Below, piece by piece: positions 1 through 64,000 of a DNA stretch of 64,000 nt. A program made the position numbers and the translations under genes. The notes beneath the pieces were generated by a model. The model worked only from the letters and a program-made list of their open reading frames with translations, searched no databases and was not told the origin of the DNA. The stretch is from Cyclobacteriaceae bacterium (lineage in GTDB: Bacteria; Bacteroidota; Bacteroidia; Cytophagales; Cyclobacteriaceae): assembly GCA_019638395.1 (NCBI GenBank), contig JAHBTX010000004.1, positions 680,411 to 744,410 of the forward strand, written 5' to 3'. Position 1 is the first letter of the stretch; the number at the start of each line of letters is the position of its first letter.

Positions 1-687
1 AGCCTTTACCCGGCCGAAATTCAAAAACTGCCTTCCATTGGGTATCGAACCAGCATTAGTGCCGAAGGTATCATTAGCCTGAAGCCCACCTTATTTATTG
101 TGGAAGAAGATTATGTAAAAGCAGAAGTGATTGAACAAATAAAATCGGTAGGGATAAAAGTAGTAGCCATTGAACGCACTTTTTCTTTTGAAGGTACCAG
201 CAACATGATCGAAAAAATTGCGACCACATTGAATCGTTCAGAAGAAGGAAAAAAGCTGATCGCAAAAATTGAAAACGAACTTAGTGAAGCAAAAAAAATA
301 GTTACTCAATCAGGAACAACACCGCGCGTACTGTGTGTATTCAACCGCGATAAGTCGGCATTGAATATTGCCGGTACCCAAACGTTTTCAGAAATTTTAA
401 AGTATGCAGGTGCTACACCAGCTGTTACCGGTGTGGCTGGTTACAAACCACTAAGTACAGAAACCCTTATCACATCAAAAGCTGATTTCATTCTCATGTT
501 TGAAAATGGTGTGCAAGCTTTAGGTGGTGTAGAAGGTGTGTTGGCAATACCGGGTGTACAACAATTACCAGCCGGAAAGAAGAAACAGATTATCGCCATG
601 GATGGGATCAAGCTTTCCAACTTTGGGCCGCGTTTAGGTGAAGCGGTGAAAGAACTCGCCACGCAACTTCATTCGCCTAAGCTATAA
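1..687 (+). CDS. hmuT: Haem ABC transporter substrate-binding protein, 5' end outside window
   Basis: The reading frame is open from base 1, so the gene starts upstream of the window and 228 C-terminal residues are visible. This is the cluster A (HmuT/BtuF-like) type of periplasmic binding protein, which delivers haem to the inner-membrane permease. Family features visible are an early IGYRTSISAEGIISLKPTLF stretch (the conserved 'R.lsaEgilslkPtlvi' segment) and a later TLITSKADFILMF segment. The GTG at 100 is internal and not the start. One base separates the stop from hmuU, and hmuV and hmuS follow, so the operon context supports haem rather than another siderophore. Regulation is not visible because the promoter lies upstream. 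Confidence 0.9.
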   Translation, partial: SLYPAEIQKLPSIGYRTSISAEGIISLKPTLFIVEEDYVKAEVIEQIKSVGIKVVAIERTFSFEGTSNMIEKIATTLNRSEEGKKLIAKIENELSEAKKIVTQSGTTPRVLCVFNRDKSALNIAGTQTFSEILKYAGATPAVTGVAGYKPLSTETLITSKADFILMFENGVQALGGVEGVLAIPGVQQLPAGKKKQIIAMDGIKLSNFGPRLGEAVKELATQLHSPKL

Positions 688-688
688 C

Positions 689-1759
689 ATGATTGCAGCC
701 ATTCCACTAAAACAACAGAAAGTAGGCACTGTACTGGGTGTACTCGCGGTTGTGTTGGTGATGGTAATGCTAGTAGCGTTAAGTATTGGTCAGGTTACCA
801 TTCCGGTAAAAGACATTGTCATGATCATGTTGTATAAAGCAGGACTTACTGCGCAAGAACCTGATGCAGTATTCGAAACTGTTTTGTGGAGCATTCGCTT
901 GCCACGGATTATAATGACAGTTTTAATTGGTGCAGCATTGGCCATAAGTGGCGCAGCCATGCAAGGATTGTTTCGTAATCCATTAGTAGAACCTGGCCTG
1001 ATTGGTGTTTCCAGTGGTGCAGCACTTTCCGTTGTTGCACTTGTTGTATTTGGAAGTGCGTTAATCGGTAATGCAGCTTTTGGTATGAGTGTACTAATGC
1101 CGGTGGTAGCATTTGCCGGTGGCTTTGCGGCAACCATGTTGGTGATGAAGATAGGTCAACAAGTAGGCAAAACAAATATAGCGGTACTTATTCTGGGTGG
1201 CGTGGCCATTAATGCGCTGGCTGGTGCATTAATGGGGCTTGTAATTTTTTATGCCGATGAAAATCAATTACGCATGTTCACTTTCTGGACGTTAGGTGAT
1301 TTAGGTGGAGCTACCTGGCAAAAAGTTTTAATCACCGCCCCGGTTTTGGTTTTATCAAGTGTGTGGATGTTATCCTATCAGTTTCCACTTAATGCTATTG
1401 CCATTGGCGAAGCCGAGGCGTTTCACATGGGTGTGGATGTGGAGCGCGTAAAAAAATCAATTGTGTTTTTTAGTGCACTGGCAGTAGGCGTAAGTGTATC
1501 GTTGGCAGGAATAATCGGGTTTATTGGATTGGTGGTTCCACATTTGGTGCGGGTAATTTTTCGTGCCGATAACCGGTTGGTATTACCGGCTTCCTTATTA
1601 GGCGGCCCCATCTTGTTATTGCTTTCCGATTTAGTAGCCCGTACACTGGTAGCTCCTTCCGAACTTCCGATTGGAGTTGTAACGGCTTTAATCGGGGCAC
1701 CCTTCTTTATTTTTTTGCTGATAGGAGCAAATCATAAAAATGAATTCAATACACGATGA
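689..1759 (+). CDS. hmuU: Haem ABC transporter permease (FecCD family)
   Basis: A 356-residue polytopic protein of the FecCD/BtuC type that forms the inner-membrane channel for haem. The sequence shows an N-terminal membrane segment, then IRLPRIIMTVLIGAALAISGAAMQGLFRNPLVEPGLIGVSSGA-type conserved blocks (about residues 69-110), and near the C terminus the GFIGLVVPHLVR signature that contacts the ATPase. Length is normal for the family. It starts one base after hmuT and its stop overlaps the hmuV start as ATGA (1756-1759), indicating translational coupling. Confidence 0.93.
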   Translation: MIAAIPLKQQKVGTVLGVLAVVLVMVMLVALSIGQVTIPVKDIVMIMLYKAGLTAQEPDAVFETVLWSIRLPRIIMTVLIGAALAISGAAMQGLFRNPLVEPGLIGVSSGAALSVVALVVFGSALIGNAAFGMSVLMPVVAFAGGFAATMLVMKIGQQVGKTNIAVLILGGVAINALAGALMGLVIFYADENQLRMFTFWTLGDLGGATWQKVLITAPVLVLSSVWMLSYQFPLNAIAIGEAEAFHMGVDVERVKKSIVFFSALAVGVSVSLAGIIGFIGLVVPHLVRVIFRADNRLVLPASLLGGPILLLLSDLVARTLVAPSELPIGVVTALIGAPFFIFLLIGANHKNEFNTR

Positions 1760-2562
1760 TTGAGGCGAAGCATATCAGATTATCCATAAATGGAAAGTCA
1801 TTATTGAATGATGTAAACCTTTCGGTACAACCCGGAACGTTTACCGCAATAGCCGGCCCAAATGGTGCGGGCAAAAGTTCTTTGTTGAAAATTTTATCGC
1901 ACGAGTTAACTCATTATAAAGGTGAAGTTCGCATCAATGATGTGATTGCTTCCTCCTACTCAGTAGCACAACTTTCGGCTGTGCGTGCGGTGTTGCCACA
2001 ACATTCGCATGTTCAGTTTCCATTTACGGTAAAGCAAATTGTGGAGATGGGTAGGCAGCACTTTAAAAGTACCTCTAAAAATAATGATGCCTTGCTGGAG
2101 GAAGTTATGGAACTTACCGGTGTGGCGGATTGGGCCAATCGAAACTACCTTACCTTATCGGGAGGCGAACAACAACGGGTACAACTTGCACGTGTGCTGG
2201 CCCAGGTGTGGGATCAAAAAACATTTCCAAGATATGTTCTGCTGGACGAGCCTACATCCAGTCTTGACATTGCCCAGCAACAACTCATTTTTAGTCTCGT
2301 AAAAAAAGCTTGCGAACGTAACATTGGTGTGCTGGCTGTTGTCCACGATTTAAATCAGGCGGTTCAATTTGCCGATCATCTTTATTTTATGCGCGATGGT
2401 GCTGTTGTTGCGCAAGGCGAATCCAAAGAAGTATTTACTAAAACCAATATTGAAGAAACTTTTTGTTGTCGGGTAAACGTATATCACGATCCGTGTACTA
2501 ATTGCCCGTACATCGTACCCGAACGAACTACATTATCTAATCTAAAAATTGCATCTGTATGA
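1756..2562 (+). CDS. hmuV: Haem ABC transporter ATP-binding protein
   Basis: A 268-residue ABC ATPase energising the HmuTU haem importer. It has Walker A GPNGAGKSS (about residues 35-43), the signature LSGGEQQRVQLAR, Walker B VLLDEPTSSLD and the H-loop VVHDLNQA. Start and stop both sit in ATGA overlaps with hmuU and hmuS, so the operon is tightly coupled. The C-terminal tail is odd: it carries four cysteines in a CC...C..C arrangement (ETFCCRVNVYHDPCTNCP), where HmuV proteins I know end in a His/Pro-rich tail without such a cluster. That tail could be a metal or haem contact, which is only an inference. Confidence 0.92.
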   Translation: MIEAKHIRLSINGKSLLNDVNLSVQPGTFTAIAGPNGAGKSSLLKILSHELTHYKGEVRINDVIASSYSVAQLSAVRAVLPQHSHVQFPFTVKQIVEMGRQHFKSTSKNNDALLEEVMELTGVADWANRNYLTLSGGEQQRVQLARVLAQVWDQKTFPRYVLLDEPTSSLDIAQQQLIFSLVKKACERNIGVLAVVHDLNQAVQFADHLYFMRDGAVVAQGESKEVFTKTNIEETFCCRVNVYHDPCTNCPYIVPERTTLSNLKIASV

Positions 2563-3638
2563 ACGCTGTTGCCGAATCAAAAGCTTCCACATTGCGAGCT
2601 GCATGGGAAGAACTGAAAAAATCTAAACCGCCCCTTCGCATTCGCGATTGTGCACAAGAACTTGGTGTAAGTGAAGCCGAGTTGTTAGCCACAACCGTAG
2701 GCGATTATACAACTAAACTGGAAGGTGATTGGACAAAACTTGTTGAACGATTGCCCGAGTTGGGTCGGGTAATGTCGCTTACGCGAAACGAAGGTTGTGT
2801 ATTGGAACATAAAGGTCCGTTTCAGAAAGTTGAAATTATGGGGCCACCTACCCACCGCATGGCAACGGTTATAGGCCCTATCGAAACCCGGGTATTTTTC
2901 TCAGCCTGGAAATTTGGTTTTGCAGTTAAGCTACAAACACCGCATGGGTTACAACAAAGTATCCAGATTTTTGATGAAGCCGGAAATGCAGTAACAAAAA
3001 TATTTCTGGTGGCTGCTGGCCCTGGTAATAAAGCCGGTAGTAATCAGGAAGCCTATGATCAATTGGTTAATGATTTTACGGCTGCCGATCAGTCAACCGA
3101 AATAGCGGTAACAGTTGTGCGCGAAATGCCTACCAAAGCTATTGCGGATGTTGATAAAGAAACTTTGCTGACTGAATGGGAAAACATGAAAGACACGCAC
3201 GATTTTTTTGGCATGTTACGTAAGCACCAGGTAAACCGGTTGGATGCAGTTGTATTATCGGAGGGAAGGTTTTCAGAACGCATTCAAAAATCATCGTTAA
3301 AGAATTTGCTGGAGACTGCGGCCAGTGAGCATTTGCCCATCATGGTGTTTGCCGGAAGTCGTGGAAACATTCAGATCCACCAGGGGAAAATTCAAACCAT
3401 TCGGGTAATGGATAACTGGTTGAACATTCTCGATCCTGATTTTAACATGCACTTGCGTGAAGACCTGATTGATACGGCCTGGATTGTGAAGAAGCCTACT
3501 ACCGATGGTGTGGTTACTGCCATTGAAGTATTTGATAAGAATAAAGAAATGATTGTGCAGTTCTTTGGGTTACGTAAGCCGGGTATTCCCGAGTTGGAAA
3601 AATGGCGCACACTGGTAGCCAGCTTACCACGCGCCTGA
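2559..3638 (+). CDS. hmuS: Haem-degrading/haem-handling protein HmuS/HemS
   Basis: A 359-residue cytoplasmic protein of the HemS/ChuS/HmuS family, which binds imported haem and degrades it or hands it on. The protein is a tandem repeat of two similar halves, each with an RVMSLTRN-like or AGSRGNIQIHQGKIQTIRVM block; the N-terminal half has the RIRDCAQELGVSEAELLAT opening typical of the family. The C-terminal half carries the LNILDPDFNMHLREDLIDTAWIV-type block (about residues 289-310). It overlaps hmuV by 4 nt and is the last gene of the operon. Length matches the family. Confidence 0.92.
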   Translation: MNAVAESKASTLRAAWEELKKSKPPLRIRDCAQELGVSEAELLATTVGDYTTKLEGDWTKLVERLPELGRVMSLTRNEGCVLEHKGPFQKVEIMGPPTHRMATVIGPIETRVFFSAWKFGFAVKLQTPHGLQQSIQIFDEAGNAVTKIFLVAAGPGNKAGSNQEAYDQLVNDFTAADQSTEIAVTVVREMPTKAIADVDKETLLTEWENMKDTHDFFGMLRKHQVNRLDAVVLSEGRFSERIQKSSLKNLLETAASEHLPIMVFAGSRGNIQIHQGKIQTIRVMDNWLNILDPDFNMHLREDLIDTAWIVKKPTTDGVVTAIEVFDKNKEMIVQFFGLRKPGIPELEKWRTLVASLPRA

Positions 3639-3659
3639 TTTTAAAAACTTTGATTTTAA

Positions 3660-3697
3660 ATGCGGGATTCTTTACTTTCAAAAAAAGAATCCCGCAT
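3660..3697. promoter_or_regulatory. Perfect 14-bp inverted repeat containing the start codon of the next gene
   Basis: The arms are ATGCGGGATTCTTT at 3660-3673 and AAAGAATCCCGCAT at 3684-3697, with a 10-nt loop. No T-run follows on the + strand, so it is not a textbook intrinsic terminator. The 3' arm holds the first two bases of the ATG at 3696. The structure could terminate the hmu operon, or could hide the start of the downstream acyltransferase in mRNA. Confidence 0.75.
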
Positions 3698-4808
3698 GTC
3701 ATTAGACCAAAACCGCTACCTCTCCCTCGATGTCTTCCGGGGCATGGATGTTGCCCTGATGATCGTTGTTAATTCATTGGGCAGTTCCAACACCTATTCG
3801 CCTTTGTTGCATGCCGAGTGGCATGGCTTCACGCTCACAGATCTGGTCTTTCCTACATTCTTATTTGTGGTGGGCAATGCCATGAGTTTTAGTCAGGAGA
3901 AGTATGAAGCTGCTGGTGAAGGTCCATTTTTAATGAAGGTATTGAAGCGTACGCTGATCATTTTCCTGCTTGGCTACCTGATGTATTGGTTTCCTTTTGT
4001 AGCACAGAATGGAGTCGGTGAATGGGTTTTTAAACCCTTTGAAACTACGCGTGTGTTTGGCGTGTTGCAGCGCATTGCCTTGTGCTATGGTATTGCATCG
4101 CTGATTATCCATTATTTCAAAATAAAAGGCGCATTATTATTTAGTGTATTAGCGCTTATACTCTACAGAGTTATACTTTTTGAGTTTGGCGATCTTACAA
4201 TGGAAGGAAATGCCGGTACTAAACTTGATTTATGGTTGCTCGGTGCTAATCATTTGTACCATGGCGAAGGCGTGGCGTTCGATCCGGAAGGATTACTGAG
4301 TACGCTGCCAGCCACCGTAAACGTTATTGCAGGTTATGTGGCCGGTATGTTTCTACAGCGAAGTGGAAAAAACTATGAAACCATTGCCAAGCTTCTTATG
4401 GTAGGAGCGGTGTTATTGGTTATGGCAAGCTGGTGGGGTTTGATGTTTCCCATCAATAAAAAATTATGGACCAGTACGTATGTGTTACATACAGTTGGTA
4501 TTGACCTGATGATACTGGCTGTGTTGGTCTTTGTTATCGAAATAGCCAAGCTGAATAAATGGACTTACTTCTTTGAAGTATTTGGTAAGAATACATTGTT
4601 TATTTACCTGCTATCCGAAGTGTTTGTGATTTTGATGTGGACATTTAGTGTGGGTGATAGCGATTTGTATGGTTGGATTTACAAAAACATATTTCAATCG
4701 TGGGCTGGCGATTACAATGGCTCGGTATTATTTGCTCTTTGGGTAATGTTTACCTGTTGGGTGGTAGGCTATTGGATGGATAAGAAAAAGATTTATGTAA
4801 AGGTGTGA
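3696..4808 (+). CDS. Membrane acyltransferase, heparan-alpha-glucosaminide N-acetyltransferase-like (COG4299/DUF5009)
   Basis: A 370-residue multispanning inner-membrane protein. It opens with RYLSLDVFRGMDVALMIVVN, the conserved start of this family, whose aspartate/arginine block is shared with acyltransferases acting on sugars at the membrane. About ten hydrophobic segments follow, with the typical GVLQRIALCY and NTLFIYLLSEV blocks. I prefer ATG 3696 to the in-frame ATG at 3660, because the family begins with the RYLSLD block and both ATGs lie in the arms of a perfect hairpin. Bacterial members are thought to acylate cell-surface glycans, but the true substrate is not shown by the sequence. 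It is convergent with the SPFH gene. Confidence 0.85.
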   Translation: MSLDQNRYLSLDVFRGMDVALMIVVNSLGSSNTYSPLLHAEWHGFTLTDLVFPTFLFVVGNAMSFSQEKYEAAGEGPFLMKVLKRTLIIFLLGYLMYWFPFVAQNGVGEWVFKPFETTRVFGVLQRIALCYGIASLIIHYFKIKGALLFSVLALILYRVILFEFGDLTMEGNAGTKLDLWLLGANHLYHGEGVAFDPEGLLSTLPATVNVIAGYVAGMFLQRSGKNYETIAKLLMVGAVLLVMASWWGLMFPINKKLWTSTYVLHTVGIDLMILAVLVFVIEIAKLNKWTYFFEVFGKNTLFIYLLSEVFVILMWTFSVGDSDLYGWIYKNIFQSWAGDYNGSVLFALWVMFTCWVVGYWMDKKKIYVKV

Positions 4809-4820
4809 TGAGTTTAAATT

Positions 4821-4892
4821 AACCGCAGAGTGCGCTGAGATTCGCAAAGAATATTTTCTTGGGCTTTGCCTATCTCTGTGTCCTCTGCGGTT
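4821..4892. repeat. REP-like imperfect hairpin between convergent genes
   Basis: Terminal arms AACCGCAGAG (4821-4830) and CTCTGCGGTT (4883-4892) are perfectly complementary. The inner parts continue pairing imperfectly (GAGATTCGCAAAG against CTTTGCCTATCTC). The 'CCGCAGAG...CTCTGCGG' pattern is a common dispersed intergenic hairpin in many bacteria. It lies between stops at 4808 (+) and 4903 (-) and may act as a bidirectional terminator. A looser relative of the same type (CTTTGCGG...CTTTGCGAACC) lies near 56700. Confidence 0.65.
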
Positions 4893-4902
4893 GAATATAA
4901 AT

Positions 4903-5682
4903 TTATTCTTTCGGGTTTATCAGCATAGGCGATTTGCCATCGGTAATAATTGTTTTAGTGTTAGGTGATTTGGCAAGTTCGCGGAAAGCTTCAATGCTTT
5001 GCCATTCGATAATATTTTTGTTCAAACCTTCCGAAATTATTTTCTGCGCATCGCGAATCCCTTCAGCTTCTATTTTTTTACGTTCGGCTTCACGCTTTTC
5101 ACGCTCCAGTAAAAACTCCATGCGCTGCGCTACCTGTTCGGCCTCTAACTTTTCTTCAACTGCGCGAGCAAGGCCAGCCGGTAGCTGAATGTTTTTTAAC
5201 AGTACGGCTTCAACCAAAAATCCACGCGGTACTAATAGTTCAGACATTTGCGTGGCAATCTCCTTTTCAATTACAGCCCGTTGTGCTGAGTGCATATCCT
5301 TGGCAAAGAAACGTGAACACACATCGGCTGCAGTAGAACGAAATACGCTGCTGATTACATTTTGTTCATTACCCACACCAATGTTCTCAACAATATAAGG
5401 CGCTTTGTTGGGCTCGATCCTGTACAGAATTGAAATCACGGCCGCTACATTCAAACCTTCTTTCGAGGGTAGATTCGAACTGATTTCCATATTCATGGTG
5501 CGGATAGGCATTTTGATAACGGTGCTGGTAAACGGATTAAACCCAACCGAACCCGGTTGAATTATTTTCTGGTTTAAAACACCAAGCCTTCGTTTCATAC
5601 CAACTTCGCCTTGCCGAACGATGGCACAGCTTGAAAATGCAAAGGTGCTAATAATGAATAAGACATACTGAATTGTTCTCAT
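4903..5682 (-). CDS. SPFH/prohibitin-family lipoprotein
   Basis: A 259-residue protein with an N-terminal hydrophobic segment ending in a lipobox (FSSC, Cys19), so it is probably a lipid-anchored periplasmic-side protein. The SPFH core follows (GEVGMKRRLGVL, then MPIRTMNMEI...SKEGLNVAAVISILYRIEP), with a C-terminal coiled coil rich in Glu/Arg/Lys (AVEEKLEAEQVAQRMEFLLEREKREAERKKIEAEG). Prohibitins scaffold membrane domains and FtsH-type proteases; ftsH lies 40 kb away here, so no link is implied. It starts at ATG 5682. The lipobox in place of a plain transmembrane anchor is unusual for the family outside Bacteroidota. Confidence 0.85.
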   Translation of the reverse strand: MRTIQYVLFIISTFAFSSCAIVRQGEVGMKRRLGVLNQKIIQPGSVGFNPFTSTVIKMPIRTMNMEISSNLPSKEGLNVAAVISILYRIEPNKAPYIVENIGVGNEQNVISSVFRSTAADVCSRFFAKDMHSAQRAVIEKEIATQMSELLVPRGFLVEAVLLKNIQLPAGLARAVEEKLEAEQVAQRMEFLLEREKREAERKKIEAEGIRDAQKIISEGLNKNIIEWQSIEAFRELAKSPNTKTIITDGKSPMLINPKE

Positions 5683-5741
5683 ATCAGATTAAGTTAAGAG
5701 TGAATAATAAAATAAATAAAATGGGTAATCGCGGTTGCGAT

Positions 5742-6017
5742 CTAAGTCAGTATAGCCCGATGGTAAAGCCAGCGGCTAATAGTTAATGCAGGTTGAGAAT
5801 TCGGGTATCCAGTTGAAGTTGGTATTACGGGAGCAACTATGAAAACGTAACGATCAATTTTTTTGAGAACAAGTTGCTGTTGTGGAATAGATTCTTCTTT
5901 CGTGCTCGAGGTTTCTTCAACAATTTCAAACTGTACCGACTGCATGTAAGTACCAATGTTGCGAACCACCAACAACGCAGAAAAGATAACAAGTAAAATT
6001 CTCAAGCTGTTAATCAT
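5742..6017 (-). CDS. Small single-span membrane or secreted protein, unknown function
   Basis: A 91-residue reading frame with ATG start and an N-terminal hydrophobic segment (LRILLVIFSALLVV), then a polar linker and a Pro/Ser-rich tail ending in HRAILT. It lies alone on the minus strand between the SPFH gene and dnaX, 59 bp upstream of the SPFH start, and could be co-transcribed with it. I do not recognise the family. Coding potential rests on the signal-like start and on the lack of a competing frame. Confidence 0.45.
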   Translation of the reverse strand: MINSLRILLVIFSALLVVRNIGTYMQSVQFEIVEETSSTKEESIPQQQLVLKKIDRYVFIVAPVIPTSTGYPNSQPALTISRWLYHRAILT

Positions 6018-6116
6018 GTGTCAGTACTTAACTCTAAGTAACGACAATTAAGAGGTTTGGTTTAGATCAAACCTAATGAAGAATCGGAAATGGCAAAACT
6101 ACCAGCTAATAAAAAA

Positions 6117-7804
6117 TTAAAAATCAGGGTCTAACCCAAACTTATCCTGCAATTTTTTTAGCAAAGGATTTTTTTCAACCAGCGCATCAAACTTTTCTTT
6201 GTTCGTGTAGGCCATGCGCCTGGTTTCGAACTGTGCAAACTGATATTCCAACTGAATTAAACTGTTATTCAGGTTATCGCGCAAGTAAGTGAGCAGATCA
6301 GATTTAATGGTGTGCAACAACGGTTCTTCCACCGGGTTGGTAAGGGTAAGGTTTATTACATTGTTTTGAAACGTGAAGGGTTGCTTCAATAAATGATACT
6401 CGGCAACCTGGGTTTTCTTTGACTCTGCAAACTCATTCCACACCTTAATAAGTTCTGCTTCTTTTACCGGTTTGTTTTCTTTTGCCGGTGTTACAACAAC
6501 GGGTTTGGTTGTTTCCTCTTTTACTTTTCCTTTTAAAAGGTTGCTGAGGTTTAAAGTAGTCCTGGGCTTATTACTTTCGTCAGCCGTTTTAGCTATCGGT
6601 TCTTTTACAACTTTAGCAACAAGGTTTACGGTTTCAATCGCTTCCGCAGAAACGGGAGCAGCGTTTGATTCAACTACCGGAACGGTATTGGTTACGGGTT
6701 CAATTTTTTTTTTAATCCCTCCTGAAAAGGAGCAGCACCGTTTACTTTTAATACCGAATTAACATGAGCCATTTTCATCAGCGCAAGTTCAACCAACAGC
6801 CGCTGGTTTTTGCTGCTCTTGTAATTCATGTCGCACTGGTTAGCAATATTTAACCACGACAATAAAAGCGATGCCGTGGCTATTGCCGTTTGCTCTAAGT
6901 ATTTTTTACGGGTGCTTTCGGGTACATCCATCAGGTCAACGGTTCGGGCATCCTGGGCAACCAATAAATTGCGCAGGTGATCGCTCAGGCCTACTATAAA
7001 GTTGTGGCCATCAAAACCTTTTTTCAGAATTTCATCCAACAACAAAAGTGGTTGCGCGTGGTTTTCTGAAAGCAATCCATCCACTACCTTGAAGTAATAA
7101 TCATGATCAAGAATGTGGAGGTTGTTCAATACATTTTTAAACGTTACCTCGTTGCCCGATGAAAACGTTACCATCAGGTCGAAGATGGAAAGCGCATCGC
7201 GTAAAGCACCATCCGCTTTTTGGGCGATCAAGTGCAGCGCTTCTTCTTCGGCTTTTATATTTTCGCGATCAGCAACTTTTTTAAGTTGCCGTGCAATATC
7301 CGAAACCTGAATGCGGTTGAAGTCAAAAATCTGGCACCGCGAAAGGATGGTGGGTATCACCTTATGCTTTTCGGTGGTAGCTAAAATAAAAATGGCGTAC
7401 GCGGGTGGCTCTTCCAGTGTTTTCAAAAATGCATTGAAAGCCTGGTTGGAGAGCATGTGTACCTCGTCAATAATATACACTTTAAATTTTCCAAACTGGG
7501 GTGGGTAGCGTACCTGGTCTATCAGGTTGCGGATGTCATCTACCGAGTTGTTGGACGCAGCGTCCAGTTCAAAAATATTAAGTGAGTTTACTTCGGCCCG
7601 CTCCTCAAAACCATTAATCATGCGGGCAACAATGCGTGCACAGGTTGTTTTACCAACGCCACGCGGCCCGCAAAACAACAAGGCTTGTGCAAGTTTGTTG
7701 TTATCGATGGCATTTTTAAGTGTAGTGGTAATATGCTCCTGCCCCACCACTTCTTCGAAACCAAGCGGGCGATACTTACGAGCCGATACCACAAAATTTT
7801 CCAT
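6117..7804 (-). CDS. dnaX: DNA polymerase III subunit gamma/tau, tau made by -1 frameshift or slippage
   Basis: The clamp-loader ATPase subunit. Zero-frame reading from ATG 7804 gives 370 residues ending at 6692: Walker A GPRGVGKTT (46-54), DEVH box, the LSRCQIFDF sensor region and the lid and collar domains, which together equal a gamma protein. The zero frame stops (TTG AAC CCG TAA) just after a run of ten A on the coding strand (6704-6713). The -1 frame is open from the run to 6117 and encodes the linker and the Bacteroidota-type tau C terminus (WNEFAESKK...DKFGLDPDF). One base re-read gives a 562-residue tau. The run is preceded by AGGAGG. A TTG at 7813 is an alternative start. The four-cysteine zinc module normally between Walker A and DEVH is absent. 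A homopolymer sequencing error is the main alternative. Confidence 0.93.
6704..6723 (-). promoter_or_regulatory. Probable dnaX recoding site: A10 slippery run with upstream AGGAGG
   Basis: On the minus strand AGGAGG (6723-6718) is followed by GATT and then ten A (6713-6704), and the zero-frame stop TAA follows 9 nt later. A 5-bp hairpin TACCG-TTC-CGGTA lies downstream (6674-6686). In E. coli dnaX, -1 frameshifting occurs on A AAA AAG with an upstream SD-like stimulator; in Thermus dnaX, transcriptional slippage on A9 does the job. Either mechanism fits here; a run of ten A favours RNA polymerase slippage, while the SD-like box favours ribosomal shifting. Confidence 0.8.
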
Positions 7805-7932
7805 CGGCCGCAAGATAGTTTAATTTGAAAATTGGACAATTTGAAATTTAAAATTTTAAGGCTAAGTCTTTTACGGTAGATTTACTATAAAAATGCGAAG
7901 TAGTATCGTATTTTTACTTTAAACATACTTGC

Positions 7933-8148
7933 ATGAAAATCACCGCGTTAGTTCCTGAATCTTTAATGGATGAGGTAAAAAAATATTCTGGGGGAAAGAA
8001 TGTTACTGAAAGTCTGATAATTGCTTTAACTGACTATACTAACAGGCAAAAGCTGAGGAAGGCGATTCAAAAGTTGAAAAAGAACCCACTTGAGTTTGCT
8101 GATGATTTTAATGCAGAAAAAATCCGCAAGGTTAACCGCGATTTATGA
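7933..8148 (+). CDS. Type II antitoxin, VapB-like (DUF2191-type)
   Basis: A 71-residue protein with a short ribbon-helix-helix-like N terminus (MKITALVPESLMDEVKKYSG, then NVTESLIIALTDYTNR) and a charged C-terminal tail for toxin binding. This is the usual form of antitoxins paired with PIN ribonucleases in Bacteroidota. The stop overlaps the toxin start as ATGA (8145-8148). The toxin gene is damaged, so the antitoxin is now orphaned or may serve another PIN toxin in the genome. Confidence 0.75.
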   Translation: MKITALVPESLMDEVKKYSGGKNVTESLIIALTDYTNRQKLRKAIQKLKKNPLEFADDFNAEKIRKVNRDL

Positions 8149-8509
8149 TTATTGTTGACACCTCAGTCTGGATTGAGTTTTTTAGGCAGGCTGATGATAA
8201 GATTGTAGATTTAATGACTTCTTACATAGAAAATGGAGAAGCGGTAGCGTTAAGTTTCGTGTTGGCGAATTGCTTCAAGGTGCTAAAAACGAAGCCGAAG
8301 AAAAGTTGATTTTAGAATTTTGGACATCCTTGCCAAAAGTGAATGAAGGCGCAATCGTGATTGAGGCAGGAAAGTTGTCATACAAAAGAAAACTTCCAAC
8401 TAAAGGAATTGGACTGATAGACAGTTGTTTGTTGGTAGCTTGTAAATCAAACAAGATGTCGCTATGAACATTAGATAAAAAGCTTCTTGAAGAATATCGA
8501 AATAGTTAA
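8145..8509 (+). pseudogene. PIN-domain toxin (VapC-like), frameshift plus nonsense
   Basis: Translation from ATG 8145 reads MIIVDTSVWIEFFRQADD, a perfect PIN start with the first catalytic Asp. It then leaves frame near 8260-8272, where the sense continues as GELLQGAKNEAEEKLILEFW in the next frame, consistent with loss of one base. In that second frame the conserved ...SLWTLDKKL C-terminal block is interrupted by TGA (8465-8467) where TGG is expected, and sense resumes to a TAA at 8507-8509. Two independent lesions make this a real pseudogene, not a sequencing slip. The remnant ends one base before the stop codon of the convergent M20 peptidase. Confidence 0.85.
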
Positions 8510-10024
8510 TTACAACTTCTCCATTAGTATCGCCAGAAAAGTTTTTACGGCATCCACATAATTTCCCACCCGGATGTTTTCATTTTCGGCATGTTGATTA
8601 TTATCGGCATTTACGGTGGGAACACTTACTGCCGGAATATTTAAAGTTGTGACAAATGGAGAAATTGGAATCGAACCACCCATCATTCTGATTTTAATGG
8701 GTTTTTTACCAAAGGCTTTTACCATAGCTTTATTCAACCAAACCCCAGGCTCTGAATTAAATGGTGTTTGAAAAGCCGCGTATGAAAAATTTGATTTGAA
8801 CGATATGATTTTTTCGTGTTGCATGCGCTCGTCTTCGGTAGGTTCGCGATCAATTACATAATAACCTTGATTTTGCACATGCTTTTTTACCAGCCCGATT
8901 AGCCGATCCGGATCGCTGCCGGGTACCAATCTTATATCAATTTCGGCAGTAGCCGTTGCCGGAATTAAGGTTCGAACTTCTTTCCCAATAAACAAAGCAT
9001 CTAATCCACGAATGTTTAAGGTGGGATATTGCAACGACTCCTGAAAATTATCGCCAATGTTGTCTGCTTTCGCGATTCCCAAAAATTTTCTGATCTCAAT
9101 CTCGTTATCCGGAACTTGTTTCAGGATTTTTTTCTCTTCGTCTGTCAAAGAAATACCATCGTAGAAAGTTGGTATTGTTACGCGACCATTATCATCTTTC
9201 ATGGATGCCAGCAAGCGTGCCAACCGCATGGCTGGGTTGGGTGTATAGTTTCCATAATTACCACTATGCACTGGCACGCGAGGGCCAAATGTGGTAAGCG
9301 TAATTTCGCAGATGCCACGTGCTCCAAAACTTAACGTAGGTTGATTGCTTACATGGCGCGGCCCGTCATAAATGATAAGCATATCAGCAGCCAGTTCATT
9401 TTTGTATTTCAACACGGCCTGTGGCAGGTTGGGCGAACCCAACTCTTCTTCAAAATCCATTATTACTTTGATGTTGTAATTTGGCTGAACCTTAATAGAC
9501 TGAGCGGCATCCAGCGCAGCCAGAAAGGCCATGGCCGGACCTTTGGCATCGGATGTAGCGCGCGCAAAAATCCGCCAGTCGGGATTGAAGCCATCGTATA
9601 AACGTTCATAGGGAATAATGTTCCAGTTGCCGGCAGCATCTTTTTCCTTTAGTGTGGGTTTCCACGGACTTTCCTGTTGCCATTGCGATGGATTAACCGG
9701 TTGGCCATCGATTTGTATATAAATCAAAACTGTTTTTGAAGCATTCTTTGTGGAACGTTCTGCCAGTAAAAGCGGAACGGTTGGTGTGTTTAGTCGTTGG
9801 GTGATAAACCCGCGTTTAGTAAAGGCTTGTTCGCACCAGTGTACATTTTTTTCTATGTCCTGCGGAAAGTGTGCATCATTCGGCAAACTCAGCATTTCAT
9901 AAAATTCGTTAAACGATTGTGTGGCATACGTTGCCGCAACTTTATCGAGATCGATTTTTTTCTGGCCGATGCTTACCGTTATTGAAAGTACACCAAGGAT
10001 TAGTAGCAGGATTGATTTTTTCAT
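8510..10024 (-). CDS. Secreted M20-family metallopeptidase (dipeptidase-like)
   Basis: A 504-residue zinc peptidase with a signal peptide (MKKSILLLILGVLSITVSIGQ). Family landmarks are VLIYIQIDGQPVNPSQW (metal region; the usual His-x-Asp reads QID here), ATSDAKGPAMAFLAALDA with the bridging Asp, DFEEELGSPN with the catalytic Glu pair, and a dimerisation/lid domain with an HSGNYGNYTPNP stretch. The C terminus shows MMGGSIPISPF and the metal-binding NADNNQHAENENIRVGNY. The first metal ligand written HxD in most family members appears as IQID, which deserves checking. It stands alone, with its stop abutting the vapC remnant. Confidence 0.85.
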   Translation of the reverse strand: MKKSILLLILGVLSITVSIGQKKIDLDKVAATYATQSFNEFYEMLSLPNDAHFPQDIEKNVHWCEQAFTKRGFITQRLNTPTVPLLLAERSTKNASKTVLIYIQIDGQPVNPSQWQQESPWKPTLKEKDAAGNWNIIPYERLYDGFNPDWRIFARATSDAKGPAMAFLAALDAAQSIKVQPNYNIKVIMDFEEELGSPNLPQAVLKYKNELAADMLIIYDGPRHVSNQPTLSFGARGICEITLTTFGPRVPVHSGNYGNYTPNPAMRLARLLASMKDDNGRVTIPTFYDGISLTDEEKKILKQVPDNEIEIRKFLGIAKADNIGDNFQESLQYPTLNIRGLDALFIGKEVRTLIPATATAEIDIRLVPGSDPDRLIGLVKKHVQNQGYYVIDREPTEDERMQHEKIISFKSNFSYAAFQTPFNSEPGVWLNKAMVKAFGKKPIKIRMMGGSIPISPFVTTLNIPAVSVPTVNADNNQHAENENIRVGNYVDAVKTFLAILMEKL

Positions 10025-10104
10025 TTTTAAAAGTACAAAATCACATTGGTTCTGGTTGTAACCGTATGTAATTTTCTGCTAACAGATTGATTACTTTTGT
10101 TGAA

Positions 10105-11058
10105 ATGCACGTACCCAGGTATTCGGTTATTGTTCCGGTTTACAACCGCCCACACGAAGTGGAAGAATTGTTAGCAAGCCTAACCCAACAAACGTTTAAA
10201 AACTTTGAAGTGCTGCTGGTGGAGGATGGCTCCACCCAAACCAGCATGGAAGTATATGAACGTTATGCATCGGTACTTAACATTACTTATTACTTTAAGC
10301 CCAATAGTGGGCCCGGCCCCAGCCGCAACTTTGGTTTTGAGCGGGCGCGTGGCGAGTACTTTGTAGTGTTTGATAGTGATTGCGTTATTCCGGAAACCTA
10401 TTTCGAATCGGTTGAGAAGTTTATGCTATTACAACCAGTAGATGCATGGGGTGGGCCTGATCGTGGCCGCGCTGATTTTACACCGCTTCAGCAAGCAATG
10501 GCTTATACCATGGCTTCCGTTTTTACAACGGGTGGCATTCGCGGTGGTAGAAAAAATGGATTTCAACCGCGTAGTTTTAATATGGGCATTAGCCGCCAGG
10601 TGTTTGAGCAAACAAAGGGTTTTGTATTTGATCGGTTTGCCGAGGATATTGAGTTGAGCATTCGTATGCGCAAGCTGAAATTTAAGGTAGTACTTATACC
10701 CGATGCATTTGTATATCACAAGCGCAGGGCAACCTTGCACGATTTTTTCAAACAAGTTTCCAACTTTGGCAAAGGCCGGGTGTTGGTAGGGAAGGTACAT
10801 CCGGGCGAAATAAAAATTACACATTGGTTTCCGGCTATCTTTTTGGCAGGGCTTTGTGCCATACCGGTTTTGTTAATGATCGTTCCGCAAGTAGGCGTTA
10901 GCTTGTTGGCAGGCTATGTGCTTTATTTTTTATTGATCGGTTTCCATTCATGGGCTACTATAAAATCAAGCTACATAGCAGTACTTAGTATACCATCGGC
11001 CATTGTTCAGTTAACTGGTTATGGTTTTGGATTTTTGAAACAGTTGGTAGAGCGTTGA
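10105..11058 (+). CDS. Family 2 glycosyltransferase with C-terminal membrane anchor
   Basis: A 317-residue protein. The GT-A fold opens with YSVIVPVYNRPHEVEELLASL, followed by VLLVEDGST, the nucleotide-sugar DSD motif (VVFDSDCVIP) and the later FAEDIELSIRMRK block, which matches the ED acid plus R..R of GT2 enzymes. Two or three hydrophobic segments at the C terminus (from about residue 240) would anchor it in the inner membrane with the catalytic domain in the cytoplasm. ATG 10105 is preferred to the TTG at 10087 because the GT2 fold starts right after it. It probably adds a sugar to a surface glycan; donor and acceptor cannot be read from the sequence. Confidence 0.85.
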   Translation: MHVPRYSVIVPVYNRPHEVEELLASLTQQTFKNFEVLLVEDGSTQTSMEVYERYASVLNITYYFKPNSGPGPSRNFGFERARGEYFVVFDSDCVIPETYFESVEKFMLLQPVDAWGGPDRGRADFTPLQQAMAYTMASVFTTGGIRGGRKNGFQPRSFNMGISRQVFEQTKGFVFDRFAEDIELSIRMRKLKFKVVLIPDAFVYHKRRATLHDFFKQVSNFGKGRVLVGKVHPGEIKITHWFPAIFLAGLCAIPVLLMIVPQVGVSLLAGYVLYFLLIGFHSWATIKSSYIAVLSIPSAIVQLTGYGFGFLKQLVER

Positions 11059-11118
11059 GTTTTTGGATTGCATAAGTCATAATTTTATATAAACTTTAGT
11101 AAACCAAAAGACCTGCTT

Positions 11119-12381
11119 ATGAAAGGCTATGCACTGGCACTCGTTGTTTTCGGGGCTGCTTTCATGTCGTTTACCGATCCTGCACCCAAAGGTGAGTATC
11201 TACAAAAAGGTCATTATATAGTAGTGGCGGCTTATCGCATCGGGCAAGAGAAATACATGGAGAATTATGTAGCCCAACTGAATAATGCAGGCCACCATTC
11301 CAAATACGGTTACGATGCCGGTCGCAAGTTCTACTACATCTATCTGGATTATTATGCCGACTTTGATGAGTCGATTGCTGAAATGCTGAAGACCCGGAAA
11401 AGGGGTGGCTTCGACCGGGCCTGGGTACGCGTTATGAAAGAAGGCTACGGTACACCCTCTGTAACTATTGAAAAAACTCCCGATACAAAAGTTAATCCCG
11501 ATTCTAACGCCAGCGCATTGTTAGTAACCGAACCTAAAACAGCAACCGAACCAATTAAGAAAGAAGAACCTGTTGTTGTTGCGAAACAATCCGAACCTGA
11601 AAAACCAAAGGAAGTACCGAAAGAAGAGAAAACGAAACAAGAAAAACCAAAGGGCGCACCTTCGCTAAAAGAAGCTAACGTATTATTCTATTTGTACAAT
11701 CCCACCAATAGCCAGCCTATAGACGGAGAAGTTGAATTGGTGGATAGCGATGTATCGCGATTGATTAAGAAAGTAAAGGCGCATGAGGTTATGCCAATGG
11801 TTGATCCGAAAAACAAGAGCGGAAAAATTACCTTGATCGGATCCTCTTTCGGTTTTCGTAAAGTGCAACATGATTTTAATCTAAACGAAATTAGCCCTGA
11901 TGATTTACCAGAACACATAGAGTGGAAAGATGATAAGTATATTATTCACTTCGACCTGGCGCGTTTGCACCGGGGCGACATCGAAACCCTTTACAATGTT
12001 TACTTCTATAACGATGCGGCCATCATGCTGCCTGAATCAAAGTATGAATTAAACCGGCTACTCGATTTTATGAATTCGAACGAGCGCTATAAAATTGTGC
12101 TACACGGTCACACCAACGGTAATGCACGCGGTAAAATTATTACCATGGGGCCTTCTAAAAATTTCTTTGCATTAACCAACGATGTTGTAGATGGTTCGGG
12201 CTCAGCCAAAGAGCTTTCGCAGGCCCGGGCTCAGGTAATTAAAGATTGGTTGCAGGCCAATGGTATTGCAGGCGCGCGCATTAATATAAAAGCCTGGGGT
12301 GGCAGCCGCATGCTGCACGATAAAAACAGTAACAACGCCCGAAGAAACGTACGCGTAGAGGTAGAGGTGATTGAAGAATAA
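11119..12381 (+). CDS. SPOR-like / OmpA-like cell-envelope protein
   Basis: A 420-residue exported protein with signal peptide (MKGYALALVVFGAAFMSFTDP). The N-terminal 100 residues resemble a SPOR domain (YIVVAAYRIGQEKYMENYVAQL...KTRKRGGFDRAWVRVMK), which binds denuded septal peptidoglycan. A Lys/Glu/Pro-rich linker and a beta-rich middle follow. The C-terminal OmpA-like peptidoglycan-binding domain is clear, with YKIVLHGHTNG, AKELSQARAQVIKDWL and NNARRNVRVEVEV. In Bacteroidota such proteins tether the outer membrane to the wall. It is a single gene 60 bp downstream of the glycosyltransferase. Confidence 0.8.
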   Translation: MKGYALALVVFGAAFMSFTDPAPKGEYLQKGHYIVVAAYRIGQEKYMENYVAQLNNAGHHSKYGYDAGRKFYYIYLDYYADFDESIAEMLKTRKRGGFDRAWVRVMKEGYGTPSVTIEKTPDTKVNPDSNASALLVTEPKTATEPIKKEEPVVVAKQSEPEKPKEVPKEEKTKQEKPKGAPSLKEANVLFYLYNPTNSQPIDGEVELVDSDVSRLIKKVKAHEVMPMVDPKNKSGKITLIGSSFGFRKVQHDFNLNEISPDDLPEHIEWKDDKYIIHFDLARLHRGDIETLYNVYFYNDAAIMLPESKYELNRLLDFMNSNERYKIVLHGHTNGNARGKIITMGPSKNFFALTNDVVDGSGSAKELSQARAQVIKDWLQANGIAGARINIKAWGGSRMLHDKNSNNARRNVRVEVEVIEE

Positions 12382-12453
12382 TCATCAATTTGAGCTTAAC
12401 AATTTGGTAATGTCCGCCCTTTTTGGAAATTTTCGCGGCCTTTACAACCCCCT

Positions 12454-13230
12454 ATGAAGCGTATCATTCGCAGTTTCTCGCTTATTATCAACCACAAAAC
12501 ATTTATCATAACCGCACTGGCAGTAATTTCTACTTATTTCTGTTTTCAATATGGATTGATTGCAAAGTTTCCGGATATGTTGGTGGGTGTGGCCATTGTA
12601 TTTCCGGTAGTGTTTTCCATTGGTTCGGCTTACACCCGCAGAGAAACGGCACTTCAGCGGCTTGCTGATTTTAAAGGCCATGCAATAGCCATTTATTATG
12701 CTACGCGCGATTGGCCCCCCGTTCGTGAAAAAGCATTACCCGATCGTAGCAAACAAATCATCTTTGAAATGATGAAACTGATGCGCGACATGTTTAAAAC
12801 CAACCATAGCCCGGAGTGGAAACAAAATGAGTTGATGATGTATAAACTGTTTTCGCAGTTGTCGGAGTTTACCAACGATTTGAGGAAGCACGATGTGCAA
12901 AGCAGTGAGATCTCGCGGATAAATCAATATGTAAGTAAAATGATAATCGCGTTTGATAACATGAAGATTATTCATAACTACCGTACGCCTGTAACCCTGC
13001 GCACCTACAGCAAGGTGTTTATTTATGTGTTTCCCATAATTTACGGGCCGTACTTTGCCAGCACGGTGGGCGATTATGCCGATTCATTGGAGTATGTAAT
13101 GCCCGTTTTATACAGTTTCATACTGGTTAGCTTAGATAATATTCAAGATCACCTCGAAAATCCATTTGATGATGTGGGCGAAGATGACATTACCATCGAT
13201 GCCGAGGAAACCGCACAGTTGTTGAATTAG
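12454..13230 (+). CDS. Bestrophin-like membrane protein
   Basis: A 258-residue protein with two hydrophobic segments near the N terminus (TFIITALAVISTYFCF and LVGVAIVFPVVFSIGSAYTRRE), a long helical cytoplasmic region, two more segments near residues 185-225, and an acidic C terminus. The end reads LDNIQDHLENPFDDVGEDDI, close to the ENPFG..(N/D)D(L/I) element of bestrophin-type anion channels, and TRRETALQRLADF resembles their N-terminal part. Bestrophins form pentameric chloride or bicarbonate channels. The match is partial, so the family call is tentative. It is 72 bp downstream of the OmpA gene on the same strand. Confidence 0.55.
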   Translation: MKRIIRSFSLIINHKTFIITALAVISTYFCFQYGLIAKFPDMLVGVAIVFPVVFSIGSAYTRRETALQRLADFKGHAIAIYYATRDWPPVREKALPDRSKQIIFEMMKLMRDMFKTNHSPEWKQNELMMYKLFSQLSEFTNDLRKHDVQSSEISRINQYVSKMIIAFDNMKIIHNYRTPVTLRTYSKVFIYVFPIIYGPYFASTVGDYADSLEYVMPVLYSFILVSLDNIQDHLENPFDDVGEDDITIDAEETAQLLN

Positions 13231-13329
13231 CGGCATCCGTGCCAGCAGGTATTTTTACAACCTTACTTCAGTTAAGCGTACAATGGCGTACTAAAAATGC
13301 CTAAATTTTGTGCGCATTTTAACCAGCCT

Positions 13330-16300
13330 ATGCGCTCCTTATTTATTTTGTTTGTACTTCTTTTTGCGGGCTCAGCAGCCATTGCCCAATCGGAAGATAT
13401 GTGGTTTGCCTTTCCGATTGTTTCGGTTGAAAACAAAGGCCCGAATAAATACCAGGTAACAATTAATTATGGTACCGAGGTTGGGCTTAAAAAAGGTGCC
13501 AGTGGCGAGGTGTGGGCCACACGGCAGCAACAACGCAAGGGCGAAGCGCACTACCTCAATGCCGTTACCTTTCAAGAGGTTGGTACCAAAAAAACCACTG
13601 TACACTTAGAAACCAAAGAGCCGGTTTACACAGGCGACCTGGTGTTTGCGCAAATTCCGGTTAACCTTAAATTCAAAAGCACATATTTTTACCTGGCATC
13701 GTACGGTATATTTTTTACCGATGAAGCAGGCAATCCATACTACACCATCGAAGAAATTCTAAAGTCGGATGGCTACCAGTTGCGCACCGAAAAATTTGTG
13801 CAGATGCAAATGGCACTAAACGAGGCCGGTCGGAAACTAAAAGCCGCCAATAATACCGATCGCGTAAAAGAAGGTCCGCAGAAAGGAATGTTTCTGTATG
13901 AAGCATTGGAAAAAGCCGATACACTTTCGGTGTGGACTTACTTGTACCACTCCATTATCCTGTACACACAAAATGCGGGCTTATCGCAACCGTGGGTTAA
14001 AAGTTTTGCAGACTTTACGTTAGAAGGCGACCGGATTACAACTACCGAGCTTCGCCAGTTATTTGTAGGAGCATCGAAAGAAAAAATGGAAACGGGATAT
14101 ACCCATTACCAGCGCAGCATTACAAAAACAATGGTATATGATTGGTACGGTGAAGCCCAGGACTTGCGCAAGTCACAACAATATGCAGAGGCTGCAAAAA
14201 TAATAGAGGCCTGTATTTTTCTGGGCGCAAAGTTGCAAGACTATTATAACCTGGCGCTGTATTATTACGAAATGGCCTTGATAGAAGAAGCTCAAAATCA
14301 TTATGAGGCAGCCATATCGTGGTATGAAAAATCAGTTGAAAAATTTAAAGCTGCCGGTAGCGAGTATGGCGAAGGTTATGCACGTCATTACATGGCAGTG
14401 GCGTACATCTACCTACGCGACTTTATAAAGGCTGAAGAGAATTTTTTATTAGCGAAAGATTTACGAACAAAAGTTTTTAGGGCCGACCGGGAATCAAAAT
14501 CAGCGCAAATTGAATTAATAGAAACACTTCGGGAGTTAGCCAAATTAGAGCGTGTTAACCAAAATTACACGCAGGCCATTGCCTGGTACGACCAGGCATT
14601 GGGTATTGCCCGTTCGGTTGATAACCGCGCTTCCGAAGCAGACATTTTGTGGAGTATGGGCTTTATGTATTCTGATGAGATGAGTAAGCCTCAAGATGGA
14701 ATTAACAGTTACGAACGTGCTTTTGAGATTTACAACGCTTTGCGCGATACTGCCAGTATGATAGATCTGAAGCGGAATATGGCTATCAACTTCAACAAAC
14801 TAAAAGCAAACAACAAAGCAAAAGCTTCCATTGCCGAAGCAGTAACGTACGGCCAAGCCTGGAACAAGCCAGTTAAGTTAGCCTATGCGTTGGACTATGA
14901 AGGGTTGTTGCATTTCGACCTCGGTGAATTTTCAAGGTCAATTGTAAGCTATACCGAATCCGAAAAAATCTATTCTCAATTAAAAGATACTTCGCGTTTA
15001 ATTAGTACCAAACGTAATATCTATAAAAACTATCGCGATAGCAAAAATGCAAAGGCAGCAATGATTAAGATAAAGGAGGTATTTCCACTGATTAAAAAAA
15101 ATGATTCCCGCCTTTCCGATGCCTGGTGGGATTTGGCCTACATCCATAGCAAAGATTACCTGAACCAACCGCGTAAAGCAATTGAATATTATGGCGAGGC
15201 CATTAAAATCTACAAGCTTAATTATGATACTACCAACCTGGCTACTGTTTATAATAACGTTGCTTATCAATACCGCGACTTGCGCGATTCTATAAATGCC
15301 TACAAACATCATCAGTTAGCGCTAACACTTACCCAGGTAAAACACCGGGCTTCCGAACAAGCCGATACGCATGATCGGTGGGCAGTAACCTGTAAACACT
15401 TTGGTAACAAAAACCAATCGTTGTTTCATTACCGCGAGGCAGCCCGACTTTTTAAGGAAGCCGGCAACGAGCACAAGTATGCCCAGCTATTGCTGAATGT
15501 GGGTAAAAGCTATGCGGCAATAAAAAACTACAGCAAGGCAAATGAATCTTTTCTGGAGGCAGTGGAGGTTTTTAAAAAATTAAATGACAAAGGCCTGGAG
15601 GCAGAATCGCATTGGGAGTATGCCTTTAACCTTGGCACCAACTTGTTTAAATACGATGAGGCGATTGGTCGCTACCGGGTGGCCTATAATTTATACATGG
15701 AAGCAGGCGATTCGGTTAACGCTTCGGTTATGCTTTCGAATGTGGGACAAAATTATTGGAGCAAACTGGAATTTGATAAAGCGATTGGTTCGCACCAGGC
15801 TGCTATTGCATTGGCAAAAAAATGCCGCAACCTTACACAGGTAGCCAGTTCGTGGTCTAAGCTGGCTTCGCTTTTTACAGAAACCAACAACCCCGTAGCT
15901 GCACAGGAAGCATTGAACAACACAGTTAAGGTTTTGCAGCAACTAAATGATTCTACCCAACTACCAACCGCCTATCAGGATCTGGCTGCGAGTTATGTTA
16001 AAACAAAAGAGTTTACTACAGCTTTCGATTATTACACGAAAGCCATTGGTATTCTCAAGTTCAATAAAGATACGGTGAACTGGGCGTTGGCCGTTTCTAA
16101 CTTAGCCAGTGGGTATCAAACCAAAACAGATTATAAACAAGCCGAAAAACTATACTTGGATGTTTTGACCCTTCAACGCAAAATCAAAGACAAACCCAAC
16201 CTGATTTATACACTTGCAAGTTTGGGCACCCTGGCGCAGGCTGCTGATAACAATTATAAAAAAGCAGCCACTTATTTCGATGAAGCAGTAAAGTTGGCTG

Positions 16301-18915
16301 CTGAAATTAAAGACGATAACATTCTGGCATTTTGTTACCTGCGCTTGAAGAGCCTTAACCGCTCGCAAGGTAAGTTTGCAGTTGCCGAAGATTATATCAA
16401 AAAAGCTCTCGACATATACACCAAAACCAATCGCAGCAAAGATGTAGCCTACACCTTGGTTGAAATGGGTAACGATGCCTCGTATGTGTATGGCGATAAT
16501 GTGCAGGCATTAAAATTATTAGATCGGGCGCAGGTAATTTCTGATACGTTGAATGATGTTACACTTAAAGCCTACCTGCTGGAAGTACGAAGCAATATCC
16601 TGTCCGAAGCGGGGGAGTTTCAAAAAGCACTGGAGTTGGGGCATCAGAGTTTTGAGTTGTATCGCAGTACCAATAACGAATGGGGTTTGGCCGGTGCGTA
16701 TATCGACCTCGGTAACATTTACAAACACCTGAGCGAATACGATAAAGCGTTGCGCTACCAAATGGCGAGCGATAGTTTGTATCGCAAGGTAAATTCCGAA
16801 TACAATCGCCTGGCTCCCTTGGCCAACATTGGTACGGTTTATACCGCACAAGGCGACTACAAAAAAGGTTTGGAATACTACCAGAAATCGTACGAGCTAA
16901 TGAAAAAGGCGGGCGACTACAACGAGAACTTTGGGATTATTCATAACCTGATTGGCGAATCCTATTTCTACCTGAACGATTATGTGCAGGCTGATAAATG
17001 GTTGCGCGCGGGTTTAGCAGTATTTGATAAAGTGGGAGCGCCCCGTCCTAAAACGGAGGCCTTGAGTGTAATCGGTCGGTTGAAAATTGAAGAGAAAAAG
17101 TACGATGAGGCGGCCCGGTTTTTAAATGAAGGCGTAAAGTCGGCCAAAGAAAAAGCACTACGGGTGGATTACATCACCAACCTGAATTTGCTGGGCCAAT
17201 TGGAAGTGCTGAAAAAAAATTATACAAAAGCCAAGCCCCTCTTAGAGGAAACAATAAATGCTTCGCGCGAGATGAGTAAGTACAACACGTTGTGGGAAAG
17301 TTTGTATTGGCTGGGAATACTTTTTAAAGAGAATAAACAGTTGCCACAAAGTCGCGATTACCTGAAAGAAGCGGTTGAAGTAATTGAGAAAATCAGAAAC
17401 AAAGTATCGGGTGGGGAAGAGGCACGTAAATTATTCTCGTCCGATAAAAACATTCTGAAGGTATATGAAGCACTAATAGATGTGCTGCTGCAATTAGGCG
17501 AAACCGAACTGGCCATGAGTTACCTGCAAAAGAATAATGAAGATAACCTGAAGGCCAAGTTTAAAAACCTGGATGTGAAGTTTGAAGACAAAAACAAAAG
17601 CAAAATTGTAGAGCAGGAGCGCAACATGAAAGCACGCCTGGATGGAATTGAAACACAGCTTGCCAATGAAAAAGCATTGCCTAACAACCAGCAAAATAAA
17701 GAACGCATTAAAAACCTGGAGGGCACCAAAACCATTGCCGAAGGCGATTACCTGAAGTTTGTGAACCAACAGGTAAATGTGCGGCCTGAGCTTACCAAGT
17801 ATTTTAACAACAGTGTGCAGCCGGTGGAGTTCAGGCGCGAGAAGAAAAACATTCCCGAAGATATGGCCTTGCTATCCTACCTGCCGGGTGAAAATCAGCT
17901 TTATATATTTGTGGCCACGCGCGATACTGTTATTGCCAAGATTGTAAACGTAGGCCGTGAGCAATTAGGCCGCAATGTAAGCGCCATGTTGAATGTAGCC
18001 CGCAACCAGATGGGCACTTTCAGTAAACTGGATCTTGCGCAAGAAGAAAAATACAGACAAGAATTGGTGTACACCCAAAAGCAAAAAGATAAAGCCCTGG
18101 TGCCTTTTGAAGAAATGTACCAACATTTGATTGCTCCGGCTGCTGCCGAGATTGTAAATAAAAAGCGGCTGGGAATTATTGCCACCGGGGTGTTGAATTA
18201 TATTCCGTTTCAGCTGATGGGTAAAACAATGGCTAATGGCGAGTTTAATTTATTAGCCAACCAGTTTGCTATTTTTTATGTAAGCTCTACCAATATTTTA
18301 CGGTTAGCCGATTCTGAAAAGAATATGAAAATTATTGCGTTTGGTAATCCGGATAAAACATTGCCAAGCACTGAGCGCGAAGTAGCCGAGATAAAAAAAT
18401 TATATCCATCTTCAGCAATATTCCTGCACGAGCAGGCTACCGAAGATAAAGTAAAAACAGCCGGTGAAGATTTTACCGTAATGCACTTTGCCACACATGG
18501 TAACTTAGACTATGAAGACTTTACGCAATCGTTTTTAACTATGGCTGGTGGCCAGGATGGCAACAGCGATGGCAAACTTACGCTGGAAGAATTGTGGGGT
18601 ATGGAAGTAATGAATCATTTAGATATTGTGGTGCTTTCCGCCTGCCAAACGGCTGTAACCAAAGGCTCGGCCGAGAGTTCGCCTGTAAGCCCGGCCAGTG
18701 GTTTTTTACAAAATGGAGTAAAGAGTGTGGTGGCCACCTTGTGGAAAGTAGATGATGAAGCCACTTCATTATTGATGACCGAGTTTTACAAAAATATGCG
18801 CACGATGGCTACCATCGATGCGCTGCGCGAAGCGCAGGCTACACTCTCGCGCAACCCCAAATACCAACATCCATACTATTGGGCGGGTGCCATATTGTTG
18901 GGCGACTGGCGGTAG
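13330..18915 (+). CDS. Giant secreted TPR-CHAT protein (putative caspase-like cysteine peptidase)
   Basis: The protein has 1861 residues from ATG 13330, which gives a clean signal peptide (MRSLFILFVLLFAGSAAIAQ); the in-frame ATG at 13297 adds 11 residues before it. After an N-terminal beta-rich domain, the sequence from about residue 290 to 1390 is a long array of tetratricopeptide repeats with A..Y..A....A... spacing. A coiled coil follows, then a C-terminal CHAT domain with the catalytic His in MHFATHG (about residue 1723) and Cys in VVLSACQT (about 1772), and the GVKSVVATLWKVDD block. CHAT peptidases belong to clan CD with caspases. Export is the unusual part, because the studied CHAT effectors (gasdermin-cleaving, type III-E CRISPR) are cytoplasmic. 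No gasdermin-like partner is adjacent. Confidence 0.85.
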   Translation: MRSLFILFVLLFAGSAAIAQSEDMWFAFPIVSVENKGPNKYQVTINYGTEVGLKKGASGEVWATRQQQRKGEAHYLNAVTFQEVGTKKTTVHLETKEPVYTGDLVFAQIPVNLKFKSTYFYLASYGIFFTDEAGNPYYTIEEILKSDGYQLRTEKFVQMQMALNEAGRKLKAANNTDRVKEGPQKGMFLYEALEKADTLSVWTYLYHSIILYTQNAGLSQPWVKSFADFTLEGDRITTTELRQLFVGASKEKMETGYTHYQRSITKTMVYDWYGEAQDLRKSQQYAEAAKIIEACIFLGAKLQDYYNLALYYYEMALIEEAQNHYEAAISWYEKSVEKFKAAGSEYGEGYARHYMAVAYIYLRDFIKAEENFLLAKDLRTKVFRADRESKSAQIELIETLRELAKLERVNQNYTQAIAWYDQALGIARSVDNRASEADILWSMGFMYSDEMSKPQDGINSYERAFEIYNALRDTASMIDLKRNMAINFNKLKANNKAKASIAEAVTYGQAWNKPVKLAYALDYEGLLHFDLGEFSRSIVSYTESEKIYSQLKDTSRLISTKRNIYKNYRDSKNAKAAMIKIKEVFPLIKKNDSRLSDAWWDLAYIHSKDYLNQPRKAIEYYGEAIKIYKLNYDTTNLATVYNNVAYQYRDLRDSINAYKHHQLALTLTQVKHRASEQADTHDRWAVTCKHFGNKNQSLFHYREAARLFKEAGNEHKYAQLLLNVGKSYAAIKNYSKANESFLEAVEVFKKLNDKGLEAESHWEYAFNLGTNLFKYDEAIGRYRVAYNLYMEAGDSVNASVMLSNVGQNYWSKLEFDKAIGSHQAAIALAKKCRNLTQVASSWSKLASLFTETNNPVAAQEALNNTVKVLQQLNDSTQLPTAYQDLAASYVKTKEFTTAFDYYTKAIGILKFNKDTVNWALAVSNLASGYQTKTDYKQAEKLYLDVLTLQRKIKDKPNLIYTLASLGTLAQAADNNYKKAATYFDEAVKLAAEIKDDNILAFCYLRLKSLNRSQGKFAVAEDYIKKALDIYTKTNRSKDVAYTLVEMGNDASYVYGDNVQALKLLDRAQVISDTLNDVTLKAYLLEVRSNILSEAGEFQKALELGHQSFELYRSTNNEWGLAGAYIDLGNIYKHLSEYDKALRYQMASDSLYRKVNSEYNRLAPLANIGTVYTAQGDYKKGLEYYQKSYELMKKAGDYNENFGIIHNLIGESYFYLNDYVQADKWLRAGLAVFDKVGAPRPKTEALSVIGRLKIEEKKYDEAARFLNEGVKSAKEKALRVDYITNLNLLGQLEVLKKNYTKAKPLLEETINASREMSKYNTLWESLYWLGILFKENKQLPQSRDYLKEAVEVIEKIRNKVSGGEEARKLFSSDKNILKVYEALIDVLLQLGETELAMSYLQKNNEDNLKAKFKNLDVKFEDKNKSKIVEQERNMKARLDGIETQLANEKALPNNQQNKERIKNLEGTKTIAEGDYLKFVNQQVNVRPELTKYFNNSVQPVEFRREKKNIPEDMALLSYLPGENQLYIFVATRDTVIAKIVNVGREQLGRNVSAMLNVARNQMGTFSKLDLAQEEKYRQELVYTQKQKDKALVPFEEMYQHLIAPAAAEIVNKKRLGIIATGVLNYIPFQLMGKTMANGEFNLLANQFAIFYVSSTNILRLADSEKNMKIIAFGNPDKTLPSTEREVAEIKKLYPSSAIFLHEQATEDKVKTAGEDFTVMHFATHGNLDYEDFTQSFLTMAGGQDGNSDGKLTLEELWGMEVMNHLDIVVLSACQTAVTKGSAESSPVSPASGFLQNGVKSVVATLWKVDDEATSLLMTEFYKNMRTMATIDALREAQATLSRNPKYQHPYYWAGAILLGDWR

Positions 18916-18939
18916 AATAAGCGCATATAAGCGAGTGAG

Positions 18940-19512
18940 TTGCTTATATTTGGATATTATGGCGCATACTTTTTACGATATATAAGACTACTAATCGGAC
19001 TGTTAATTTCAATGACAATTTGGAGTTGTTCTGGAACAACGACAACCGAGACAAGTTTTAAACAAATTGTTTTTGAAGACAGGGTGTCAACGGACAACTT
19101 AAAACTAATTGACAAAGGACTTCTGAAAAGATGGAAATATGACAGCGAGTATAGCGGCTACCTTAACTATTATGAATACATGGATCTAAACGGAAAGTTT
19201 ACTCCAAAAGTAATTAAGATAACTGGGGACGACTATTCAGCCTTAGTATTGTTGACATTTGACCAAGACGGTAACAAGATTGACGAATATGAAATTGCAG
19301 GAGGAGACTGCGGTGGACCGACAGAGCTAGAAGATAAAATTGAGTTTTGCCCTTACTTAAAGAGTACAATGATAAGTGACAACGAGTTTATTGTTAGAGA
19401 GATTCAGGAATTTACAACTGACACTATCAATTGGGTGACCACTGAACGAGATTCAACCGAATGGAGAATATTTATTGACGAGAAAGGGAAAATTAAAAAG
19501 AGAGAGGATTGA
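18940..19512 (+). CDS. Probable lipoprotein, unknown function, cassette-like gene
   Basis: The frame is open for 190 codons from a TTG at 18940; no good upstream ATG exists. A hydrophobic stretch (LRYIRLLIGLLISMTIWSCSG) ends in a lipobox-like IWSC, so the product is probably a lipoprotein whose first Met may be the ATG at 19012. The mature part is acidic and contains YEIAGGDCGGPTELEDKIEF. I do not recognise the family. Base composition and the palindromic element that follows (19521-19660) set it apart from the CHAT gene 24 bp upstream, suggesting horizontal arrival. Confidence 0.55.
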   Translation: MLIFGYYGAYFLRYIRLLIGLLISMTIWSCSGTTTTETSFKQIVFEDRVSTDNLKLIDKGLLKRWKYDSEYSGYLNYYEYMDLNGKFTPKVIKITGDDYSALVLLTFDQDGNKIDEYEIAGGDCGGPTELEDKIEFCPYLKSTMISDNEFIVREIQEFTTDTINWVTTERDSTEWRIFIDEKGKIKKRED

Positions 19513-19520
19513 AAAGTACG

Positions 19521-19660
19521 CGCCATAACAAATGTTTGCGCAATGGTGGCGGGACGTGTAAGCTATAAGTGTTATCTTCGTTCAACATTTCGTTTCGCGG
19601 GACAACACGCGGCTTCGGAATCGCACCACTGCATAAACACAAACGGTTGGCAGCAAGGCT
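19521..19660. repeat. attC-like palindromic element, copy 1
   Basis: The left half (GCCATAACAAATGTTTGCGC, then AATGGTGGCGGG) is imperfectly complementary to the right half (CCACTGCATAAACACAAACG, then GTTGGC). The same two halves recur in copy 2 (20226-20420) in the same order: ACAAAATGTTT.TGCAATGG on the left and CCACTGCTTATGCAC..ACGTTG on the right. Such elements follow cassette genes in integron-like arrays, but the cores here do not match the classical RYYYAAC/GTTRRRY boxes exactly. Confidence 0.55.
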
Positions 19661-19690
19661 CGTTGACGTTTCCAAACACAGTAGCGAATA

Positions 19691-20089
19691 ATGGCAAAAA
19701 ATGTAAAATTGCTTCTTTTAGTACCAGCGCTTTGGACAAGTATATTCGATATTATATTAACAGTAATTCATCAATCGAAAGAATACTGGGACGGTGACTT
19801 GACAAAGGCAAACGAAGGAAATCCAATTGGAGCACTTTTAATGAAGAATCATGTAAGTGGACTGTTTGTGATTTCAGGACTATGGATTATTGCAATCGGA
19901 ATACTTGGATACTTTTTACCACGACAAGCAAGCAAAATATTTTTACTGTTCTGTGTTATAGCTCATAGCTTTGGCGCATCAACTTGGCTTTCGACTAGAT
20001 ACGGATTTTGGTATGTGATAACATTTATACTGTTTAACTCAATTCTATATTGTGTTGTTGACAATATCACGCACAGACAAAAAGTATAG
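19691..20089 (+). CDS. Small four-span membrane protein, unknown function, cassette-like gene
   Basis: A 132-residue protein starting at ATG 19691 with four hydrophobic segments (LLLLVPALWTSIFDIILTVI, VSGLFVISGLWIIAIGILGYF, IFLLFCVIAHSFGAS, YVITFILFNSILYCVV). No catalytic motif is recognisable; a conserved-looking HSFGASTWLSTRYGFW stretch lies before the last span. It is bracketed by the two attC-like elements (copy 1 upstream, copy 2 downstream), which is the organisation of a mobile gene cassette. Confidence 0.6.
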   Translation: MAKNVKLLLLVPALWTSIFDIILTVIHQSKEYWDGDLTKANEGNPIGALLMKNHVSGLFVISGLWIIAIGILGYFLPRQASKIFLLFCVIAHSFGASTWLSTRYGFWYVITFILFNSILYCVVDNITHRQKV

Positions 20090-20571
20090 ACGAAGTGAGT
20101 ACACCAAAGCAAGTAAAGTAGCTGAACAATTCAGCCTGACCTAGACCTCATTTATGACTTTGACATGTTGGACTTATTTACTTTGACGTCCACAAAGACT
20201 TTTTAAATGTTAAGGAACGACTGAAACGCCCAGCCGGCCACAAAATGTTTCTGCAATGGCAGGGTTCGGTGTAGCTATTAATAGTAATTTCTAAATTTCG
20301 TTCAGTAACGTTGGACAGTTCGGAGATGGTTAGGCTTAACATTTCGCTGCGCTACATTTTTAAGCCCTCCTAAACCCGCCACTGCTTATGCACCCACGTT
20401 GTGCTCTATGAAAGACCGTTGGCCCAATGGCGTGTAAAAACCCGAGCGCAATTCTGGTTGAAATTGTAAATTCCCCTAAAAATTGGACCAATCAATAGTA
20501 TAAAACAACTGCTTACACTAAAGCATTCACTTTTACATCGCGGAATCATCAACCAAATAATTATCGCAAAG
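20090..20571. other. Non-coding stretch holding attC-like copy 2
   Basis: No convincing reading frame. Bases 20226-20420 form the second attC-like element: the left half ACAAAATGTTTCTGCAATGG and right half CCACTGCTTATGCACCCACG are homologous to, and in the same order as, those of copy 1. The rest (20090-20225 and 20421-20571) shows no feature I can support and may be decayed cassette DNA. Confidence 0.5.
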
Positions 20572-20618
20572 TTTGTGTAACTTTAAAGTTACACATATAT
20601 TTGTAACCTAAAAGTTAC
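20572..20618 (+). promoter_or_regulatory. Bacteroidota-type promoter with palindromic ArsR-type operators
   Basis: TTTG (20572-20575) and TATATTTG (20596-20603), separated by 20 bp, match the -33 TTTG / -7 TAnnTTTG promoter consensus. A perfect 20-bp palindrome GTGTAACTTTAAAGTTACAC (20575-20594) fills the spacer. A second, looser palindrome GTAAC-6-GTTAC (20603-20618) covers the likely start site just before ATG 20624. Bound repressor would block the promoter; the ArsR-type protein in the operon is the obvious candidate. Confidence 0.8.
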
Positions 20619-20623
20619 ATAAT

Positions 20624-21073
20624 ATGCCAAAGGAAATTAAACACGAGTGGTTCTATGAACAACCTCCAAATGAAGTATGGGAGTATCTTACACAAGCGGA
20701 ACTCATTGCTTTATGGCTAATGCCAAACAATTTCATACTGAAACTCGGGCACGAGTTTCAGCTTACAACCAAGGCAATGCCTGACCTTGGATTAGATGGT
20801 GTTTTCCATTGCAAAGTGCTTGAAATTGTTCCGTTAAAAAAACTAATCTATAGTTGGAAAGGTGGTTCAGGAAATGGAGTTTTTACGCTTGACACAATCT
20901 GTGAGTGGACTTTAGAACCAAAAGAAGGTGGAACAAAGTTGTGTTTAAAACATTCCGGTTTCAGCGAAAACAACACAGACATTTTTATCGGAATGACAGA
21001 TGGTTGGTTAAAGAAGTTTCAAAAAATACTTACGCTCTTAAATAAAAAAAAAGATGGCAATACCCAGTCTTGA
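20624..21073 (+). CDS. SRPBCC (AHSA1-type) domain protein
   Basis: A 149-residue protein of the START/SRPBCC fold as in activator of Hsp90 ATPase-like proteins. Typical features are EWFYEQPPNEVWEYLTQAELIALWLMP at the start (about residues 6-32), the central LKKLIYSWKG block, and TLEPKEGGTKLCLKHSGF near the C terminus. Small single-domain members pair with ArsR-type regulators and are thought to bind small hydrophobic ligands. It is the first gene of a three-gene operon (SRPBCC, ArsR, DinB) and overlaps the ArsR gene by 20 nt. The usual order in other bacteria is ArsR first. Confidence 0.85.
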   Translation: MPKEIKHEWFYEQPPNEVWEYLTQAELIALWLMPNNFILKLGHEFQLTTKAMPDLGLDGVFHCKVLEIVPLKKLIYSWKGGSGNGVFTLDTICEWTLEPKEGGTKLCLKHSGFSENNTDIFIGMTDGWLKKFQKILTLLNKKKDGNTQS

Positions 21074-21380
21074 TGCGTTTCAAGTAATTGCAGACCCGAG
21101 CAGGCGGCAGATTTTACAAATGCTTACCTATGCCAGTTACAACATAAACAGTATTTCAGAAAACTTTGAAATGAGCCGGCCTGCGGTTTCAAAACACATT
21201 AAAATATTGCAAACTGCTGGTTTTGTCACCATTCAAATAGTTGGCAGAGAACATTATTGCATATTAAATCAGCAAGGATTTAATGAAATAAGAAAATGGA
21301 TAAATCATTTCGACAAGTTTTGGAATAACAAACTGAATAAGTTAGAAACCGTATTAAACAGTAAAAAAATTAATCAATAA
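21054..21380 (+). CDS. ArsR-family winged-helix repressor
   Basis: A 108-residue protein with the ArsR fold: LDAFQVIADPSRRQILQML, then the recognition helix region FEMSRPAVSKHIKILQTAGFV and the wing IQIVGREHYCILN. No cysteine pair of the arsenic or zinc type is present (a lone Cys in the wing), so it probably senses something other than a thiophilic metal; ArsR proteins with SRPBCC partners are usually of this non-metal type. The start at ATG 21054 lies inside the upstream gene. The palindromes at 20575-20618 are probably its operators. Confidence 0.88.
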   Translation: MAIPSLDAFQVIADPSRRQILQMLTYASYNINSISENFEMSRPAVSKHIKILQTAGFVTIQIVGREHYCILNQQGFNEIRKWINHFDKFWNNKLNKLETVLNSKKINQ

Positions 21381-21383
21381 AAA

Positions 21384-21851
21384 ATGCAAAAAGAAATAAT
21401 GCTTCAGCAATTAGAACAGAGCAAAATAGATTGCTCAAGAATTCTGAACAAGATCAATTCAGAAAATACCTCTTTTCGTTTGTGTGAAAAAACAGCATCT
21501 GTTGGTTTTATTTACCGACATGTAGGTGAGTCAATCCATTTATTAGCACAATTCTTTGGATACCAAACAACTATGGAAGGTACAACAATGAGACGATCAG
21601 ATGTTGGGACTGTGTATGATTTGAAAACGAGTCAGGAAATCTTTGAGCAAGGGTACAAAACGCTTGAAAAACTTGTAAATGAAACAAACGAAAAGGATTG
21701 GTTGGAAGAAATTGAAACCACCTGGTTTGGAAAAATTTCCAGAATTAAACTTTATTCGATTACATTGTTTCATAATTCACACCATTGCGGGCAAATAGCG
21801 TCTGCACTTGTAAAGGGTAAGAATTTTGGAGGTCAATTAACCACGAATTAG
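21384..21851 (+). CDS. DinB-family protein
   Basis: A 155-residue four-helix bundle protein of the DinB/YfiT superfamily. Expected metal ligands appear as His in GFIYRHVGESIHLL and as H..H in TLFHNSHHCGQIAS. Some members are bacillithiol- or mycothiol-dependent transferases; function here is unknown. Three bases separate it from the arsR gene, so it is the last gene of the SRPBCC-ArsR-DinB operon. Confidence 0.8.
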   Translation: MQKEIMLQQLEQSKIDCSRILNKINSENTSFRLCEKTASVGFIYRHVGESIHLLAQFFGYQTTMEGTTMRRSDVGTVYDLKTSQEIFEQGYKTLEKLVNETNEKDWLEEIETTWFGKISRIKLYSITLFHNSHHCGQIASALVKGKNFGGQLTTN

Positions 21852-21970
21852 AATTGAACCAGTAAATGCTGCACAACAAAAAGTAGCTGTAGCACGACTT
21901 CTTCAATTGTGTTTTGGGATTTTGATCTGGCGCAAGCCCATCCTAACTTAAAATTTAAGTAATACCAACA

Positions 21971-22537
21971 ATGACTCACCACGAATATTTCAATCGCTTT
22001 TATTCGATAACACGTTCGGAGTATGGGTTGCTGGCAAGTCAGTTTAAATCAAAGTCGTTTGCCAAAGATGAGCCGTTACTGGTGCCGGGGCAGGTACAAC
22101 GCGAAGTGTATTTTATAAAGCAGGGTGTGCAAATGGCGTATGTAGATGTTGGTAAAAAGCAACATGTACTGGCCTTTACCTATTCGCCCAATCTGTGTGC
22201 CAACCCGGAGTCGTTTCATGCACAAATACCTTCGCAGTATTTTGTTACTTGCCTTACTGCCAGCGAAGCTGAGGCCATCAGTTTTGATACGTTGCAGGAG
22301 CTGTTCAACAAATCACAAAACCTGGAACGCCTCTTTCGCAAAATGACGGAAGTGGTGCTTGCCGGAATGATTAACCGCCACATTGAATTACAGGCACTGA
22401 CTATTGAAGAACGGTACAAGATATTTTGCATGCGCAGTGGCCATTTATTGCAACTGGTGCCGCACAAGTATATTGCTTCTTATCTTGGTATGGACGCTAC
22501 CAACTTTAGTAAGCTTTATAATCAGGTTAAGATTTAA
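21971..22537 (+). CDS. Crp/Fnr-family regulator (cyclic-nucleotide-binding-like)
   Basis: A 188-residue protein of the short Bacteroidota Crp type. The N-terminal cupin-like sensor domain contains KSFAKDEPLLVPGQVQREVYFIKQGV, and the C-terminal helix-turn-helix contains VPHKYIASYLGMDATNFSKL. No four-cysteine FeS motif is present, so it is not an Fnr oxygen sensor. A near palindrome, ACTTAAAATTTAAGT (21948-21962), lies just before ATG 21971 and could be a self-regulatory site. It stands alone, with an 18-bp hairpin between it and the next gene. Confidence 0.85.
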   Translation: MTHHEYFNRFYSITRSEYGLLASQFKSKSFAKDEPLLVPGQVQREVYFIKQGVQMAYVDVGKKQHVLAFTYSPNLCANPESFHAQIPSQYFVTCLTASEAEAISFDTLQELFNKSQNLERLFRKMTEVVLAGMINRHIELQALTIEERYKIFCMRSGHLLQLVPHKYIASYLGMDATNFSKLYNQVKI

Positions 22538-22575
22538 CGAAGTGGTTTTAATTACCTGAATTTTGCTTAACCTCC

Positions 22576-22615
22576 TGATTCAATCATGTTGGTATAAACC
22601 AACATGATTGAATCA
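22576..22615. promoter_or_regulatory. Perfect 18-bp inverted repeat, 4-nt loop
   Basis: Arms TGATTCAATCATGTTGGT (22576-22593) and ACCAACATGATTGAATCA (22598-22615) pair without mismatch around ATAA. No T-run follows, so a simple intrinsic terminator is doubtful. It lies 38 bp after the Crp-family gene and 29 bp before the hydrolase start. It may be an operator, a Rho-independent stop of weak type, or an mRNA element. Confidence 0.75.
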
Positions 22616-22644
22616 TTCCATTCTCATCTTTCAAGAAAAATAGT

Positions 22645-23502
22645 ATGAAATGGCTTGATCGTAATGAGTATCCTTTCCAATCCCGGTATTGGAAAGTGAA
22701 TGGCTGCAACCTGCATTATATTGATGAAGGTGTTGGCGACCCGATTTTATTTGTACACGGCACACCTTCGTGGAGTTTTGATTTTCGCAATGTGATTAAA
22801 AACCTGCGGGTAATCCATCGGTGTATTGCAGTAGATCATATCGGCTTTGGCTTGTCCGACAAGCCGGAGCAGTATGATTATAGTACACAAAACCACAGCC
22901 AAACACTGGCGCAGTTTATTACAACACACAACTTGTACAACATTACCTTAGTGCTTCACGATTTCGGTGGGCCAATCGGATTTCAAGCTGCACTTCATTT
23001 TCCGGAGCGAATTAAAAAGTTGGTCATCCTTAACTCGTGGTTGTGGAATAGTACAACCGATCCCGACTTTATTAAGCTGAGCCGGATTTTAAAAAATCCG
23101 TTGTTGCCGGTTCTCTATCGGTATCTTAATTTTTCTCCGCGCTTTGTATTGCCGCAGTCGTTCGGAGATAAAAAGTTAGCTCCAAAGTTATTGAAACAAT
23201 ATACAAAGCCATTTGCCATTAAGGCTGAACGCAATGGAGCGCTGGCTTTTGCGCATTCGTTGTTAAACGATCAGACCTGGTTTGAAACACTCTGGAATCA
23301 ACGTGAGGTTTTCTGGCATACACCTGTACTGTTTATCTGGGGAATGAAAGATCCGGTTATCAAACCGCAGTACCTGCAAAAATTTGTTTCAGGATTTCCG
23401 CACGGCAAAGTGTTGCAGCTTGCAACCAGCGGACATTTTCCGCAAGAGGAGGAGCCACAGCAGGTGAGCAAAGCTATTTGGGATTTTATAAATGAGGCTT
23501 AG
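22645..23502 (+). CDS. Alpha/beta hydrolase, haloalkane-dehalogenase-like
   Basis: A 285-residue hydrolase. The oxyanion segment is FVHGTPSWSFDFR (about 38-50). The nucleophile lies in VLHDFGGPIGF, an Asp in the H-D-x-G-G-P setting of haloalkane dehalogenases rather than the Ser of esterases. The Trp after the oxyanion His-Gly (HGTPSW) and the NSW after the nucleophile strand fit the halide-stabilising Trp pair. The charge relay has Asp in WGMKDPV and His in TSGHFPQEEEP. Related members also act as epoxide hydrolases or fluoroacetate dehalogenases, so substrate is uncertain. It is convergent with aspS, the two stops being 10 bp apart. Confidence 0.82.
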   Translation: MKWLDRNEYPFQSRYWKVNGCNLHYIDEGVGDPILFVHGTPSWSFDFRNVIKNLRVIHRCIAVDHIGFGLSDKPEQYDYSTQNHSQTLAQFITTHNLYNITLVLHDFGGPIGFQAALHFPERIKKLVILNSWLWNSTTDPDFIKLSRILKNPLLPVLYRYLNFSPRFVLPQSFGDKKLAPKLLKQYTKPFAIKAERNGALAFAHSLLNDQTWFETLWNQREVFWHTPVLFIWGMKDPVIKPQYLQKFVSGFPHGKVLQLATSGHFPQEEEPQQVSKAIWDFINEA

Positions 23503-23512
23503 AATTTGCAAC

Positions 23513-25270
23513 TCACTTTTTCACTTCCTGCACGGCAATGCTCAACTCTTTCAATTGTTCGTCCGAAATGGTGGATGGTGTATCGATCATCATATCACGG
23601 CCCGAATTGTTTTTAGGGAACGCAATAAAGTCGCGAATGGAATCGGCACCACCAAACAGGGAACACAGCCGATCGAAGCCAAAGGCAATACCTCCATGTG
23701 GCGGAGCGCCAAACTCAAAGGCATCCATTAAAAAGCCAAACTGTTTTTTAGCTTCTTCATCGCTAAAGCCAAGATGCTTGAACATGAGTTGTTGCGTAGC
23801 ACGATCGTGAATCCGGATGGAACCACCACCCACTTCAGTTCCATTAATTACCATATCATACGCATTTGCGCGCACGGCACCGGGGTTGGTATCCAACAAC
23901 TGGATGTCTTGCGGCTTGGGCGATGTAAAGGGATGGTGCATGGCATGCCAGCGGTTGGTTTCTTCATTCCATTCCAACAATGGAAAGTCGATTACCCACA
24001 AGGCTGCAAATTTGTTTTTATCGCGTAAGCCAAGCGCATCGCCCATTTTTAAACGCAATTCATTTAATGCCTTTTGCGTTTTGGCAGTTTCGCCCGAGAG
24101 CACCAGTAATAAATCACCGGGTTGCGCATTGAATTTTTCGGCCCACTGTTTTAAATCTTCAGCCGAATAAAATTTATCTACCGATGATTTAAAAGTGCCA
24201 TCGGCTTTGTATTGCACATACACCAATCCTTTCGCGCCTATCTGCGGGCGCTTTACAAACTCTGTAAGTTCATCCAATTGCTTGCGGGTATATTCAGCAC
24301 AACCTTTTGCACAAATACCCACTACTAATTCGGCACTATCAAATACCTGGAAGCCCTTGCCTTGTGCCACATCATTCAGTTCTACAAATTTCATATCGAA
24401 GCGTGTATCAGGTTTATCGGAACCATAATACTTCATGGCATCGGCATAGGTCATGTGTGGAACGGAAGGCATGTCTATACCTTTTACAGTTTTGAATAGA
24501 TGGCGTACTAATCCTTCGAACGTATAGAGGATATCTTCTTGTGTGATGAAGGCCATTTCGCAGTCTATCTGCGTAAACTCCGGCTGGCGATCAGCCCGTA
24601 AGTCTTCATCGCGAAAGCACTTTACAATTTGATAGTAGCGGTCGAAACCCGATACCATTAACAACTGCTTGAATGTTTGTGGCGATTGTGGCAGTGCGTA
24701 AAACTCTCCGGGGTTCATGCGTGAGGGTACTACAAAATCGCGTGCACCTTCGGGTGTTGATTTAATTAACACCGGAGTTTCCACTTCAATAAAGTTGAGG
24801 CTATCTAAATAGATGCGGGTTTGCTGCGCCATTTTGTGCCGCAATTGCAGGTTTTCGCGTACGGTATTTCTGCGCAAGTCTAAATAGCGGTATTTCATGC
24901 GCAGGTCATCGCCCCCATCGGTATTGTCTTCAATGGTGAAGGGTGGAACTTTTGAAGCATTGAGTACTTCTAATGATGTAACCTTTACTTCAATATCGCC
25001 TGTAGGCATCTTATCGTTTTTGGAAAGTCGCTCCACCACCGTGCCTTGAACTTTTAATACATATTCGCGGCCAACTGTGCGAGCTGTTGCGAGCGTTGCG
25101 GCCTCGGTTTTACCTTCTTCCATTAAAAGCTGGGTTATACCGTAGCGGTCGCGCAGGTCTATCCATAGCAGGCTGCCTTTATCGCGGGTACGTTGCACCC
25201 ATCCCGTAAGGGTAACGGTTTTATTTACATCAGATAGCCGCAGTTCGCCACACGTATGAGTTCTTAACAT
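23513..25270 (-). CDS. aspS: Aspartyl-tRNA synthetase
   Basis: A 585-residue class II synthetase of the bacterial type that charges tRNA-Asp. It shows the N-terminal OB anticodon domain ([32 protein letters not shown]), class II motif 2 ([20 protein letters not shown]), the bacterial GAD insertion between motifs 2 and 3, and motif 3 ([16 protein letters not shown]). ATG 25270 is chosen because the OB domain begins there; upstream in-frame codons to 25333 add 21 residues unlike the family. Length is normal. It is a stand-alone gene, divergent from a secreted hypothetical. Confidence 0.97.
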
Positions 25271-25350
25271 GGTAAAATCCTTAAATTTGGGTGCGCAAAT
25301 TAATAAAGGTTGCACGTTATATAGAACGCCCACTGCTTTTTCGTTGTAAA

Positions 25351-25905
25351 ATGGTTATGAAGAGATTTTTTATTTTCCTGTCGATTGTTAGTCTGTGTGG
25401 CTTTTCGCCCGATAAACTAATTAAAACCAAAGTGGCTGAGGGTATTACTATTTCGTTACCGGCCGAACTTTCGCCCATGACTACCGATGATATTATTCAG
25501 CGTTACCCTTCGGTGCGGGCTCCGCTGGCCGCTTATACCGATTTAAACCGCACACTCGATTTCAGTGTCAATATCTCAGCTACCCAGTGGCCCGATGCAA
25601 ACCTGGAGATGGTGCAGAAATTTTTCAAAGCAAGCATTCAAAGTTTTTACGACCGGGTAGATGTGATTGACGAAGGTGTACACGAGGTGCATAAAAAGAA
25701 ACTGATTTTTCTGGAATTCGAATCGCGTGTAAACGGAAACAAGATGGTGCTGGGTGAACAACAGCCGGTGTATCGTTATACCTATATTCAGTATTTGGTA
25801 GAGCCTGAACGTACGCTGGTGTTTTCTTTTAATTGCCCGAAATCATCGAAAGAAGATTGGCAGGAAACTGTACGGGCCATGATGAAGACGATTAGGATTA
25901 AGTAG
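25351..25905 (+). CDS. Secreted protein of unknown function
   Basis: A 184-residue protein from ATG 25351 with a short signal peptide ([17 protein letters not shown]). The mature part has [35 protein letters not shown], near a type of PsbP/DUF1795-like fold in which secreted small proteins begin with 'g.sislP..f..m', and ends in a [21 protein letters not shown] element common to such folds. The fold resemblance is weak. ATG 25357 is an equally possible start. It is divergent from aspS. Confidence 0.65.
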
Positions 25906-25955
25906 TGTAATGAACTAAGTTTATTTTTTTACCTTTATAATGACTGAATAAGACA

Positions 25956-26180
25956 ATGAAATCAATTACGATCGATATTATAAATGAAAAGGCTTTAAAT
26001 CTGCTAAAAGAATTGGAGGCACTCAATCTTATTAAGCTGCCAGACTATAGCGTTTCAAAAGGAGTTTCTTCCAGTAGAAAAAAGGCATCGGATTATAAGG
26101 GTATAATTTCTGCTGAGTTTGCTGAGAAAATGCAAAATCACATCAAACAATCCAGAGAAGAATGGAAAGATCGTATTTGA
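25956..26180 (+). CDS. Type II antitoxin of a VapBC-like pair
   Basis: A 74-residue protein (MKSITIDIINEKALNLLKELEALNLI...) with a helical centre and a charged C-terminal region ending in EEWKDRI, the layout of Bacteroidota antitoxins of the DUF2683 kind. Its stop overlaps the toxin ATG by one base (TGATG at 26178-26182). Identification depends mainly on the adjoining PIN gene. A T-rich promoter region lies at 25906-25955. Confidence 0.7.
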   Translation: MKSITIDIINEKALNLLKELEALNLIKLPDYSVSKGVSSSRKKASDYKGIISAEFAEKMQNHIKQSREEWKDRI

Positions 26181-26551
26181 TGGATTCCAATGTTTTGATT
26201 GACTACATAAGCCATCAATTTGCAAGTTCTACCGAACAGACGTTAGATACGATTTTTGATAATTCATTCCACTATTCAGTAATCTCCCGCTTGGAGGTTT
26301 TGGGTTATAACGGAAACACTGAATCTCTCAGGCAGATCGAAGAATTTCTTCATACCGGAAAAATGTATTCGCTTACAAGGGAGATTGAAGATCAAACAAT
26401 TTTGATCAGGCGTGCATCACCCAAAATAAAATTACCAGATGCTATTATTGCCGCTACTGCAATAAATCATAATCTGGTTTTACTTTTTCGAAATCTTTCA
26501 GATTTTAAAGAGATTGCCAATTTGCAATTGGAAAATCCCAGAAATTGGTGA
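26180..26551 (+). CDS. PIN-domain ribonuclease toxin, VapC-like
   Basis: A 123-residue protein with the PIN start MDSNVLIDYI (acidic residues Asp2 and Asp8), a central Glu in VISRLEVLGY and a later Asp in KLPDAIIAATAINHNLVLL followed by RNLSDFK. All expected acidic residues appear intact, unlike in the pair at 7933-8509. ATG 26180 is chosen over in-frame codons at 26162 because the PIN fold begins there and it gives the typical 1-nt overlap with the antitoxin. Its own stop TGA overlaps the start ATG of tadA by one base (26549-26553). Confidence 0.88.
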   Translation: MDSNVLIDYISHQFASSTEQTLDTIFDNSFHYSVISRLEVLGYNGNTESLRQIEEFLHTGKMYSLTREIEDQTILIRRASPKIKLPDAIIAATAINHNLVLLFRNLSDFKEIANLQLENPRNW

Positions 26552-26994
26552 TGGATTTATACACCGATGATTATTTTATGCGCGAGGCTTTGAAAGAAGC
26601 GCGTAAGGCATTGGATCTTGGAGAAGTACCAGTGGGCGCAGTTGTAGTTTGTCAGAATAAAATAATCGCGCGCGCGCACAATCAAACTGAACAATTAACA
26701 GATGCAACGGCTCATGCTGAGATGCTGGCCGTAACGGCTGCTGCCAATTACCTGGGTTCAAAATACCTGAGTGAGTGTACACTCTATGTTACACTTGAAC
26801 CTTGCGTGATGTGTGCCGGTGCGTTGCATTGGGTACAACTACAACAATTGGTTTTTGCAGCCAGTGATGTGCAGCGGGGTTATTCGTTAATCAGTTCACC
26901 TTTGCTGCATGCCCGTACAATTATAAAGCGAGGAGTTGGTGAACAGGAGAGTAAAACTCTTTTACAGGATTTTTTTAAACGACTTAGGGAGTAA
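26551..26994 (+). CDS. tadA: tRNA-specific adenosine deaminase
   Basis: A 147-residue zinc enzyme that converts wobble adenosine 34 of tRNA-Arg(ACG) to inosine. The active site has HAE (His55-Ala-Glu57) and the zinc cysteines in LEPCVMCAGAL (Cys85, Cys88). The N-terminal MREALKEARKALDLGEVPVGAVVV block is typical. ATG 26551 is the start, overlapping the toxin stop by one base, so translation is probably coupled to an upstream toxin-antitoxin operon, an unusual context for an essential gene. A hairpin at 27026-27073 probably ends the transcript. Confidence 0.92.
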   Translation: MDLYTDDYFMREALKEARKALDLGEVPVGAVVVCQNKIIARAHNQTEQLTDATAHAEMLAVTAAANYLGSKYLSECTLYVTLEPCVMCAGALHWVQLQQLVFAASDVQRGYSLISSPLLHARTIIKRGVGEQESKTLLQDFFKRLRE

Positions 26995-27025
26995 TCGGAG
27001 ACCCAAACCCATTTTCATCATATTT

Positions 27026-27077
27026 CTCGTTTCAGAGCGAGGAGTATTATAACATCTCTCGTTCTGAAACGAGTTTT
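27026..27077 (+). terminator. Probable terminator of the vapBC-tadA transcript
   Basis: CTCGTTTCAGA (27026-27036) pairs perfectly with TCTGAAACGAG (27063-27073). Pairing continues into the loop with GCGAG against CTCGT, and a short TTTT follows. The arms lie 31 bp past the tadA stop. Confidence 0.65.
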
Positions 27078-27119
27078 ACAATGTTTTTGACCACATTGCC
27101 ATGTTTTGGGGTGAGGCAA

Positions 27120-27144
27120 TAAAAAAAGCTACCTAATTGGTAGC
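27120..27144 (-). terminator. Intrinsic terminator for the minus-strand gene at 27173
   Basis: On the minus strand GCTACC-AATTA-GGTAGC (27144-27128) is followed directly by a run of seven T (27127-27121). This is a textbook intrinsic terminator, 28 bp beyond the gene's stop. Confidence 0.85.
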
Positions 27145-27172
27145 CCTTCCTTAAAGTTTTAAGTTACTCTGA

Positions 27173-27400
27173 TTAAGCTTCTTTAGCCTTTTTGGCTTTC
27201 GCCTTATCATCCACTTTTTTGCCGTTTTTGTGTTCACCCATGATGATTACATCTTTGGTGGTTTCGTATTGCTTGGCGGCCTGCATCATGGCCACATAGC
27301 TATCGCGAATTAAAATAGTACCTGATTTTGCGCCTTTGTTGCGTACTTCCAGCCAAAAACCGTCTTTTTTCTTCTTAGGTAATACAGGAGGTCTTCCCAT
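27173..27400 (-). CDS. Small basic conserved protein, unknown function
   Basis: A 75-residue lysine-rich cytoplasmic protein (MGRPPVLPKKKKDGFWLEVR...) ending in KKVDDKAKAKKAKEA. ATG 27400 is chosen because the upstream in-frame extension to 27520 has no start-like features. The central part (KSGTILIRDSYVAMMQAAKQYETTKDVIIMGEHKNGK) looks like a small folded domain. The overall basic character suggests nucleic-acid binding, but no motif is diagnostic. It is followed by a strong terminator and seems monocistronic. Confidence 0.7.
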   Translation of the reverse strand: MGRPPVLPKKKKDGFWLEVRNKGAKSGTILIRDSYVAMMQAAKQYETTKDVIIMGEHKNGKKVDDKAKAKKAKEA

Positions 27401-27524
27401 GGTGTTATTGTGTTTTTTGTTGATTTTTAAGCCAATTGGCCTGCTTTTAATAACCGCTGAACCTTGCGTTTGGTTCAACTGGCCGCGAAGATACCAAATC
27501 CGGCCCAAATTTCCTTCCAAAACC

Positions 27525-28166
27525 TCAAAGCAGGTAGGGTGGCACGGGCACTCCAGCCTTCAAAGCAGGGTCGGCAACAAGGGGTTTGCGTTCTAATTTC
27601 AGCGGTTGAATTCCAGCCCACACATTCAAATCATAGTCTTCTTCATCGTCTTTAGGCGGCCCAACCCGAACCTTGGCTGAGGCTTCTTTTATTTCAAAAC
27701 CCAAAACCATTGTGGCTTTCCACTCGCCATCGGTTGGTTTGCGCACATCGTTCCATCGACCAGGGCACATTTTATTGGTAAATACTTCCAATGCTGTGTA
27801 TAATTCTTCCTTGTCGGAAATCAGTTCCGGTTCACTGAACAAAACCACCGACCGGTAATTAACGGAATGATGAAAAGCCGATCGGGCCAACACCATACCA
27901 TCCAGCAAGGTGGCGCTAATGCATACCGGAAGTTTTTTCTGTTGTAGTTCGCGCATGTAAAAACTACCAACCGATCCGTGGATATATACTTTATTACCTA
28001 TCCTACAAAAACCAGTAGGAATTTGAAAGGGTTGCCCGTCTAAAACAAATGCAACGGTACATACCAGGGCTTCATCCAGAATGGAATAAATGGTTTCAAC
28101 ATCATACACGCCACGTTTCGGTAAACGGGTAATCTCAGTTTTGTCGGTGATGGGGAAGGTACTCAT
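27525..28166 (-). CDS. Pyridoxamine-5'-phosphate-oxidase-related flavin-binding protein
   Basis: A 213-residue protein of the split-barrel FMN-binding type (PNPOx-like, COG3467). It opens with TEITRLPKRGVYDVETIYSILDEALVCTVAFV, then has GQPFQIPTGFCRIGNKVYIHGSVGSFYMRELQ, LDGMVLARSAFHHSVNYRSVV and a later RPTDGEWKATMVLGFEI-like block. These are the usual blocks of this subfamily. It probably binds FMN and reduces a small molecule; the substrate is unknown. It is 86 bp upstream of the oxidoreductase/ilvE genes' end and has its own leader. Confidence 0.82.
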   Translation of the reverse strand: MSTFPITDKTEITRLPKRGVYDVETIYSILDEALVCTVAFVLDGQPFQIPTGFCRIGNKVYIHGSVGSFYMRELQQKKLPVCISATLLDGMVLARSAFHHSVNYRSVVLFSEPELISDKEELYTALEVFTNKMCPGRWNDVRKPTDGEWKATMVLGFEIKEASAKVRVGPPKDDEEDYDLNVWAGIQPLKLERKPLVADPALKAGVPVPPYLL

Positions 28167-28252
28167 GGTGTTTATCTTTTTCTATATTCTTGACATGTAA
28201 GACTAGGCTTGCCTGCGCGTAGCCACCTCGGTAAAGACAGGTTTGTCGAAGT

Positions 28253-29248
28253 CTACTTTATCTTCAAAACAATCTTGCCAAATTGGTTGGCGCTCTTCAT
28301 GCGTTGAAAAGCATCATGAATATTTTCGAGCGGAAAAACCTGATCGATTACCGGTTTCAAATTTCGACTCTCCAACAAATCGAGCATCGACAAAAACTCA
28401 TCGCGGGTGCCCATAGTAGTGCCGTGAATGGAAATCTGTTTCCAGTACAGCAACCGGGTAGGTACATCAGGAATATTGCCTGCGGTTCTACCAAAAATTG
28501 CAATGCGCCCTCCGGGCATCATCAGATCAAACAATTGAGAGAATTGTGGCCCACCGGCACTATCAATTACAATATCAAAACCTCCGGCTTCTTTTTGTGC
28601 TTGCTTTGTCCACTCCGGATCGGTGTAGTTAAAACCCTGAATCGCACCTAATGCTTTTGCTTTTTCAATTTTTTCGTTCGAGCTGGAAGTAACATAGACA
28701 CGTGCCTGATAGGCAACAGCAAACTGCATGGCCCATAACGCAGCACCACCACCAATACCGGTTATCAATACTTTTTCTTTTGCACGCAGGCGAGCTTTCG
28801 AAAACAAAGCGCGATATGCTGTTAAAGCGGCTAATGGAACAGCAGCTGATTCTTCAAAACTTAAATGCTCGGGCTTTTCAAAAATTTGTTTTTTGGAAAC
28901 GCAAACATAATCGCTAAACGTTCCGGCATCGGGATACCCTAAAATTTTAAACGTGTCGCCCTGCACAATAGGGTTGTTTCCCCAATTAAGGCTTGGGTTG
29001 ATAATTACCTCGGCACCGGTTAACAACGGATCAGCATCTTCGCCTACATCTTCAATTACACCACAGCCATCCGAGCCTAAGATTACCGGTTGTTGAGGGA
29101 TTGAGTCTTGCTGAATCCATAAATCGCGATGGTTTAGTGCTGCGTAATGCAGGCGCACCAACACCTGGTCTTTTACTGGTTTTGGTTTTTTTATCTCACG
29201 AATCTCCAAAGGCAGATTTTGCCCGGTAAAAAATGCACCGCGTATCAC
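28253..29248 (-). CDS. MDR-family NAD(P)H quinone oxidoreductase-like protein
   Basis: A 331-residue medium-chain dehydrogenase/reductase. It has the N-terminal GroES-like domain (ALNHRDLWIQQDSIPQQPVILGSDGCGVIEDVG), EESAAVPLAALTAYRALF, the Rossmann GIGGGAALWAMQFAVA motif and PGGRIAIFGRTAG. No structural-zinc four-cysteine lobe is seen, so it is probably of the zinc-free quinone reductase type. The start codon is GTG at 29248. It follows ilvE with a 2-bp gap on the same strand, so the two are probably one transcript, but no shared pathway is obvious. Confidence 0.85.
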   Translation of the reverse strand: MIRGAFFTGQNLPLEIREIKKPKPVKDQVLVRLHYAALNHRDLWIQQDSIPQQPVILGSDGCGVIEDVGEDADPLLTGAEVIINPSLNWGNNPIVQGDTFKILGYPDAGTFSDYVCVSKKQIFEKPEHLSFEESAAVPLAALTAYRALFSKARLRAKEKVLITGIGGGAALWAMQFAVAYQARVYVTSSSNEKIEKAKALGAIQGFNYTDPEWTKQAQKEAGGFDIVIDSAGGPQFSQLFDLMMPGGRIAIFGRTAGNIPDVPTRLLYWKQISIHGTTMGTRDEFLSMLDLLESRNLKPVIDQVFPLENIHDAFQRMKSANQFGKIVLKIK

Positions 29249-29250
29249 AA

Positions 29251-30318
29251 CTATCGGATGATGTGGTTCCAGTTGTAGGTATCGGGTGCTGCACCGCTGC
29301 GGATGTCCTGCAGTTTTTTCTTCACCGCTAATTGAAAGCCATCGGCTTTAACTTCAGGTAACTGGTAATCAATTCCATGAATGTTGATGGTGGCAATAGG
29401 TGACACCACGGCAGCAGTACCCGCACCAAAAGCTTCGGTTATTGTTTTTTGTTGAAATGCCTTTTCGATTTCATCAATGCTGATTTTTCTTTCTTCTACG
29501 GTAACACCCATGTCTTTAGCAAGTGTAATGAGGGTATTGCGTGTAACACCATCCAGAATGGAAGATGAAAGGGCAGGCGTAACCAGTTTGTTATCGATAA
29601 CAAACATGATGTTCATAGCTCCGGATTCATCAATGTATTTGTGTTCTTTGGCATCCGTCCAGATTACCTGATCGAAACCTTGCTCGCGTGCTTGTTGCGT
29701 TGGGTAAAACGCGCCACCATAATTGCCGGCACATTTCGCAAATCCGGTTCCACCTTCAGCAGCCCGCACATATTCCAACTCAACTTTTAATCGTACCGGT
29801 TTGCTGAAGTAAGGGCCAACCGGACTTGTTAAGATCACAAACAAATATTGATCGGCCACTTTAACACCCAGCTTTGCTTCCGATGCAAAAACCACAGGGC
29901 GCAGGTATAATGAACTTCCATCGTCTTTTGGTATCCAGGCAGCATCGGTTTTTACAATAGCTTCCAGTCCCGCTGTAAACAAGTCTTCACTAATGGCTGG
30001 CATACACATCCGCGCAAGCGATTTATTCAAACGCTTATGGTGTCGCTCCACGCGAAAAATATTAATGGCACCATCGTTCATGTAAAACGCCTTCATACCT
30101 TCGAATACCGCTTGGCCATAATGGAGTGATAGCATGGCAGGGCTTAGCATTAAATCTCCGTAAGGAATAATTTGCGGCTCTTGCCAGGCACCGTTATCGT
30201 ATTTAGCTACCAGCATATGGTCGGAAATGTAATTGCCAAAACCGAGGTTCTTGAAATCAACCGTGCTTATTCGCGACTGGGTAGTTTTTTTTACAGGTAT
30301 AGAGGTGGTGAGTGTCAT
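29251..30318 (-). CDS. ilvE: Branched-chain amino-acid aminotransferase
   Basis: A 355-residue PLP fold-type IV aminotransferase that performs the last step of Leu, Ile and Val synthesis. It shows GQAVFEGMKAFYMNDGAINIFRVERHHKRLNKSLARM, the catalytic Lys region in the family's KCAGNYGGAFYPTQQA block, and EAFGAGTAAVVSPIATI near the end. Length matches the BCAT group II type of enzyme (about 355). It begins at ATG 30318; the gene 70 bp upstream on the same strand is DinB-like, and a MDR oxidoreductase follows. Confidence 0.93.
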   Translation of the reverse strand: MTLTTSIPVKKTTQSRISTVDFKNLGFGNYISDHMLVAKYDNGAWQEPQIIPYGDLMLSPAMLSLHYGQAVFEGMKAFYMNDGAINIFRVERHHKRLNKSLARMCMPAISEDLFTAGLEAIVKTDAAWIPKDDGSSLYLRPVVFASEAKLGVKVADQYLFVILTSPVGPYFSKPVRLKVELEYVRAAEGGTGFAKCAGNYGGAFYPTQQAREQGFDQVIWTDAKEHKYIDESGAMNIMFVIDNKLVTPALSSSILDGVTRNTLITLAKDMGVTVEERKISIDEIEKAFQQKTITEAFGAGTAAVVSPIATINIHGIDYQLPEVKADGFQLAVKKKLQDIRSGAAPDTYNWNHIIR

Positions 30319-30387
30319 ATACGTAATTTTTTTTTGATCAGGTAAAGATATTATTTAATGTGAAAGTATAACAATGATTATGGTAGG

Positions 30388-30831
30388 CTAATCGAGAAGC
30401 CTGCGGTGGTAATTCACTTGCCCCAGATGATAACCTAAGTGTACCGCTAAATGCACCAGAAAATATTCGGTGGACGTCTTTTCTTTCAGAACTAACAATG
30501 GGTATTCTGCCAATAATGTTTTTTCATCTACACCGGGTAAAATTTGTTGAATCATTTTTATAGTGGCTTCAATTTTTTGAATCAACTCAGTACGGGGAAT
30601 ATTTTTCAACGCAAACTCAGCATCCCGATCGCGCACATAGCCGGTATTGCCTAACGTAGCACCTATATAACTATTAAGGTTCCCTACCAGGTGCAAACAA
30701 AGGTTGCCGGCTGAATTGGCAATATTCTTATCTACTTTCCAAATGTTGGCTTCGTGCTGATACAATTCTAACTCAGCTTTTAATTTTTGAAGATCGCGTA
30801 TGAGTAGCGTTGTAAGTATTTGGGTGATCAT
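30388..30831 (-). CDS. DinB-family protein (DUF1572-type), copy 2 of a tandem
   Basis: A 147-residue four-helix protein. Metal-ligand candidates are His in LCLHLVGNLNSYIGATLGN and the H..H..H pattern in FLVHLAVHLGYHLGQVNYHRRLL, typical of DinB/YfiT folds. It lies 9 bp after another DinB-type gene in the same direction, forming the tail of an operon (EamA, GNAT, DinB, DinB). The function of such stand-alone DinB proteins is not settled; some are thiol transferases. Confidence 0.8.
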   Translation of the reverse strand: MITQILTTLLIRDLQKLKAELELYQHEANIWKVDKNIANSAGNLCLHLVGNLNSYIGATLGNTGYVRDRDAEFALKNIPRTELIQKIEATIKMIQQILPGVDEKTLLAEYPLLVLKEKTSTEYFLVHLAVHLGYHLGQVNYHRRLLD

Positions 30832-30840
30832 GGATTACTG

Positions 30841-31347
30841 TCAGGAATGTTCAAGTTTCTCACAAATGGATTTTATTTTTACGAGGTGATGATCATCATG
30901 CTCGGCATCAAACCAGGCAAGGTCCACAGGCGTTATGGCAACTTTTAAGCGCGGATGCATGGATGCTTTACGAAGTTCGGCAGGTATCAGTTGCAAATAC
31001 TTTTTGATGCTACCATTCCGGTTTTGCTGAAACAGGTTTAATACTTCATCTATTACCCACGGGGTATAATTGAGCGGTTCAAACACGGCAGGCGATAGTA
31101 CAGGTGAACCCGCCAGCATTTCATCTATGCGTTTGGTTGTAATGGCATCTACTTCGGCCAGGTGACCGATGTTTTCTTTTATACTCCATTTACCGTTTGG
31201 TTTGTAAGAAAGTTGTGCATCCGTTAATCCAGCGATCATTTGCTGCATGCGCACGAAAGTACCTTCTAATCGAACCAGGAAGTAAGGAAGCATTTCAGGT
31301 GCATAACCAAATTTCAGGTTACGCTCAAACCAAGGAAGTTCGTTCAT
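30841..31347 (-). CDS. DinB-family protein, copy 1 of a tandem
   Basis: A 168-residue protein with LSYKPNGKWSIKENIGHLAEVDAI and FDAEHDDHHLVKIKSICEKL, the two His-containing blocks of the DinB superfamily that bind a metal ion. It overlaps the upstream GNAT gene by 4 nt and precedes a second DinB gene by 9 bp. The two tandem copies are only distantly similar, so they are not a recent duplication. Confidence 0.82.
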   Translation of the reverse strand: MNELPWFERNLKFGYAPEMLPYFLVRLEGTFVRMQQMIAGLTDAQLSYKPNGKWSIKENIGHLAEVDAITTKRIDEMLAGSPVLSPAVFEPLNYTPWVIDEVLNLFQQNRNGSIKKYLQLIPAELRKASMHPRLKVAITPVDLAWFDAEHDDHHLVKIKSICEKLEHS

Positions 31348-31799
31348 AAATCAAGTTGCATTTTAATATCACTTCTTTTGTAAGGCCCATCCAGCGGTAC
31401 TTCGCGAAAGCCAAGTTTGCGATAAAGTGTAAGGGCCGGAACCAGTTTTGTATTGGAGTACAGAATAATCTGCCCGGCATTTTTATTTCTACACCATTCA
31501 ATGGCCGCTTCTGCCAAACGTTTTCCAATTTTTAGTCCGTGCAGGTTTTCGGCTACGGCCATTTTTGTAAACTCATAAACACTCGTGTTCACAAACTTTA
31601 AGGCAACAGTTCCTGCAATTTCATTTTTGTATCTGGCCATTAAGATATGGCCGCCTGGTGCCAGGATGTGTTCATCCGGATTTTGAAGAACCGCTACATC
31701 TACCGGTTCCATCCAGAAATATTTTTCAATCCACTGGCGGTTTAATCGTTCAAAATGCGGCTGATGTACAGCCTGATAATCTAAAACGGTAACCCCCAT
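31344..31799 (-). CDS. GNAT-family N-acetyltransferase
   Basis: A 151-residue acetyltransferase. The acetyl-CoA loop appears in FTKMAVAENLHGLKIGKRLAEAAIEWCRNK, near the R/Q-x-x-G-x-G/A element (here LHGLKIG), followed by IILYSNTKLVPALTLYRKLGFREVPL. The substrate is not predictable. It starts 5 bp downstream of the EamA stop and overlaps the next DinB gene by 4 nt, so it is part of the EamA-GNAT-DinB-DinB operon. Confidence 0.85.
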   Translation of the reverse strand: MGVTVLDYQAVHQPHFERLNRQWIEKYFWMEPVDVAVLQNPDEHILAPGGHILMARYKNEIAGTVALKFVNTSVYEFTKMAVAENLHGLKIGKRLAEAAIEWCRNKNAGQIILYSNTKLVPALTLYRKLGFREVPLDGPYKRSDIKMQLDL

Positions 31800-31803
31800 T
31801 GCG

Positions 31804-32763
31804 TTAACGTGTAAGTCCTAGTCTTCTGCCGATCGATTGTACAATTGTTCGGCCCGAATTATTTGTGCGATATCCAATGTTAACAATGTAGATACCGGCA
31901 ATGGTTACCACAATCGCCAGAACAATTTGCAGGTTAAGTTTTTCACTTAGTAAAAGCCAACCCAATAATACAGCTACAATCGGGTTAATGTAAGCATATA
32001 GCGAGACCACCGTCATCGGTAATTTTTTTATCGCATAAGCATAACACACATAGGCAGCCATAGAACCAATTACGATAATATATACCAGCGCAGAAATTAC
32101 TTCGTTCGACCATTGAATTTTAGAATAATCATCAAACAACAGACTTAATGGTATGATCGCCAATGCACCAAAGCTCATTTGCAATCCTGAACCCAGAAAT
32201 GGATTGGTGTTTTCGTTTTTCTTCTTCACCCAAATGCTGCCCACTGCCCACGAGATGTTGGCTGCGAAGGTGATTACGATTCCGAAAATATAAAGCGGGT
32301 TGGCAAACTCGGCTAAGTGTTCGCTAAAGATCATCACGATACCGGTTAACCCGATTAACACTCCACCGATAATGATCCAATTCGGTTTTTCATCTTTCAA
32401 AATCAACACATTAATTAAGATAGTCCATACCGGCATTACCGAACAAATAACAGCTGCAAGCCCACTTGAAATATACACTTCGGCCCAGCCTACCATGGCT
32501 ACACCCATTGTAGTCATTAAGATGCCACTCACCGCCTGATTAAAAAGTGTTTTCTTATCGGGCCACTTTTGTTTGCCGATAGTGAGCATGAACAAAACCA
32601 GCAACGGACCGGCAATGGCGAAACGAATCAATGAAAAAAGAAAAGGTGGAAACTGCGTAACACCTACGCGCAAGGCAAGATAGGTGGTACCCCAGATAAT
32701 GCATACAGCCGCAAGCGCCAGGTAAGCCAACACACTGGCTTTTTGATTTGAGTGAGAATTCAT
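31804..32763 (-). CDS. EamA-family (DMT) inner-membrane exporter
   Basis: A 319-residue transporter with ten hydrophobic segments in two EamA repeats: LAYLALAAVCIIWGTTYLALRVG with the family's WGTTY near the start, and a second repeat from about residue 150 (FGIVITFAANISWAVGSIWVKK). The end of repeat 2 shows the typical Y-x-x-P-(I/V)-x-A-x-L-G-x-x-x-L-x-E block (YINPIVAVLLGWLLLSEKL). ATG 32763 is chosen over an upstream in-frame start at 32829. A 40-bp sequence in its leader (32793-32832) reappears before the MocR-type regulator at 37418, suggesting control by that regulator. EamA exporters often carry amino acids or metabolites. Confidence 0.9.
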   Translation of the reverse strand: MNSHSNQKASVLAYLALAAVCIIWGTTYLALRVGVTQFPPFLFSLIRFAIAGPLLVLFMLTIGKQKWPDKKTLFNQAVSGILMTTMGVAMVGWAEVYISSGLAAVICSVMPVWTILINVLILKDEKPNWIIIGGVLIGLTGIVMIFSEHLAEFANPLYIFGIVITFAANISWAVGSIWVKKKNENTNPFLGSGLQMSFGALAIIPLSLLFDDYSKIQWSNEVISALVYIIVIGSMAAYVCYAYAIKKLPMTVVSLYAYINPIVAVLLGWLLLSEKLNLQIVLAIVVTIAGIYIVNIGYRTNNSGRTIVQSIGRRLGLTR

Positions 32764-32792
32764 GCTGCAAATTTTCTCAGTTGAACGGACAA

Positions 32793-32832
32793 AAAACAGT
32801 TTCAGTTTTGATAATTTTGACCAGATCAATTT
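32793..32832. repeat. 40-bp direct repeat, copy A (upstream of the EamA gene)
   Basis: Begins AAAACAGTTTCAGTTTTGAT and ends GACCAGATCAATTT. It is 39/40 identical to 37377-37416 in the same orientation; the single difference is G/A at base 18. It contains TTGA-CCAGA-TCAA, a short inverted repeat. It may be a MocR operator or a duplication boundary. Confidence 0.9.
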
Positions 32833-32871
32833 AAATTGGTTATACAGCTATACACAGGCATCCAAAATCAA

Positions 32872-33213
32872 TCAGTTTTTTAATAACAATCTTGTTCTAT
32901 GTTTTTTCCCCCATTCTCTTAGCGAGTCAATAACGCCATCCAAAGATTTTCCGTAAGCAGTTAAACTATATTCAATGGTTACAGGAACCGTATCGTAAAC
33001 AGTTCTCACAACAAGTTCGTTTGCTTCTAAATCTCTTAATTCTTTCGATAGCATTTTTGGTGTGATTCCCTCCACCTCTCTTTCTAATTCTTTAAACCGT
33101 TTATTGCCAAACGACAGACAAATTAAAATGGGCAGTTTCCATTTTCCATTGATGATATCCAATACATCTCTTACCGGACGTATAAAATCGACACATTCTT
33201 TAGATGTTTTCAT
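32872..33213 (-). CDS. HxlR-family winged-helix regulator
   Basis: A 113-residue protein with the family's sequence: IRPVRDVLDIINGKWKLPILICLSFGNKRFKELEREVEGITPKMLSKELRDLEANELVVR. A lone Cys in each of the first 10 and at position about 33 could sense thiol stress, as in HypR-like members. It is divergent from an NmrA-like oxidoreductase, with five TATAG/CTATA half-sites between them (33230-33282), the expected arrangement for an HxlR regulator of a divergent reductase gene. Confidence 0.9.
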   Translation of the reverse strand: MKTSKECVDFIRPVRDVLDIINGKWKLPILICLSFGNKRFKELEREVEGITPKMLSKELRDLEANELVVRTVYDTVPVTIEYSLTAYGKSLDGVIDSLREWGKKHRTRLLLKN

Positions 33214-33229
33214 TCTTGCATGGTTTATC

Positions 33230-33282
33230 GCTATACAAAAGCATAGCGCTATACATTAGTATAGTACTAACTTTTGTATAGC
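33230..33282. promoter_or_regulatory. Cluster of inverted half-sites between divergent hxlR and nmrA genes
   Basis: GCTATACAAAAG (33230-33241) and CTTTTGTATAGC (33271-33282) are perfect inverted arms. Inside them are ATAGCGCTAT (33243-33252), a perfect palindrome, and CTATAC-ATTA-GTATAG (33249-33264). Four to five copies of CTATAC/GTATAG fit multimeric binding of the HxlR dimer. Confidence 0.75.
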
Positions 33283-33325
33283 AAATGTACATAGTTTTGA
33301 GCCATCATTAATAAATTAAAAACTT

Positions 33326-34219
33326 ATGAAAGTACTTGTTTATGGTGCAGGTGGTTCGCAGCAGTTTCCAGTAATTAAAGCGCTTATTAAAAAAGGTGCA
33401 AGCGTTATTACAACAACTAACCAGCATGAAAAAATTTCTTTGCTCAGAAATGCAGGGGCAGAACCTGTAATCGCCAATATGGCGGATAAGTCCAGGCTAA
33501 TTGAAATTACAAATCAGGTTGATGCCGTCTCATTTTTGGTTCCATTCTTCCTGCCAAACCCTTTGGTTGGATTGGAGTATGCCAAAAATGCGATTGATGC
33601 AGCAGTGGTAAATGGCGTAAAGCTATTGGTATGGAATAGCAGCGGCTTTATACTTCCGATAAAAATTGGAAATCCAGCCTTAGACGTTCGCATTGATATT
33701 GCTGACTACCTGAAGCAAAGCGGACTGCCGCACATCATCATTCAACCATCGGTTTATGCAGAGAACTTATTAGGTCCTTGGACGGCACCATTCGTAAAAA
33801 ATGAAAATGTAGTAACCTACCCGACACCCGAAGAGATGCCGGTTGGCTGGATTGCCACACAGGATGTAGCGGCTTTGGTAGCCGAAGCCATCTATAAACC
33901 TGAGTTAGCAGGGCAGTCATTTCAAGTGAGTGGATTGGAGAACTTAACAGGCAGTCAATTAGCCAATAAATTCTCAATCTGTTTGGATAAAGAAAAAACC
34001 TACCGCCAGATGCCTCCTAAAGAATTTGGAAAAATATTAGATGGCTTGTATGGTGAAGGTGCAGGGCAAGGGGCGGTAGCTATGTATCAGGAAATTACAA
34101 ATTCTAAAAACTATCCGGTGATGTTTGCACACAATATGCCAGATGTACTGAAAAAGCTTCCTGTAAAAATGACCAGCATTGAAGATTGGGTAGCACAAAA
34201 CATTAAATCATTTACGTAA
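33326..34219 (+). CDS. NmrA-like NAD(P)-binding oxidoreductase
   Basis: A 297-residue atypical short-chain reductase. The N terminus has the Rossmann motif VYGAGGSQQFPVIKALIKKGASV, with NAD(P)-loop features shared by NmrA/HSCARG, and VSFLVPFF in place of the SDR Ser-Tyr-Lys core; LPHIIIQPSVYAENLLGPW is a family block. It probably binds NADP(H) and reduces quinones or senses redox state. It is divergent from the HxlR regulator and probably its main target. It lies inside the 4.6 kb block between the 40-bp repeats. Confidence 0.85.
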   Translation: MKVLVYGAGGSQQFPVIKALIKKGASVITTTNQHEKISLLRNAGAEPVIANMADKSRLIEITNQVDAVSFLVPFFLPNPLVGLEYAKNAIDAAVVNGVKLLVWNSSGFILPIKIGNPALDVRIDIADYLKQSGLPHIIIQPSVYAENLLGPWTAPFVKNENVVTYPTPEEMPVGWIATQDVAALVAEAIYKPELAGQSFQVSGLENLTGSQLANKFSICLDKEKTYRQMPPKEFGKILDGLYGEGAGQGAVAMYQEITNSKNYPVMFAHNMPDVLKKLPVKMTSIEDWVAQNIKSFT

Positions 34220-34382
34220 GTATTAAATGCGTAGTTGTTATATACAAAAGCAACCGAGTTCATTCATAATATTACTATGAAGGATGGAACATTGATTTAG
34301 TTCTAACGGACATGATACCCCCGGTTGGTACAAGAAATTATTTTCTATTTTGGTACAGCAAACATAAAATAACCTACCATTG

Positions 34383-35330
34383 ATGCGCAAAACAGAACAG
34401 GATATCTTACAGGTTGCATCCGTAGCTTTGCGAAAAGCCGCTTTGAATGAGGATGCTAAACATTTTATACTACAAAACGACAAACTGTATAAAATGCTAA
34501 AAAGAGCTGCAAATCGTTATATCGCAGGCGAGACTATTCAAGAAACTGTACCCTTTATTAAAAAATTAAATGACTCGGGCTTTCTGGTAACAACAGATTT
34601 TATGGGGGAGAGTGTGCGAAACGAGACAGAGGCAAACGAGGCAACGAACGAATTTATAAAGTTTGCGCGAGTTGTAGAATCAGAAAATTTGAATTCATCC
34701 ATTTCTTTAGACCTATCGCATATCGGACTTTTGGTTTCTGAGGATTTAGCAGTGCGTAATCTAAAAAGCATTTGTGCAGCAGTCCAAGACTGTCGTCAGG
34801 AAGTGATTCTGAGCATGGAAGGAACTGATCGCACAGATTCTATTATAGGTATCTACGAAGAGGTTTTAAAAGAGCACGCCAATCTGGGAATAACTTTACA
34901 AGCTTACTTACATCGTACAAAGAAAGACATGGATAAACTGTTGAAGTTATCGGGTAGTATCCGACTAGTTAAAGGTGCATATGATACGCCTCTAAGCACT
35001 TCTATTCCACGAGGAGATAGACTAGATGAAGTTTATCTGGAGTATGTGGCGCAATTGTTAGAGGCCAACCATAAATGTTCCATAGCCTCTCATCATACAA
35101 AAATACAGGATGAGGCAATTAAAATGATACACCAATACTCAGCCACCAATTATGTGCTGGAACGACTACTCGGAATTGGCAATGAAGAACTTCAGGTATA
35201 TAACGAAAAGGGCTACACGTGTAGAATTTATGTAGTGTATGGAAGAGAATGGTATTTGTATCTATGTAACCGCTGGGCTGAATATCCGCTTAATCTATTC
35301 AGGGGGCTGAGCGATATTATGGAAATTTAG
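34383..35330 (+). CDS. Proline dehydrogenase
   Basis: A 315-residue flavoenzyme, mono-functional (PutB-type), that oxidises proline to pyrroline-5-carboxylate. FAD-barrel features are SLDLSHIGLL, LSMEGTDRTDSIIGIYEEVLKEHANLGITLQAYL, GSIRLVKGAYDTP, SIASHHTKIQDEA and the terminal EWYLYLCNRWAEYPLNLF, in which the two arginines of the usual RR..E motif appear as R(W)AE. ATG 34383 is taken, a TTG just before it being the other option. No P5C dehydrogenase is adjacent. It is a single gene ended by the terminator at 35362-35396. Confidence 0.88.
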   Translation: MRKTEQDILQVASVALRKAALNEDAKHFILQNDKLYKMLKRAANRYIAGETIQETVPFIKKLNDSGFLVTTDFMGESVRNETEANEATNEFIKFARVVESENLNSSISLDLSHIGLLVSEDLAVRNLKSICAAVQDCRQEVILSMEGTDRTDSIIGIYEEVLKEHANLGITLQAYLHRTKKDMDKLLKLSGSIRLVKGAYDTPLSTSIPRGDRLDEVYLEYVAQLLEANHKCSIASHHTKIQDEAIKMIHQYSATNYVLERLLGIGNEELQVYNEKGYTCRIYVVYGREWYLYLCNRWAEYPLNLFRGLSDIMEI

Positions 35331-35361
35331 CTGATAAACCGGATTGTGGAATGTTACTATC

Positions 35362-35396
35362 AATGAAGAAAGTTGCAGGTGGCAACTTTCTTCATT
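35362..35396. terminator. Bidirectional terminator between convergent genes
   Basis: Perfect 15-bp arms AATGAAGAAAGTTGC (35362-35376) and GCAACTTTCTTCATT (35382-35396) around a 5-nt loop, followed by TTAT on the + strand. It serves both the proline dehydrogenase (+) and SnoaL-like gene (-). Confidence 0.85.
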
Positions 35397-35408
35397 TTAT
35401 TTAAAATT

Positions 35409-35759
35409 TTAGCTATAAAACCTTTCTGTTACAATTTTCCCTTCATCCCAATCCTGGATGGCAACTTCAACCACTTTAAACGGACTCCCTGCAACATCAA
35501 AATCGAAAGACCAAACAAGAAAACTTCTGTTTCCTTTTACCAATCTCCCAACGCAAGAAAAATCTCTTACATTAGAAATTTTGGATGAAAAGGCACGTCC
35601 ATTTAATGTGTTTTGTTCCATGCCTTTCACGGTTACTCCGTCAAGGTCTGTTTTTTCAAAATTCTGATGATAGTACTTGTTAAAGGCAAGTTCCCATTTT
35701 CCTTCCAAGGTTAATGCAATTAAATCATCAACCGCGATTGAAATTTGATTTGAATTCAT
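35409..35759 (-). CDS. SnoaL-like / NTF2-fold protein
   Basis: A 116-residue protein with the alpha+beta barrel pattern of SnoaL-like polyketide cyclase relatives: IAVDDLIALTLEGKWELAFNKYYHQNFEKTD, then KGMEQNTLNGRAF, and a C-terminal VVEVAIQDWDEGKIVTERFYS. Small members of this fold are ligand-binding or isomerase-like, and no specific catalytic residue is diagnostic here. It follows an SDR gene with a 26-bp gap on the same strand, so the two likely form one operon divergent from the HxlR gene at 36596. Confidence 0.8.
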   Translation of the reverse strand: MNSNQISIAVDDLIALTLEGKWELAFNKYYHQNFEKTDLDGVTVKGMEQNTLNGRAFSSKISNVRDFSCVGRLVKGNRSFLVWSFDFDVAGSPFKVVEVAIQDWDEGKIVTERFYS

Positions 35760-35785
35760 AGTTTATTATTTAAAGGTGAAAAAAA

Positions 35786-36502
35786 TTACACAAGTCTTCC
35801 GCCACCATCTACGTGAATTACTTCCCCATTCACCGAATTGTTGGACATTAAGAATATAACTGCTGAGGCGACTTCATCAGGGCTTGCAATTTTTTTGGTG
35901 GGCAATTTTGCGGCTACATCTGCCAAAACACTTTTCTTGTTTTCCTGAAGAATGGTATCCCACATGGGTGTGTCTGTGTAGCCTGGCGATACAGCGTTGA
36001 AGCGAATATTCGGAACTTCCATTACCAATACCCTTGCCAACTGTTCAGCGGAAGCAGTACCTAAACCCGATACCCATGCACCGGGAATTGGCCGGTCAGT
36101 AGAAATACCACCTGTAAACACAAACGATCCACCTGAGTTCATTGCAGAAAGTGCAGCTCTCACTACACGCAAACTTCCTTTTAATCGGGTGTTGAAGGTT
36201 TGTAACTTATCTTCTAATGATCCTTCTGTAATACTTCCAATTTTAGTGTTGCCAGCGGCAATGTAGATGTGGTCAATCCCGGATTGTTTTTTGAAGAATT
36301 CATTTACCTGAGATTCATCATCAATGTCCAGTGCCATGCCTTCAACTCCATTGCCAATAGACTTTGCTGTAAGTTGTGCTATTGGATGATTTCTGCTGGT
36401 GATGATAACCTTGTTCCCTAGATTGGAAGCTAAAGCGGCAACTGATTTTCCAATTCCGGAACTACCTCCAATTACGATGATTTTTTTCTTTGTAAGAGTC
36501 AT
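35786..36502 (-). CDS. Short-chain dehydrogenase/reductase
   Basis: A 238-residue SDR. It has the nucleotide-binding GGSSGIGKSVA (about residues 12-22), IYIAAGNTKIG instead of the usual NNAG element, FNAVSPGYTDTPMWD, and a C-terminal GEVIHVDGGGRLV. The expected catalytic Tyr-x-x-x-Lys region reads GAWVSGLGTASAEQLARVLVM, so neither the catalytic Tyr nor the Lys is at its usual place; this atypical active site may mean altered or lost dehydrogenase activity. It is divergent from an HxlR regulator, and a SnoaL-like gene follows. Confidence 0.85.
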   Translation of the reverse strand: MTLTKKKIIVIGGSSGIGKSVAALASNLGNKVIITSRNHPIAQLTAKSIGNGVEGMALDIDDESQVNEFFKKQSGIDHIYIAAGNTKIGSITEGSLEDKLQTFNTRLKGSLRVVRAALSAMNSGGSFVFTGGISTDRPIPGAWVSGLGTASAEQLARVLVMEVPNIRFNAVSPGYTDTPMWDTILQENKKSVLADVAAKLPTKKIASPDEVASAVIFLMSNNSVNGEVIHVDGGGRLV

Positions 36503-36548
36503 TTGAAATTATTGTTTTTATTTTTCGCAGTGCAAAAATGATGTACAC

Positions 36549-36567
36549 TATATTTGCATACAAATAT
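36549..36567 (+). promoter_or_regulatory. Promoter -7 element within a palindrome between the SDR and hxlR genes
   Basis: TATATTTG (36549-36556) fits the TAnnTTTG consensus for the + strand hxlR gene at 36596. It is embedded in the inverted repeat ATATTTG-CATA-CAAATAT (36550-36567). Overlap of palindrome and promoter suggests autoregulation by the HxlR protein. Confidence 0.55.
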
Positions 36568-36595
36568 TTAGGTACATACAAAAAAGTGCGTGTAA

Positions 36596-36979
36596 ATGCG
36601 TAAAACAACATCCACTAATTTTAAAAATGAACAATCAATAGCATTTGATTGTCCAATAACTTCGACATTAAAAATGGTTGGCGGAAGATGGAAACTAATC
36701 ATCTTGTGGCAGTTAAAAGATCGACAACTCCGGTACAAAGAATTGCATAGAGCTATTCCAAATATTTCGGAGAAAATGCTTACACAGCAACTTCAAACAT
36801 TGGTAGATGATGGATGGGTTATCAAGAAAGACTATAAAGAAATCCCACCCCGCACTGAGTATTACCTTTCTGAATTAGGTAGGTCTTTCGTTCCCATATT
36901 GAAAAAAATATTTGATTGGGGTATGGCAAAGAATATTGTTGAATTGGCAAATTCAAAGTATGGGTTCAAGCAAAACTAA
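36596..36979 (+). CDS. HxlR-family winged-helix regulator
   Basis: A 127-residue protein. The DNA-binding part is FDCPITSTLKMVGGRWKLIILWQLKDRQLRYKELHRAIPNISEKMLTQQLQTLVDDGWV, with the conserved Cys at the N-terminal CP element that senses oxidants or electrophiles in several HxlR members. The PPRTEYYLSELGRSF wing follows. It is divergent from the SDR/SnoaL operon, the usual relation of HxlR regulators with reductases. It is one of two HxlR genes within 4 kb. Confidence 0.9.
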   Translation: MRKTTSTNFKNEQSIAFDCPITSTLKMVGGRWKLIILWQLKDRQLRYKELHRAIPNISEKMLTQQLQTLVDDGWVIKKDYKEIPPRTEYYLSELGRSFVPILKKIFDWGMAKNIVELANSKYGFKQN

Positions 36980-37376
36980 TCATCATAACAATTTAGTGGT
37001 TTTGATAGCTTTGTGTGAATGAAAGAAAGGATACTCGGTAGTGCACAAATCCGGTACACTATCAATCATATTTTGATCGCAAAATAAATTAGCTCTTCCT
37101 TAACCTAAACTCTTCATCCCACTTCGCCATAATAATATGCCATTTCTTCTGAAAAATATCAGCTTAAAGGAATTCTTGTAAACGGTTATGGTATCAGTTC
37201 AGAGTCCCTTATCAACGAAATGCTTGAGAAGCTTGCCTTGAAAAACTCATAAGGGCTGGTAGTAACGGATATGCCGGTGATTACATCCTTACTCAAGCCA
37301 TTCTGAAGTTGCTTAACAGGAATTCTAAGAGTTACATGGATCAATTGCAAGACAAAAGTTCCATCATTTTGTAAGG
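36980..37376. other. 400-bp stretch without a clear gene
   Basis: No supportable gene. Short + strand peptides are open here (for example LKGILVNGYGISSESLINEM near 37162-37220, followed by a stop), and the minus strand keeps a frame open from 37566 to 37186, but neither has a start, a partner or a recognisable family. The stretch may hold decayed coding DNA at the right edge of the 4.6 kb block bounded by the 40-bp repeats. Confidence 0.4.
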
Positions 37377-37416
37377 AAAACAGTTTCAGTTTTAATAATT
37401 TTGACCAGATCAATTT
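37377..37416. repeat. 40-bp direct repeat, copy B (just upstream of the MocR-type gene)
   Basis: It is identical to 32793-32832 apart from one base and ends 1 bp before ATG 37418. The short inverted repeat TTGA-CCAGA-TCAA lies 4-16 bp before the start codon, suitable for autoregulation. Confidence 0.9.
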
Positions 37417-37417
37417 T

Positions 37418-38851
37418 ATGGAAACTATTCTTGAAAAACCCGAACACCTGTACCTGGAAGTAGCCACGCGTATTGAAGCGTTGATTGATAAAGGTGCGTT
37501 GAAGATTGGCGACCGGTTGCTTTCGGTACGTGCACTTAGTAAAGAGCAAGGAATAAGTTTAAGCACAGCGTTTCAGGCTTACTATCATTTAGAGAGTAAG
37601 GGTTTGATTGAAGCGCGGCCACAATCGGGTTATTATGTGAAGTTTTCGGCTAAACTGCCGTTTGATGTTCCTGCCATCAGCGAACCTACCGATGAAGCAT
37701 TGCCGGTAAGCGTGGATGAAATGATTTCAAGTGTGTACCATGATTTGCGTTCGCCTAAACTCACTTCATTTTCATTAAGCGCACCCGATGCTTCGTTGTT
37801 GCCAGCAGCTAAACTCAATAAATCAGTAATACACAGTTTGCGAAATGAGCCCGATCATTGCTTGGGTTATGAACATATTCAAGGCAATGAAAAACTTCGG
37901 AAGCAAATTGCACGCTTGAGTTTTAACTGGGGAGGTTCGCTAAGCGAAGATGATCTGGTGGTTACTGCGGGTTGCATGGAAGCCATATCATTTTGTTTGC
38001 AAGCCGTTACCAAACCAGGCGATGCCGTAGCCACGGAGAGCCCTACGTTTTATGGAATCTTTCGTGTGATGCAAAGTTTAGGTTTGAAAGTAGTGGAGGT
38101 GCCAACCGATCCGGTAACGGGAATTGATCTCAATTATTTGCAACAGGCATTGGATCGTTTTGACATCAAGGCATGTGTGTTTGTGCCGAACTTCAACAAT
38201 CCATTGGGAAGTTGTATTCCGGACGAGCGCAAGAAGCAATTGGTAGATCTGTTAGCTAAAAAAGAAATTCCATTAATTGAAGATGATATTTACGGTGAAA
38301 TGTATTTTGGAAAAACCCGTCCGCGCACTTGTAAAACATTCGATAAAAAGGGATTGGTGTTACATTGCGGATCATTCTCTAAATCTTTGGCCCCGGGCTA
38401 CCGCATTGGTTGGGCATCACCCGGAAGGTTTAAGAAACAAGTTATTCAATTGAAGCGCATGAATAACGTGGCTACCAATACACTGGCACAGGTAGCGATT
38501 GCACACTTTTTGCAAAATGGCCGTTATGAATTGCACTTGCGGCATCTGCGCAAAGCATTACATACACAAAGTTTGCGCTACCTGCAGGCAATTACAGAAT
38601 ATTTCCCTGAATCAATTCGTATTGCCCGCCCGCAGGGTGGATTTGTGTTCTGGGTAGAGATGAATAAAGAAGCTGACGGATTTAAGCTACACAAGCTTGC
38701 TTTGAAGCATAACATTGGTATTGCACCCGGCCAAATTTTTTCGGCACAAGGGCAGTTTCATAATTACTTCCGCTTGAGTTATGGAATGCCCTGGAGCGAT
38801 AAAGTAGAGAAAGGATTACGAACGTTGGGTGAGTTGATTCGTAAACAGTAG
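37418..38851 (+). CDS. MocR-type regulator (GntR HTH fused to PLP aminotransferase-like domain)
   Basis: A 477-residue protein. The N-terminal GntR winged helix (residues 1-75) has LYLEVATRIEALIDKGALKIGDRLLSVRALSKEQGISLSTAFQAYYHLESKGLIEARPQSGYYVK. A fold-type I aminotransferase-like domain follows with LGYEHIQGNEKLRKQIA, PNFNNPLGSCIPDERK and the PLP-lysine element SFSKSLAPGYRIGW. MocR proteins bind PLP and often control a neighbouring exporter or biosynthetic gene. The EamA gene at 31804-32763 shares its 40-bp leader and is probably the target, although 4.6 kb now separates the pair. Confidence 0.92.
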   Translation: METILEKPEHLYLEVATRIEALIDKGALKIGDRLLSVRALSKEQGISLSTAFQAYYHLESKGLIEARPQSGYYVKFSAKLPFDVPAISEPTDEALPVSVDEMISSVYHDLRSPKLTSFSLSAPDASLLPAAKLNKSVIHSLRNEPDHCLGYEHIQGNEKLRKQIARLSFNWGGSLSEDDLVVTAGCMEAISFCLQAVTKPGDAVATESPTFYGIFRVMQSLGLKVVEVPTDPVTGIDLNYLQQALDRFDIKACVFVPNFNNPLGSCIPDERKKQLVDLLAKKEIPLIEDDIYGEMYFGKTRPRTCKTFDKKGLVLHCGSFSKSLAPGYRIGWASPGRFKKQVIQLKRMNNVATNTLAQVAIAHFLQNGRYELHLRHLRKALHTQSLRYLQAITEYFPESIRIARPQGGFVFWVEMNKEADGFKLHKLALKHNIGIAPGQIFSAQGQFHNYFRLSYGMPWSDKVEKGLRTLGELIRKQ

Positions 38852-38875
38852 CAATAAGTGGGTAGTAGTTAGTAG

Positions 38876-38909
38876 ATAGTCCTTAGTATCTAGTTGTACT
38901 AAGGACTAT
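38876..38909. terminator. 13-bp hairpin between convergent genes
   Basis: ATAGTCCTTAGTA (38876-38888) and TACTAAGGACTAT (38897-38909) pair perfectly. A wider nested pair AGTAGATAGTC (38871-38881) / GACTATCTACT (38918-38928) makes a second possible fold. It lies between the MocR stop and the DUF2911 stop, and probably terminates one or both. Confidence 0.55.
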
Positions 38910-38951
38910 AGACTCAAGACTATCTACTCAGGACTAAGTACCAATGACTAA

Positions 38952-40079
38952 TCACTTTCCTTCTTTCAACTTCTTCACCTCAGCTTCGTACTGTGGTAAA
39001 AACTGTTTTTGTGTATCCGGTAAATTTTTCAATGCGAGTTCCCAATGCTTAATAGCATTCTTCTTATCGCCTGCTGCTGTATAAGCACGGGCTAATCCTA
39101 CATTGGGCGTAAATTTATCTTGCGGATTTTTCTGGGCGTTAAACTTAAATACTTCCAATGCTTTTTCTTTTTGCCCACTGTTTAGCAACGACCTTCCGTA
39201 TTGGTGAATATTCTGAACAGTAGCACTTGGATCTTTAATAGCTTTATCCATTTGGGCATTTGCTTCAGTAGTTTTTCCCATAGCCTGGTAAATAGCGGCC
39301 CGGGTTTGATACGTATTAAAATTTTCAACACCTATAAATGGAGTGCTAACAGATTGATCTACCCACTTCAAGGCTTCTTCCAGATTGATTTTATGCTGCG
39401 CACAGAACTGTGCAGCTGTTAACCAATTCTCTTGCTTAAAACCAACTGAACTACGCAGGTCTTCGCGCATTTTTGATACGTACACCTCATTGATGTTGGC
39501 TACTTCAACTGTAAATGGAATTCTTTTTTTCTCCCAACGGAGGTAGGCTTTTGCTGATGATGGCAAACGATCTTCAAAACCAAATGTGAGCCATTCTTTA
39601 TAGGGAGCTTCCAATGGCATTACGTCCACACGCAAGGCATCTTCTTTGGGATCATAAAAATAGCTTCCCCAACTGGACGAATTTTTTGAGAATATCCACG
39701 TGTACGGGCCTTCTTTGGCTACCGCCAGAAATAGTCCATACGTACCGGCTTTCAATTCTTTACCTTCAATTTTTACATCGTGCGAAACTGTGAACACCGT
39801 ATTTTCATTTGCGCCCGCGCGCCAGGGTGCAGCTTTGGAAGTTCCAAAACCCTGATCGATAAAACCAAAGTGCGCTACTTCGCCCCAGATTTTTCCGGTG
39901 CGGTCTTCGCCATTCGGGCCGTGTACATCGGGGCTGCTATAGGCAATCGATACTTCAACGGGTCCGATAAACTGCGTTACTTTCGATTTTTGATTGTCGC
40001 CACTAGGCGGTGTGGTGAGTTGCTGGGCAGAAGCCGTAACAGCCCACATCAACATACAGAGTGTAATTAATTTTTTCAT
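38952..40079 (-). CDS. Secreted DUF2911-domain protein with C-terminal TPR-like repeats
   Basis: A 375-residue exported protein, signal peptide MKKLITLCMLMWAVTASAQ. The DUF2911 domain shows VEVSIAYSSPDVHGPNGEDRTGKIWGEVAHFGFIDQGFG and APWRAGANENTVFTVSHDVKIEGKELKAGTYGLFLAV, a domain found almost only in Bacteroidota. The C-terminal 140 residues are TPR-like (AIYQAMGKTTEANAQMDKAIKD..., NVGLARAYTAAGDKKNAIKHWELALK). Function is unknown; the fold suggests a periplasmic scaffold. It is monocistronic. Confidence 0.85.
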   Translation of the reverse strand: MKKLITLCMLMWAVTASAQQLTTPPSGDNQKSKVTQFIGPVEVSIAYSSPDVHGPNGEDRTGKIWGEVAHFGFIDQGFGTSKAAPWRAGANENTVFTVSHDVKIEGKELKAGTYGLFLAVAKEGPYTWIFSKNSSSWGSYFYDPKEDALRVDVMPLEAPYKEWLTFGFEDRLPSSAKAYLRWEKKRIPFTVEVANINEVYVSKMREDLRSSVGFKQENWLTAAQFCAQHKINLEEALKWVDQSVSTPFIGVENFNTYQTRAAIYQAMGKTTEANAQMDKAIKDPSATVQNIHQYGRSLLNSGQKEKALEVFKFNAQKNPQDKFTPNVGLARAYTAAGDKKNAIKHWELALKNLPDTQKQFLPQYEAEVKKLKEGK

Positions 40080-40153
40080 TGGGGTAAGGGTTGATTTAAC
40101 AATGCTTATACGGGTTCGCTTGCTAATTGGCTATCCGATTCCGAACAATGAAG

Positions 40154-41068
40154 TTAGATATTTTTTGATTGGTTGCCGGGAATCAATAAACGGATTGAAC
40201 CAGGATTGATTCTTACTTCAAACTTCCGCTCGGCCTGCATCGCCTCTCCATCAACATGAAAGGCCACGGGCTCAGAAAAGCGTAGGTTTATTTTTTTGCC
40301 TTTTGAAAGCTTTATATAATTTGATTTATCGAGCGTGCCCGAAAACATTTTGTAGGCAAATGCAGGGGCTTCTATAAACGGCACCTTCTTTACAAAACTA
40401 ATGTCCAGTTCTCCATCGCACACTGACGCATAGGGTGCAATGCGGGCATTGTTTCCAAATTGCGATGAGTTTGCAAACGCAATTACAAAGGCTTTCGCCT
40501 GAACAGATGTTCCGTCAATAAATATCTCACCGCTGATTTCATCATACATCATAAACTCTTGCAACACCAGGCGTGCGTAATTGGCTAAACCACGTTTACC
40601 ATTCTTTCCGAACAATCCGGCAATGTGTCCATCAAACCCAATACCCGAGACATTAATGGATAGGTGGTTGTTAACGGTAAACGAATCCATCGCAATTACC
40701 TCGGTAGAAGCAATGTAGGGTAAACACTTTTTAAAATCGAGTGGTATGCCTAAGTGTCGTGCCAGTCCGTTGCCAGAACCTTTTGGAATAATACCCATAA
40801 CCTGTTTTGTATTTACAACGCCCTTGGCAACTTCGTTTACGGTGCCATCGCCACCCATGGCAAAAACAACTTCAAATTTTTTTGATTGTGAAGCTTGGCG
40901 GGCGAGTTGGGTTGCGTGTCCGCGACCTTGTGTAAATTCAAGATGCGCCTCCAGGCCGGCCTGCTGGCAAAATGAAAGTAACCTTCCTTCCACAGCAGGT
41001 TTATAGCCGGTGCCCGAATATTTATTAATTATAAATAATACCTGTTTGTTTCCGGTGGCCGAAGTCAT
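40154..41068 (-). CDS. Diacylglycerol/lipid kinase (YegS/DagK family)
   Basis: A 304-residue cytoplasmic lipid kinase. The ATP-binding DAGK catalytic motif appears in FAMGGDGTVNEVAKGV, with the preceding INKYSGTGYKP and the downstream GSGNGLARHLGIP and DGELDISFVKKVPF blocks. YegS/DagK enzymes phosphorylate diacylglycerol-like lipids and act in phospholipid recycling. ATG 41068 is chosen rather than TTG 41074. It is divergent from a YopX-like gene. Confidence 0.87.
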   Translation of the reverse strand: MTSATGNKQVLFIINKYSGTGYKPAVEGRLLSFCQQAGLEAHLEFTQGRGHATQLARQASQSKKFEVVFAMGGDGTVNEVAKGVVNTKQVMGIIPKGSGNGLARHLGIPLDFKKCLPYIASTEVIAMDSFTVNNHLSINVSGIGFDGHIAGLFGKNGKRGLANYARLVLQEFMMYDEISGEIFIDGTSVQAKAFVIAFANSSQFGNNARIAPYASVCDGELDISFVKKVPFIEAPAFAYKMFSGTLDKSNYIKLSKGKKINLRFSEPVAFHVDGEAMQAERKFEVRINPGSIRLLIPGNQSKNI

Positions 41069-41091
41069 AAACAAAGGTAACTTTACAGCCT

Positions 41092-41430
41092 ATGGAATTT
41101 AAGCTCCGTAAAATAAAATTTAAAGCCTGGGATGTAGAAAATAAGTTGTTGATGCGCCTGAGTAGCATTGATTGTAATAAGGGTGAGTTGGTTAAACGCG
41201 ACCATATCCTGTTGCAGTTTACGGGCCTGCACGATAGCGATGGCGAAGAAATTTATGAGCTGGATGTGCTCATGCTTTCGCTCGAAAAATTTGTGGTGTT
41301 TTGGAATGAAGCCAGTAATAGCTGGCAGATTGCACCTTTGAAAAATCTGGCGGAGGCGCGTCCGTTTCTATCGGATACAGCTATGAAGATGAAACGCTTT
41401 GGTAGTTATTACCAGTTGGAGAATGTTTAG
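41092..41430 (+). CDS. YopX-domain protein
   Basis: A 112-residue protein with the YopX signature: LRKIKFKAWDVENKLLMRL at the start, then LLQFTGLHDSDGEEIYELDVLML and VVFWNEASNSWQI. YopX proteins are usually carried by phages of Firmicutes and mobile elements, and their function is unknown. Here the gene is single, on a core stretch between a lipid kinase and acpP, and ends at a strong hairpin. It could be a domesticated phage gene or a separate chromosomal branch. Confidence 0.75.
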   Translation: MEFKLRKIKFKAWDVENKLLMRLSSIDCNKGELVKRDHILLQFTGLHDSDGEEIYELDVLMLSLEKFVVFWNEASNSWQIAPLKNLAEARPFLSDTAMKMKRFGSYYQLENV

Positions 41431-41435
41431 TCTGT

Positions 41436-41485
41436 AAGGCGTCAGACGGCTTTATTGCTTTTATAATCAGCCGTCATAACGCCTT
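41436..41485. terminator. Strong bidirectional hairpin terminator
   Basis: Two nested pairs, AAGGCGT (41436-41442) with ACGCCTT (41479-41485) and GACGGCT (41445-41451) with AGCCGTC (41469-41475), form a long stem between convergent stops (YopX-like and acpP). Confidence 0.75.
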
Positions 41486-41493
41486 AATTCTGG

Positions 41494-41733
41494 CTACTTG
41501 GTTAGTTTACTCTCAATATAGCTGATCGCCTGCCCGATGGTTTGCATTTTTTCAGCATCGTCATCTGGAATCTTAATATCAAAGGTTTGTTCAAACTCCA
41601 TCACCAACTCCGCATAATCGAGCGAATCGATGCCAAGGTCTTTTACAAAACTGGCATCGGGTGTTATTTCAGAATCGGGAATCCCTAATTTTTCAATTAG
41701 GATGGCGTGTACCTTTTTTTGAACGTCTGGCAT
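41494..41733 (-). CDS. acpP: Acyl carrier protein
   Basis: A 79-residue acidic protein carrying 4'-phosphopantetheine on the Ser of GIDSLDYAELVMEFEQTFDIKIPDDDAEK; the DSLD motif lies at about residues 36-39. It carries growing acyl chains in fatty-acid synthesis and supplies lipid A and phospholipid enzymes. The usual neighbours fabF and rnc are not adjacent. Its own promoter region lies at 41734-41795. Confidence 0.93.
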   Translation of the reverse strand: MPDVQKKVHAILIEKLGIPDSEITPDASFVKDLGIDSLDYAELVMEFEQTFDIKIPDDDAEKMQTIGQAISYIESKLTK

Positions 41734-41795
41734 ACGAATATTGATTGCTCAAAGCTAACAATCTTTTTAGACTTTCACTTTTCGGCAAAAGAAGT

Positions 41796-43148
41796 TTAGA
41801 ACCTCAACAAAAACTCCGTGCCTTTACCCAACTCCGATTTAACAGTAATATTTCCTTCATGCTGCCGCATGATTTGTTTTGATAAACTCAAACCAATGCC
41901 CGAACCCGTTTTTTTGGTAGAGTAGAAGGGGATAAAGATTTTTTCAAGGGCTTCGCTATCAATACCTGAGCCGTTATCTTTTACAGAAATAATGGTGCGT
42001 CCCTTTTCATTAGAATAACCTGTAAGTTCAATTTGTCTTTCCGGTTGTTCATCAAATGCCTGAATGGCATTTTTAATTAGGTTAATAATCACTTGTTCAA
42101 TCATCGTTTTATCTGCCAACACATACAGGTTAGTGGGGTCAACTGAAACTGAAATAGAAATCTGATTATCGGCTAATTCTTTTTTGTGAAGCAGGGCTAA
42201 CTCATCCAGCAACTCTTTCACATTTACCTCGGCCAGTTTAGGTTTAGGAATGTGTGTGAGGTTACGAAATTCTTTCACAAACTTAATAAGACCCGCACTG
42301 CGCTTGCTTATCGTTTGCAACGACAGGTACATGTCTTCGAGGTCTTCTTTTTTAAGTTCTAATTCCGATGGCCTATCAATGCGCGCTTTCAAATCATCTT
42401 CTACAATTCCCGCTAAGGATGAAATGGGCGTAACCGAATTCATAATTTCATGGGTAAGCACGCGCACTAAATTTTGCCAGGCTTCCATTTCCTTCTCTTC
42501 CAGTTCGCTTTGAATGTTACTCATTGAAATGAGTTTTACTTCTTCATCGCGCAACGTAAGCTCTATTGCAAACACGGAAAGCTGTATGGTTTCATCTCCG
42601 AATTTTAATTGTAGTAATTCGCGGCCACCGGTTTTTAGTTTTAGAAAAACATCTACCAGCGGTTCACTCACCACTTTTAGATCTTCTACACGATCGGCCT
42701 TGTTAATGCGCATCAATCGCTTGGCGGCACTATTCATAATTTGAATAGAACCATCGCGTTTAAACGTGAGCAAGCCAATGCCCACATGTTGTACAATGTT
42801 TTTAAAGAACTGGTATTCCGAATCTTTTTCTTTGCGAGCCTGCTTCAGTTTGGCTAACGCATCATTCAGTTCGCGTTGTAGTTTCTGAACCGTATCGGAA
42901 TTGGTATCGGATTTAAATGTTTGTGTGATTTCATCAAACCGGATGGAATCAAAGATTGAACCGATGGGAACATCGTGGCCTTCTACTTCTTTCAGTAACG
43001 ACTTAACCTGAAATATAATAGCCCCCAGCATGGCTATTATTAAAATGTAACTCCGGTTATTAGCCGAAACCACAAACGCAAAAACCACTGTAGTTGCCAC
43101 CAGTATTGCAATACGGGTGACGAGTGGCGAGCGCTTGTTAGAGTCCAT
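41796..43148 (-). CDS. Membrane sensor histidine kinase (NtrB-like)
   Basis: A 450-residue kinase with two N-terminal membrane spans (about residues 10-50), a PAS-like domain (FFKNIVQHVGIGLLTFKRDGSIQIMNSAAKRLM), an HisKA domain with phospho-His in VLTHEIMNSVTPISSLAG, and an HATPase domain with N box, SVKDNGSGID and TGSGIGLSLSKQIM. The short stretch between the spans leaves little periplasmic sensor, so it likely reads a cytoplasmic or membrane signal. It overlaps the sigma-54 regulator gene by 11 nt, forming a two-gene operon. Confidence 0.9.
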   Translation of the reverse strand: MDSNKRSPLVTRIAILVATTVVFAFVVSANNRSYILIIAMLGAIIFQVKSLLKEVEGHDVPIGSIFDSIRFDEITQTFKSDTNSDTVQKLQRELNDALAKLKQARKEKDSEYQFFKNIVQHVGIGLLTFKRDGSIQIMNSAAKRLMRINKADRVEDLKVVSEPLVDVFLKLKTGGRELLQLKFGDETIQLSVFAIELTLRDEEVKLISMSNIQSELEEKEMEAWQNLVRVLTHEIMNSVTPISSLAGIVEDDLKARIDRPSELELKKEDLEDMYLSLQTISKRSAGLIKFVKEFRNLTHIPKPKLAEVNVKELLDELALLHKKELADNQISISVSVDPTNLYVLADKTMIEQVIINLIKNAIQAFDEQPERQIELTGYSNEKGRTIISVKDNGSGIDSEALEKIFIPFYSTKKTGSGIGLSLSKQIMRQHEGNITVKSELGKGTEFLLRF

Positions 43149-44502
43149 ACTTTTCCATTCTTCGGTAAAGTGATGCGCGGGTTAAACCCAATTCTTCCGC
43201 AGCTTTAGAGATATTACCATTGTGCAATTGTATGGCTTTTACCACTGCAGCTTTTTCAACTTCATCCAGGTTTAAGGTATCGGATGCAATATCGTTCGCA
43301 CTTTTACGGCTAAAAAGAAAATCACTGTCCTGCAGGGTGGAAGAATCGGCCATGATAACCGCCCGCTCAATGGCGTGTTGCAATTCACGCACATTACCCG
43401 GCCAGGGATATTTTTTGAGTTTATTCATGGCATCGGTAGAAATGTTGTGCACTTCTTTGCGGTATTTCTTAGCATAATGATTTAGAAAATGATCGGCTAA
43501 CAGGGGAATATCATCAATTCGATCGCCCAAGGGCGGAATAGTTACCTCAACCGTGTTGATGCGATACAACAAATCCTGTCTGAATTTTCCTTCCAATACC
43601 ATTTGATGCAACGGCATGTTGGTAGCGCAAATCAATCGAATATCAACTTCTATTGGTTGATTACTACCCACACGGGTAATCTGCCGCGATTGCAGTGCGC
43701 TTAATAATTTGCTTTGCAACGCCATACTCAGGTTTCCAATCTCATCCAGAAACAAGGTGCCGCCATTTGCTAACTCAAACCGTCCGGGCCTATCTTCACG
43801 TGCATCTGTAAAGGCGCCTTTTTTATGACCGAATAATTCGCTTTCAAACAAGGTCTCCGTAATCGCACCCATATCTACCGCCACAAACGAACTATCCTTG
43901 CGCATGGATTTTTGATGAATGGCGCGTGCTACCAATTCTTTTCCGGTTCCGTTCTCGCCCAAGATTAACACGTTGGCATCTGTCTTGGCTACTTTATCAA
44001 TTAAGCCAAACACATCTTTCAAGGCATTGCTTTGGCCAATGATATCGCGAAATGGCTGGCTGATTTGTTCTTCTAACATCTGCTTAGCCTTGCGCAGTTT
44101 ATCAACCTCGTTATAAGATTTCTTTAACTTAATGGCAGTTGATATGGTGGCCACTAATTTTTCATTCTGCCAGGGCTTCAGAATAAAATCGGTTGCGCCT
44201 TCTTTTAAAGCGCGCACAGCCATCTCTACATCGCCAAAAGCAGTAATCATAATTACCACGGCATCGGGGTCGCGCTCTTTAATTTGTTTCAACCACTCAA
44301 AGCCTTCTTTACCACTGGTGGTGTCTTTGCTGAAGTTCATATCCAGCAGAATAACATCGTAGGTGTCGTTATTAAGCAGGAAAGGAATCTTGTTCGGATT
44401 TTTTTCAATGATTACCTGGTGATTGGATTTTTTAAGCAGCATTTTGGCCGCCAATAAAACATCCTCATCGTCATCAATCATCAGGATTTTGCCTTCGTTC
44501 AC
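43138..44502 (-). CDS. Sigma-54-dependent response regulator (NtrC type)
   Basis: A 454-residue regulator: receiver domain with the phospho-Asp in DVILLDMNFS (the DDDED acidic pocket near the start), AAA+ domain with Walker A LGENGTGKELVARAIH and Walker B GTLFLDEIGN, and a C-terminal Fis-type HTH. The loop that contacts sigma-54 reads GAFTDA instead of the canonical GAFTGA. That variant is known in several regulators and may weaken sigma-54 contact. The start is GTG 44502. Partner kinase is the next gene. Confidence 0.92.
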   Translation of the reverse strand: MNEGKILMIDDDEDVLLAAKMLLKKSNHQVIIEKNPNKIPFLLNNDTYDVILLDMNFSKDTTSGKEGFEWLKQIKERDPDAVVIMITAFGDVEMAVRALKEGATDFILKPWQNEKLVATISTAIKLKKSYNEVDKLRKAKQMLEEQISQPFRDIIGQSNALKDVFGLIDKVAKTDANVLILGENGTGKELVARAIHQKSMRKDSSFVAVDMGAITETLFESELFGHKKGAFTDAREDRPGRFELANGGTLFLDEIGNLSMALQSKLLSALQSRQITRVGSNQPIEVDIRLICATNMPLHQMVLEGKFRQDLLYRINTVEVTIPPLGDRIDDIPLLADHFLNHYAKKYRKEVHNISTDAMNKLKKYPWPGNVRELQHAIERAVIMADSSTLQDSDFLFSRKSANDIASDTLNLDEVEKAAVVKAIQLHNGNISKAAEELGLTRASLYRRMEKYGL

Positions 44503-44637
44503 AGTAGGTAGGTTTAAAAGTCTTATTCAATAAAAGGAAAAATTGTGCCAGCGCGTTTTAAGCGCGAAATACCGCTTTTAATAGTTCGGTTTGTGCTTAG
44601 GCGTACAAAGATGTTCAAAAATGAACACAGATAAAAC

Positions 44638-45429
44638 CTATTCAGGTGTGTATTTATAAAGTGTGGCTACTTTATTGGCCGAAAGTGTAATCAATCTTTC
44701 ATCGGTAATAATGGCCTGGGTACTGTTTGCCGGAATTGCATGCTGGCGCCATTGCGATGTTAGCAGATTGAAATAGTGCAGGGTATTGTTTTGAACAAAG
44801 TACATCTCATCCCCAAAAAAGTAGAGGCCCTTCAGTCCGCTAACTTCAATGCGTTCGATTAATTGCCCCAGGTGATTGAGAACCAGTATGCCTGTGTTTT
44901 TATCCAACAGAAAGATAAGGTTCAGGTATTCGCGCAGGTAAATAAATTCTGCTTTATGAGTAAACTCAACCGGCAGATTAAATTCCAGCACCACCTGGCC
45001 CGAGGTTGGGATTATTTTTTTGAGCGACCAATCGGCCCGATCTAAAATCCATAATCGATTATCGTGTGTGGGGCAAACCAACCAGGGTTCTATTGCCCAG
45101 GCCGAATCCAACGGGTGTGAGGTAGCGGATTCAAAAAGCCGGTTTAACAAATTATAGGTTTGCCGGTCGCGATTATACACAAAAATGGTTGGTTGAAACC
45201 AGGGTTCAACTAGCGTAGCTGTTTGCTTTTTAGAGGTGGCAATTTTTTTTCCATCGGCATCAAACTTTGCCAGGCTACCGGATTTTTCGATGAACACAAA
45301 GTTGCCGAGACGATCAACTGCCAGCAGTTCGGTATTTTTTGCTTTCCATGATTTGAGTTTAGTAAAATCTTTTTGTGCCGAAGCAAGGTTGGGTGCAAGG
45401 CAAAAAAATATAACCAGGAATCGTATCAT
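44638..45429 (-). CDS. Secreted beta-propeller-like protein, unknown function
   Basis: A 263-residue protein with signal peptide (MIRFLVIFFCLAPNLASAQ). The sequence contains repeated WD/NHL-like strands (LAVDRLGNFVFIEKSGSLAKFDADGK, VCPTHDNRLWILDRADWSLKKI, LIFLLDKNTGILVLNHLGQLIERI), so a small beta-propeller is likely. Its ATG overlaps the stop of the lpxH-like gene as ATGA. Function is unrecognised. Confidence 0.7.
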   Translation of the reverse strand: MIRFLVIFFCLAPNLASAQKDFTKLKSWKAKNTELLAVDRLGNFVFIEKSGSLAKFDADGKKIATSKKQTATLVEPWFQPTIFVYNRDRQTYNLLNRLFESATSHPLDSAWAIEPWLVCPTHDNRLWILDRADWSLKKIIPTSGQVVLEFNLPVEFTHKAEFIYLREYLNLIFLLDKNTGILVLNHLGQLIERIEVSGLKGLYFFGDEMYFVQNNTLHYFNLLTSQWRQHAIPANSTQAIITDERLITLSANKVATLYKYTPE

Positions 45430-46202
45430 GATGGAAGTTCAAATTTTTTTAAGGTTACGCTTGTTCCATCATATTCAGCATACGTATCGAAATGTACCCA
45501 CTCACCTAAGTTAATGTACCTACTGGTATCGCTCACTTTTAAATCGAGGGGTAAATGCCGATGCCCAAAAATGTAATAATCGTGATGAACAGATTGCTCC
45601 ACTTCTTTAGAATACGTGAGCAGAAACTCCTGCTCTTCGCTTACAAACGTTTCGCCTTTTTTATTATTGCTGATGCGGCTTTGCTTACTCCAGTAATTGG
45701 CAATACCAATACCAAGGTTAGGATGAATGCGGGCAAACAGCCATTGACAAATTTTACTATTGAAGAACTTTTTCAGGATTTTATAACTTGCATCGCCCGG
45801 GCCAAGGCCATCGCCATGCCCGATTAAAAAACGGTGCTGGTTGATCTGCAACTCAATCGGGTTACGATAAATTACAACACCCACTTCTTTTTCAAAGTAA
45901 TCGAACATCCACATATCGTGGTTGCCGGTAAAGAAAAAAACCGGAATGCCGGCATCGCATAACGCAGCCAGTTTGCCTTGCAAGCGAACGAAACCTTTGG
46001 GAATAGCGTGTTTGTACTCAAACCAGAAATCAAAAATGTCACCCATCAGGTAAATGGCTTGTGCATCTTTTTCAACCTGACTAAGCCATGCTACAATTTT
46101 TTTTTCACGGGCTAAACTGCCTGCTACATCGGGCACCCCGAGGTGAAAATCAGAAGCGAAGTAAATTTTTTTTCCGACAGGTAAGGTTATGGTTTGCGCC
46201 AT
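45426..46202 (-). CDS. lpxH: UDP-2,3-diacylglucosamine diphosphatase-like phosphoesterase
   Basis: A 258-residue calcineurin-like metallophosphatase. It has the expected motifs: YFASDFHLGVPD (D-x-H), IYLMGDIFDFWFEYK (GD...D), FFTGNHDMWMFDYF (GNHD), and the C-terminal IFGHRHLPLDL (GHxH). This is the family that cleaves UDP-2,3-diacylglucosamine to lipid X in lipid A synthesis; the DFWFEY element is typical of LpxH. ATG 46202 is chosen over TTG 46220. It forms an operon with the following secreted gene (overlap 4 nt). Its terminator-like hairpin precedes ftsH. Confidence 0.82.
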   Translation of the reverse strand: MAQTITLPVGKKIYFASDFHLGVPDVAGSLAREKKIVAWLSQVEKDAQAIYLMGDIFDFWFEYKHAIPKGFVRLQGKLAALCDAGIPVFFFTGNHDMWMFDYFEKEVGVVIYRNPIELQINQHRFLIGHGDGLGPGDASYKILKKFFNSKICQWLFARIHPNLGIGIANYWSKQSRISNNKKGETFVSEEQEFLLTYSKEVEQSVHHDYYIFGHRHLPLDLKVSDTSRYINLGEWVHFDTYAEYDGTSVTLKKFELPS

Positions 46203-46233
46203 GTCTGCAAATAACGACAAAACCGTAACAATG

Positions 46234-46260
46234 AAAAAAGCCCTTGGTACAAGGGCTTTA
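46234..46260 (-). terminator. Intrinsic terminator for ftsH
   Basis: On the minus strand, AAAGCCCTTG-TAC-CAAGGGCTTT is followed by TTT, and a T-run also follows on the + strand. It lies 26 bp beyond the ftsH stop. Confidence 0.8.
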
Positions 46261-46285
46261 AGTTTTTAATGAAGAATTAAAAAAA

Positions 46286-48310
46286 CTATTTCACTTCAGG
46301 AGCTATTTCGGTTTTCGGTTCTTCTACACCATTTTCTTTTTTATCGGTGGCGGTGCCGTTGGTAAATTTCTCGTACGTGGTTTGGTGTGCAAATGGCCTT
46401 TTGCCAATTAAACGCTCCAGATCCGATTGAAAAAGAATTTCTTTCTCTAAAAGTTCTTTCGCAATAATTTCCAGGTGTTCGCGGTGGTCAACCAGCAATG
46501 CCTTGGTTCTTTCAAATGCATTGTCGATTATCTTTTTCACCTCTTTATCAATTTTTTCGGCAGTAGCTTCTGAGTAAGGTTTGTTGAATGTATAATCGGA
46601 TTGCTTGGAATCATAAAATGAAATGTTTCCGATTTCTTTATTCATACCATAAACGGTAACCATGCTGTAAGCCATTTTGGTAATGCGCTCCAGATCGCTA
46701 AGGGCACCGGTTGAAATTTTATTGAAGACAATTTCTTCTGCGGCCCGCCCGCCAAACGTCATGCACATTTCATCTGTTAATTGCTCAGTTTGGTAAAGAA
46801 ACTGTTCTTTTGGCAAATACTGTGCATAACCCAATGCAGCTACTCCGCGCGGTACAATACTTACCTTCACCAACGGATCGGCATGTTCCAGAAACCAACC
46901 GGCTACGGCATGCCCTGCTTCGTGATAAGCCACTATGCGTTTTTCTTCTGGTGAGATAATTTTGGTTTTTTTCTCAAGACCACCAATTACACGATCTATC
47001 GCATCTTGGAAATCCTGCATATCCACTTCGCCTTTATCTCTACGGGCGGCAATCAAAGCAGCTTCGTTGCATACGTTGGCAATTTCGGCACCGGCAAATC
47101 CGGGTGTTTGCGCTGCTAATTTTTTAACATCTACATCTTTCGAAAGCTTGATGGGTTTTAAGTGCACTTTGAAAATATGTTCACGACCACCAATATCGGG
47201 TTTATCAATGCTGATCTGGCGATCGAAACGACCAGGACGCAACAAGGCTGAATCCAGCACATCAGGGCGGTTGGTAGCAGCCAGAATAATTACGCCACTA
47301 TCGGTAGCAAAACCATCCATTTCAACCAGCAACGAGTTAAGGGTGTTTTCGCGCTCATCGTTGGCACCGGGCATCTGGCCTCTTCCGCGAGAGCGGCCTA
47401 TGGCATCAATCTCATCGATAAATACAATACAAGGAGCTTTTTCTTTTGCCTGTTTAAACAAATCGCGCACACGCGCAGCACCCACACCAACAAACATTTC
47501 TACGAAATCTGATCCCGATAAGGAGAAGAACGGAACACCCGCCTCACCGGCAACTGCTTTTGCAAGCAATGTTTTTCCGGTACCAGGAGGCCCCACCAGC
47601 AAGGCACCTTTCGGGATTTTACCACCTAATTTGGTAAACTTTTGTGGTGTCTTTAAAAAGTCAACAATCTCTTTTACTTCTTCTTTTGCTTCTTCCAGGC
47701 CGGCCACATCGGCAAACGTAATGCGTACTTTATTCTCGGCATCAAATAAGGCGGCCTTTGATTTTCCTATGTTGAATATCTGCCCGCCCGGTCCGGCACC
47801 GCCCGTCATTCTGCGCATCAGCATCCAAAAGCCAAGCACCAGCAATACTAAAAAACCGATGTTAAAAATGAATGAGGTATAGTCCTGGCGCTCTTCAACC
47901 TTTAAATCAATCTGATCGGCCCGCGGCACATTCTTTTTAAGTTGTTCGTACTTTTCAATAAACTTATCGATTGAGCCAACCTTCATTTTGTAATGCGGGC
48001 CATTGGGCCGCACGCCCCAGGGGCTTGAGCGCTCTATCTCTTGCTTGTATCTGGCATTTTGAAGGGCATCTTCTTTTAAAGTGATTTCAATTATCCAGAT
48101 GTTGTCGCTTTTTATTTGTACCAGCCGCTTTACATTTTGGGCTTGCACCATATCTTCAAAACGGCTTTCGGTTATTTCAACCAATTCGCCACTTCTATTG
48201 TAAAAGCTTATGCCTAATACTACCGCCACCAGAATTAAGATAACCCACATCTGGTAATTTGGCCGGGGTACTTTAGGCGGCACTAACTTCTTTTCTCTTT
48301 CCTTGTCCAT
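46286..48310 (-). CDS. ftsH: ATP-dependent zinc metalloprotease FtsH
   Basis: A 674-residue membrane-bound AAA+ protease that degrades membrane and regulatory proteins. An N-terminal span ([16 protein letters not shown]) and a second span ([22 protein letters not shown]) flank a periplasmic domain. The AAA+ domain has Walker [15 protein letters not shown], the pore loop [17 protein letters not shown], Walker [16 protein letters not shown] and the second region of homology with RPGRFDRQ. The zinc-binding HEAGH sits in the C-terminal protease domain. The extended Lys/Glu-rich tail is Bacteroidota-like. rsfS lies 51 bp upstream in the same direction. Confidence 0.97.
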
Positions 48311-48361
48311 TTCAGTTTTAAAAAATTACTTTGATAACGTCTTTACGGTGAATTGGTTCAG

Positions 48362-48733
48362 CTAATCTTCAATCTCGGTTATTTCGGCATCGCCCCATAG
48401 TTTTTCGAGGCTGTAAAACTCCCTTCGGTCTTTGCGAAAAACATGACTCACCACGCTTATATAGTCGAGTATCATCCACTCTTTATTGTTTTTGCCTTCC
48501 ACATGCCAGGGTTTTTCGTTCATGCTTTTGAATACTTCATCGTCAATTGAATCGGCTATGGCTTCCAGTTGTTTGTCGCTGTTTCCCGAACAAATCACAA
48601 AAAAATCAGCTACTGCGTTTTTTACTTTGCGTAAATCCAGCACCACAATACCCGAAGCTTTCTTTTCCTGCATTCCACTTACAATGGCTTTGCTTAGTTT
48701 TTCAGAATCGGTTCTCTTCTTTTTTACAGGCAT
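48362..48733 (-). CDS. rsfS: Ribosome silencing factor (RsfS/Iojap)
   Basis: A 123-residue protein of the Iojap family that binds uL14 on the 50S subunit and blocks subunit joining in poor growth conditions. The family core is GIVVLDLRKVKNAVADFFVICSGNSDKQLEAIADSIDDEV, ending with DYISVVSHVFRKDRREFYSLEKLWGDAE. A Lys-rich N-terminal tail precedes it. It lies 51 bp upstream of ftsH, a common Bacteroidota pairing, and is divergent from birA. Confidence 0.93.
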   Translation of the reverse strand: MPVKKKRTDSEKLSKAIVSGMQEKKASGIVVLDLRKVKNAVADFFVICSGNSDKQLEAIADSIDDEVFKSMNEKPWHVEGKNNKEWMILDYISVVSHVFRKDRREFYSLEKLWGDAEITEIED

Positions 48734-48785
48734 TAACTATTTTCGATTTTTGATCAGAACAATCTGCAAAGCTAATTAAAATACC

Positions 48786-49544
48786 TTGTATAAAATCCCT
48801 GCCAGCACCCTTTTAATAGGCAAGAACCTTGTTTTTGTGCCAGATTGTCATTCTACCAATTCGTTGCTGATGGACCTTGCCCAGCGTGGTTCCAACAGGG
48901 AAGGTACCGTTGTAATAACTGATAATCAATACAGTGGCCGGGGGCAACGTGGCAACCTGTGGGTAACAGAGCCAGGCATGAATCTTACTTTTTCGGTTTT
49001 ACTTAAACCTAATCTTAAGGCCGATCAACAGTTTGTTTTGGCCCAGGCAATTGCGTTGGCCGTAGCCGATTATGTGAAAACCAAAATTACCGGGGTTAAA
49101 ATAAAATGGCCTAACGACATTCTTGTAAATGACAAAAAGATTTGCGGCATGCTGATTGAAAGTTCACTTTCCGGATCAATAGTTCAGTTTAGTATTGCCG
49201 GCATTGGTCTTAACATAAATCAAACCTGGTTTCAGAGTGCGCGCGCTACCTCGTTAAAACTTTTAACAAACAAAGAGTTTGATCTTGCAATAGAGTTACA
49301 CCATCTTTTAGCAGCCATCGAAAAGCAATACCTGCGCTTGCGCGAAGGTGCCATTGCGGACATTCAACGTGCTTACGAACAGAATTTGTATCGGTTGGGC
49401 GAGCGGCATGAATTTAAAACCAAACATGAAAGATTTAAAGGAGCAATAAAATCGGTAGATGCACAGGGTAGATTAGTTATTACAACCGAAGCAGGTGAAC
49501 ATGCTTTTGATTTGAAGGAAATCAGGTTTGCAGATGCAGATTAA
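48786..49544 (+). CDS. birA: Biotin--[acetyl-CoA-carboxylase] ligase
   Basis: A 252-residue ligase that attaches biotin to the carboxyl-carrier protein. It has VPDCHSTNSLLMDLAQ, GRGQRGNLWVTEPGMNLTFSVLLKP (the biotinyl-AMP loop G-x-G-R-x-G-R-x-W, here GRGQRGNLW) and IKWPNDILVNDKKICGMLIESS with the catalytic Lys. No N-terminal HTH, so it cannot repress biotin genes as the long BirA does. The start appears to be TTG 48786, the best codon in an otherwise ATG-less 5' end. It is divergent from rsfS. Confidence 0.93.
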   Translation: MYKIPASTLLIGKNLVFVPDCHSTNSLLMDLAQRGSNREGTVVITDNQYSGRGQRGNLWVTEPGMNLTFSVLLKPNLKADQQFVLAQAIALAVADYVKTKITGVKIKWPNDILVNDKKICGMLIESSLSGSIVQFSIAGIGLNINQTWFQSARATSLKLLTNKEFDLAIELHHLLAAIEKQYLRLREGAIADIQRAYEQNLYRLGERHEFKTKHERFKGAIKSVDAQGRLVITTEAGEHAFDLKEIRFADAD

Positions 49545-49669
49545 CCAAAACAAGAATAGGCAATAAGTTACATGCCGATGGTGTAATTTGAATTAAGAAA
49601 CGGCCAACCTTGTTAGCTCATCCATTAACTTGCGTACTTAATAAATTGAACGTTACCAAAACTTTATTC

Positions 49670-51700
49670 ATGCGCGGTTATACAAGCTTTGTTTTTTTGA
49701 TACTATTTATAACGTACCCGGCTATAAGTTGGTCTCAACACCCCAAGCGCATCGATAGTTTGCTTCAGGTTATTAAAACAACGCCTAACGATTCGGTAAA
49801 AGTACGATCGCTTAACGCAGTGGTATTTTATTTTATCTTTAATAAGCCCGATACAGCCCTGCTGTTGTTAAAACAAAGTGAACGCCTTACTGAAAAAGGG
49901 CCGTGCGGATACATCTGCACCGAAACATTGCTTGCCCATGGTGCATATTTCGATGTGCTGCGAATGGCAGATTCAGCCGATTATTATTTGAAACGGGCAA
50001 AAGACTTAGCTAAAGTGAACCATTGGTATGATCTGGAAGAGCGAGCGTTAAACATAGCAGGCATGGCTCATATTAATAGCAGTAGATTTTCAACTGCGTT
50101 AAACTTCTTCACCGAAGGTTACGATCTGGTAAAATCAATACAACCCGAAAATTTTTTGAGTCAGGCGAAATTTCTAAGCAACATTGGCCTGGTACATCAG
50201 GAACTGCGCCAGTTCAGCAAAGCAATTGAATACCATCAGCAGGCCTTAGTGCTCCGAAAAAAATATGCGGGAGCGAATGATCAGGCCATATCGTTTGCAA
50301 ACCTGGGTGTGTGCTATAAAAGCATAAACGAGTATGACCGGGCTATTGAACATTATACCGAAGCCATTCGCCTGAGTAAGCAAGCCAATAACCTGCGCAT
50401 GTACTATGCACTTCACGATAATGTAGGCAACTATCAATTGGATAATGAGGAATATAGTAAAGCTATACCTTACTTACTTACGGCATTAGATGCTCCTGAG
50501 TCGCTTGGTAAAAATCCGAAAGGCCAATTGAGTGCCTTAAGTAATTTAACTACGGCCTTTGTGCAATTAAAACAGCCCCAACAAGCTTTGCAATATGCTG
50601 AGCGTGCCCTGCAAGTGCTTACCCAAAATCCCGAGTTGGCAAGTTATGCGTTAACGCTTTTTAAAAGCGCATCACAAGCCCATTACATGCTGCACGATGT
50701 TAAAATGGGTAATCAGTATTTCAAGCGATATGTAGCAATAAGTGATAGCCTTTTTTCAAAAGAAAACAACAATGCTTTGGCGGATATGGCAGTAAAATAT
50801 GAAACTGAGAAGAAAGAACAGCAATTAATCCTGAAAGAGGCGCAGTTGGAAGAGCAGGTGGCATTGAATCAACGCAACACCTTGCTTTTGCTTTTTCTGA
50901 TCACGTTGTTAGTGTTTACCGGGGTTGTAATCATCCTGATAATAAATCGGAACAAGCGAAAGGCATTGTTGACACAAAGGGAGAATGAATTAAAGATGCG
51001 CCAGGTGCAGATCAATTCAGCGCTTAACTCGCAGGAAACAGAACGTAAACGTTTTGCAAAAGATATTCACGATGGATTTGGGCAATTAATATCGGCTTTG
51101 CGTTTGCAACTGAATCATTTGCAACACGAAAACCAGATAGCGGTACGGGCCGATATTTTTGATAAGTCGGCAGCAATTATTGATCAGATGCACAACGAAC
51201 TGCATACCATGGCCTTTAATCTGATGCCGGCAGTTTTAATTAACAATGGCTTGCCTGCGGCATTAAAAGAATTGGCATTGCAGCTTAACTCATCCGAAAA
51301 AAATGTGGTAACTGTTACAAGTTTTGGCATAACGCAACGCCTGCCCGAATTAATCGAAATAAACCTGTATCGTATTACGCAAGAGTGGATTAACAACATC
51401 ATGAAATATAATACTGCCGAAAAAATTGACATTCAATTAGTGCAGCACGAAAACAGCATTACGTTTACGATAGAAGACAATGGTGCGGGATTTAATACCG
51501 AAATTCTTAACCGACATAAGGGCAATGGTTGGCAAAATATGTTATCGCGTACAAACCTCATGCATGGAAAAATTAAAATCGATTCCCGTGAAGGCATACG
51601 TGGCACCACTTTGATTTTAGAGTTACCGGTTTTGGATAGGCAGGTTCATACCCTGAAACATCCTGTTGAAATACCCATTGGCGGGGATAGCAGGGCTTAG
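49670..51700 (+). CDS. TPR-containing sensor histidine kinase (HisKA_3 type)
   Basis: A 676-residue protein from ATG 49670. The signal peptide (MRGYTSFVFLILFITYPAISWSQ) directs a periplasmic array of at least five TPR-like repeats, then one membrane span (LLLLFLITLLVFTGVVIILII), a linker, and the HisKA_3 domain with phospho-His in KRFAKDIHDGFGQLISALRL. The HATPase_c domain has an ITQEWINNIMKYNTAEKI and TIEDNGAGFN. This is the usual Bacteroidota layout of a TPR-sensing kinase paired with the NarL-type regulator 58 bp downstream. The ligand is unknown. Confidence 0.9.
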   Translation: MRGYTSFVFLILFITYPAISWSQHPKRIDSLLQVIKTTPNDSVKVRSLNAVVFYFIFNKPDTALLLLKQSERLTEKGPCGYICTETLLAHGAYFDVLRMADSADYYLKRAKDLAKVNHWYDLEERALNIAGMAHINSSRFSTALNFFTEGYDLVKSIQPENFLSQAKFLSNIGLVHQELRQFSKAIEYHQQALVLRKKYAGANDQAISFANLGVCYKSINEYDRAIEHYTEAIRLSKQANNLRMYYALHDNVGNYQLDNEEYSKAIPYLLTALDAPESLGKNPKGQLSALSNLTTAFVQLKQPQQALQYAERALQVLTQNPELASYALTLFKSASQAHYMLHDVKMGNQYFKRYVAISDSLFSKENNNALADMAVKYETEKKEQQLILKEAQLEEQVALNQRNTLLLLFLITLLVFTGVVIILIINRNKRKALLTQRENELKMRQVQINSALNSQETERKRFAKDIHDGFGQLISALRLQLNHLQHENQIAVRADIFDKSAAIIDQMHNELHTMAFNLMPAVLINNGLPAALKELALQLNSSEKNVVTVTSFGITQRLPELIEINLYRITQEWINNIMKYNTAEKIDIQLVQHENSITFTIEDNGAGFNTEILNRHKGNGWQNMLSRTNLMHGKIKIDSREGIRGTTLILELPVLDRQVHTLKHPVEIPIGGDSRA

Positions 51701-51758
51701 CAGTTCAGTTTTACTTTGAAAACACAAATAGCGTAGCACTCAACTATACAAGTATTTC

Positions 51759-52376
51759 ATGAGAATAATGCTGATTGACGATCATGTTATTTTATTAGAT
51801 GGGCTAAAAGCACTATTGGCACAAGAAGCAGATTTTACATTGGTAGGTACAGCATCCACAGCCGAGGCAGGTCTTGCCATGTTGGCCAAAGAGCAACCCG
51901 ATGTTTTGATAACCGATTTCAACTTACCAGGAATGGATGGTCTCTCACTTATCCGAAGGGTAAAGAAACAGTTTCCGCATGTAAAAATTATGGTTTTAAG
52001 TATGCATCAGGAAACACATTTGGTTAAAGAAATTTTGCGCGAAGGGGTAGAGGCCTATTTGCTGAAGAAAGATTCGCACAAGGAATTAATTGAGGCGCTG
52101 AGACAGGTACACGCAGGCAAAATTTATCTTAGCAATGAAATTAATAAGATGCTGGTGCGCAGCCTTCAGGGAACTGACGAAACTAAATTGTTGAGCGATC
52201 GTGAACGAGAAGTACTTAAGCTAATTGCAAAAGAATACTCTAATAAACAAATTGCAGAAGAGTTGTTCATCTCAGAACATACAGTTGAAACTCACCGTAA
52301 AAATATTTTTCGTAAAACAGGCACCGGTTCTTTAGTGGGCCTGATCAAGTTTGCATACGCCAACAATTTGATTTAA
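51759..52376 (+). CDS. NarL/FixJ-family LuxR-type response regulator
   Basis: A 205-residue regulator. The receiver (residues 1-118) has the phospho-Asp in VLITDFNLPGMDG and the conserved Lys in LKKDSHKEL; the C-terminal LuxR HTH contains LSDREREVLKLIAKEYSNKQIAEELFISEHTVETHRKNIFRKTG. It is partner of the TPR kinase just upstream. The targets are not seen in the sequence; the gene 52504 downstream is a candidate but has its own leader. Confidence 0.93.
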   Translation: MRIMLIDDHVILLDGLKALLAQEADFTLVGTASTAEAGLAMLAKEQPDVLITDFNLPGMDGLSLIRRVKKQFPHVKIMVLSMHQETHLVKEILREGVEAYLLKKDSHKELIEALRQVHAGKIYLSNEINKMLVRSLQGTDETKLLSDREREVLKLIAKEYSNKQIAEELFISEHTVETHRKNIFRKTGTGSLVGLIKFAYANNLI

Positions 52377-52393
52377 CAATGCTTCTGCCGGTG

Positions 52394-52409
52394 GGTAGTA
52401 GCCACTACC
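52394..52409. terminator. Short hairpin after the response regulator gene
   Basis: GGTAGT-AGCC-ACTACC (52394-52409) with partial extension to CCGG on both sides. No T-run follows, so it is a weak terminator candidate. Confidence 0.35.
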
Positions 52410-52503
52410 GGTTAGCCGGTAGGCACAATTAGCTGTTGCACGGTATTTATAGCCAGCATGATATTGGCCAATTTTCGGCATCCAAATCAAAAAATATTCT
52501 ACT

Positions 52504-53496
52504 ATGAAAAATGTATTGGCATTAATCGCTCTATTGTTAAGTTTGCACGCGCAGGCGCAATTAACCGAAGATGATGTAGTAGGGCATGGCTCTTTTAAAG
52601 CTAAGTCCTTTAAGAATGCACCCAAACGAATTTTTATAAACAGCTTTAATGTTTATTTCCAGGTGTTTGGTAGTGCCCGCGCCAGTACTACCGGAGGCGA
52701 AATGCTTGGTACTTTACGCGGAAATACCAATGTGGTAATGGGGGTTGCGTTAGATGGCGTGGACACCAAAGACTTTCTGGAAGTTACCAACGCAGTTTAT
52801 CAACATTATCTGTCGCAGTTAACGGCAATGGGCTATGAAATTATTACAACCGATGAGGCCGGTAAAACAGAAGTGTATAAAGACTGGGTAAAAAAAGACG
52901 GGGGTGAATTATCGGCCAGCCAGTCGGTAGGCTTTTTAAAAGTAACGCCAAACAATTATGGTTACTTTATTAAGCGAGAAACAGCAAAGGGAAAAGAAAA
53001 GAGTGGTGTATTTGCCAACACCGGGGTGTTGAGTAAACAACTGAACGATGCCGTAATTGCTGATGTAAATATGACTTTCTACTTCGTGCAAATGAAAACC
53101 TTCGATAACGAGTTTTTAGGGTACTCGCAAGTTACCGGAAAACCCAATTTTCATTTTGCCAGGCTATTGGGAGATGTAAAGAATCAGGTACTCTCCAGCG
53201 CCAATTATGCCTTTGGAAAAAACTTAACTGCAACCGAGGCTGGTATTAATACCACTATTAAGAAGGGCGTGTGGAGTAAAGAACCTGTATTTCCGGATGT
53301 TAAATTTAAGGAATCAGCAGCGGCTGCCTCTAAAGCAATACCCGATTATGCAGCTATAATTTTTGTAAAGAACAACAACGTGGGAACATCTCACTTTCTT
53401 ACCTGCAATGCCGAGTTGTACAAAAAAGAAACAAAACGCATGATGACCGAATTTCTGGATATAAGCCTTAAAAGGCTTGGTGAAAATATCAACTGA
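52504..53496 (+). CDS. Secreted protein of unknown function
   Basis: A 330-residue protein with signal peptide (MKNVLALIALLLSLHAQAQ). The mature part has a fairly regular alpha/beta pattern, with RIFINSFNVYFQVFGSARASTTGGEML and YFIKRETAKGKEKSGVF as distinctive pieces, and C-terminal HFLTCNAELYKKETKRMMTEFLDIS. I do not recognise the family. It follows the two-component pair at 127 bp and lies before an ABC transporter, with a terminator between (53604-53636). It seems monocistronic. Confidence 0.7.
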   Translation: MKNVLALIALLLSLHAQAQLTEDDVVGHGSFKAKSFKNAPKRIFINSFNVYFQVFGSARASTTGGEMLGTLRGNTNVVMGVALDGVDTKDFLEVTNAVYQHYLSQLTAMGYEIITTDEAGKTEVYKDWVKKDGGELSASQSVGFLKVTPNNYGYFIKRETAKGKEKSGVFANTGVLSKQLNDAVIADVNMTFYFVQMKTFDNEFLGYSQVTGKPNFHFARLLGDVKNQVLSSANYAFGKNLTATEAGINTTIKKGVWSKEPVFPDVKFKESAAAASKAIPDYAAIIFVKNNNVGTSHFLTCNAELYKKETKRMMTEFLDISLKRLGENIN

Positions 53497-53603
53497 TGCT
53501 TGCTGAGCTTTATATTTATTTTACCAATAAGATAGTCAACTATTAAGCTTAGCTGCTCAATCACATCGGGTAGATTTGAGACAGAATATAACTTTCCCTT
53601 CAC

Positions 53604-53636
53604 AAAAAAGTTGCTTCAGATTTGGGCAACTTTTTT
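53604..53636. terminator. Intrinsic terminator after the 52504 gene
   Basis: AAAAAAGTTGC (53604-53614) pairs with GCAACTTTTTT (53626-53636), 11 bp and 11-nt loop, with the T-run inside the 3' arm. It lies 107 bp past the stop and 26 bp before the ABC ATPase start. Confidence 0.8.
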
Positions 53637-53661
53637 ACTTTTGCAGTGGTTGATTTACTGC

Positions 53662-54288
53662 ATGATTCGTACCCGCTCCCTTCTATTTAGATATAATTCA
53701 GAAAAAGAAATTGCCTTTACCGATTTAGACATAACCAGTGGCGATCAGTTTCTGTTGCTGGGCGAATCGGGGAGTGGTAAAACAACTTTACTGCATTTGT
53801 TGGGTGGTTTGCTTAAAAATCAGAAAGGCACTATTGAAGTAAACGGAACTTCCATCACCAACTTAAGTGAACATGAATTAGATCGCTTTCGCGGAAAGCA
53901 TTACGGTTTTATTTTTCAACGCAACCATTTACTGGCAGCCCTTACCGTAGAACAGAATTTATTAATGGCCCCTTACCTCGCTGGTTTAAATCAAGATAAA
54001 GCTCGTGTAGAAGAAGTGTTGGAACAATTGGGTATTGCAGAACAAAAGAAAAGACGTATTCAGGAACTTAGCCTGGGGCAGGCACAACGGGTGGCTATAG
54101 CCCGGGCTGTGTTAAACAAACCTTCGGTTATACTGGCCGATGAACCTACATCGGCATTAGATGATAAAAATTGCGATCGCGTAAGCGAATTGCTGGTTTC
54201 GGTAGCACAGCAAAATCAGGCAACTTTAATTATTGCTACACATGATCAACGTTTAAAAAACCGGATTCATAACCTGATACAACTATGA
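53662..54288 (+). CDS. ABC transporter ATP-binding protein (LolD/MacB-ATPase type)
   Basis: A 208-residue ATPase from ATG 53662: Walker A LLGESGSGKTTLLH (about residues 30-43), Q-loop FIFQRNHLLAALTVEQN, signature LSLGQAQRVAIAR, Walker B VILADEPTSALD and H-loop IIATHDQRL. The type accompanies FtsX-like permeases. Its stop overlaps the permease start as ATGA. The downstream permease is His-rich in its periplasmic domain, suggesting a role with transition-metal handling; the ATPase itself is not informative about substrate. Confidence 0.9.
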   Translation: MIRTRSLLFRYNSEKEIAFTDLDITSGDQFLLLGESGSGKTTLLHLLGGLLKNQKGTIEVNGTSITNLSEHELDRFRGKHYGFIFQRNHLLAALTVEQNLLMAPYLAGLNQDKARVEEVLEQLGIAEQKKRRIQELSLGQAQRVAIARAVLNKPSVILADEPTSALDDKNCDRVSELLVSVAQQNQATLIIATHDQRLKNRIHNLIQL

Positions 54289-55526
54289 ATCTGTTTGCAC
54301 TCATTTTCGCTTACCTGAAAGCAAGGCCTCTTAATACGCTACTCAACATCTTGCTGTTGTCGTTAGGCATTGCCATGATTACCATCTTGTTGTTGTTCAG
54401 CAATCAGCTTCAGCAAAAAATTGCCGATAACACAAAAGGGATCGATCTGGTGGTAGGCGCGAAGGGTAGTCCGTTGCAACTTATTTTGTGTAATGTTTTT
54501 CATATCGACTTCCCCACAGGAAATATTAAACTGCAAGAGGCCGACCGGTTAGCTAAACATCGTCTTGTAAAAAATGCCATCCCAATGGCCTTGGGCGATA
54601 GTTATCAGAACTATAGAATTGTAGGCACCACCCACGCTTACACGGAATTATATAAAGGAGAATTGGCCAGTGGAGATTTGTGGCTGGCCGATATGGAAGT
54701 AACCATCGGTGCAACGGTAGCCAGAATGTTGAATCTTAAATTGGGCGATACGTTTGCCAGTGCCCATGGCTTAAGCGAAGCCGGTCATGCCCATGAAGAA
54801 CATCCGTTTGTAGTGAAGGGAATTTTAAAACCCACATTCAGTGTGTTGGATAATTTAATTCTTACCAATGTATCCAGCATCTGGTTGGTACATGAACATA
54901 ACGAAGATGAACATGAAATAATTAAACCCGATTCGTTGCATGCTTCGGTTCTGGTGCCAACAGCATTTGCGTCCGATTCAACTCGCGAGCTTACCGCATT
55001 GTTATTAAAATATCGCAACCCGATTGCGGCTATTCAGTTACCGCGTTACATCAACAGTCAAACCAACATGCAGGCTGCTTCACCTTCGTTTGAGGCTGCA
55101 CGGTTATTTTCCATTTTGGGTGTAGGTATCGATGCGCTTACAGGCTTTGCCTATGTGCTTATCTTTATTTCAGCACTCAGTATTTTTATTGCGTTATACA
55201 ATTCGTTGAAAGAACGCAAGTACGATCTGGCCATTATGCGTTCCATGGGTGCCAGTAGAAGTAAATTACTTTGGGCAACACAATTGGAAGGCGTGGTGTT
55301 AACATTCTGCGGAAGCGTGTTGGGTGTTGCACTGGGTCACGTAGTATTGTTTTTGTTTACCACACTTGTAACGGAAAGCCAGACAGCCGGAGTAAATGCC
55401 TTTGTGTTTTATGTGGAGGAATTGTATTTGTTAATGGGTAGCGTAGTGTTGGGAATTATTTGTTCGCTCATTCCTTCGTGGCAAGCGTACCGCACGGATA
55501 TCCATAAAGTGTTGGCTGGGAACTGA
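54285..55526 (+). CDS. FtsX/MacB-type ABC permease with a His-rich periplasmic domain
   Basis: A 413-residue permease with one N-terminal span (about residues 20-40), a periplasmic domain of about 220 residues, and three C-terminal spans, the standard FtsX layout (Y-D-L-A-I-M-R-S-M-G-A-S loop in DLAIMRSMGASRSKL). The periplasmic domain carries His/Glu-rich stretches, SEAGHAHEEHPF and VHEHNEDEHE, unlike LolCE-type permeases. Similar His-rich FtsX-like permeases, as I recall, sit in Zur-controlled zinc uptake operons of gamma-proteobacteria (Zrg type). This makes metal uptake a reasonable inference but not a proof. It is followed by a PIN toxin pair at 38 bp. Confidence 0.88.
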   Translation: MNLFALIFAYLKARPLNTLLNILLLSLGIAMITILLLFSNQLQQKIADNTKGIDLVVGAKGSPLQLILCNVFHIDFPTGNIKLQEADRLAKHRLVKNAIPMALGDSYQNYRIVGTTHAYTELYKGELASGDLWLADMEVTIGATVARMLNLKLGDTFASAHGLSEAGHAHEEHPFVVKGILKPTFSVLDNLILTNVSSIWLVHEHNEDEHEIIKPDSLHASVLVPTAFASDSTRELTALLLKYRNPIAAIQLPRYINSQTNMQAASPSFEAARLFSILGVGIDALTGFAYVLIFISALSIFIALYNSLKERKYDLAIMRSMGASRSKLLWATQLEGVVLTFCGSVLGVALGHVVLFLFTTLVTESQTAGVNAFVFYVEELYLLMGSVVLGIICSLIPSWQAYRTDIHKVLAGN

Positions 55527-55563
55527 TTTGTGAAAGAATACGTATTTAGTTAAAATTGTACGT

Positions 55564-55809
55564 ATGAAGACGAAATTGACGTTAAGTATTGATTCCAAAA
55601 TACTTGCAAAGGCCAAACGAGGTGCTAAAAAGGAAAAAATTGCCCTGTCAAAGCTTGTCAAGACTTACTTCGATAAAAAATACCAGCAGTTGGTAGATAA
55701 ACCAACCCCAATCGCTGATTCCTTACGTGGTATCTTGAAAGGTAAAGTTCCTGATTTACCCTATAAAGAATTACGAGATAGAATGTATAAAGACAAATAT
55801 GGATTATAA
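55564..55809 (+). CDS. Type II antitoxin (DUF6364-like)
   Basis: An 81-residue protein with the RHH-type N terminus MKTKLTLSIDSKILAKAKRGAKKEKIALSKLVKTYF and a charged C-terminal tail. This is the form seen in DUF6364 antitoxins that pair with PIN toxins in Bacteroidota. Its stop overlaps the toxin start by one base (TAATG at 55807-55811). The pair is lodged between the His-rich permease and a CFFC gene. Confidence 0.8.
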   Translation: MKTKLTLSIDSKILAKAKRGAKKEKIALSKLVKTYFDKKYQQLVDKPTPIADSLRGILKGKVPDLPYKELRDRMYKDKYGL

Positions 55810-56225
55810 TGCCATTGAAAGTCTTTCTTGATACAAATATTTTTCTTGACCATTGTCTGGATAGGGATGCCTATTCAACTGAAGTGGTTACATTGTGCGA
55901 TAAAGGGATAATAGATGGATATTGTTCCACAGCCACTTTTTTTACAATAGCATATTTCTTACAAAAGTATTCTGTTGAAAATCGAATTCAACTCTTGCGG
56001 GCTTATAATAAGTTGTTTTTCTTACTCAATACCACTGGCGAGAATTTTGAAGAAGCTTCCTCATCAAGATTCAGTGATTTAGAAGATGCGTTTCAGTATT
56101 TTACTGCTTGCAACGAGGAAGAAATAGAATATCTGATAACAAACAATGTGAAGGATTTCAAGACAGGAACAAAACAGATTTCAATTATTATACCAAAGCA
56201 ATTTATTGAACAACTAAAAAGATGA
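55809..56225 (+). CDS. PIN-domain toxin (PIN_3-type)
   Basis: A 138-residue protein. PIN acidic residues appear in VFLDTNIFLDHCLDRD (two Asp), in FSDLEDAFQYFTA (Asp/Glu/Asp) and in YLITNNVKDFK. The set looks complete. Its TGA stop overlaps the ATG of the CFFC gene (ATGA at 56222-56225), so the toxin and the next gene may be translationally coupled. The toxin pair looks inserted into, or riding in, an operon that continues with the CFFC gene. Confidence 0.88.
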   Translation: MPLKVFLDTNIFLDHCLDRDAYSTEVVTLCDKGIIDGYCSTATFFTIAYFLQKYSVENRIQLLRAYNKLFFLLNTTGENFEEASSSRFSDLEDAFQYFTACNEEEIEYLITNNVKDFKTGTKQISIIIPKQFIEQLKR

Positions 56226-56653
56226 AGACACTTACACTACTAATACTTGTGATGTCAGGACAAGTTGCTTTCGCACAAGCCGATGGCTGGATAGCCTTTG
56301 CCAAAACCAAGTTCGATGCCAAGTATAACGAGAAAGCCGGTGAGTATTTTTTGTTTCCCACGTTCTCAGCCGACTTAAAAGCACAGGTAGGTAAAGAGAT
56401 TGAGTTGGAGGGTTATTACCTGCCGGTAGATGTAGAAGGCGATGCGTACATTATCTTATCGAAGTTCCCGTATGCACAATGTTTTTTCTGTGGCGGTGCT
56501 GGGCCCGAGTCCATTGCGGAGGTAACCTTTAAAACAAAACCGCGCAAGTTCGAGGCGGATGAGTTTATTCGCATTAAAGGCAAACTAAAACTGAACGACT
56601 CCGATCTGGAGCATGGTAATTTTATTGTAACCGAAGCGGTGTTGGTCAAGTAA
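56222..56653 (+). CDS. Periplasmic CFFC-motif protein, DUF3299-like, paralogue 1
   Basis: A 143-residue exported protein with a signal peptide (MKTLTLLILVMSGQVAFAQ). The core has VGKEIELEGYYLPVDVEGDA, SKFPYAQCFFCGGAGPES (Cys87, Cys90), and IRIKGKLKLNDSDLEHGNFI, a small OB-like beta fold whose layout resembles DUF3299 lipoproteins. The CFFC pair with GG and PES could be a metal site or a redox pair. A second copy lies at 61253, 5 kb downstream, next to a TonB receptor. Coupled to the PIN toxin by ATGA. In the Zrg-type zinc system a DUF3299 protein is part of the operon, which supports a metal role. Confidence 0.8.
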   Translation: MKTLTLLILVMSGQVAFAQADGWIAFAKTKFDAKYNEKAGEYFLFPTFSADLKAQVGKEIELEGYYLPVDVEGDAYIILSKFPYAQCFFCGGAGPESIAEVTFKTKPRKFEADEFIRIKGKLKLNDSDLEHGNFIVTEAVLVK

Positions 56654-56796
56654 TTACGAAAGCGCTTTAACACCATTAACAGGAACAACCCAAACCTTAA
56701 GCCTTTGCGGTTTTTCTTTGCGAACCTGGCGGCTTGCGTGAAAGAAAAGAGCCTTTGTAGGCCCACGTTTATTAAGTAATCCGGTTTAAAAATATT

Positions 56797-57957
56797 TCAC
56801 TTTCGGTAGCGGTATTTTAAATCATTCAGGTATCTGTTTCTGTAAACATTGTTAACACCACCAATCAGAAACTGAATGGTTACAGGGTTGCCGGTAAAAT
56901 CCACCACGCGATTAAGCGTATAATCTACAAGATTGTATTTGGCACGTAGGCCCAGGTAAAAATGATTGTTGGTATAATACCGGTAAGCTAACCCGAAATT
57001 AAAATTATAAGATCCTACGCTGGCCGATTTAAGATCATTGTCATGGTCTTCTTTCAACGCATCAAAACCATCAAAGCCAATACCACCAATTACCTGCCAT
57101 TCATTGCCTTTGCGGGAATAAATATCGCGCCCTACATCAAAACCGATGTAGCCACCAAAAAATTGTTTGGTTGGTTCAAGCACGCCATTTCTGCGTGCCA
57201 TATAAGTATTGGGCGAGTTGATAAACTTGAAGGAGATGGTTAAATCATAATTCATCTTTTTGTGTTTGGCGCCCAATTGAAAGCCCAGCTCCGGGTGCGT
57301 ACCCAGCGTTTTAAGCGCACCGGTAGGAATCCACACACCGGTAATCCACGCCATGTGCCCTTCGGCTAAATTGATAAACCGGTTAACTACTTTATTGTAC
57401 TCAATTGCTAACGGTGATGTGCTGTACGTTCCAGTTTGGATTTTGGTAAAGATTTCATCCGGATTATCTCCATAAAATTCGGCCAACATGTATTCGGTAG
57501 AGTGCGCGGGATAAATCCATTTTAATGTTGATGCCAGTTGGCGGGTAAAGGTATCGAAGACTTCGCCCAGAGGTACAAAACCAAAGTATGGTTTGTAATC
57601 TTCGTACGTATGGTTAAACGGATCGGGGTTAGTGATGAGGTCAATCCGGTTGCGATACATAAAAATGTAATCCAGAATTTTATCGGTTATCAGGCTATCG
57701 CTGAAGGTTTGGGTTTTTAAGGCAAACAAAAGTTTGGCTCTGAAAACTGGTTCGCGCATTCCGCATTTCGATTGCCAGTAGTCCAGCAGTAGCCGGGCCG
57801 AATCAATTTTGTTTTCGTCCAGGTATTTTACAAAATACTGCGCGCTGTTGTAAGCAATATCCGGGCAATCGATTTGTTTTTTGGTGAGCAGGTTATCGAA
57901 ATTTTGACCGAAGCCTGCGGTTGATACCAGCAAGGCCAGCAGGATAAGAAGTTTCAT
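56797..57957 (-). CDS. Secreted protein of unknown function, porin-like C terminus
   Basis: A 386-residue protein with signal peptide (MKLLILLALLVSTAGFGQ). The N-terminal half is helical, with C31 and C71 far apart, and includes QKYFVKYL-type patterns; the C-terminal half has alternating aromatic strands (YDLTISFKFINSP, FGGYIGFDVGRDIY, VGSYNFNFGLAYRYYTNNHFYLGLRAKYNLVDY) typical of an outer-membrane beta barrel. I do not recognise the family. It is convergent with the CFFC gene and is separate from the metal genes by orientation. Confidence 0.7.
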   Translation of the reverse strand: MKLLILLALLVSTAGFGQNFDNLLTKKQIDCPDIAYNSAQYFVKYLDENKIDSARLLLDYWQSKCGMREPVFRAKLLFALKTQTFSDSLITDKILDYIFMYRNRIDLITNPDPFNHTYEDYKPYFGFVPLGEVFDTFTRQLASTLKWIYPAHSTEYMLAEFYGDNPDEIFTKIQTGTYSTSPLAIEYNKVVNRFINLAEGHMAWITGVWIPTGALKTLGTHPELGFQLGAKHKKMNYDLTISFKFINSPNTYMARRNGVLEPTKQFFGGYIGFDVGRDIYSRKGNEWQVIGGIGFDGFDALKEDHDNDLKSASVGSYNFNFGLAYRYYTNNHFYLGLRAKYNLVDYTLNRVVDFTGNPVTIQFLIGGVNNVYRNRYLNDLKYRYRK

Positions 57958-58144
57958 GTGGGGTGATCAGATTTGAAACAGCAATCTTCATCCAGAACGA
58001 CTAAACGTGCAAATTATTCTCTCAGCTTTTTTGAACATTCATACACTTTGAATAAGGAATTAACTCCTCATTAAGCGTGGAGAAAATTCCACAGAAAATT
58101 GTTTCCTAATAAAGAAACTTTTTTCTTTGCAGAAACCTTAGCAA

Positions 58145-58495
58145 GTGCAGGCACCGAAATTTAAAGTTGAGTTTTTAGTAGAAGCTTCAGAGTTCCTTGA
58201 CAGTCTTGACGAGAAAGTAAGAGATAAGATAATTTACAACCTAACTAAAGCGAAGTTTTCAAATGATAAAGAGCTTTTCAAAAAACTGACTGACGAAATT
58301 TGGGAGTTTAGAACCCTGTTTAATAAAACCCATTACCGACTTTTTGCTTTTTGGGACAAATCTGAAAAAACCGACACTATTGTGATTTCGACTCATGGAC
58401 TGATTAAGAAAACAGATAAAACTCCACAAGGCGATTTGGACAAGGCAGAACGTTTAAGAAAAAAATATTTTGAACTCAAAGACAAGAAAAAATGA
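58145..58495 (+). CDS. HigB-like toxin (phage Gp49-like RelE superfamily)
   Basis: A 116-residue protein with the Gp49 pattern: VEFLVEASEFLDSLDEKVRDKIIYNLTKA, LTDEIWEFRTLFNKTHYRLFAFWDKS (the R.L..t.yRlF.fwd block) and STHGLIKKTDKTPQGDLDKAERLRKKYF. These are mRNA interferases of the RelE fold. The start is GTG 58145. Its last codons overlap the antitoxin start (58492-58495). The toxin-first order is as in higBA. Confidence 0.85.
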   Translation: MQAPKFKVEFLVEASEFLDSLDEKVRDKIIYNLTKAKFSNDKELFKKLTDEIWEFRTLFNKTHYRLFAFWDKSEKTDTIVISTHGLIKKTDKTPQGDLDKAERLRKKYFELKDKKK

Positions 58496-58818
58496 AAAAG
58501 CAAGGATTAAAAACTTACAGCTTAGACGAGATTACCGACAAACATATTGGTAAACGTGGAACACCAAAGCGTGAAGCTTTTGAGAACGAGTTACGACTTG
58601 ACTTGCTTGGTGAAGCAATCAGGCAAGCACGCATTGAACGTAACTTAACACAAGAAGAACTTGGGCGACTTGTAGGTGTTCAAAAAGCCCAAATTTCAAA
58701 GCTCGAAAACAGCTTGACAGATGCAAGGTTTGAAACAATTATAAAAGTATTTAAAGCACTTAATGCAAAGGTAAATTTCAATGTAGAGTTGCTTAACCAG
58801 ACAGTGAAGCTCGCTTGA
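58492..58818 (+). CDS. HigA-like antitoxin with XRE-type HTH
   Basis: A 108-residue protein. The central Cro/CI HTH reads RLDLLGEAIRQARIERNLTQEELGRLVGVQKAQISKLENSLTDARFETIIKVFKALNAKVNFNV, and the N-terminal part (SLDEITDKHIGKRGTPKREAFENEL) is toxin-binding. It normally represses its own promoter. The start overlaps the toxin gene by 4 nt. It ends 47 bp before the stop of the convergent TonB receptor gene. Confidence 0.88.
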   Translation: MKKQGLKTYSLDEITDKHIGKRGTPKREAFENELRLDLLGEAIRQARIERNLTQEELGRLVGVQKAQISKLENSLTDARFETIIKVFKALNAKVNFNVELLNQTVKLA

Positions 58819-58864
58819 CGAGAACAAATTGCACCGCAATAGCCGATGCCAGTTCCTGAAATTC

Positions 58865-61123
58865 TTACTCAATCGTCCACCTTACACCCAACTGCATCTT
58901 CGCGCCTTGCAACTGCGCATAGTTATAAGTGGTATCGAAGTTATAACCATTTGGATTGGTGTCGGGCCGCGGGGCACCGTTGGCATCAAAGTATTTTCCT
59001 CCAGGCCGATCGAACGGATCATCAGGATGTAACAGTGGATCTTTCGGAATAAAATTGAGCAGGTTTTTTACACCAGCATACACCTCCAGGTTTGAACCAA
59101 ATGATTTGCTCACCTGAAAATTCAACAACCCAAACCAGGGCGACATAGCCGGACGAAAATCATTGGCTACCACCGGCAAATGCATGGGGCCATACACACG
59201 ACCGGTTAGATCAAATGTAACATTAGATTTTGGTGTAGTATAACTTACGGTAAAGGTGCCTGAGAATTTTGGTGCTTGTAGTTGTGGCACTTTTATTTCG
59301 TTGGCTTCGGAACCCTGCACCTGAAATACGTCCATCCATGTAACACCGGAAATTACTTTCAATCCATTTGCAAACGCCATGTCTGTATTTATGGTAAGTC
59401 CGCGTGAGATAGCATAGCCATCTAAGTTGTCGTAAATAATTTTGTTAGGGTCGGTTAGAAAATCGCCTACAATTTTATTGGTGAAGTAGGTATAGAACAA
59501 ACTGGCATCGAAGTTCACAAAGCCATCCCTTAAAATAATATTGCGCGCATAGTTCAGGTTCAGATTCCACGATTGTTCTGGCTTCAGGTCATTGCGGATT
59601 TCTACATCACGCGAGCCTGTTAGTGCCGCATGATCTTCGGTAAAAAGATTAACCACCCGGTAGCCATTGCCACCCGTTAAGCGCAACGTGTTATTGGCAT
59701 TGGGCGAATATTTCAAACTCAGTCGCGGGGTAAGAATGTTGCTATGTACATTATGCCGGTCGTAACGCAACCCGGCTAATGTGGTAAACGATGATGTTAC
59801 GGTCATTTCATCCTGCACAAAAATTCCCGGAAGGAAAGTTACATCGGGTTGATTGCCTCCGTTGCTATTGGCGGTGCCGATGGTGTTGTCATCATAATGC
59901 ATGTAGCGAATGGGAATACCGGCCAGCAGTTCGTGATTACCCAATTTTTTATTCATGCGCAGTTGTGTAAACGCTACATGTTGTTGGGCGTAGTACTTTG
60001 TTACCCCATAATAAGAATCCTGCAAGTGGTAGTTGTAGGAGTAATCGATAAAGATGGGCGTGTTGGAATTAAGTTGATAGTTACCGATCAGCTCGGCACG
60101 ATTGGTATAAATCGATTCGCCATAGATTTGATCGCTTCCGCGGAACGCATCTGTCCATTGTAATTCGCCACCCCAACGATTTTCGTTTACATAACGACCC
60201 GCCAGTGAAAAGTTTTTTCCCGAAGGCCTGTAAAAACTCCACTTATTAAAAAATGAAATTCTGTTTTGAAGTGTTACATCGGTAAAGTTATCTTGGTTGA
60301 TGTCGCGTTTCTGGTTGTAGTTAAAATAGTTTACACCAAACAAAGCTGATGATTTGCCCACCTTTATTCCTGAGGCGAGATCAAGGTTATATTCACCTAC
60401 CGAAGTACCGAAGGCATCTAATTTTATTTTTGGTACCGAACCCGGTTCTTTAGTAATGATGTTGATTACACCACCCACTGCTTCCGATCCGTAAAGGGTG
60501 GAAGCCGGGCCTTTTACAATCTCCATGCGTTTTACCAAACTGTTGGGAATTCCGGATAAACCATAAACGGTTGCAAGACTGCTTACAATCGGCATTCCAT
60601 CAATCAAGATCATGGTATAAGGGCCCTCCAATCCGTTAATGTGAATATCGCCCGTGTTACAAACATTACAATTAATTTGTGGCTGTACGCCATTCACTAA
60701 GGAGAGTGCTTCGAAAATGTTGGGTGTAGGATTTTTGAGAAAGAAAGAAGGCGCAAACACTTCCACCGGTATAGGCGAATTCATTTTAGTAACTTCTTTC
60801 ATAGTGCCGGTTACAACTACAGCTTCCAACTCAGCTACATTTTCAGTCAATTCAAGTTGCAGGCTTGTAGTAGGGGAGGTTATTTCTTTGCGCAATGTTT
60901 TATAACCAATACCCGAAATCACCAGCGTGATTTTCCCGGCTGGCTGTTCCAGCACAAATTCACCGTCTTCGTTGGTGCTGGTGCCGTGGGCGGTTCCTTC
61001 CACCAACACATTGGCAAAAGGTACGGGCTCGCCTTTACTGGTTACCGTTCCTTTTATCAGGTTGGTTTGTGCAAATCCCGCAAGGGTTGCAAACCAAACT
61101 ATAATGAGTGCTAGCGCTTTCAT
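58865..61123 (-). CDS. TonB-dependent outer-membrane receptor with CxxC in the plug
   Basis: A 752-residue receptor with signal peptide (MKALALIIVWFATLAGFAQ), an N-terminal carboxypeptidase-regulatory-like domain (about residues 20-100), a plug (about 105-235) and a C-terminal beta-barrel whose last strand ends LGVRWTIE. The plug carries NCNVCNTGDIHINGLEGPYT with Cys152 and Cys155, then LIDGMPIVSSL and YGSEAVGGVINIITKEPG. The Cys pair is rare in plugs and fits a soft-metal or metal-complex ligand. ATG 61123 is chosen over an upstream GTG. It is divergent from the CFFC/His-rich genes, with Fur-family-like palindromes between. Probably transports a metal complex; substrate not proven. Confidence 0.9.
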   Translation of the reverse strand: MKALALIIVWFATLAGFAQTNLIKGTVTSKGEPVPFANVLVEGTAHGTSTNEDGEFVLEQPAGKITLVISGIGYKTLRKEITSPTTSLQLELTENVAELEAVVVTGTMKEVTKMNSPIPVEVFAPSFFLKNPTPNIFEALSLVNGVQPQINCNVCNTGDIHINGLEGPYTMILIDGMPIVSSLATVYGLSGIPNSLVKRMEIVKGPASTLYGSEAVGGVINIITKEPGSVPKIKLDAFGTSVGEYNLDLASGIKVGKSSALFGVNYFNYNQKRDINQDNFTDVTLQNRISFFNKWSFYRPSGKNFSLAGRYVNENRWGGELQWTDAFRGSDQIYGESIYTNRAELIGNYQLNSNTPIFIDYSYNYHLQDSYYGVTKYYAQQHVAFTQLRMNKKLGNHELLAGIPIRYMHYDDNTIGTANSNGGNQPDVTFLPGIFVQDEMTVTSSFTTLAGLRYDRHNVHSNILTPRLSLKYSPNANNTLRLTGGNGYRVVNLFTEDHAALTGSRDVEIRNDLKPEQSWNLNLNYARNIILRDGFVNFDASLFYTYFTNKIVGDFLTDPNKIIYDNLDGYAISRGLTINTDMAFANGLKVISGVTWMDVFQVQGSEANEIKVPQLQAPKFSGTFTVSYTTPKSNVTFDLTGRVYGPMHLPVVANDFRPAMSPWFGLLNFQVSKSFGSNLEVYAGVKNLLNFIPKDPLLHPDDPFDRPGGKYFDANGAPRPDTNPNGYNFDTTYNYAQLQGAKMQLGVRWTIE

Positions 61124-61201
61124 TTTTAGATGCACAAACTTATTTAATTAGAATACAATAAAAAAATATTTAGACTAATCTAAAAATATATTCTATGTGA
61201 A

Positions 61202-61249
61202 ACATTGTTGCAATTAAGCTAAAGTTACTATTATTGCAACATTGTTGCA
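61202..61249. promoter_or_regulatory. Fur/Zur-like operator pair between divergent receptor and CFFC genes
   Basis: ATTGCAACATTGTTGCAT (61233-61250) holds TGCAAC-ATT-GTTGCA, a perfect palindrome, and ends 2 bp before ATG 61253. ACATTGTTGCA (61239-61249) recurs at 61202-61212 as GAAACATTGTTGCAAT, a degenerate second site. Two 15-bp sites between divergent metal-related genes fit a Fur-family repressor. No regulator gene of that family is in the window. Confidence 0.6.
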
Positions 61250-61252
61250 TTT

Positions 61253-61672
61253 ATGAAATATGTATTGCTTGTTTTAATGGCAATTTTACCCTTTCGGGAA
61301 GATGAGGAGGGTTGGAAGCTTTTTGCCGGGGTACGCTTTACGCCCAAATACTTTCCGGAATACAAAGAGAAATTTCTGGTTCCCAATTTTGAGTCGTCAA
61401 TTTTAAGCAAGGTAGGAACTGAGATTACCGTGCGTGGGCATTATTTGCCCTTCGACCTGCAGGGTAATTCTATCATCATTTCGAAGTTTCCGTATGCAGC
61501 TTGTTTTTTCTGCGGTGGAGCCGGCCCTGAATCCGTAGCTGAAATTTTCTTTTCAACCAAGCCGCCCAAGTTTAAACCCGACCAGGTGATTACGGTACGT
61601 GGCAAGTTGCGCCTGAATGATACAGATGTAAACCACATGAATTTTATACTGGATGATGCGGAGTTACTCTAA
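61253..61672 (+). CDS. Periplasmic CFFC-motif protein, DUF3299-like, paralogue 2
   Basis: A 139-residue protein, about half identical to the product at 56222-56653: VGTEITVRGHYLPFDLQG, SKFPYAACFFCGGAGPES (Cys84, Cys87) and ITVRGKLRLNDTDVNHMNFI. The N terminus MKYVLLVLMAILPFREDEEG has a short hydrophobic stretch but no clear signal-peptidase site, so export is probable but less certain than in paralogue 1. It begins 2 bp after a Fur-family-like palindrome and is the first gene of an operon with the His-rich lipoprotein (20-nt overlap) and the flavoprotein. Confidence 0.8.
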   Translation: MKYVLLVLMAILPFREDEEGWKLFAGVRFTPKYFPEYKEKFLVPNFESSILSKVGTEITVRGHYLPFDLQGNSIIISKFPYAACFFCGGAGPESVAEIFFSTKPPKFKPDQVITVRGKLRLNDTDVNHMNFILDDAELL

Positions 61673-62030
61673 ACTTTTTGTGCTGCTATTGCTATCGGCA
61701 TGTAGTGTTTCGCACGAACAGAAGTTGTTGCAAGAAGCAGCAGACATACACAATACGGCTTTACTAATTGCCGAAGCGCTTGAAGCAACATTAAAGCAAA
61801 ACATTATTCCTCCCGATTCGGCTTCCGCGATTCTCACCGCTATTGAAGCTTGGGAAAATAATTTGGTTGAAGTTCCGGGTAATGAACATCACCACGATCA
61901 TGAGGGTCACAATCATTCGCACGAGCGGGTAAATGTAACAGCCGAAGAGATGCTGCAGCTACAGGTAGAGTTGAAGTATAGAATACAGCAGATTAAAAAG
62001 AGAGTTGATGCAATTACAAATCAGAAGTAA
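61653..62030 (+). CDS. His-rich lipoprotein, probable metal-binding
   Basis: A 125-residue protein with a lipoprotein signal (SKLFVLLLLSAC, Cys17). The mature part is helical, with a His-rich centre NEHHHDHEGHNHSHE (seven His between residues 79 and 90) flanked by amphipathic helices. Such clusters bind Zn(II), Cu(II) or Ni(II) and are found in periplasmic parts of metal importers. ATG 61653 overlaps the upstream CFFC gene by 20 nt; ATG 61656 is equally possible. The neighbouring TonB receptor and CFFC protein make a metal-uptake role likely, but the metal is not defined by the sequence. Confidence 0.75.
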   Translation: MMRSYSKLFVLLLLSACSVSHEQKLLQEAADIHNTALLIAEALEATLKQNIIPPDSASAILTAIEAWENNLVEVPGNEHHHDHEGHNHSHERVNVTAEEMLQLQVELKYRIQQIKKRVDAITNQK

Positions 62031-62031
62031 A

Positions 62032-62937
62032 ATGAATGCGACTAAACTATTTGATGTAATTATAATTGGTGGCAGCTATGCCGGACTATCAGCCGCCATG
62101 ACGCTGGGGCGGTCGTTACGTGATGTACTGGTGATTGATGCCGGTGATCCGTGTAATAAACAAACACCACATTCACATAATTTTATTACACACGATGGCG
62201 ATACGCCTGCCAATATTTCGGCAAAAGCCAGAAAGCAAGTGGAAGTTTACAAAACGGTACAGTTTGTTTCGGATGAAGCCATTGAAGGAAAAGGCGAGAA
62301 TGGAAACTTTGAAGTGAACACGAAAAGTGGAAAAATCTTTCAGGCAAAGAAATTGCTTTTTGCTACCGGACTAAAAGATACCCACGAAGTAAAAGGGTTT
62401 GATGCATGTTGGGGAATTTCGGTCATTCACTGTCCGTATTGTCATGGTTACGAAGTACGCGATAAGAAGATTGGTGTTGTATCTAACGGAGAACATGCCT
62501 TTCATATAACTAAGCTGGTTTATAACCTAAGCAAAAATGTTATTGTTTATACAAATGGTAAGTCCACCTTAACAGATGAGCAAACTGCGAAGCTGGCTAA
62601 CCGAAATATTATGGTTGGGGAAGATAAACTGGTGGAAGCCATTCATGATAAAGGTCAGGTAAAAAAAATTGTGTTTGAAGATGGTAGGGCGGTTGAAGTA
62701 GATGCGTTGTTTGTAAAGCCAAACTCTACACAGCATTGTACCATTCCTGAAAAGTTGGGGTGCAAACTAACTGAGCATGGGTTTTTGCAAGTAGATGATT
62801 TTCAGCAAACCACTGTGCCGGGTATATATGCCGCGGGTGATAACAGTACAATGATACGCGCAGTGGCTGCGGCTGTTGCTGCCGGAAACAAAGCCGGTGC
62901 GGTTATAAACCACGATTTGACGGACGAAACGTTTTAG
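62032..62937 (+). CDS. Thioredoxin-reductase-like NAD(P)H flavoprotein
   Basis: A 301-residue FAD/NAD(P) oxidoreductase: FAD motif VIIIGGSYAGLSAAMTLGR (residues 9-27), the redox pair in SVIHCPYCHGYE (Cys134, Cys137), and the C-terminal GIYAAGDNSTMIRAVAAAVAAGNKAGA. The CPYC pair is in the thioredoxin-reductase place, but the protein belongs to the short 'thioredoxin reductase-like' group whose electron acceptors are unknown. ATG 62032 is 1 bp after the lipoprotein stop, so it is in the same operon. It may keep the CFFC or other thiols reduced; this is an inference from context only. Confidence 0.85.
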   Translation: MNATKLFDVIIIGGSYAGLSAAMTLGRSLRDVLVIDAGDPCNKQTPHSHNFITHDGDTPANISAKARKQVEVYKTVQFVSDEAIEGKGENGNFEVNTKSGKIFQAKKLLFATGLKDTHEVKGFDACWGISVIHCPYCHGYEVRDKKIGVVSNGEHAFHITKLVYNLSKNVIVYTNGKSTLTDEQTAKLANRNIMVGEDKLVEAIHDKGQVKKIVFEDGRAVEVDALFVKPNSTQHCTIPEKLGCKLTEHGFLQVDDFQQTTVPGIYAAGDNSTMIRAVAAAVAAGNKAGAVINHDLTDETF

Positions 62938-63063
62938 CAAAAAGCAAGCGCAACCGATTTCAGTTACCGTTAACAAAAAAATAACCAACTTATTTTTCCG
63001 GTGATGAAACTAAAATGACCTTGTTCTCGGTTTAACATTTTTGTTAAACAGAAAAGCTAAACC

Positions 63064-63678
63064 TTGAACCCGGAACCACATACCGAAAACCTGATTAAAG
63101 AAAAAGCCAAAGTACTTTTTTTTCAAAAAGGATTTTTGAATGCTACCACGCAGGAAATTGCCGATGCAGCCGGGGTAAACCGTGCCCTCATTCATTATTA
63201 TTTCCGTTCGCGCGAGCAGATGCTCGATTTGCTACTTGAGGAAATAGTAAACGAAAAGAAAATCCGCAAGCGTGCCATACTTCAATCAACAATTCCCTTT
63301 CGGGAAAAGATTGCCGCCTACATTGAAGAAGTGCTGAAACAAGGATTGAAATATCCCTATCTCGAAAATTTTATCATTACCGAAACGGCCCGCAATCCTG
63401 AAAAGATAAAACTACTTTGTTTTAAAGATAAGTTGCGCTCCAGCGAATTGATCAAAGATCAACTTCATGAGGAGATAAAGAAGAAGGCTATCGCGCCAAT
63501 TTCGCCTGAACACTTTATGGTAAACCTGTCAGCGCTTTGCAATTATCCATTGTTAGCAAAAAATGTTATACAGCATATACACGGTATGAGTGATACGGCC
63601 TATCGTAAGTTTTTAACTGAACGCAAGGAAGTAATTTTTAATGCGCTTTTTAACGAAGCTAAAACATCAAAAAAATAA
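63064..63678 (+). CDS. TetR-family repressor
   Basis: A 204-residue regulator starting at TTG 63064 (no ATG in the N-terminal part). The HTH is LIKEKAKVLFFQKGFLNATTQEIADAAGVNRALIHYYFRSREQMLDLLLEEI. The C-terminal ligand domain (about 60-200) is unrecognised. A TolC-like gene follows 24 bp after the stop, which is the usual TetR / RND-efflux layout, so it probably represses a multidrug or metal efflux operon that runs past the window edge. Confidence 0.88.
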   Translation: MNPEPHTENLIKEKAKVLFFQKGFLNATTQEIADAAGVNRALIHYYFRSREQMLDLLLEEIVNEKKIRKRAILQSTIPFREKIAAYIEEVLKQGLKYPYLENFIITETARNPEKIKLLCFKDKLRSSELIKDQLHEEIKKKAIAPISPEHFMVNLSALCNYPLLAKNVIQHIHGMSDTAYRKFLTERKEVIFNALFNEAKTSKK

Positions 63679-63701
63679 TCAAACTTCTTCTTTATAAATT
63701 T

Positions 63702-64000
63702 ATGGTTTCGATTCTTCAAAAATCAATTGCTTGCCTCGGTGTAATGCTCCTGGCCCTACCGATACAAATGCAAGCACAAACCGACAGCCTGTTGCAGCAT
63801 GCTACGCTTGAGCGTGTGGTTAATTTTGCTTTGAAGCATCAGCCGGCAGTACAGCAGGCATTGCTGGATCAGGAAATTACCGAACGGGCCATAAAAGGTA
63901 AGCTGGCTGACTGGTATCCTCAAATTAATTTCGTGTTTAACTACCAGCATAATTTTGAGTTGCCAGTAAATATTATTGGCGGTAATGAAGTTCGTTTTGG
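63702..64000 (+). CDS. TolC-family outer-membrane efflux protein, 3' end outside window
   Basis: The frame is open from ATG 63702 to the window edge (99 codons seen). It has a signal peptide (ACLGVMLLALPIQMQAQ) followed by SLLQHATLERVVNFALKHQPAVQQALLDQEI, the N-terminal first-helix block of OEP/TolC proteins, and ADWYPQINFVFNYQHNF, typical of the first barrel strand. It is preceded by TetR in the same direction, suggesting an RND efflux operon whose membrane-fusion and pump genes lie beyond the window. Confidence 0.85.
   Translation, partial: MVSILQKSIACLGVMLLALPIQMQAQTDSLLQHATLERVVNFALKHQPAVQQALLDQEITERAIKGKLADWYPQINFVFNYQHNFELPVNIIGGNEVRF

Follow-up and report, generated by a model that had tools for sequence, protein, structure and literature searches.

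A conserved run of ten adenines behind a predicted hairpin in dnaX of Bacteroidia: a candidate programmed transcriptional-slippage element

Several ways of obtaining two products from a single dnaX gene have been described. As outlined in PMC3711429, Escherichia coli dnaX uses -1 ribosomal frameshifting at the heptamer A_AAA_AAG, together with a Shine-Dalgarno (SD)-like element and a downstream stem-loop. In Thermus thermophilus, the corresponding accounts (PMC1088944, PMC5009743) describe transcriptional slippage on a run of nine A's (A9), with tau in the zero frame. The two-ORF type with A10 and a proposal of slippage was already published in 2013, when 17 two-ORF dnaX genes from 12 genera, nine of them with A10, were described as needing recoding for tau (Antonov et al., 2013, GeneTack, PMC3711429); this reversed arrangement is repeated in PMC5009743. 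According to the latter source, the RNA:DNA hybrid measures 9-10 bp and a run of about equal length can realign without mismatch. Outside dnaX, it describes a Roseiflexus IS630 element in which a nascent stem-loop 5'-adjacent to the slippage motif stimulates slippage (PMC5009743).

The window analysed here is a stretch of 64,000 nt from a Cyclobacteriaceae genome, and its dnaX gene lies on the minus strand (Table 1). At the site, the minus strand reads CAG GAG GGA TTA AAA AAA AAA TTG AAC CCG TAA. The heptamer A_AAA_AAA is in phase and valid for a -1 ribosomal shift, and the E. coli-type heptamer A_AAA_AAG is absent, A10 being followed by TTG. The anatomy of the site can be read directly from the sequence, and all coordinates given in the earlier note on this DNA proved right, namely those of the A10, the stop 9 nt further on, the -1 frame open to 6117 and the AGGAGG 4 nt upstream. 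The TAA and TGA close both frames other than that of the tail. Messages with A8, A9, A10, A11 and A12 are predicted to encode products of 561, 367, 370, 562 and 368 aa, respectively, in agreement with the 370 and 562 aa that the earlier note had given for gamma and tau. The N-terminal part of gamma matches PF13177 (E 2.9e-35) and TIGR02397 (380 bits, cut-off 250). The tail aligns with positions 429-612 of PRK14971, a gamma/tau model, at 72 bits, which is below the whole-protein cut-off, as expected for a partial protein, and no Pfam family matched the tail.

Table 1. Features of the dnaX site in the window
Feature	Positions	Strand	Basis or remark
dnaX zero frame: gamma, 370 aa, AAA+ clamp-loader subunit	6692..7804	-	ATG at 7804; PF13177, TIGR02397
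A10 run on the coding strand (candidate slippage run)	6704..6713	-	Sequence; run of at least 9 in 231/276 dnaX loci
Upstream hairpin CTCCT-TTTC-AGGAG, with 5-nt spacer GGATT before A10	6719..6732	-	Predicted fold and class-wide signal
AGGAGG, 4 nt upstream of A10	6723-6718	-	Sequence; 3' arm of the predicted hairpin
Gamma stop TAA, zero frame with templated A10	6692..6694	-	9 nt after the run
TGA in the third frame, hit at once by A9 and A12 messages	6700..6702	-	Gamma-like products of 367/368 aa
Tau-specific tail, -1 frame, 195 aa plus stop	6117..6704	-	Open frame, stop at 6119-6117; purifying selection; PRK14971

A four-cysteine zinc module is usual in DnaX. The window's gene lacks it at 7740-7500 (minus strand, DnaX residues about 45-90), and a simple pattern failed to find it in 31/31 dnaX loci of the same genus, 59/205 other loci of the class and 18/39 loci from other classes of the phylum.

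The tau tail was compared with that of a locus of the same genus whose N-terminal part is 95% identical (L004), giving dN 0.08, dS 1.57 and dN/dS about 0.05. Against 29 relatives, substitutions at codon positions 1, 2 and 3 numbered 2290, 1848 and 3444. These measures indicate purifying selection on the tau tail. Separate translation of the tail by re-initiation could draw on a GTG-started ORF of 108 aa found inside it; alternatively, the tail might be degenerating, with gamma as the only product in use. We consider both extremely improbable, given this selection and the in-frame fusion of the tail in 171/276 dnaX loci, including the near relatives L004 and L007.

These 276 distinct loci comprise 31 from the same genus (window included), 205 others from the class and 40 from other classes of the phylum. 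The near-relative search covered 58 genomes (the window's own and 57 relatives), all of which matched; three genomes of the same genus (G001, G009 and G020) matched only at 1e-11 to 1e-14 and dnaX was not seen there, and three with dnaX split over contigs (G010, G029 and G032) stand outside the counts. Class loci came from the best 150 of 292 matching genomes (30 loci given, plus 79 of the other 120), the 40 loci from other classes were picked from a match list, and 80 further loci are the best 80 among the matches listed, for which species overlap with the rest of the set is possible. Duplicates L062 and L071 were removed, and L086, L229 and L240 run into contig ends. No two loci have identical N-terminal parts, and tests were repeated on thinned sets (96 representatives with <75% identity).

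A run of at least nine A's is found in 231/276 loci, with exactly ten in 188, and falls within codons 350-400 in 230/231. By group, the run is present in 213/236 loci of the class and 18/40 loci from other classes. It occurs in 30/31 loci of the same genus (ten A's in 26) and in 17/20 loci from other families of the order. The zero frame is shorter than 450 aa in 102 loci, 99 of which carry the run, the exceptions being L215, L222 and L223. A tail at -1 after a run of at least nine is found in 92/276 loci, including 28/31 in the genus and loci of many other genera. Homopolymers are error-prone, and the window's frameshift could stem from faulty sequencing or assembly, or be a mutation private to this genome. 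This explanation is refuted by the recurrence of the -1 tail in the genus and in many other genera, and its chance is virtually nil. Thus, the alignment of relatives proposed in the earlier note found both A-run and stop conserved, which rules out a sequencing error, and the conserved arrangement supports, at the sequence level, its view that one gene would provide both gamma and tau. Relatives with an open tau frame and no run, which the note had taken as a sign of error or private mutation, do occur (40 of 171 open-frame loci), but the other 131 keep a run of at least nine.

Among the 231 run-bearing loci, the tail frame is 0 in 132, -1 in 92 and +1 in 7. The run itself lies in phase 0, 1 or 2 in 27, 116 and 88 loci; the encoded residues differ and the run stays. 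Upstream of the run, AAG makes up 962 of 3198 lysine codons. Since the run occurs in all three phases, it appears to be kept as nucleic acid and not for lysines. The tail frame has changed at least 36 times within the class according to a FastTree phylogeny of N-terminal parts, in which weak branches may inflate the count. For example, L004 has A9, tau in the zero frame, and stops in the other frames after 0 and 3 codons, and L007 is like L004 with an N at the run, so that a frame switch is seen within the window's own genus. These changes, the N in L007 and the readiness with which homopolymers mutate would suit replication slippage, in which the run is a phase-variable switch and A9, A10 and A11 differ between cells at the DNA level. 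However, exactly ten A's are found in 82 loci with the tail at -1 and in 103 with frame 0, indicating that most frame changes arise beside the run, and a clamp-loader gene would be an unlikely phase-variable gene. We therefore regard a phase-variable switch as very improbable.

Both non-tail frames are shut within 10 codons in 138/142 loci, compared with 30% for control positions within these tails; the 142 loci are the first 156 minus those without a run of at least nine and minus L086. The larger set gave 217/230 and the thinned set 87/96. In loci with tau directly in the zero frame, the -1 frame closes at a median of 1 codon and the +1 frame at a median of 4 codons (control median 10). These frames bear on a rival route to tau, -1 programmed ribosomal frameshifting on A_AAA_AAA with AGGAGG as an internal SD. 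The valid heptamer in phase at the window site, the tails at -1 in 92/231 loci and the very early closure of the -1 frame in tau-direct loci all fit such a shift, and only 7/231 loci carry a +1 tail, which -1 shifting cannot serve. On the other side stand those same seven loci, the early closure of the +1 frame as well, and the length of the run, as A7 would be enough for the ribosome and the run is ten in 188/231. A -1 shift needs one stop and seven A's, whereas slippage, which generates several message lengths, would explain both the two stops and the long run. Two observations favour slippage over ribosomal shifting: run length holds at ten although phase and tail frame vary, and each of the two non-tail frames soon meets a stop. 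Of the two possibilities named in the earlier note, the comparison thus favours slippage, and we rate the -1 ribosomal shift as improbable.

The +1-tail loci are L026, L122, L148 and L230, with A9 or A11, and L096, L117 and L208, with A10. A homopolymer miscount is possible in the first four. As a group, these seven loci fold most strongly upstream of the run (mean energy -9.57, n=7). If the +1 tails are real, strong hairpins may accompany deletion-type slippage, although the number is small.

A hairpin signal was detected immediately upstream of the run. The 30 nt ending at the run have a mean folding energy of -6.10 kcal/mol, whereas means at other offsets are weaker, from -2.5 to -3.9 upstream and from -2.3 to -3.5 downstream. 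The shuffle z averages -1.05 at this place (p<=0.05 in 23% of the 231 loci) and -0.10 at a control place (6%). The last paired base lies 0-5 nt from the run in 205/231 loci, and loops are mostly 4-6 nt. When arms were exchanged at random between species among the 96 representatives, the native energy of -4.99 weakened to -3.39 (300 exchanges, sd 0.20, lowest -4.02), and the gap between native and re-paired arms at control offsets of 60, 90 and 120 was 0.01, 0.12 and 0.34. Re-pairing weakens the fold at the run, indicating that the arms are matched within species despite their differing sequences. Exchange within the genus gave -7.16 native and -6.10 exchanged, which is weak evidence for paired arms. 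Arm re-pairing was used in place of fixed-column covariation, because the latter was weak: among 32 near relatives, 55.0% of cells are paired in the window's register (shuffles 51.8%), a slide by +1 gives 70.0%, and another register gives 61.7% against 58.0%, with a covariation score of 0.274 against 0.214 that 6/500 shuffles reached. The stem register drifts among near relatives. In the 18 run-bearing loci from other classes, the mean is only -3.34 and the hairpin signal is hardly there.

The earlier note had read AGGAGG as an SD stimulator and had found it puzzling, given the hidden anti-SD reported for Bacteroidota. An AGGAG/GGAGG core occurs within 20 nt upstream in just 20/231 loci (1.7% of control windows), and at -25 to -15 in 2/231 loci (control 0.6%). 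The role as SD stimulator was rejected on this rarity, which also counts against the ribosomal shift. We infer that the excess over control reflects hairpin arms. From these comparisons, AGGAGG is the 3' arm of a predicted hairpin with a conserved position and not a conserved SD stimulator, and the anti-SD puzzle therefore falls away. Downstream of the run, a small folding dip at 6-24 nt (-3.1 to -3.5) lies where a ribosomal stimulator would sit, but it has no sharp peak and a sharp downstream structure is not seen.

Collectively, we consider it highly likely from sequence comparison that the dnaX site acts as a programmed element for transcriptional slippage. On the A10, RNA polymerase would gain or drop A's, with the nascent-RNA hairpin just behind it probably stimulating slippage. 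Message runs of 8 or 11 (and 14 by the same rule) would give tau, with 561-562 aa for 8 and 11, and the templated and remaining lengths would meet a stop within a few codons and give gamma of 367-370 aa. Both proteins would then be made from one gene, and the gamma:tau ratio would be set by the polymerase and not by the ribosome.

The A10 of dnaX is the sole A10/T10 in the window, compared with an average of 5.35 (sd 3.25) in shuffles, suggesting that runs of ten are avoided in the window and are not frequent. In 464 kb of the same genome (window included), one run of at least ten was seen and about 18 are expected from first-order composition. The whole 4.78-Mb genome has 12 separate runs of at least ten (22 overlapping matches). 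Open frames also hold some of the remaining 11, e.g., one frame of 754 aa, so dnaX is not the sole coding case. The A10 in question, at C1:440130-440139 (L304), is on the coding strand at codon 666 of this stop-to-stop frame, within a charged C-terminal stretch, and the gene is possibly a second slippage gene. At C3:10497-10515 (L307), a 19-nt homopolymer lies near the end of its 10.6-kb contig (44 bases away) and is probably an assembly edge effect.

Other forms of dnaX were found among loci without the run, the first of them in Bacteroidales. An in-frame UAG and no run are seen in L215 and L222, which are the genes also labelled L302 and L301. With their relatives, in-frame-UAG dnaX was found at 35 loci, 33 of which (L301, L302, L314-L342, L349 and L350) have a tail of 186-254 aa in the same frame; L338 and L349 have a further open frame of equal length, and in the remaining L351 and L352 the tail lies in +1. 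In 31/33 same-frame loci, the 12 nt from the UAG read TAGATWGCAAGR. Within this stretch, the alanine codon is GCA in 31/33 loci (157/1088 upstream in the same genes) and the arginine codon is AGA or AGG in 33/33 (41/683 upstream). These skewed codons point to selection on the nucleic acid. Folding energies averaged -4.2 to -4.4 for 20-nt windows whose start lies 6-12 nt past the U of UAG, and -0.9 to -3.1 at other offsets. In a candidate stem after the UAG, 74.1% of cells are paired compared with 69.3% in shuffles (0/500 as high), with no compensatory change, and RNAalifold predicted no pairs in the element.

The simplest reading of these sequences is probable programmed UAG readthrough, which would represent another route to tau. 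Genome-wide reassignment of UAG was also considered; 8/33 continued frames themselves end in UAG and rpoB, found in 2/5 genomes, has no internal stop in either of them, which makes reassignment unlikely. A pattern search of 5 genomes for a tRNA with a CUA anticodon, using a pattern without a positive control, gave 9 matches compared with 12 in the reversed control, and ARAGORN found no tRNA at these nine loci. One genome (G542) has two dnaX genes, L339 of the UAG kind and L355 with a 619-aa open tau frame, on C113 and C222; this reflects either contamination or a true second copy. L223 (the same gene as L303) and L348 have no A-run, a zero-frame UAA at about codon 377-383, a tail in +1 and a common stretch before the stop, AGGCAATC...GGAG. 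In these two loci, +1 frameshifting or an error is possible.

The need of bacteria for gamma has long been argued, as related in PMC5009743. With slightly better than an even chance, Bacteroidia dnaX carries a frame-agnostic slippage device, consisting of the hairpin and usually exactly ten A's (about the hybrid length), in which the templated frame drifts freely and the polymerase sets gamma:tau, and one or more Bacteroidales lineages that lack it rely on an RNA element of their own for programmed UAG readthrough. Retention of such a device in many families despite frame drift, and another recoding signal at the corresponding place in a lineage without it, would be evolutionary evidence for a selected pair of products. 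The hairpin-plus-A10 sites may also serve as a natural series for studying hairpin-driven RNA-polymerase slippage. Annotation may label many such dnaX genes as truncated or frameshifted.

In a literature search with most subscription journals outside its scope, no title or abstract among the papers listed treats a dnaX hairpin, the class-wide pattern or dnaX readthrough; class-wide frame drift and the 5' hairpin were not found in print at this level of titles and abstracts. Among described systems, the two-ORF dnaX genes, as presented in PMC3711429, share gamma in the zero frame, a tau tail at -1 on the DNA, A10 and the proposal of slippage. Tau-direct A10 relatives, +1 tails, a 5' hairpin and a class-wide survey are absent from the parts of that account drawn on here. 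E. coli dnaX, as described there, has the same two products and recoding about two-thirds through the gene, but A_AAA_AAG and the SD-like element are not conserved here, the region downstream of the run shows a small folding dip, and tau, not gamma, needs recoding. The Roseiflexus IS630 element, as described in PMC5009743, likewise carries an inverted repeat immediately upstream of the sequence that slips; its motif is T5C5 with one-directional deletion, whereas here the motif is A10 and slippage is predicted. Thermus dnaX, in the descriptions given in PMC1088944 and PMC5009743, resembles the present site in its A-run, in the nearby closure of both alternative frames and in obtaining a short and a long product from one gene. 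It differs in having A9 with tau in the zero frame, whereas the window has A10, gamma in the zero frame and a predicted hairpin adjoining the run.
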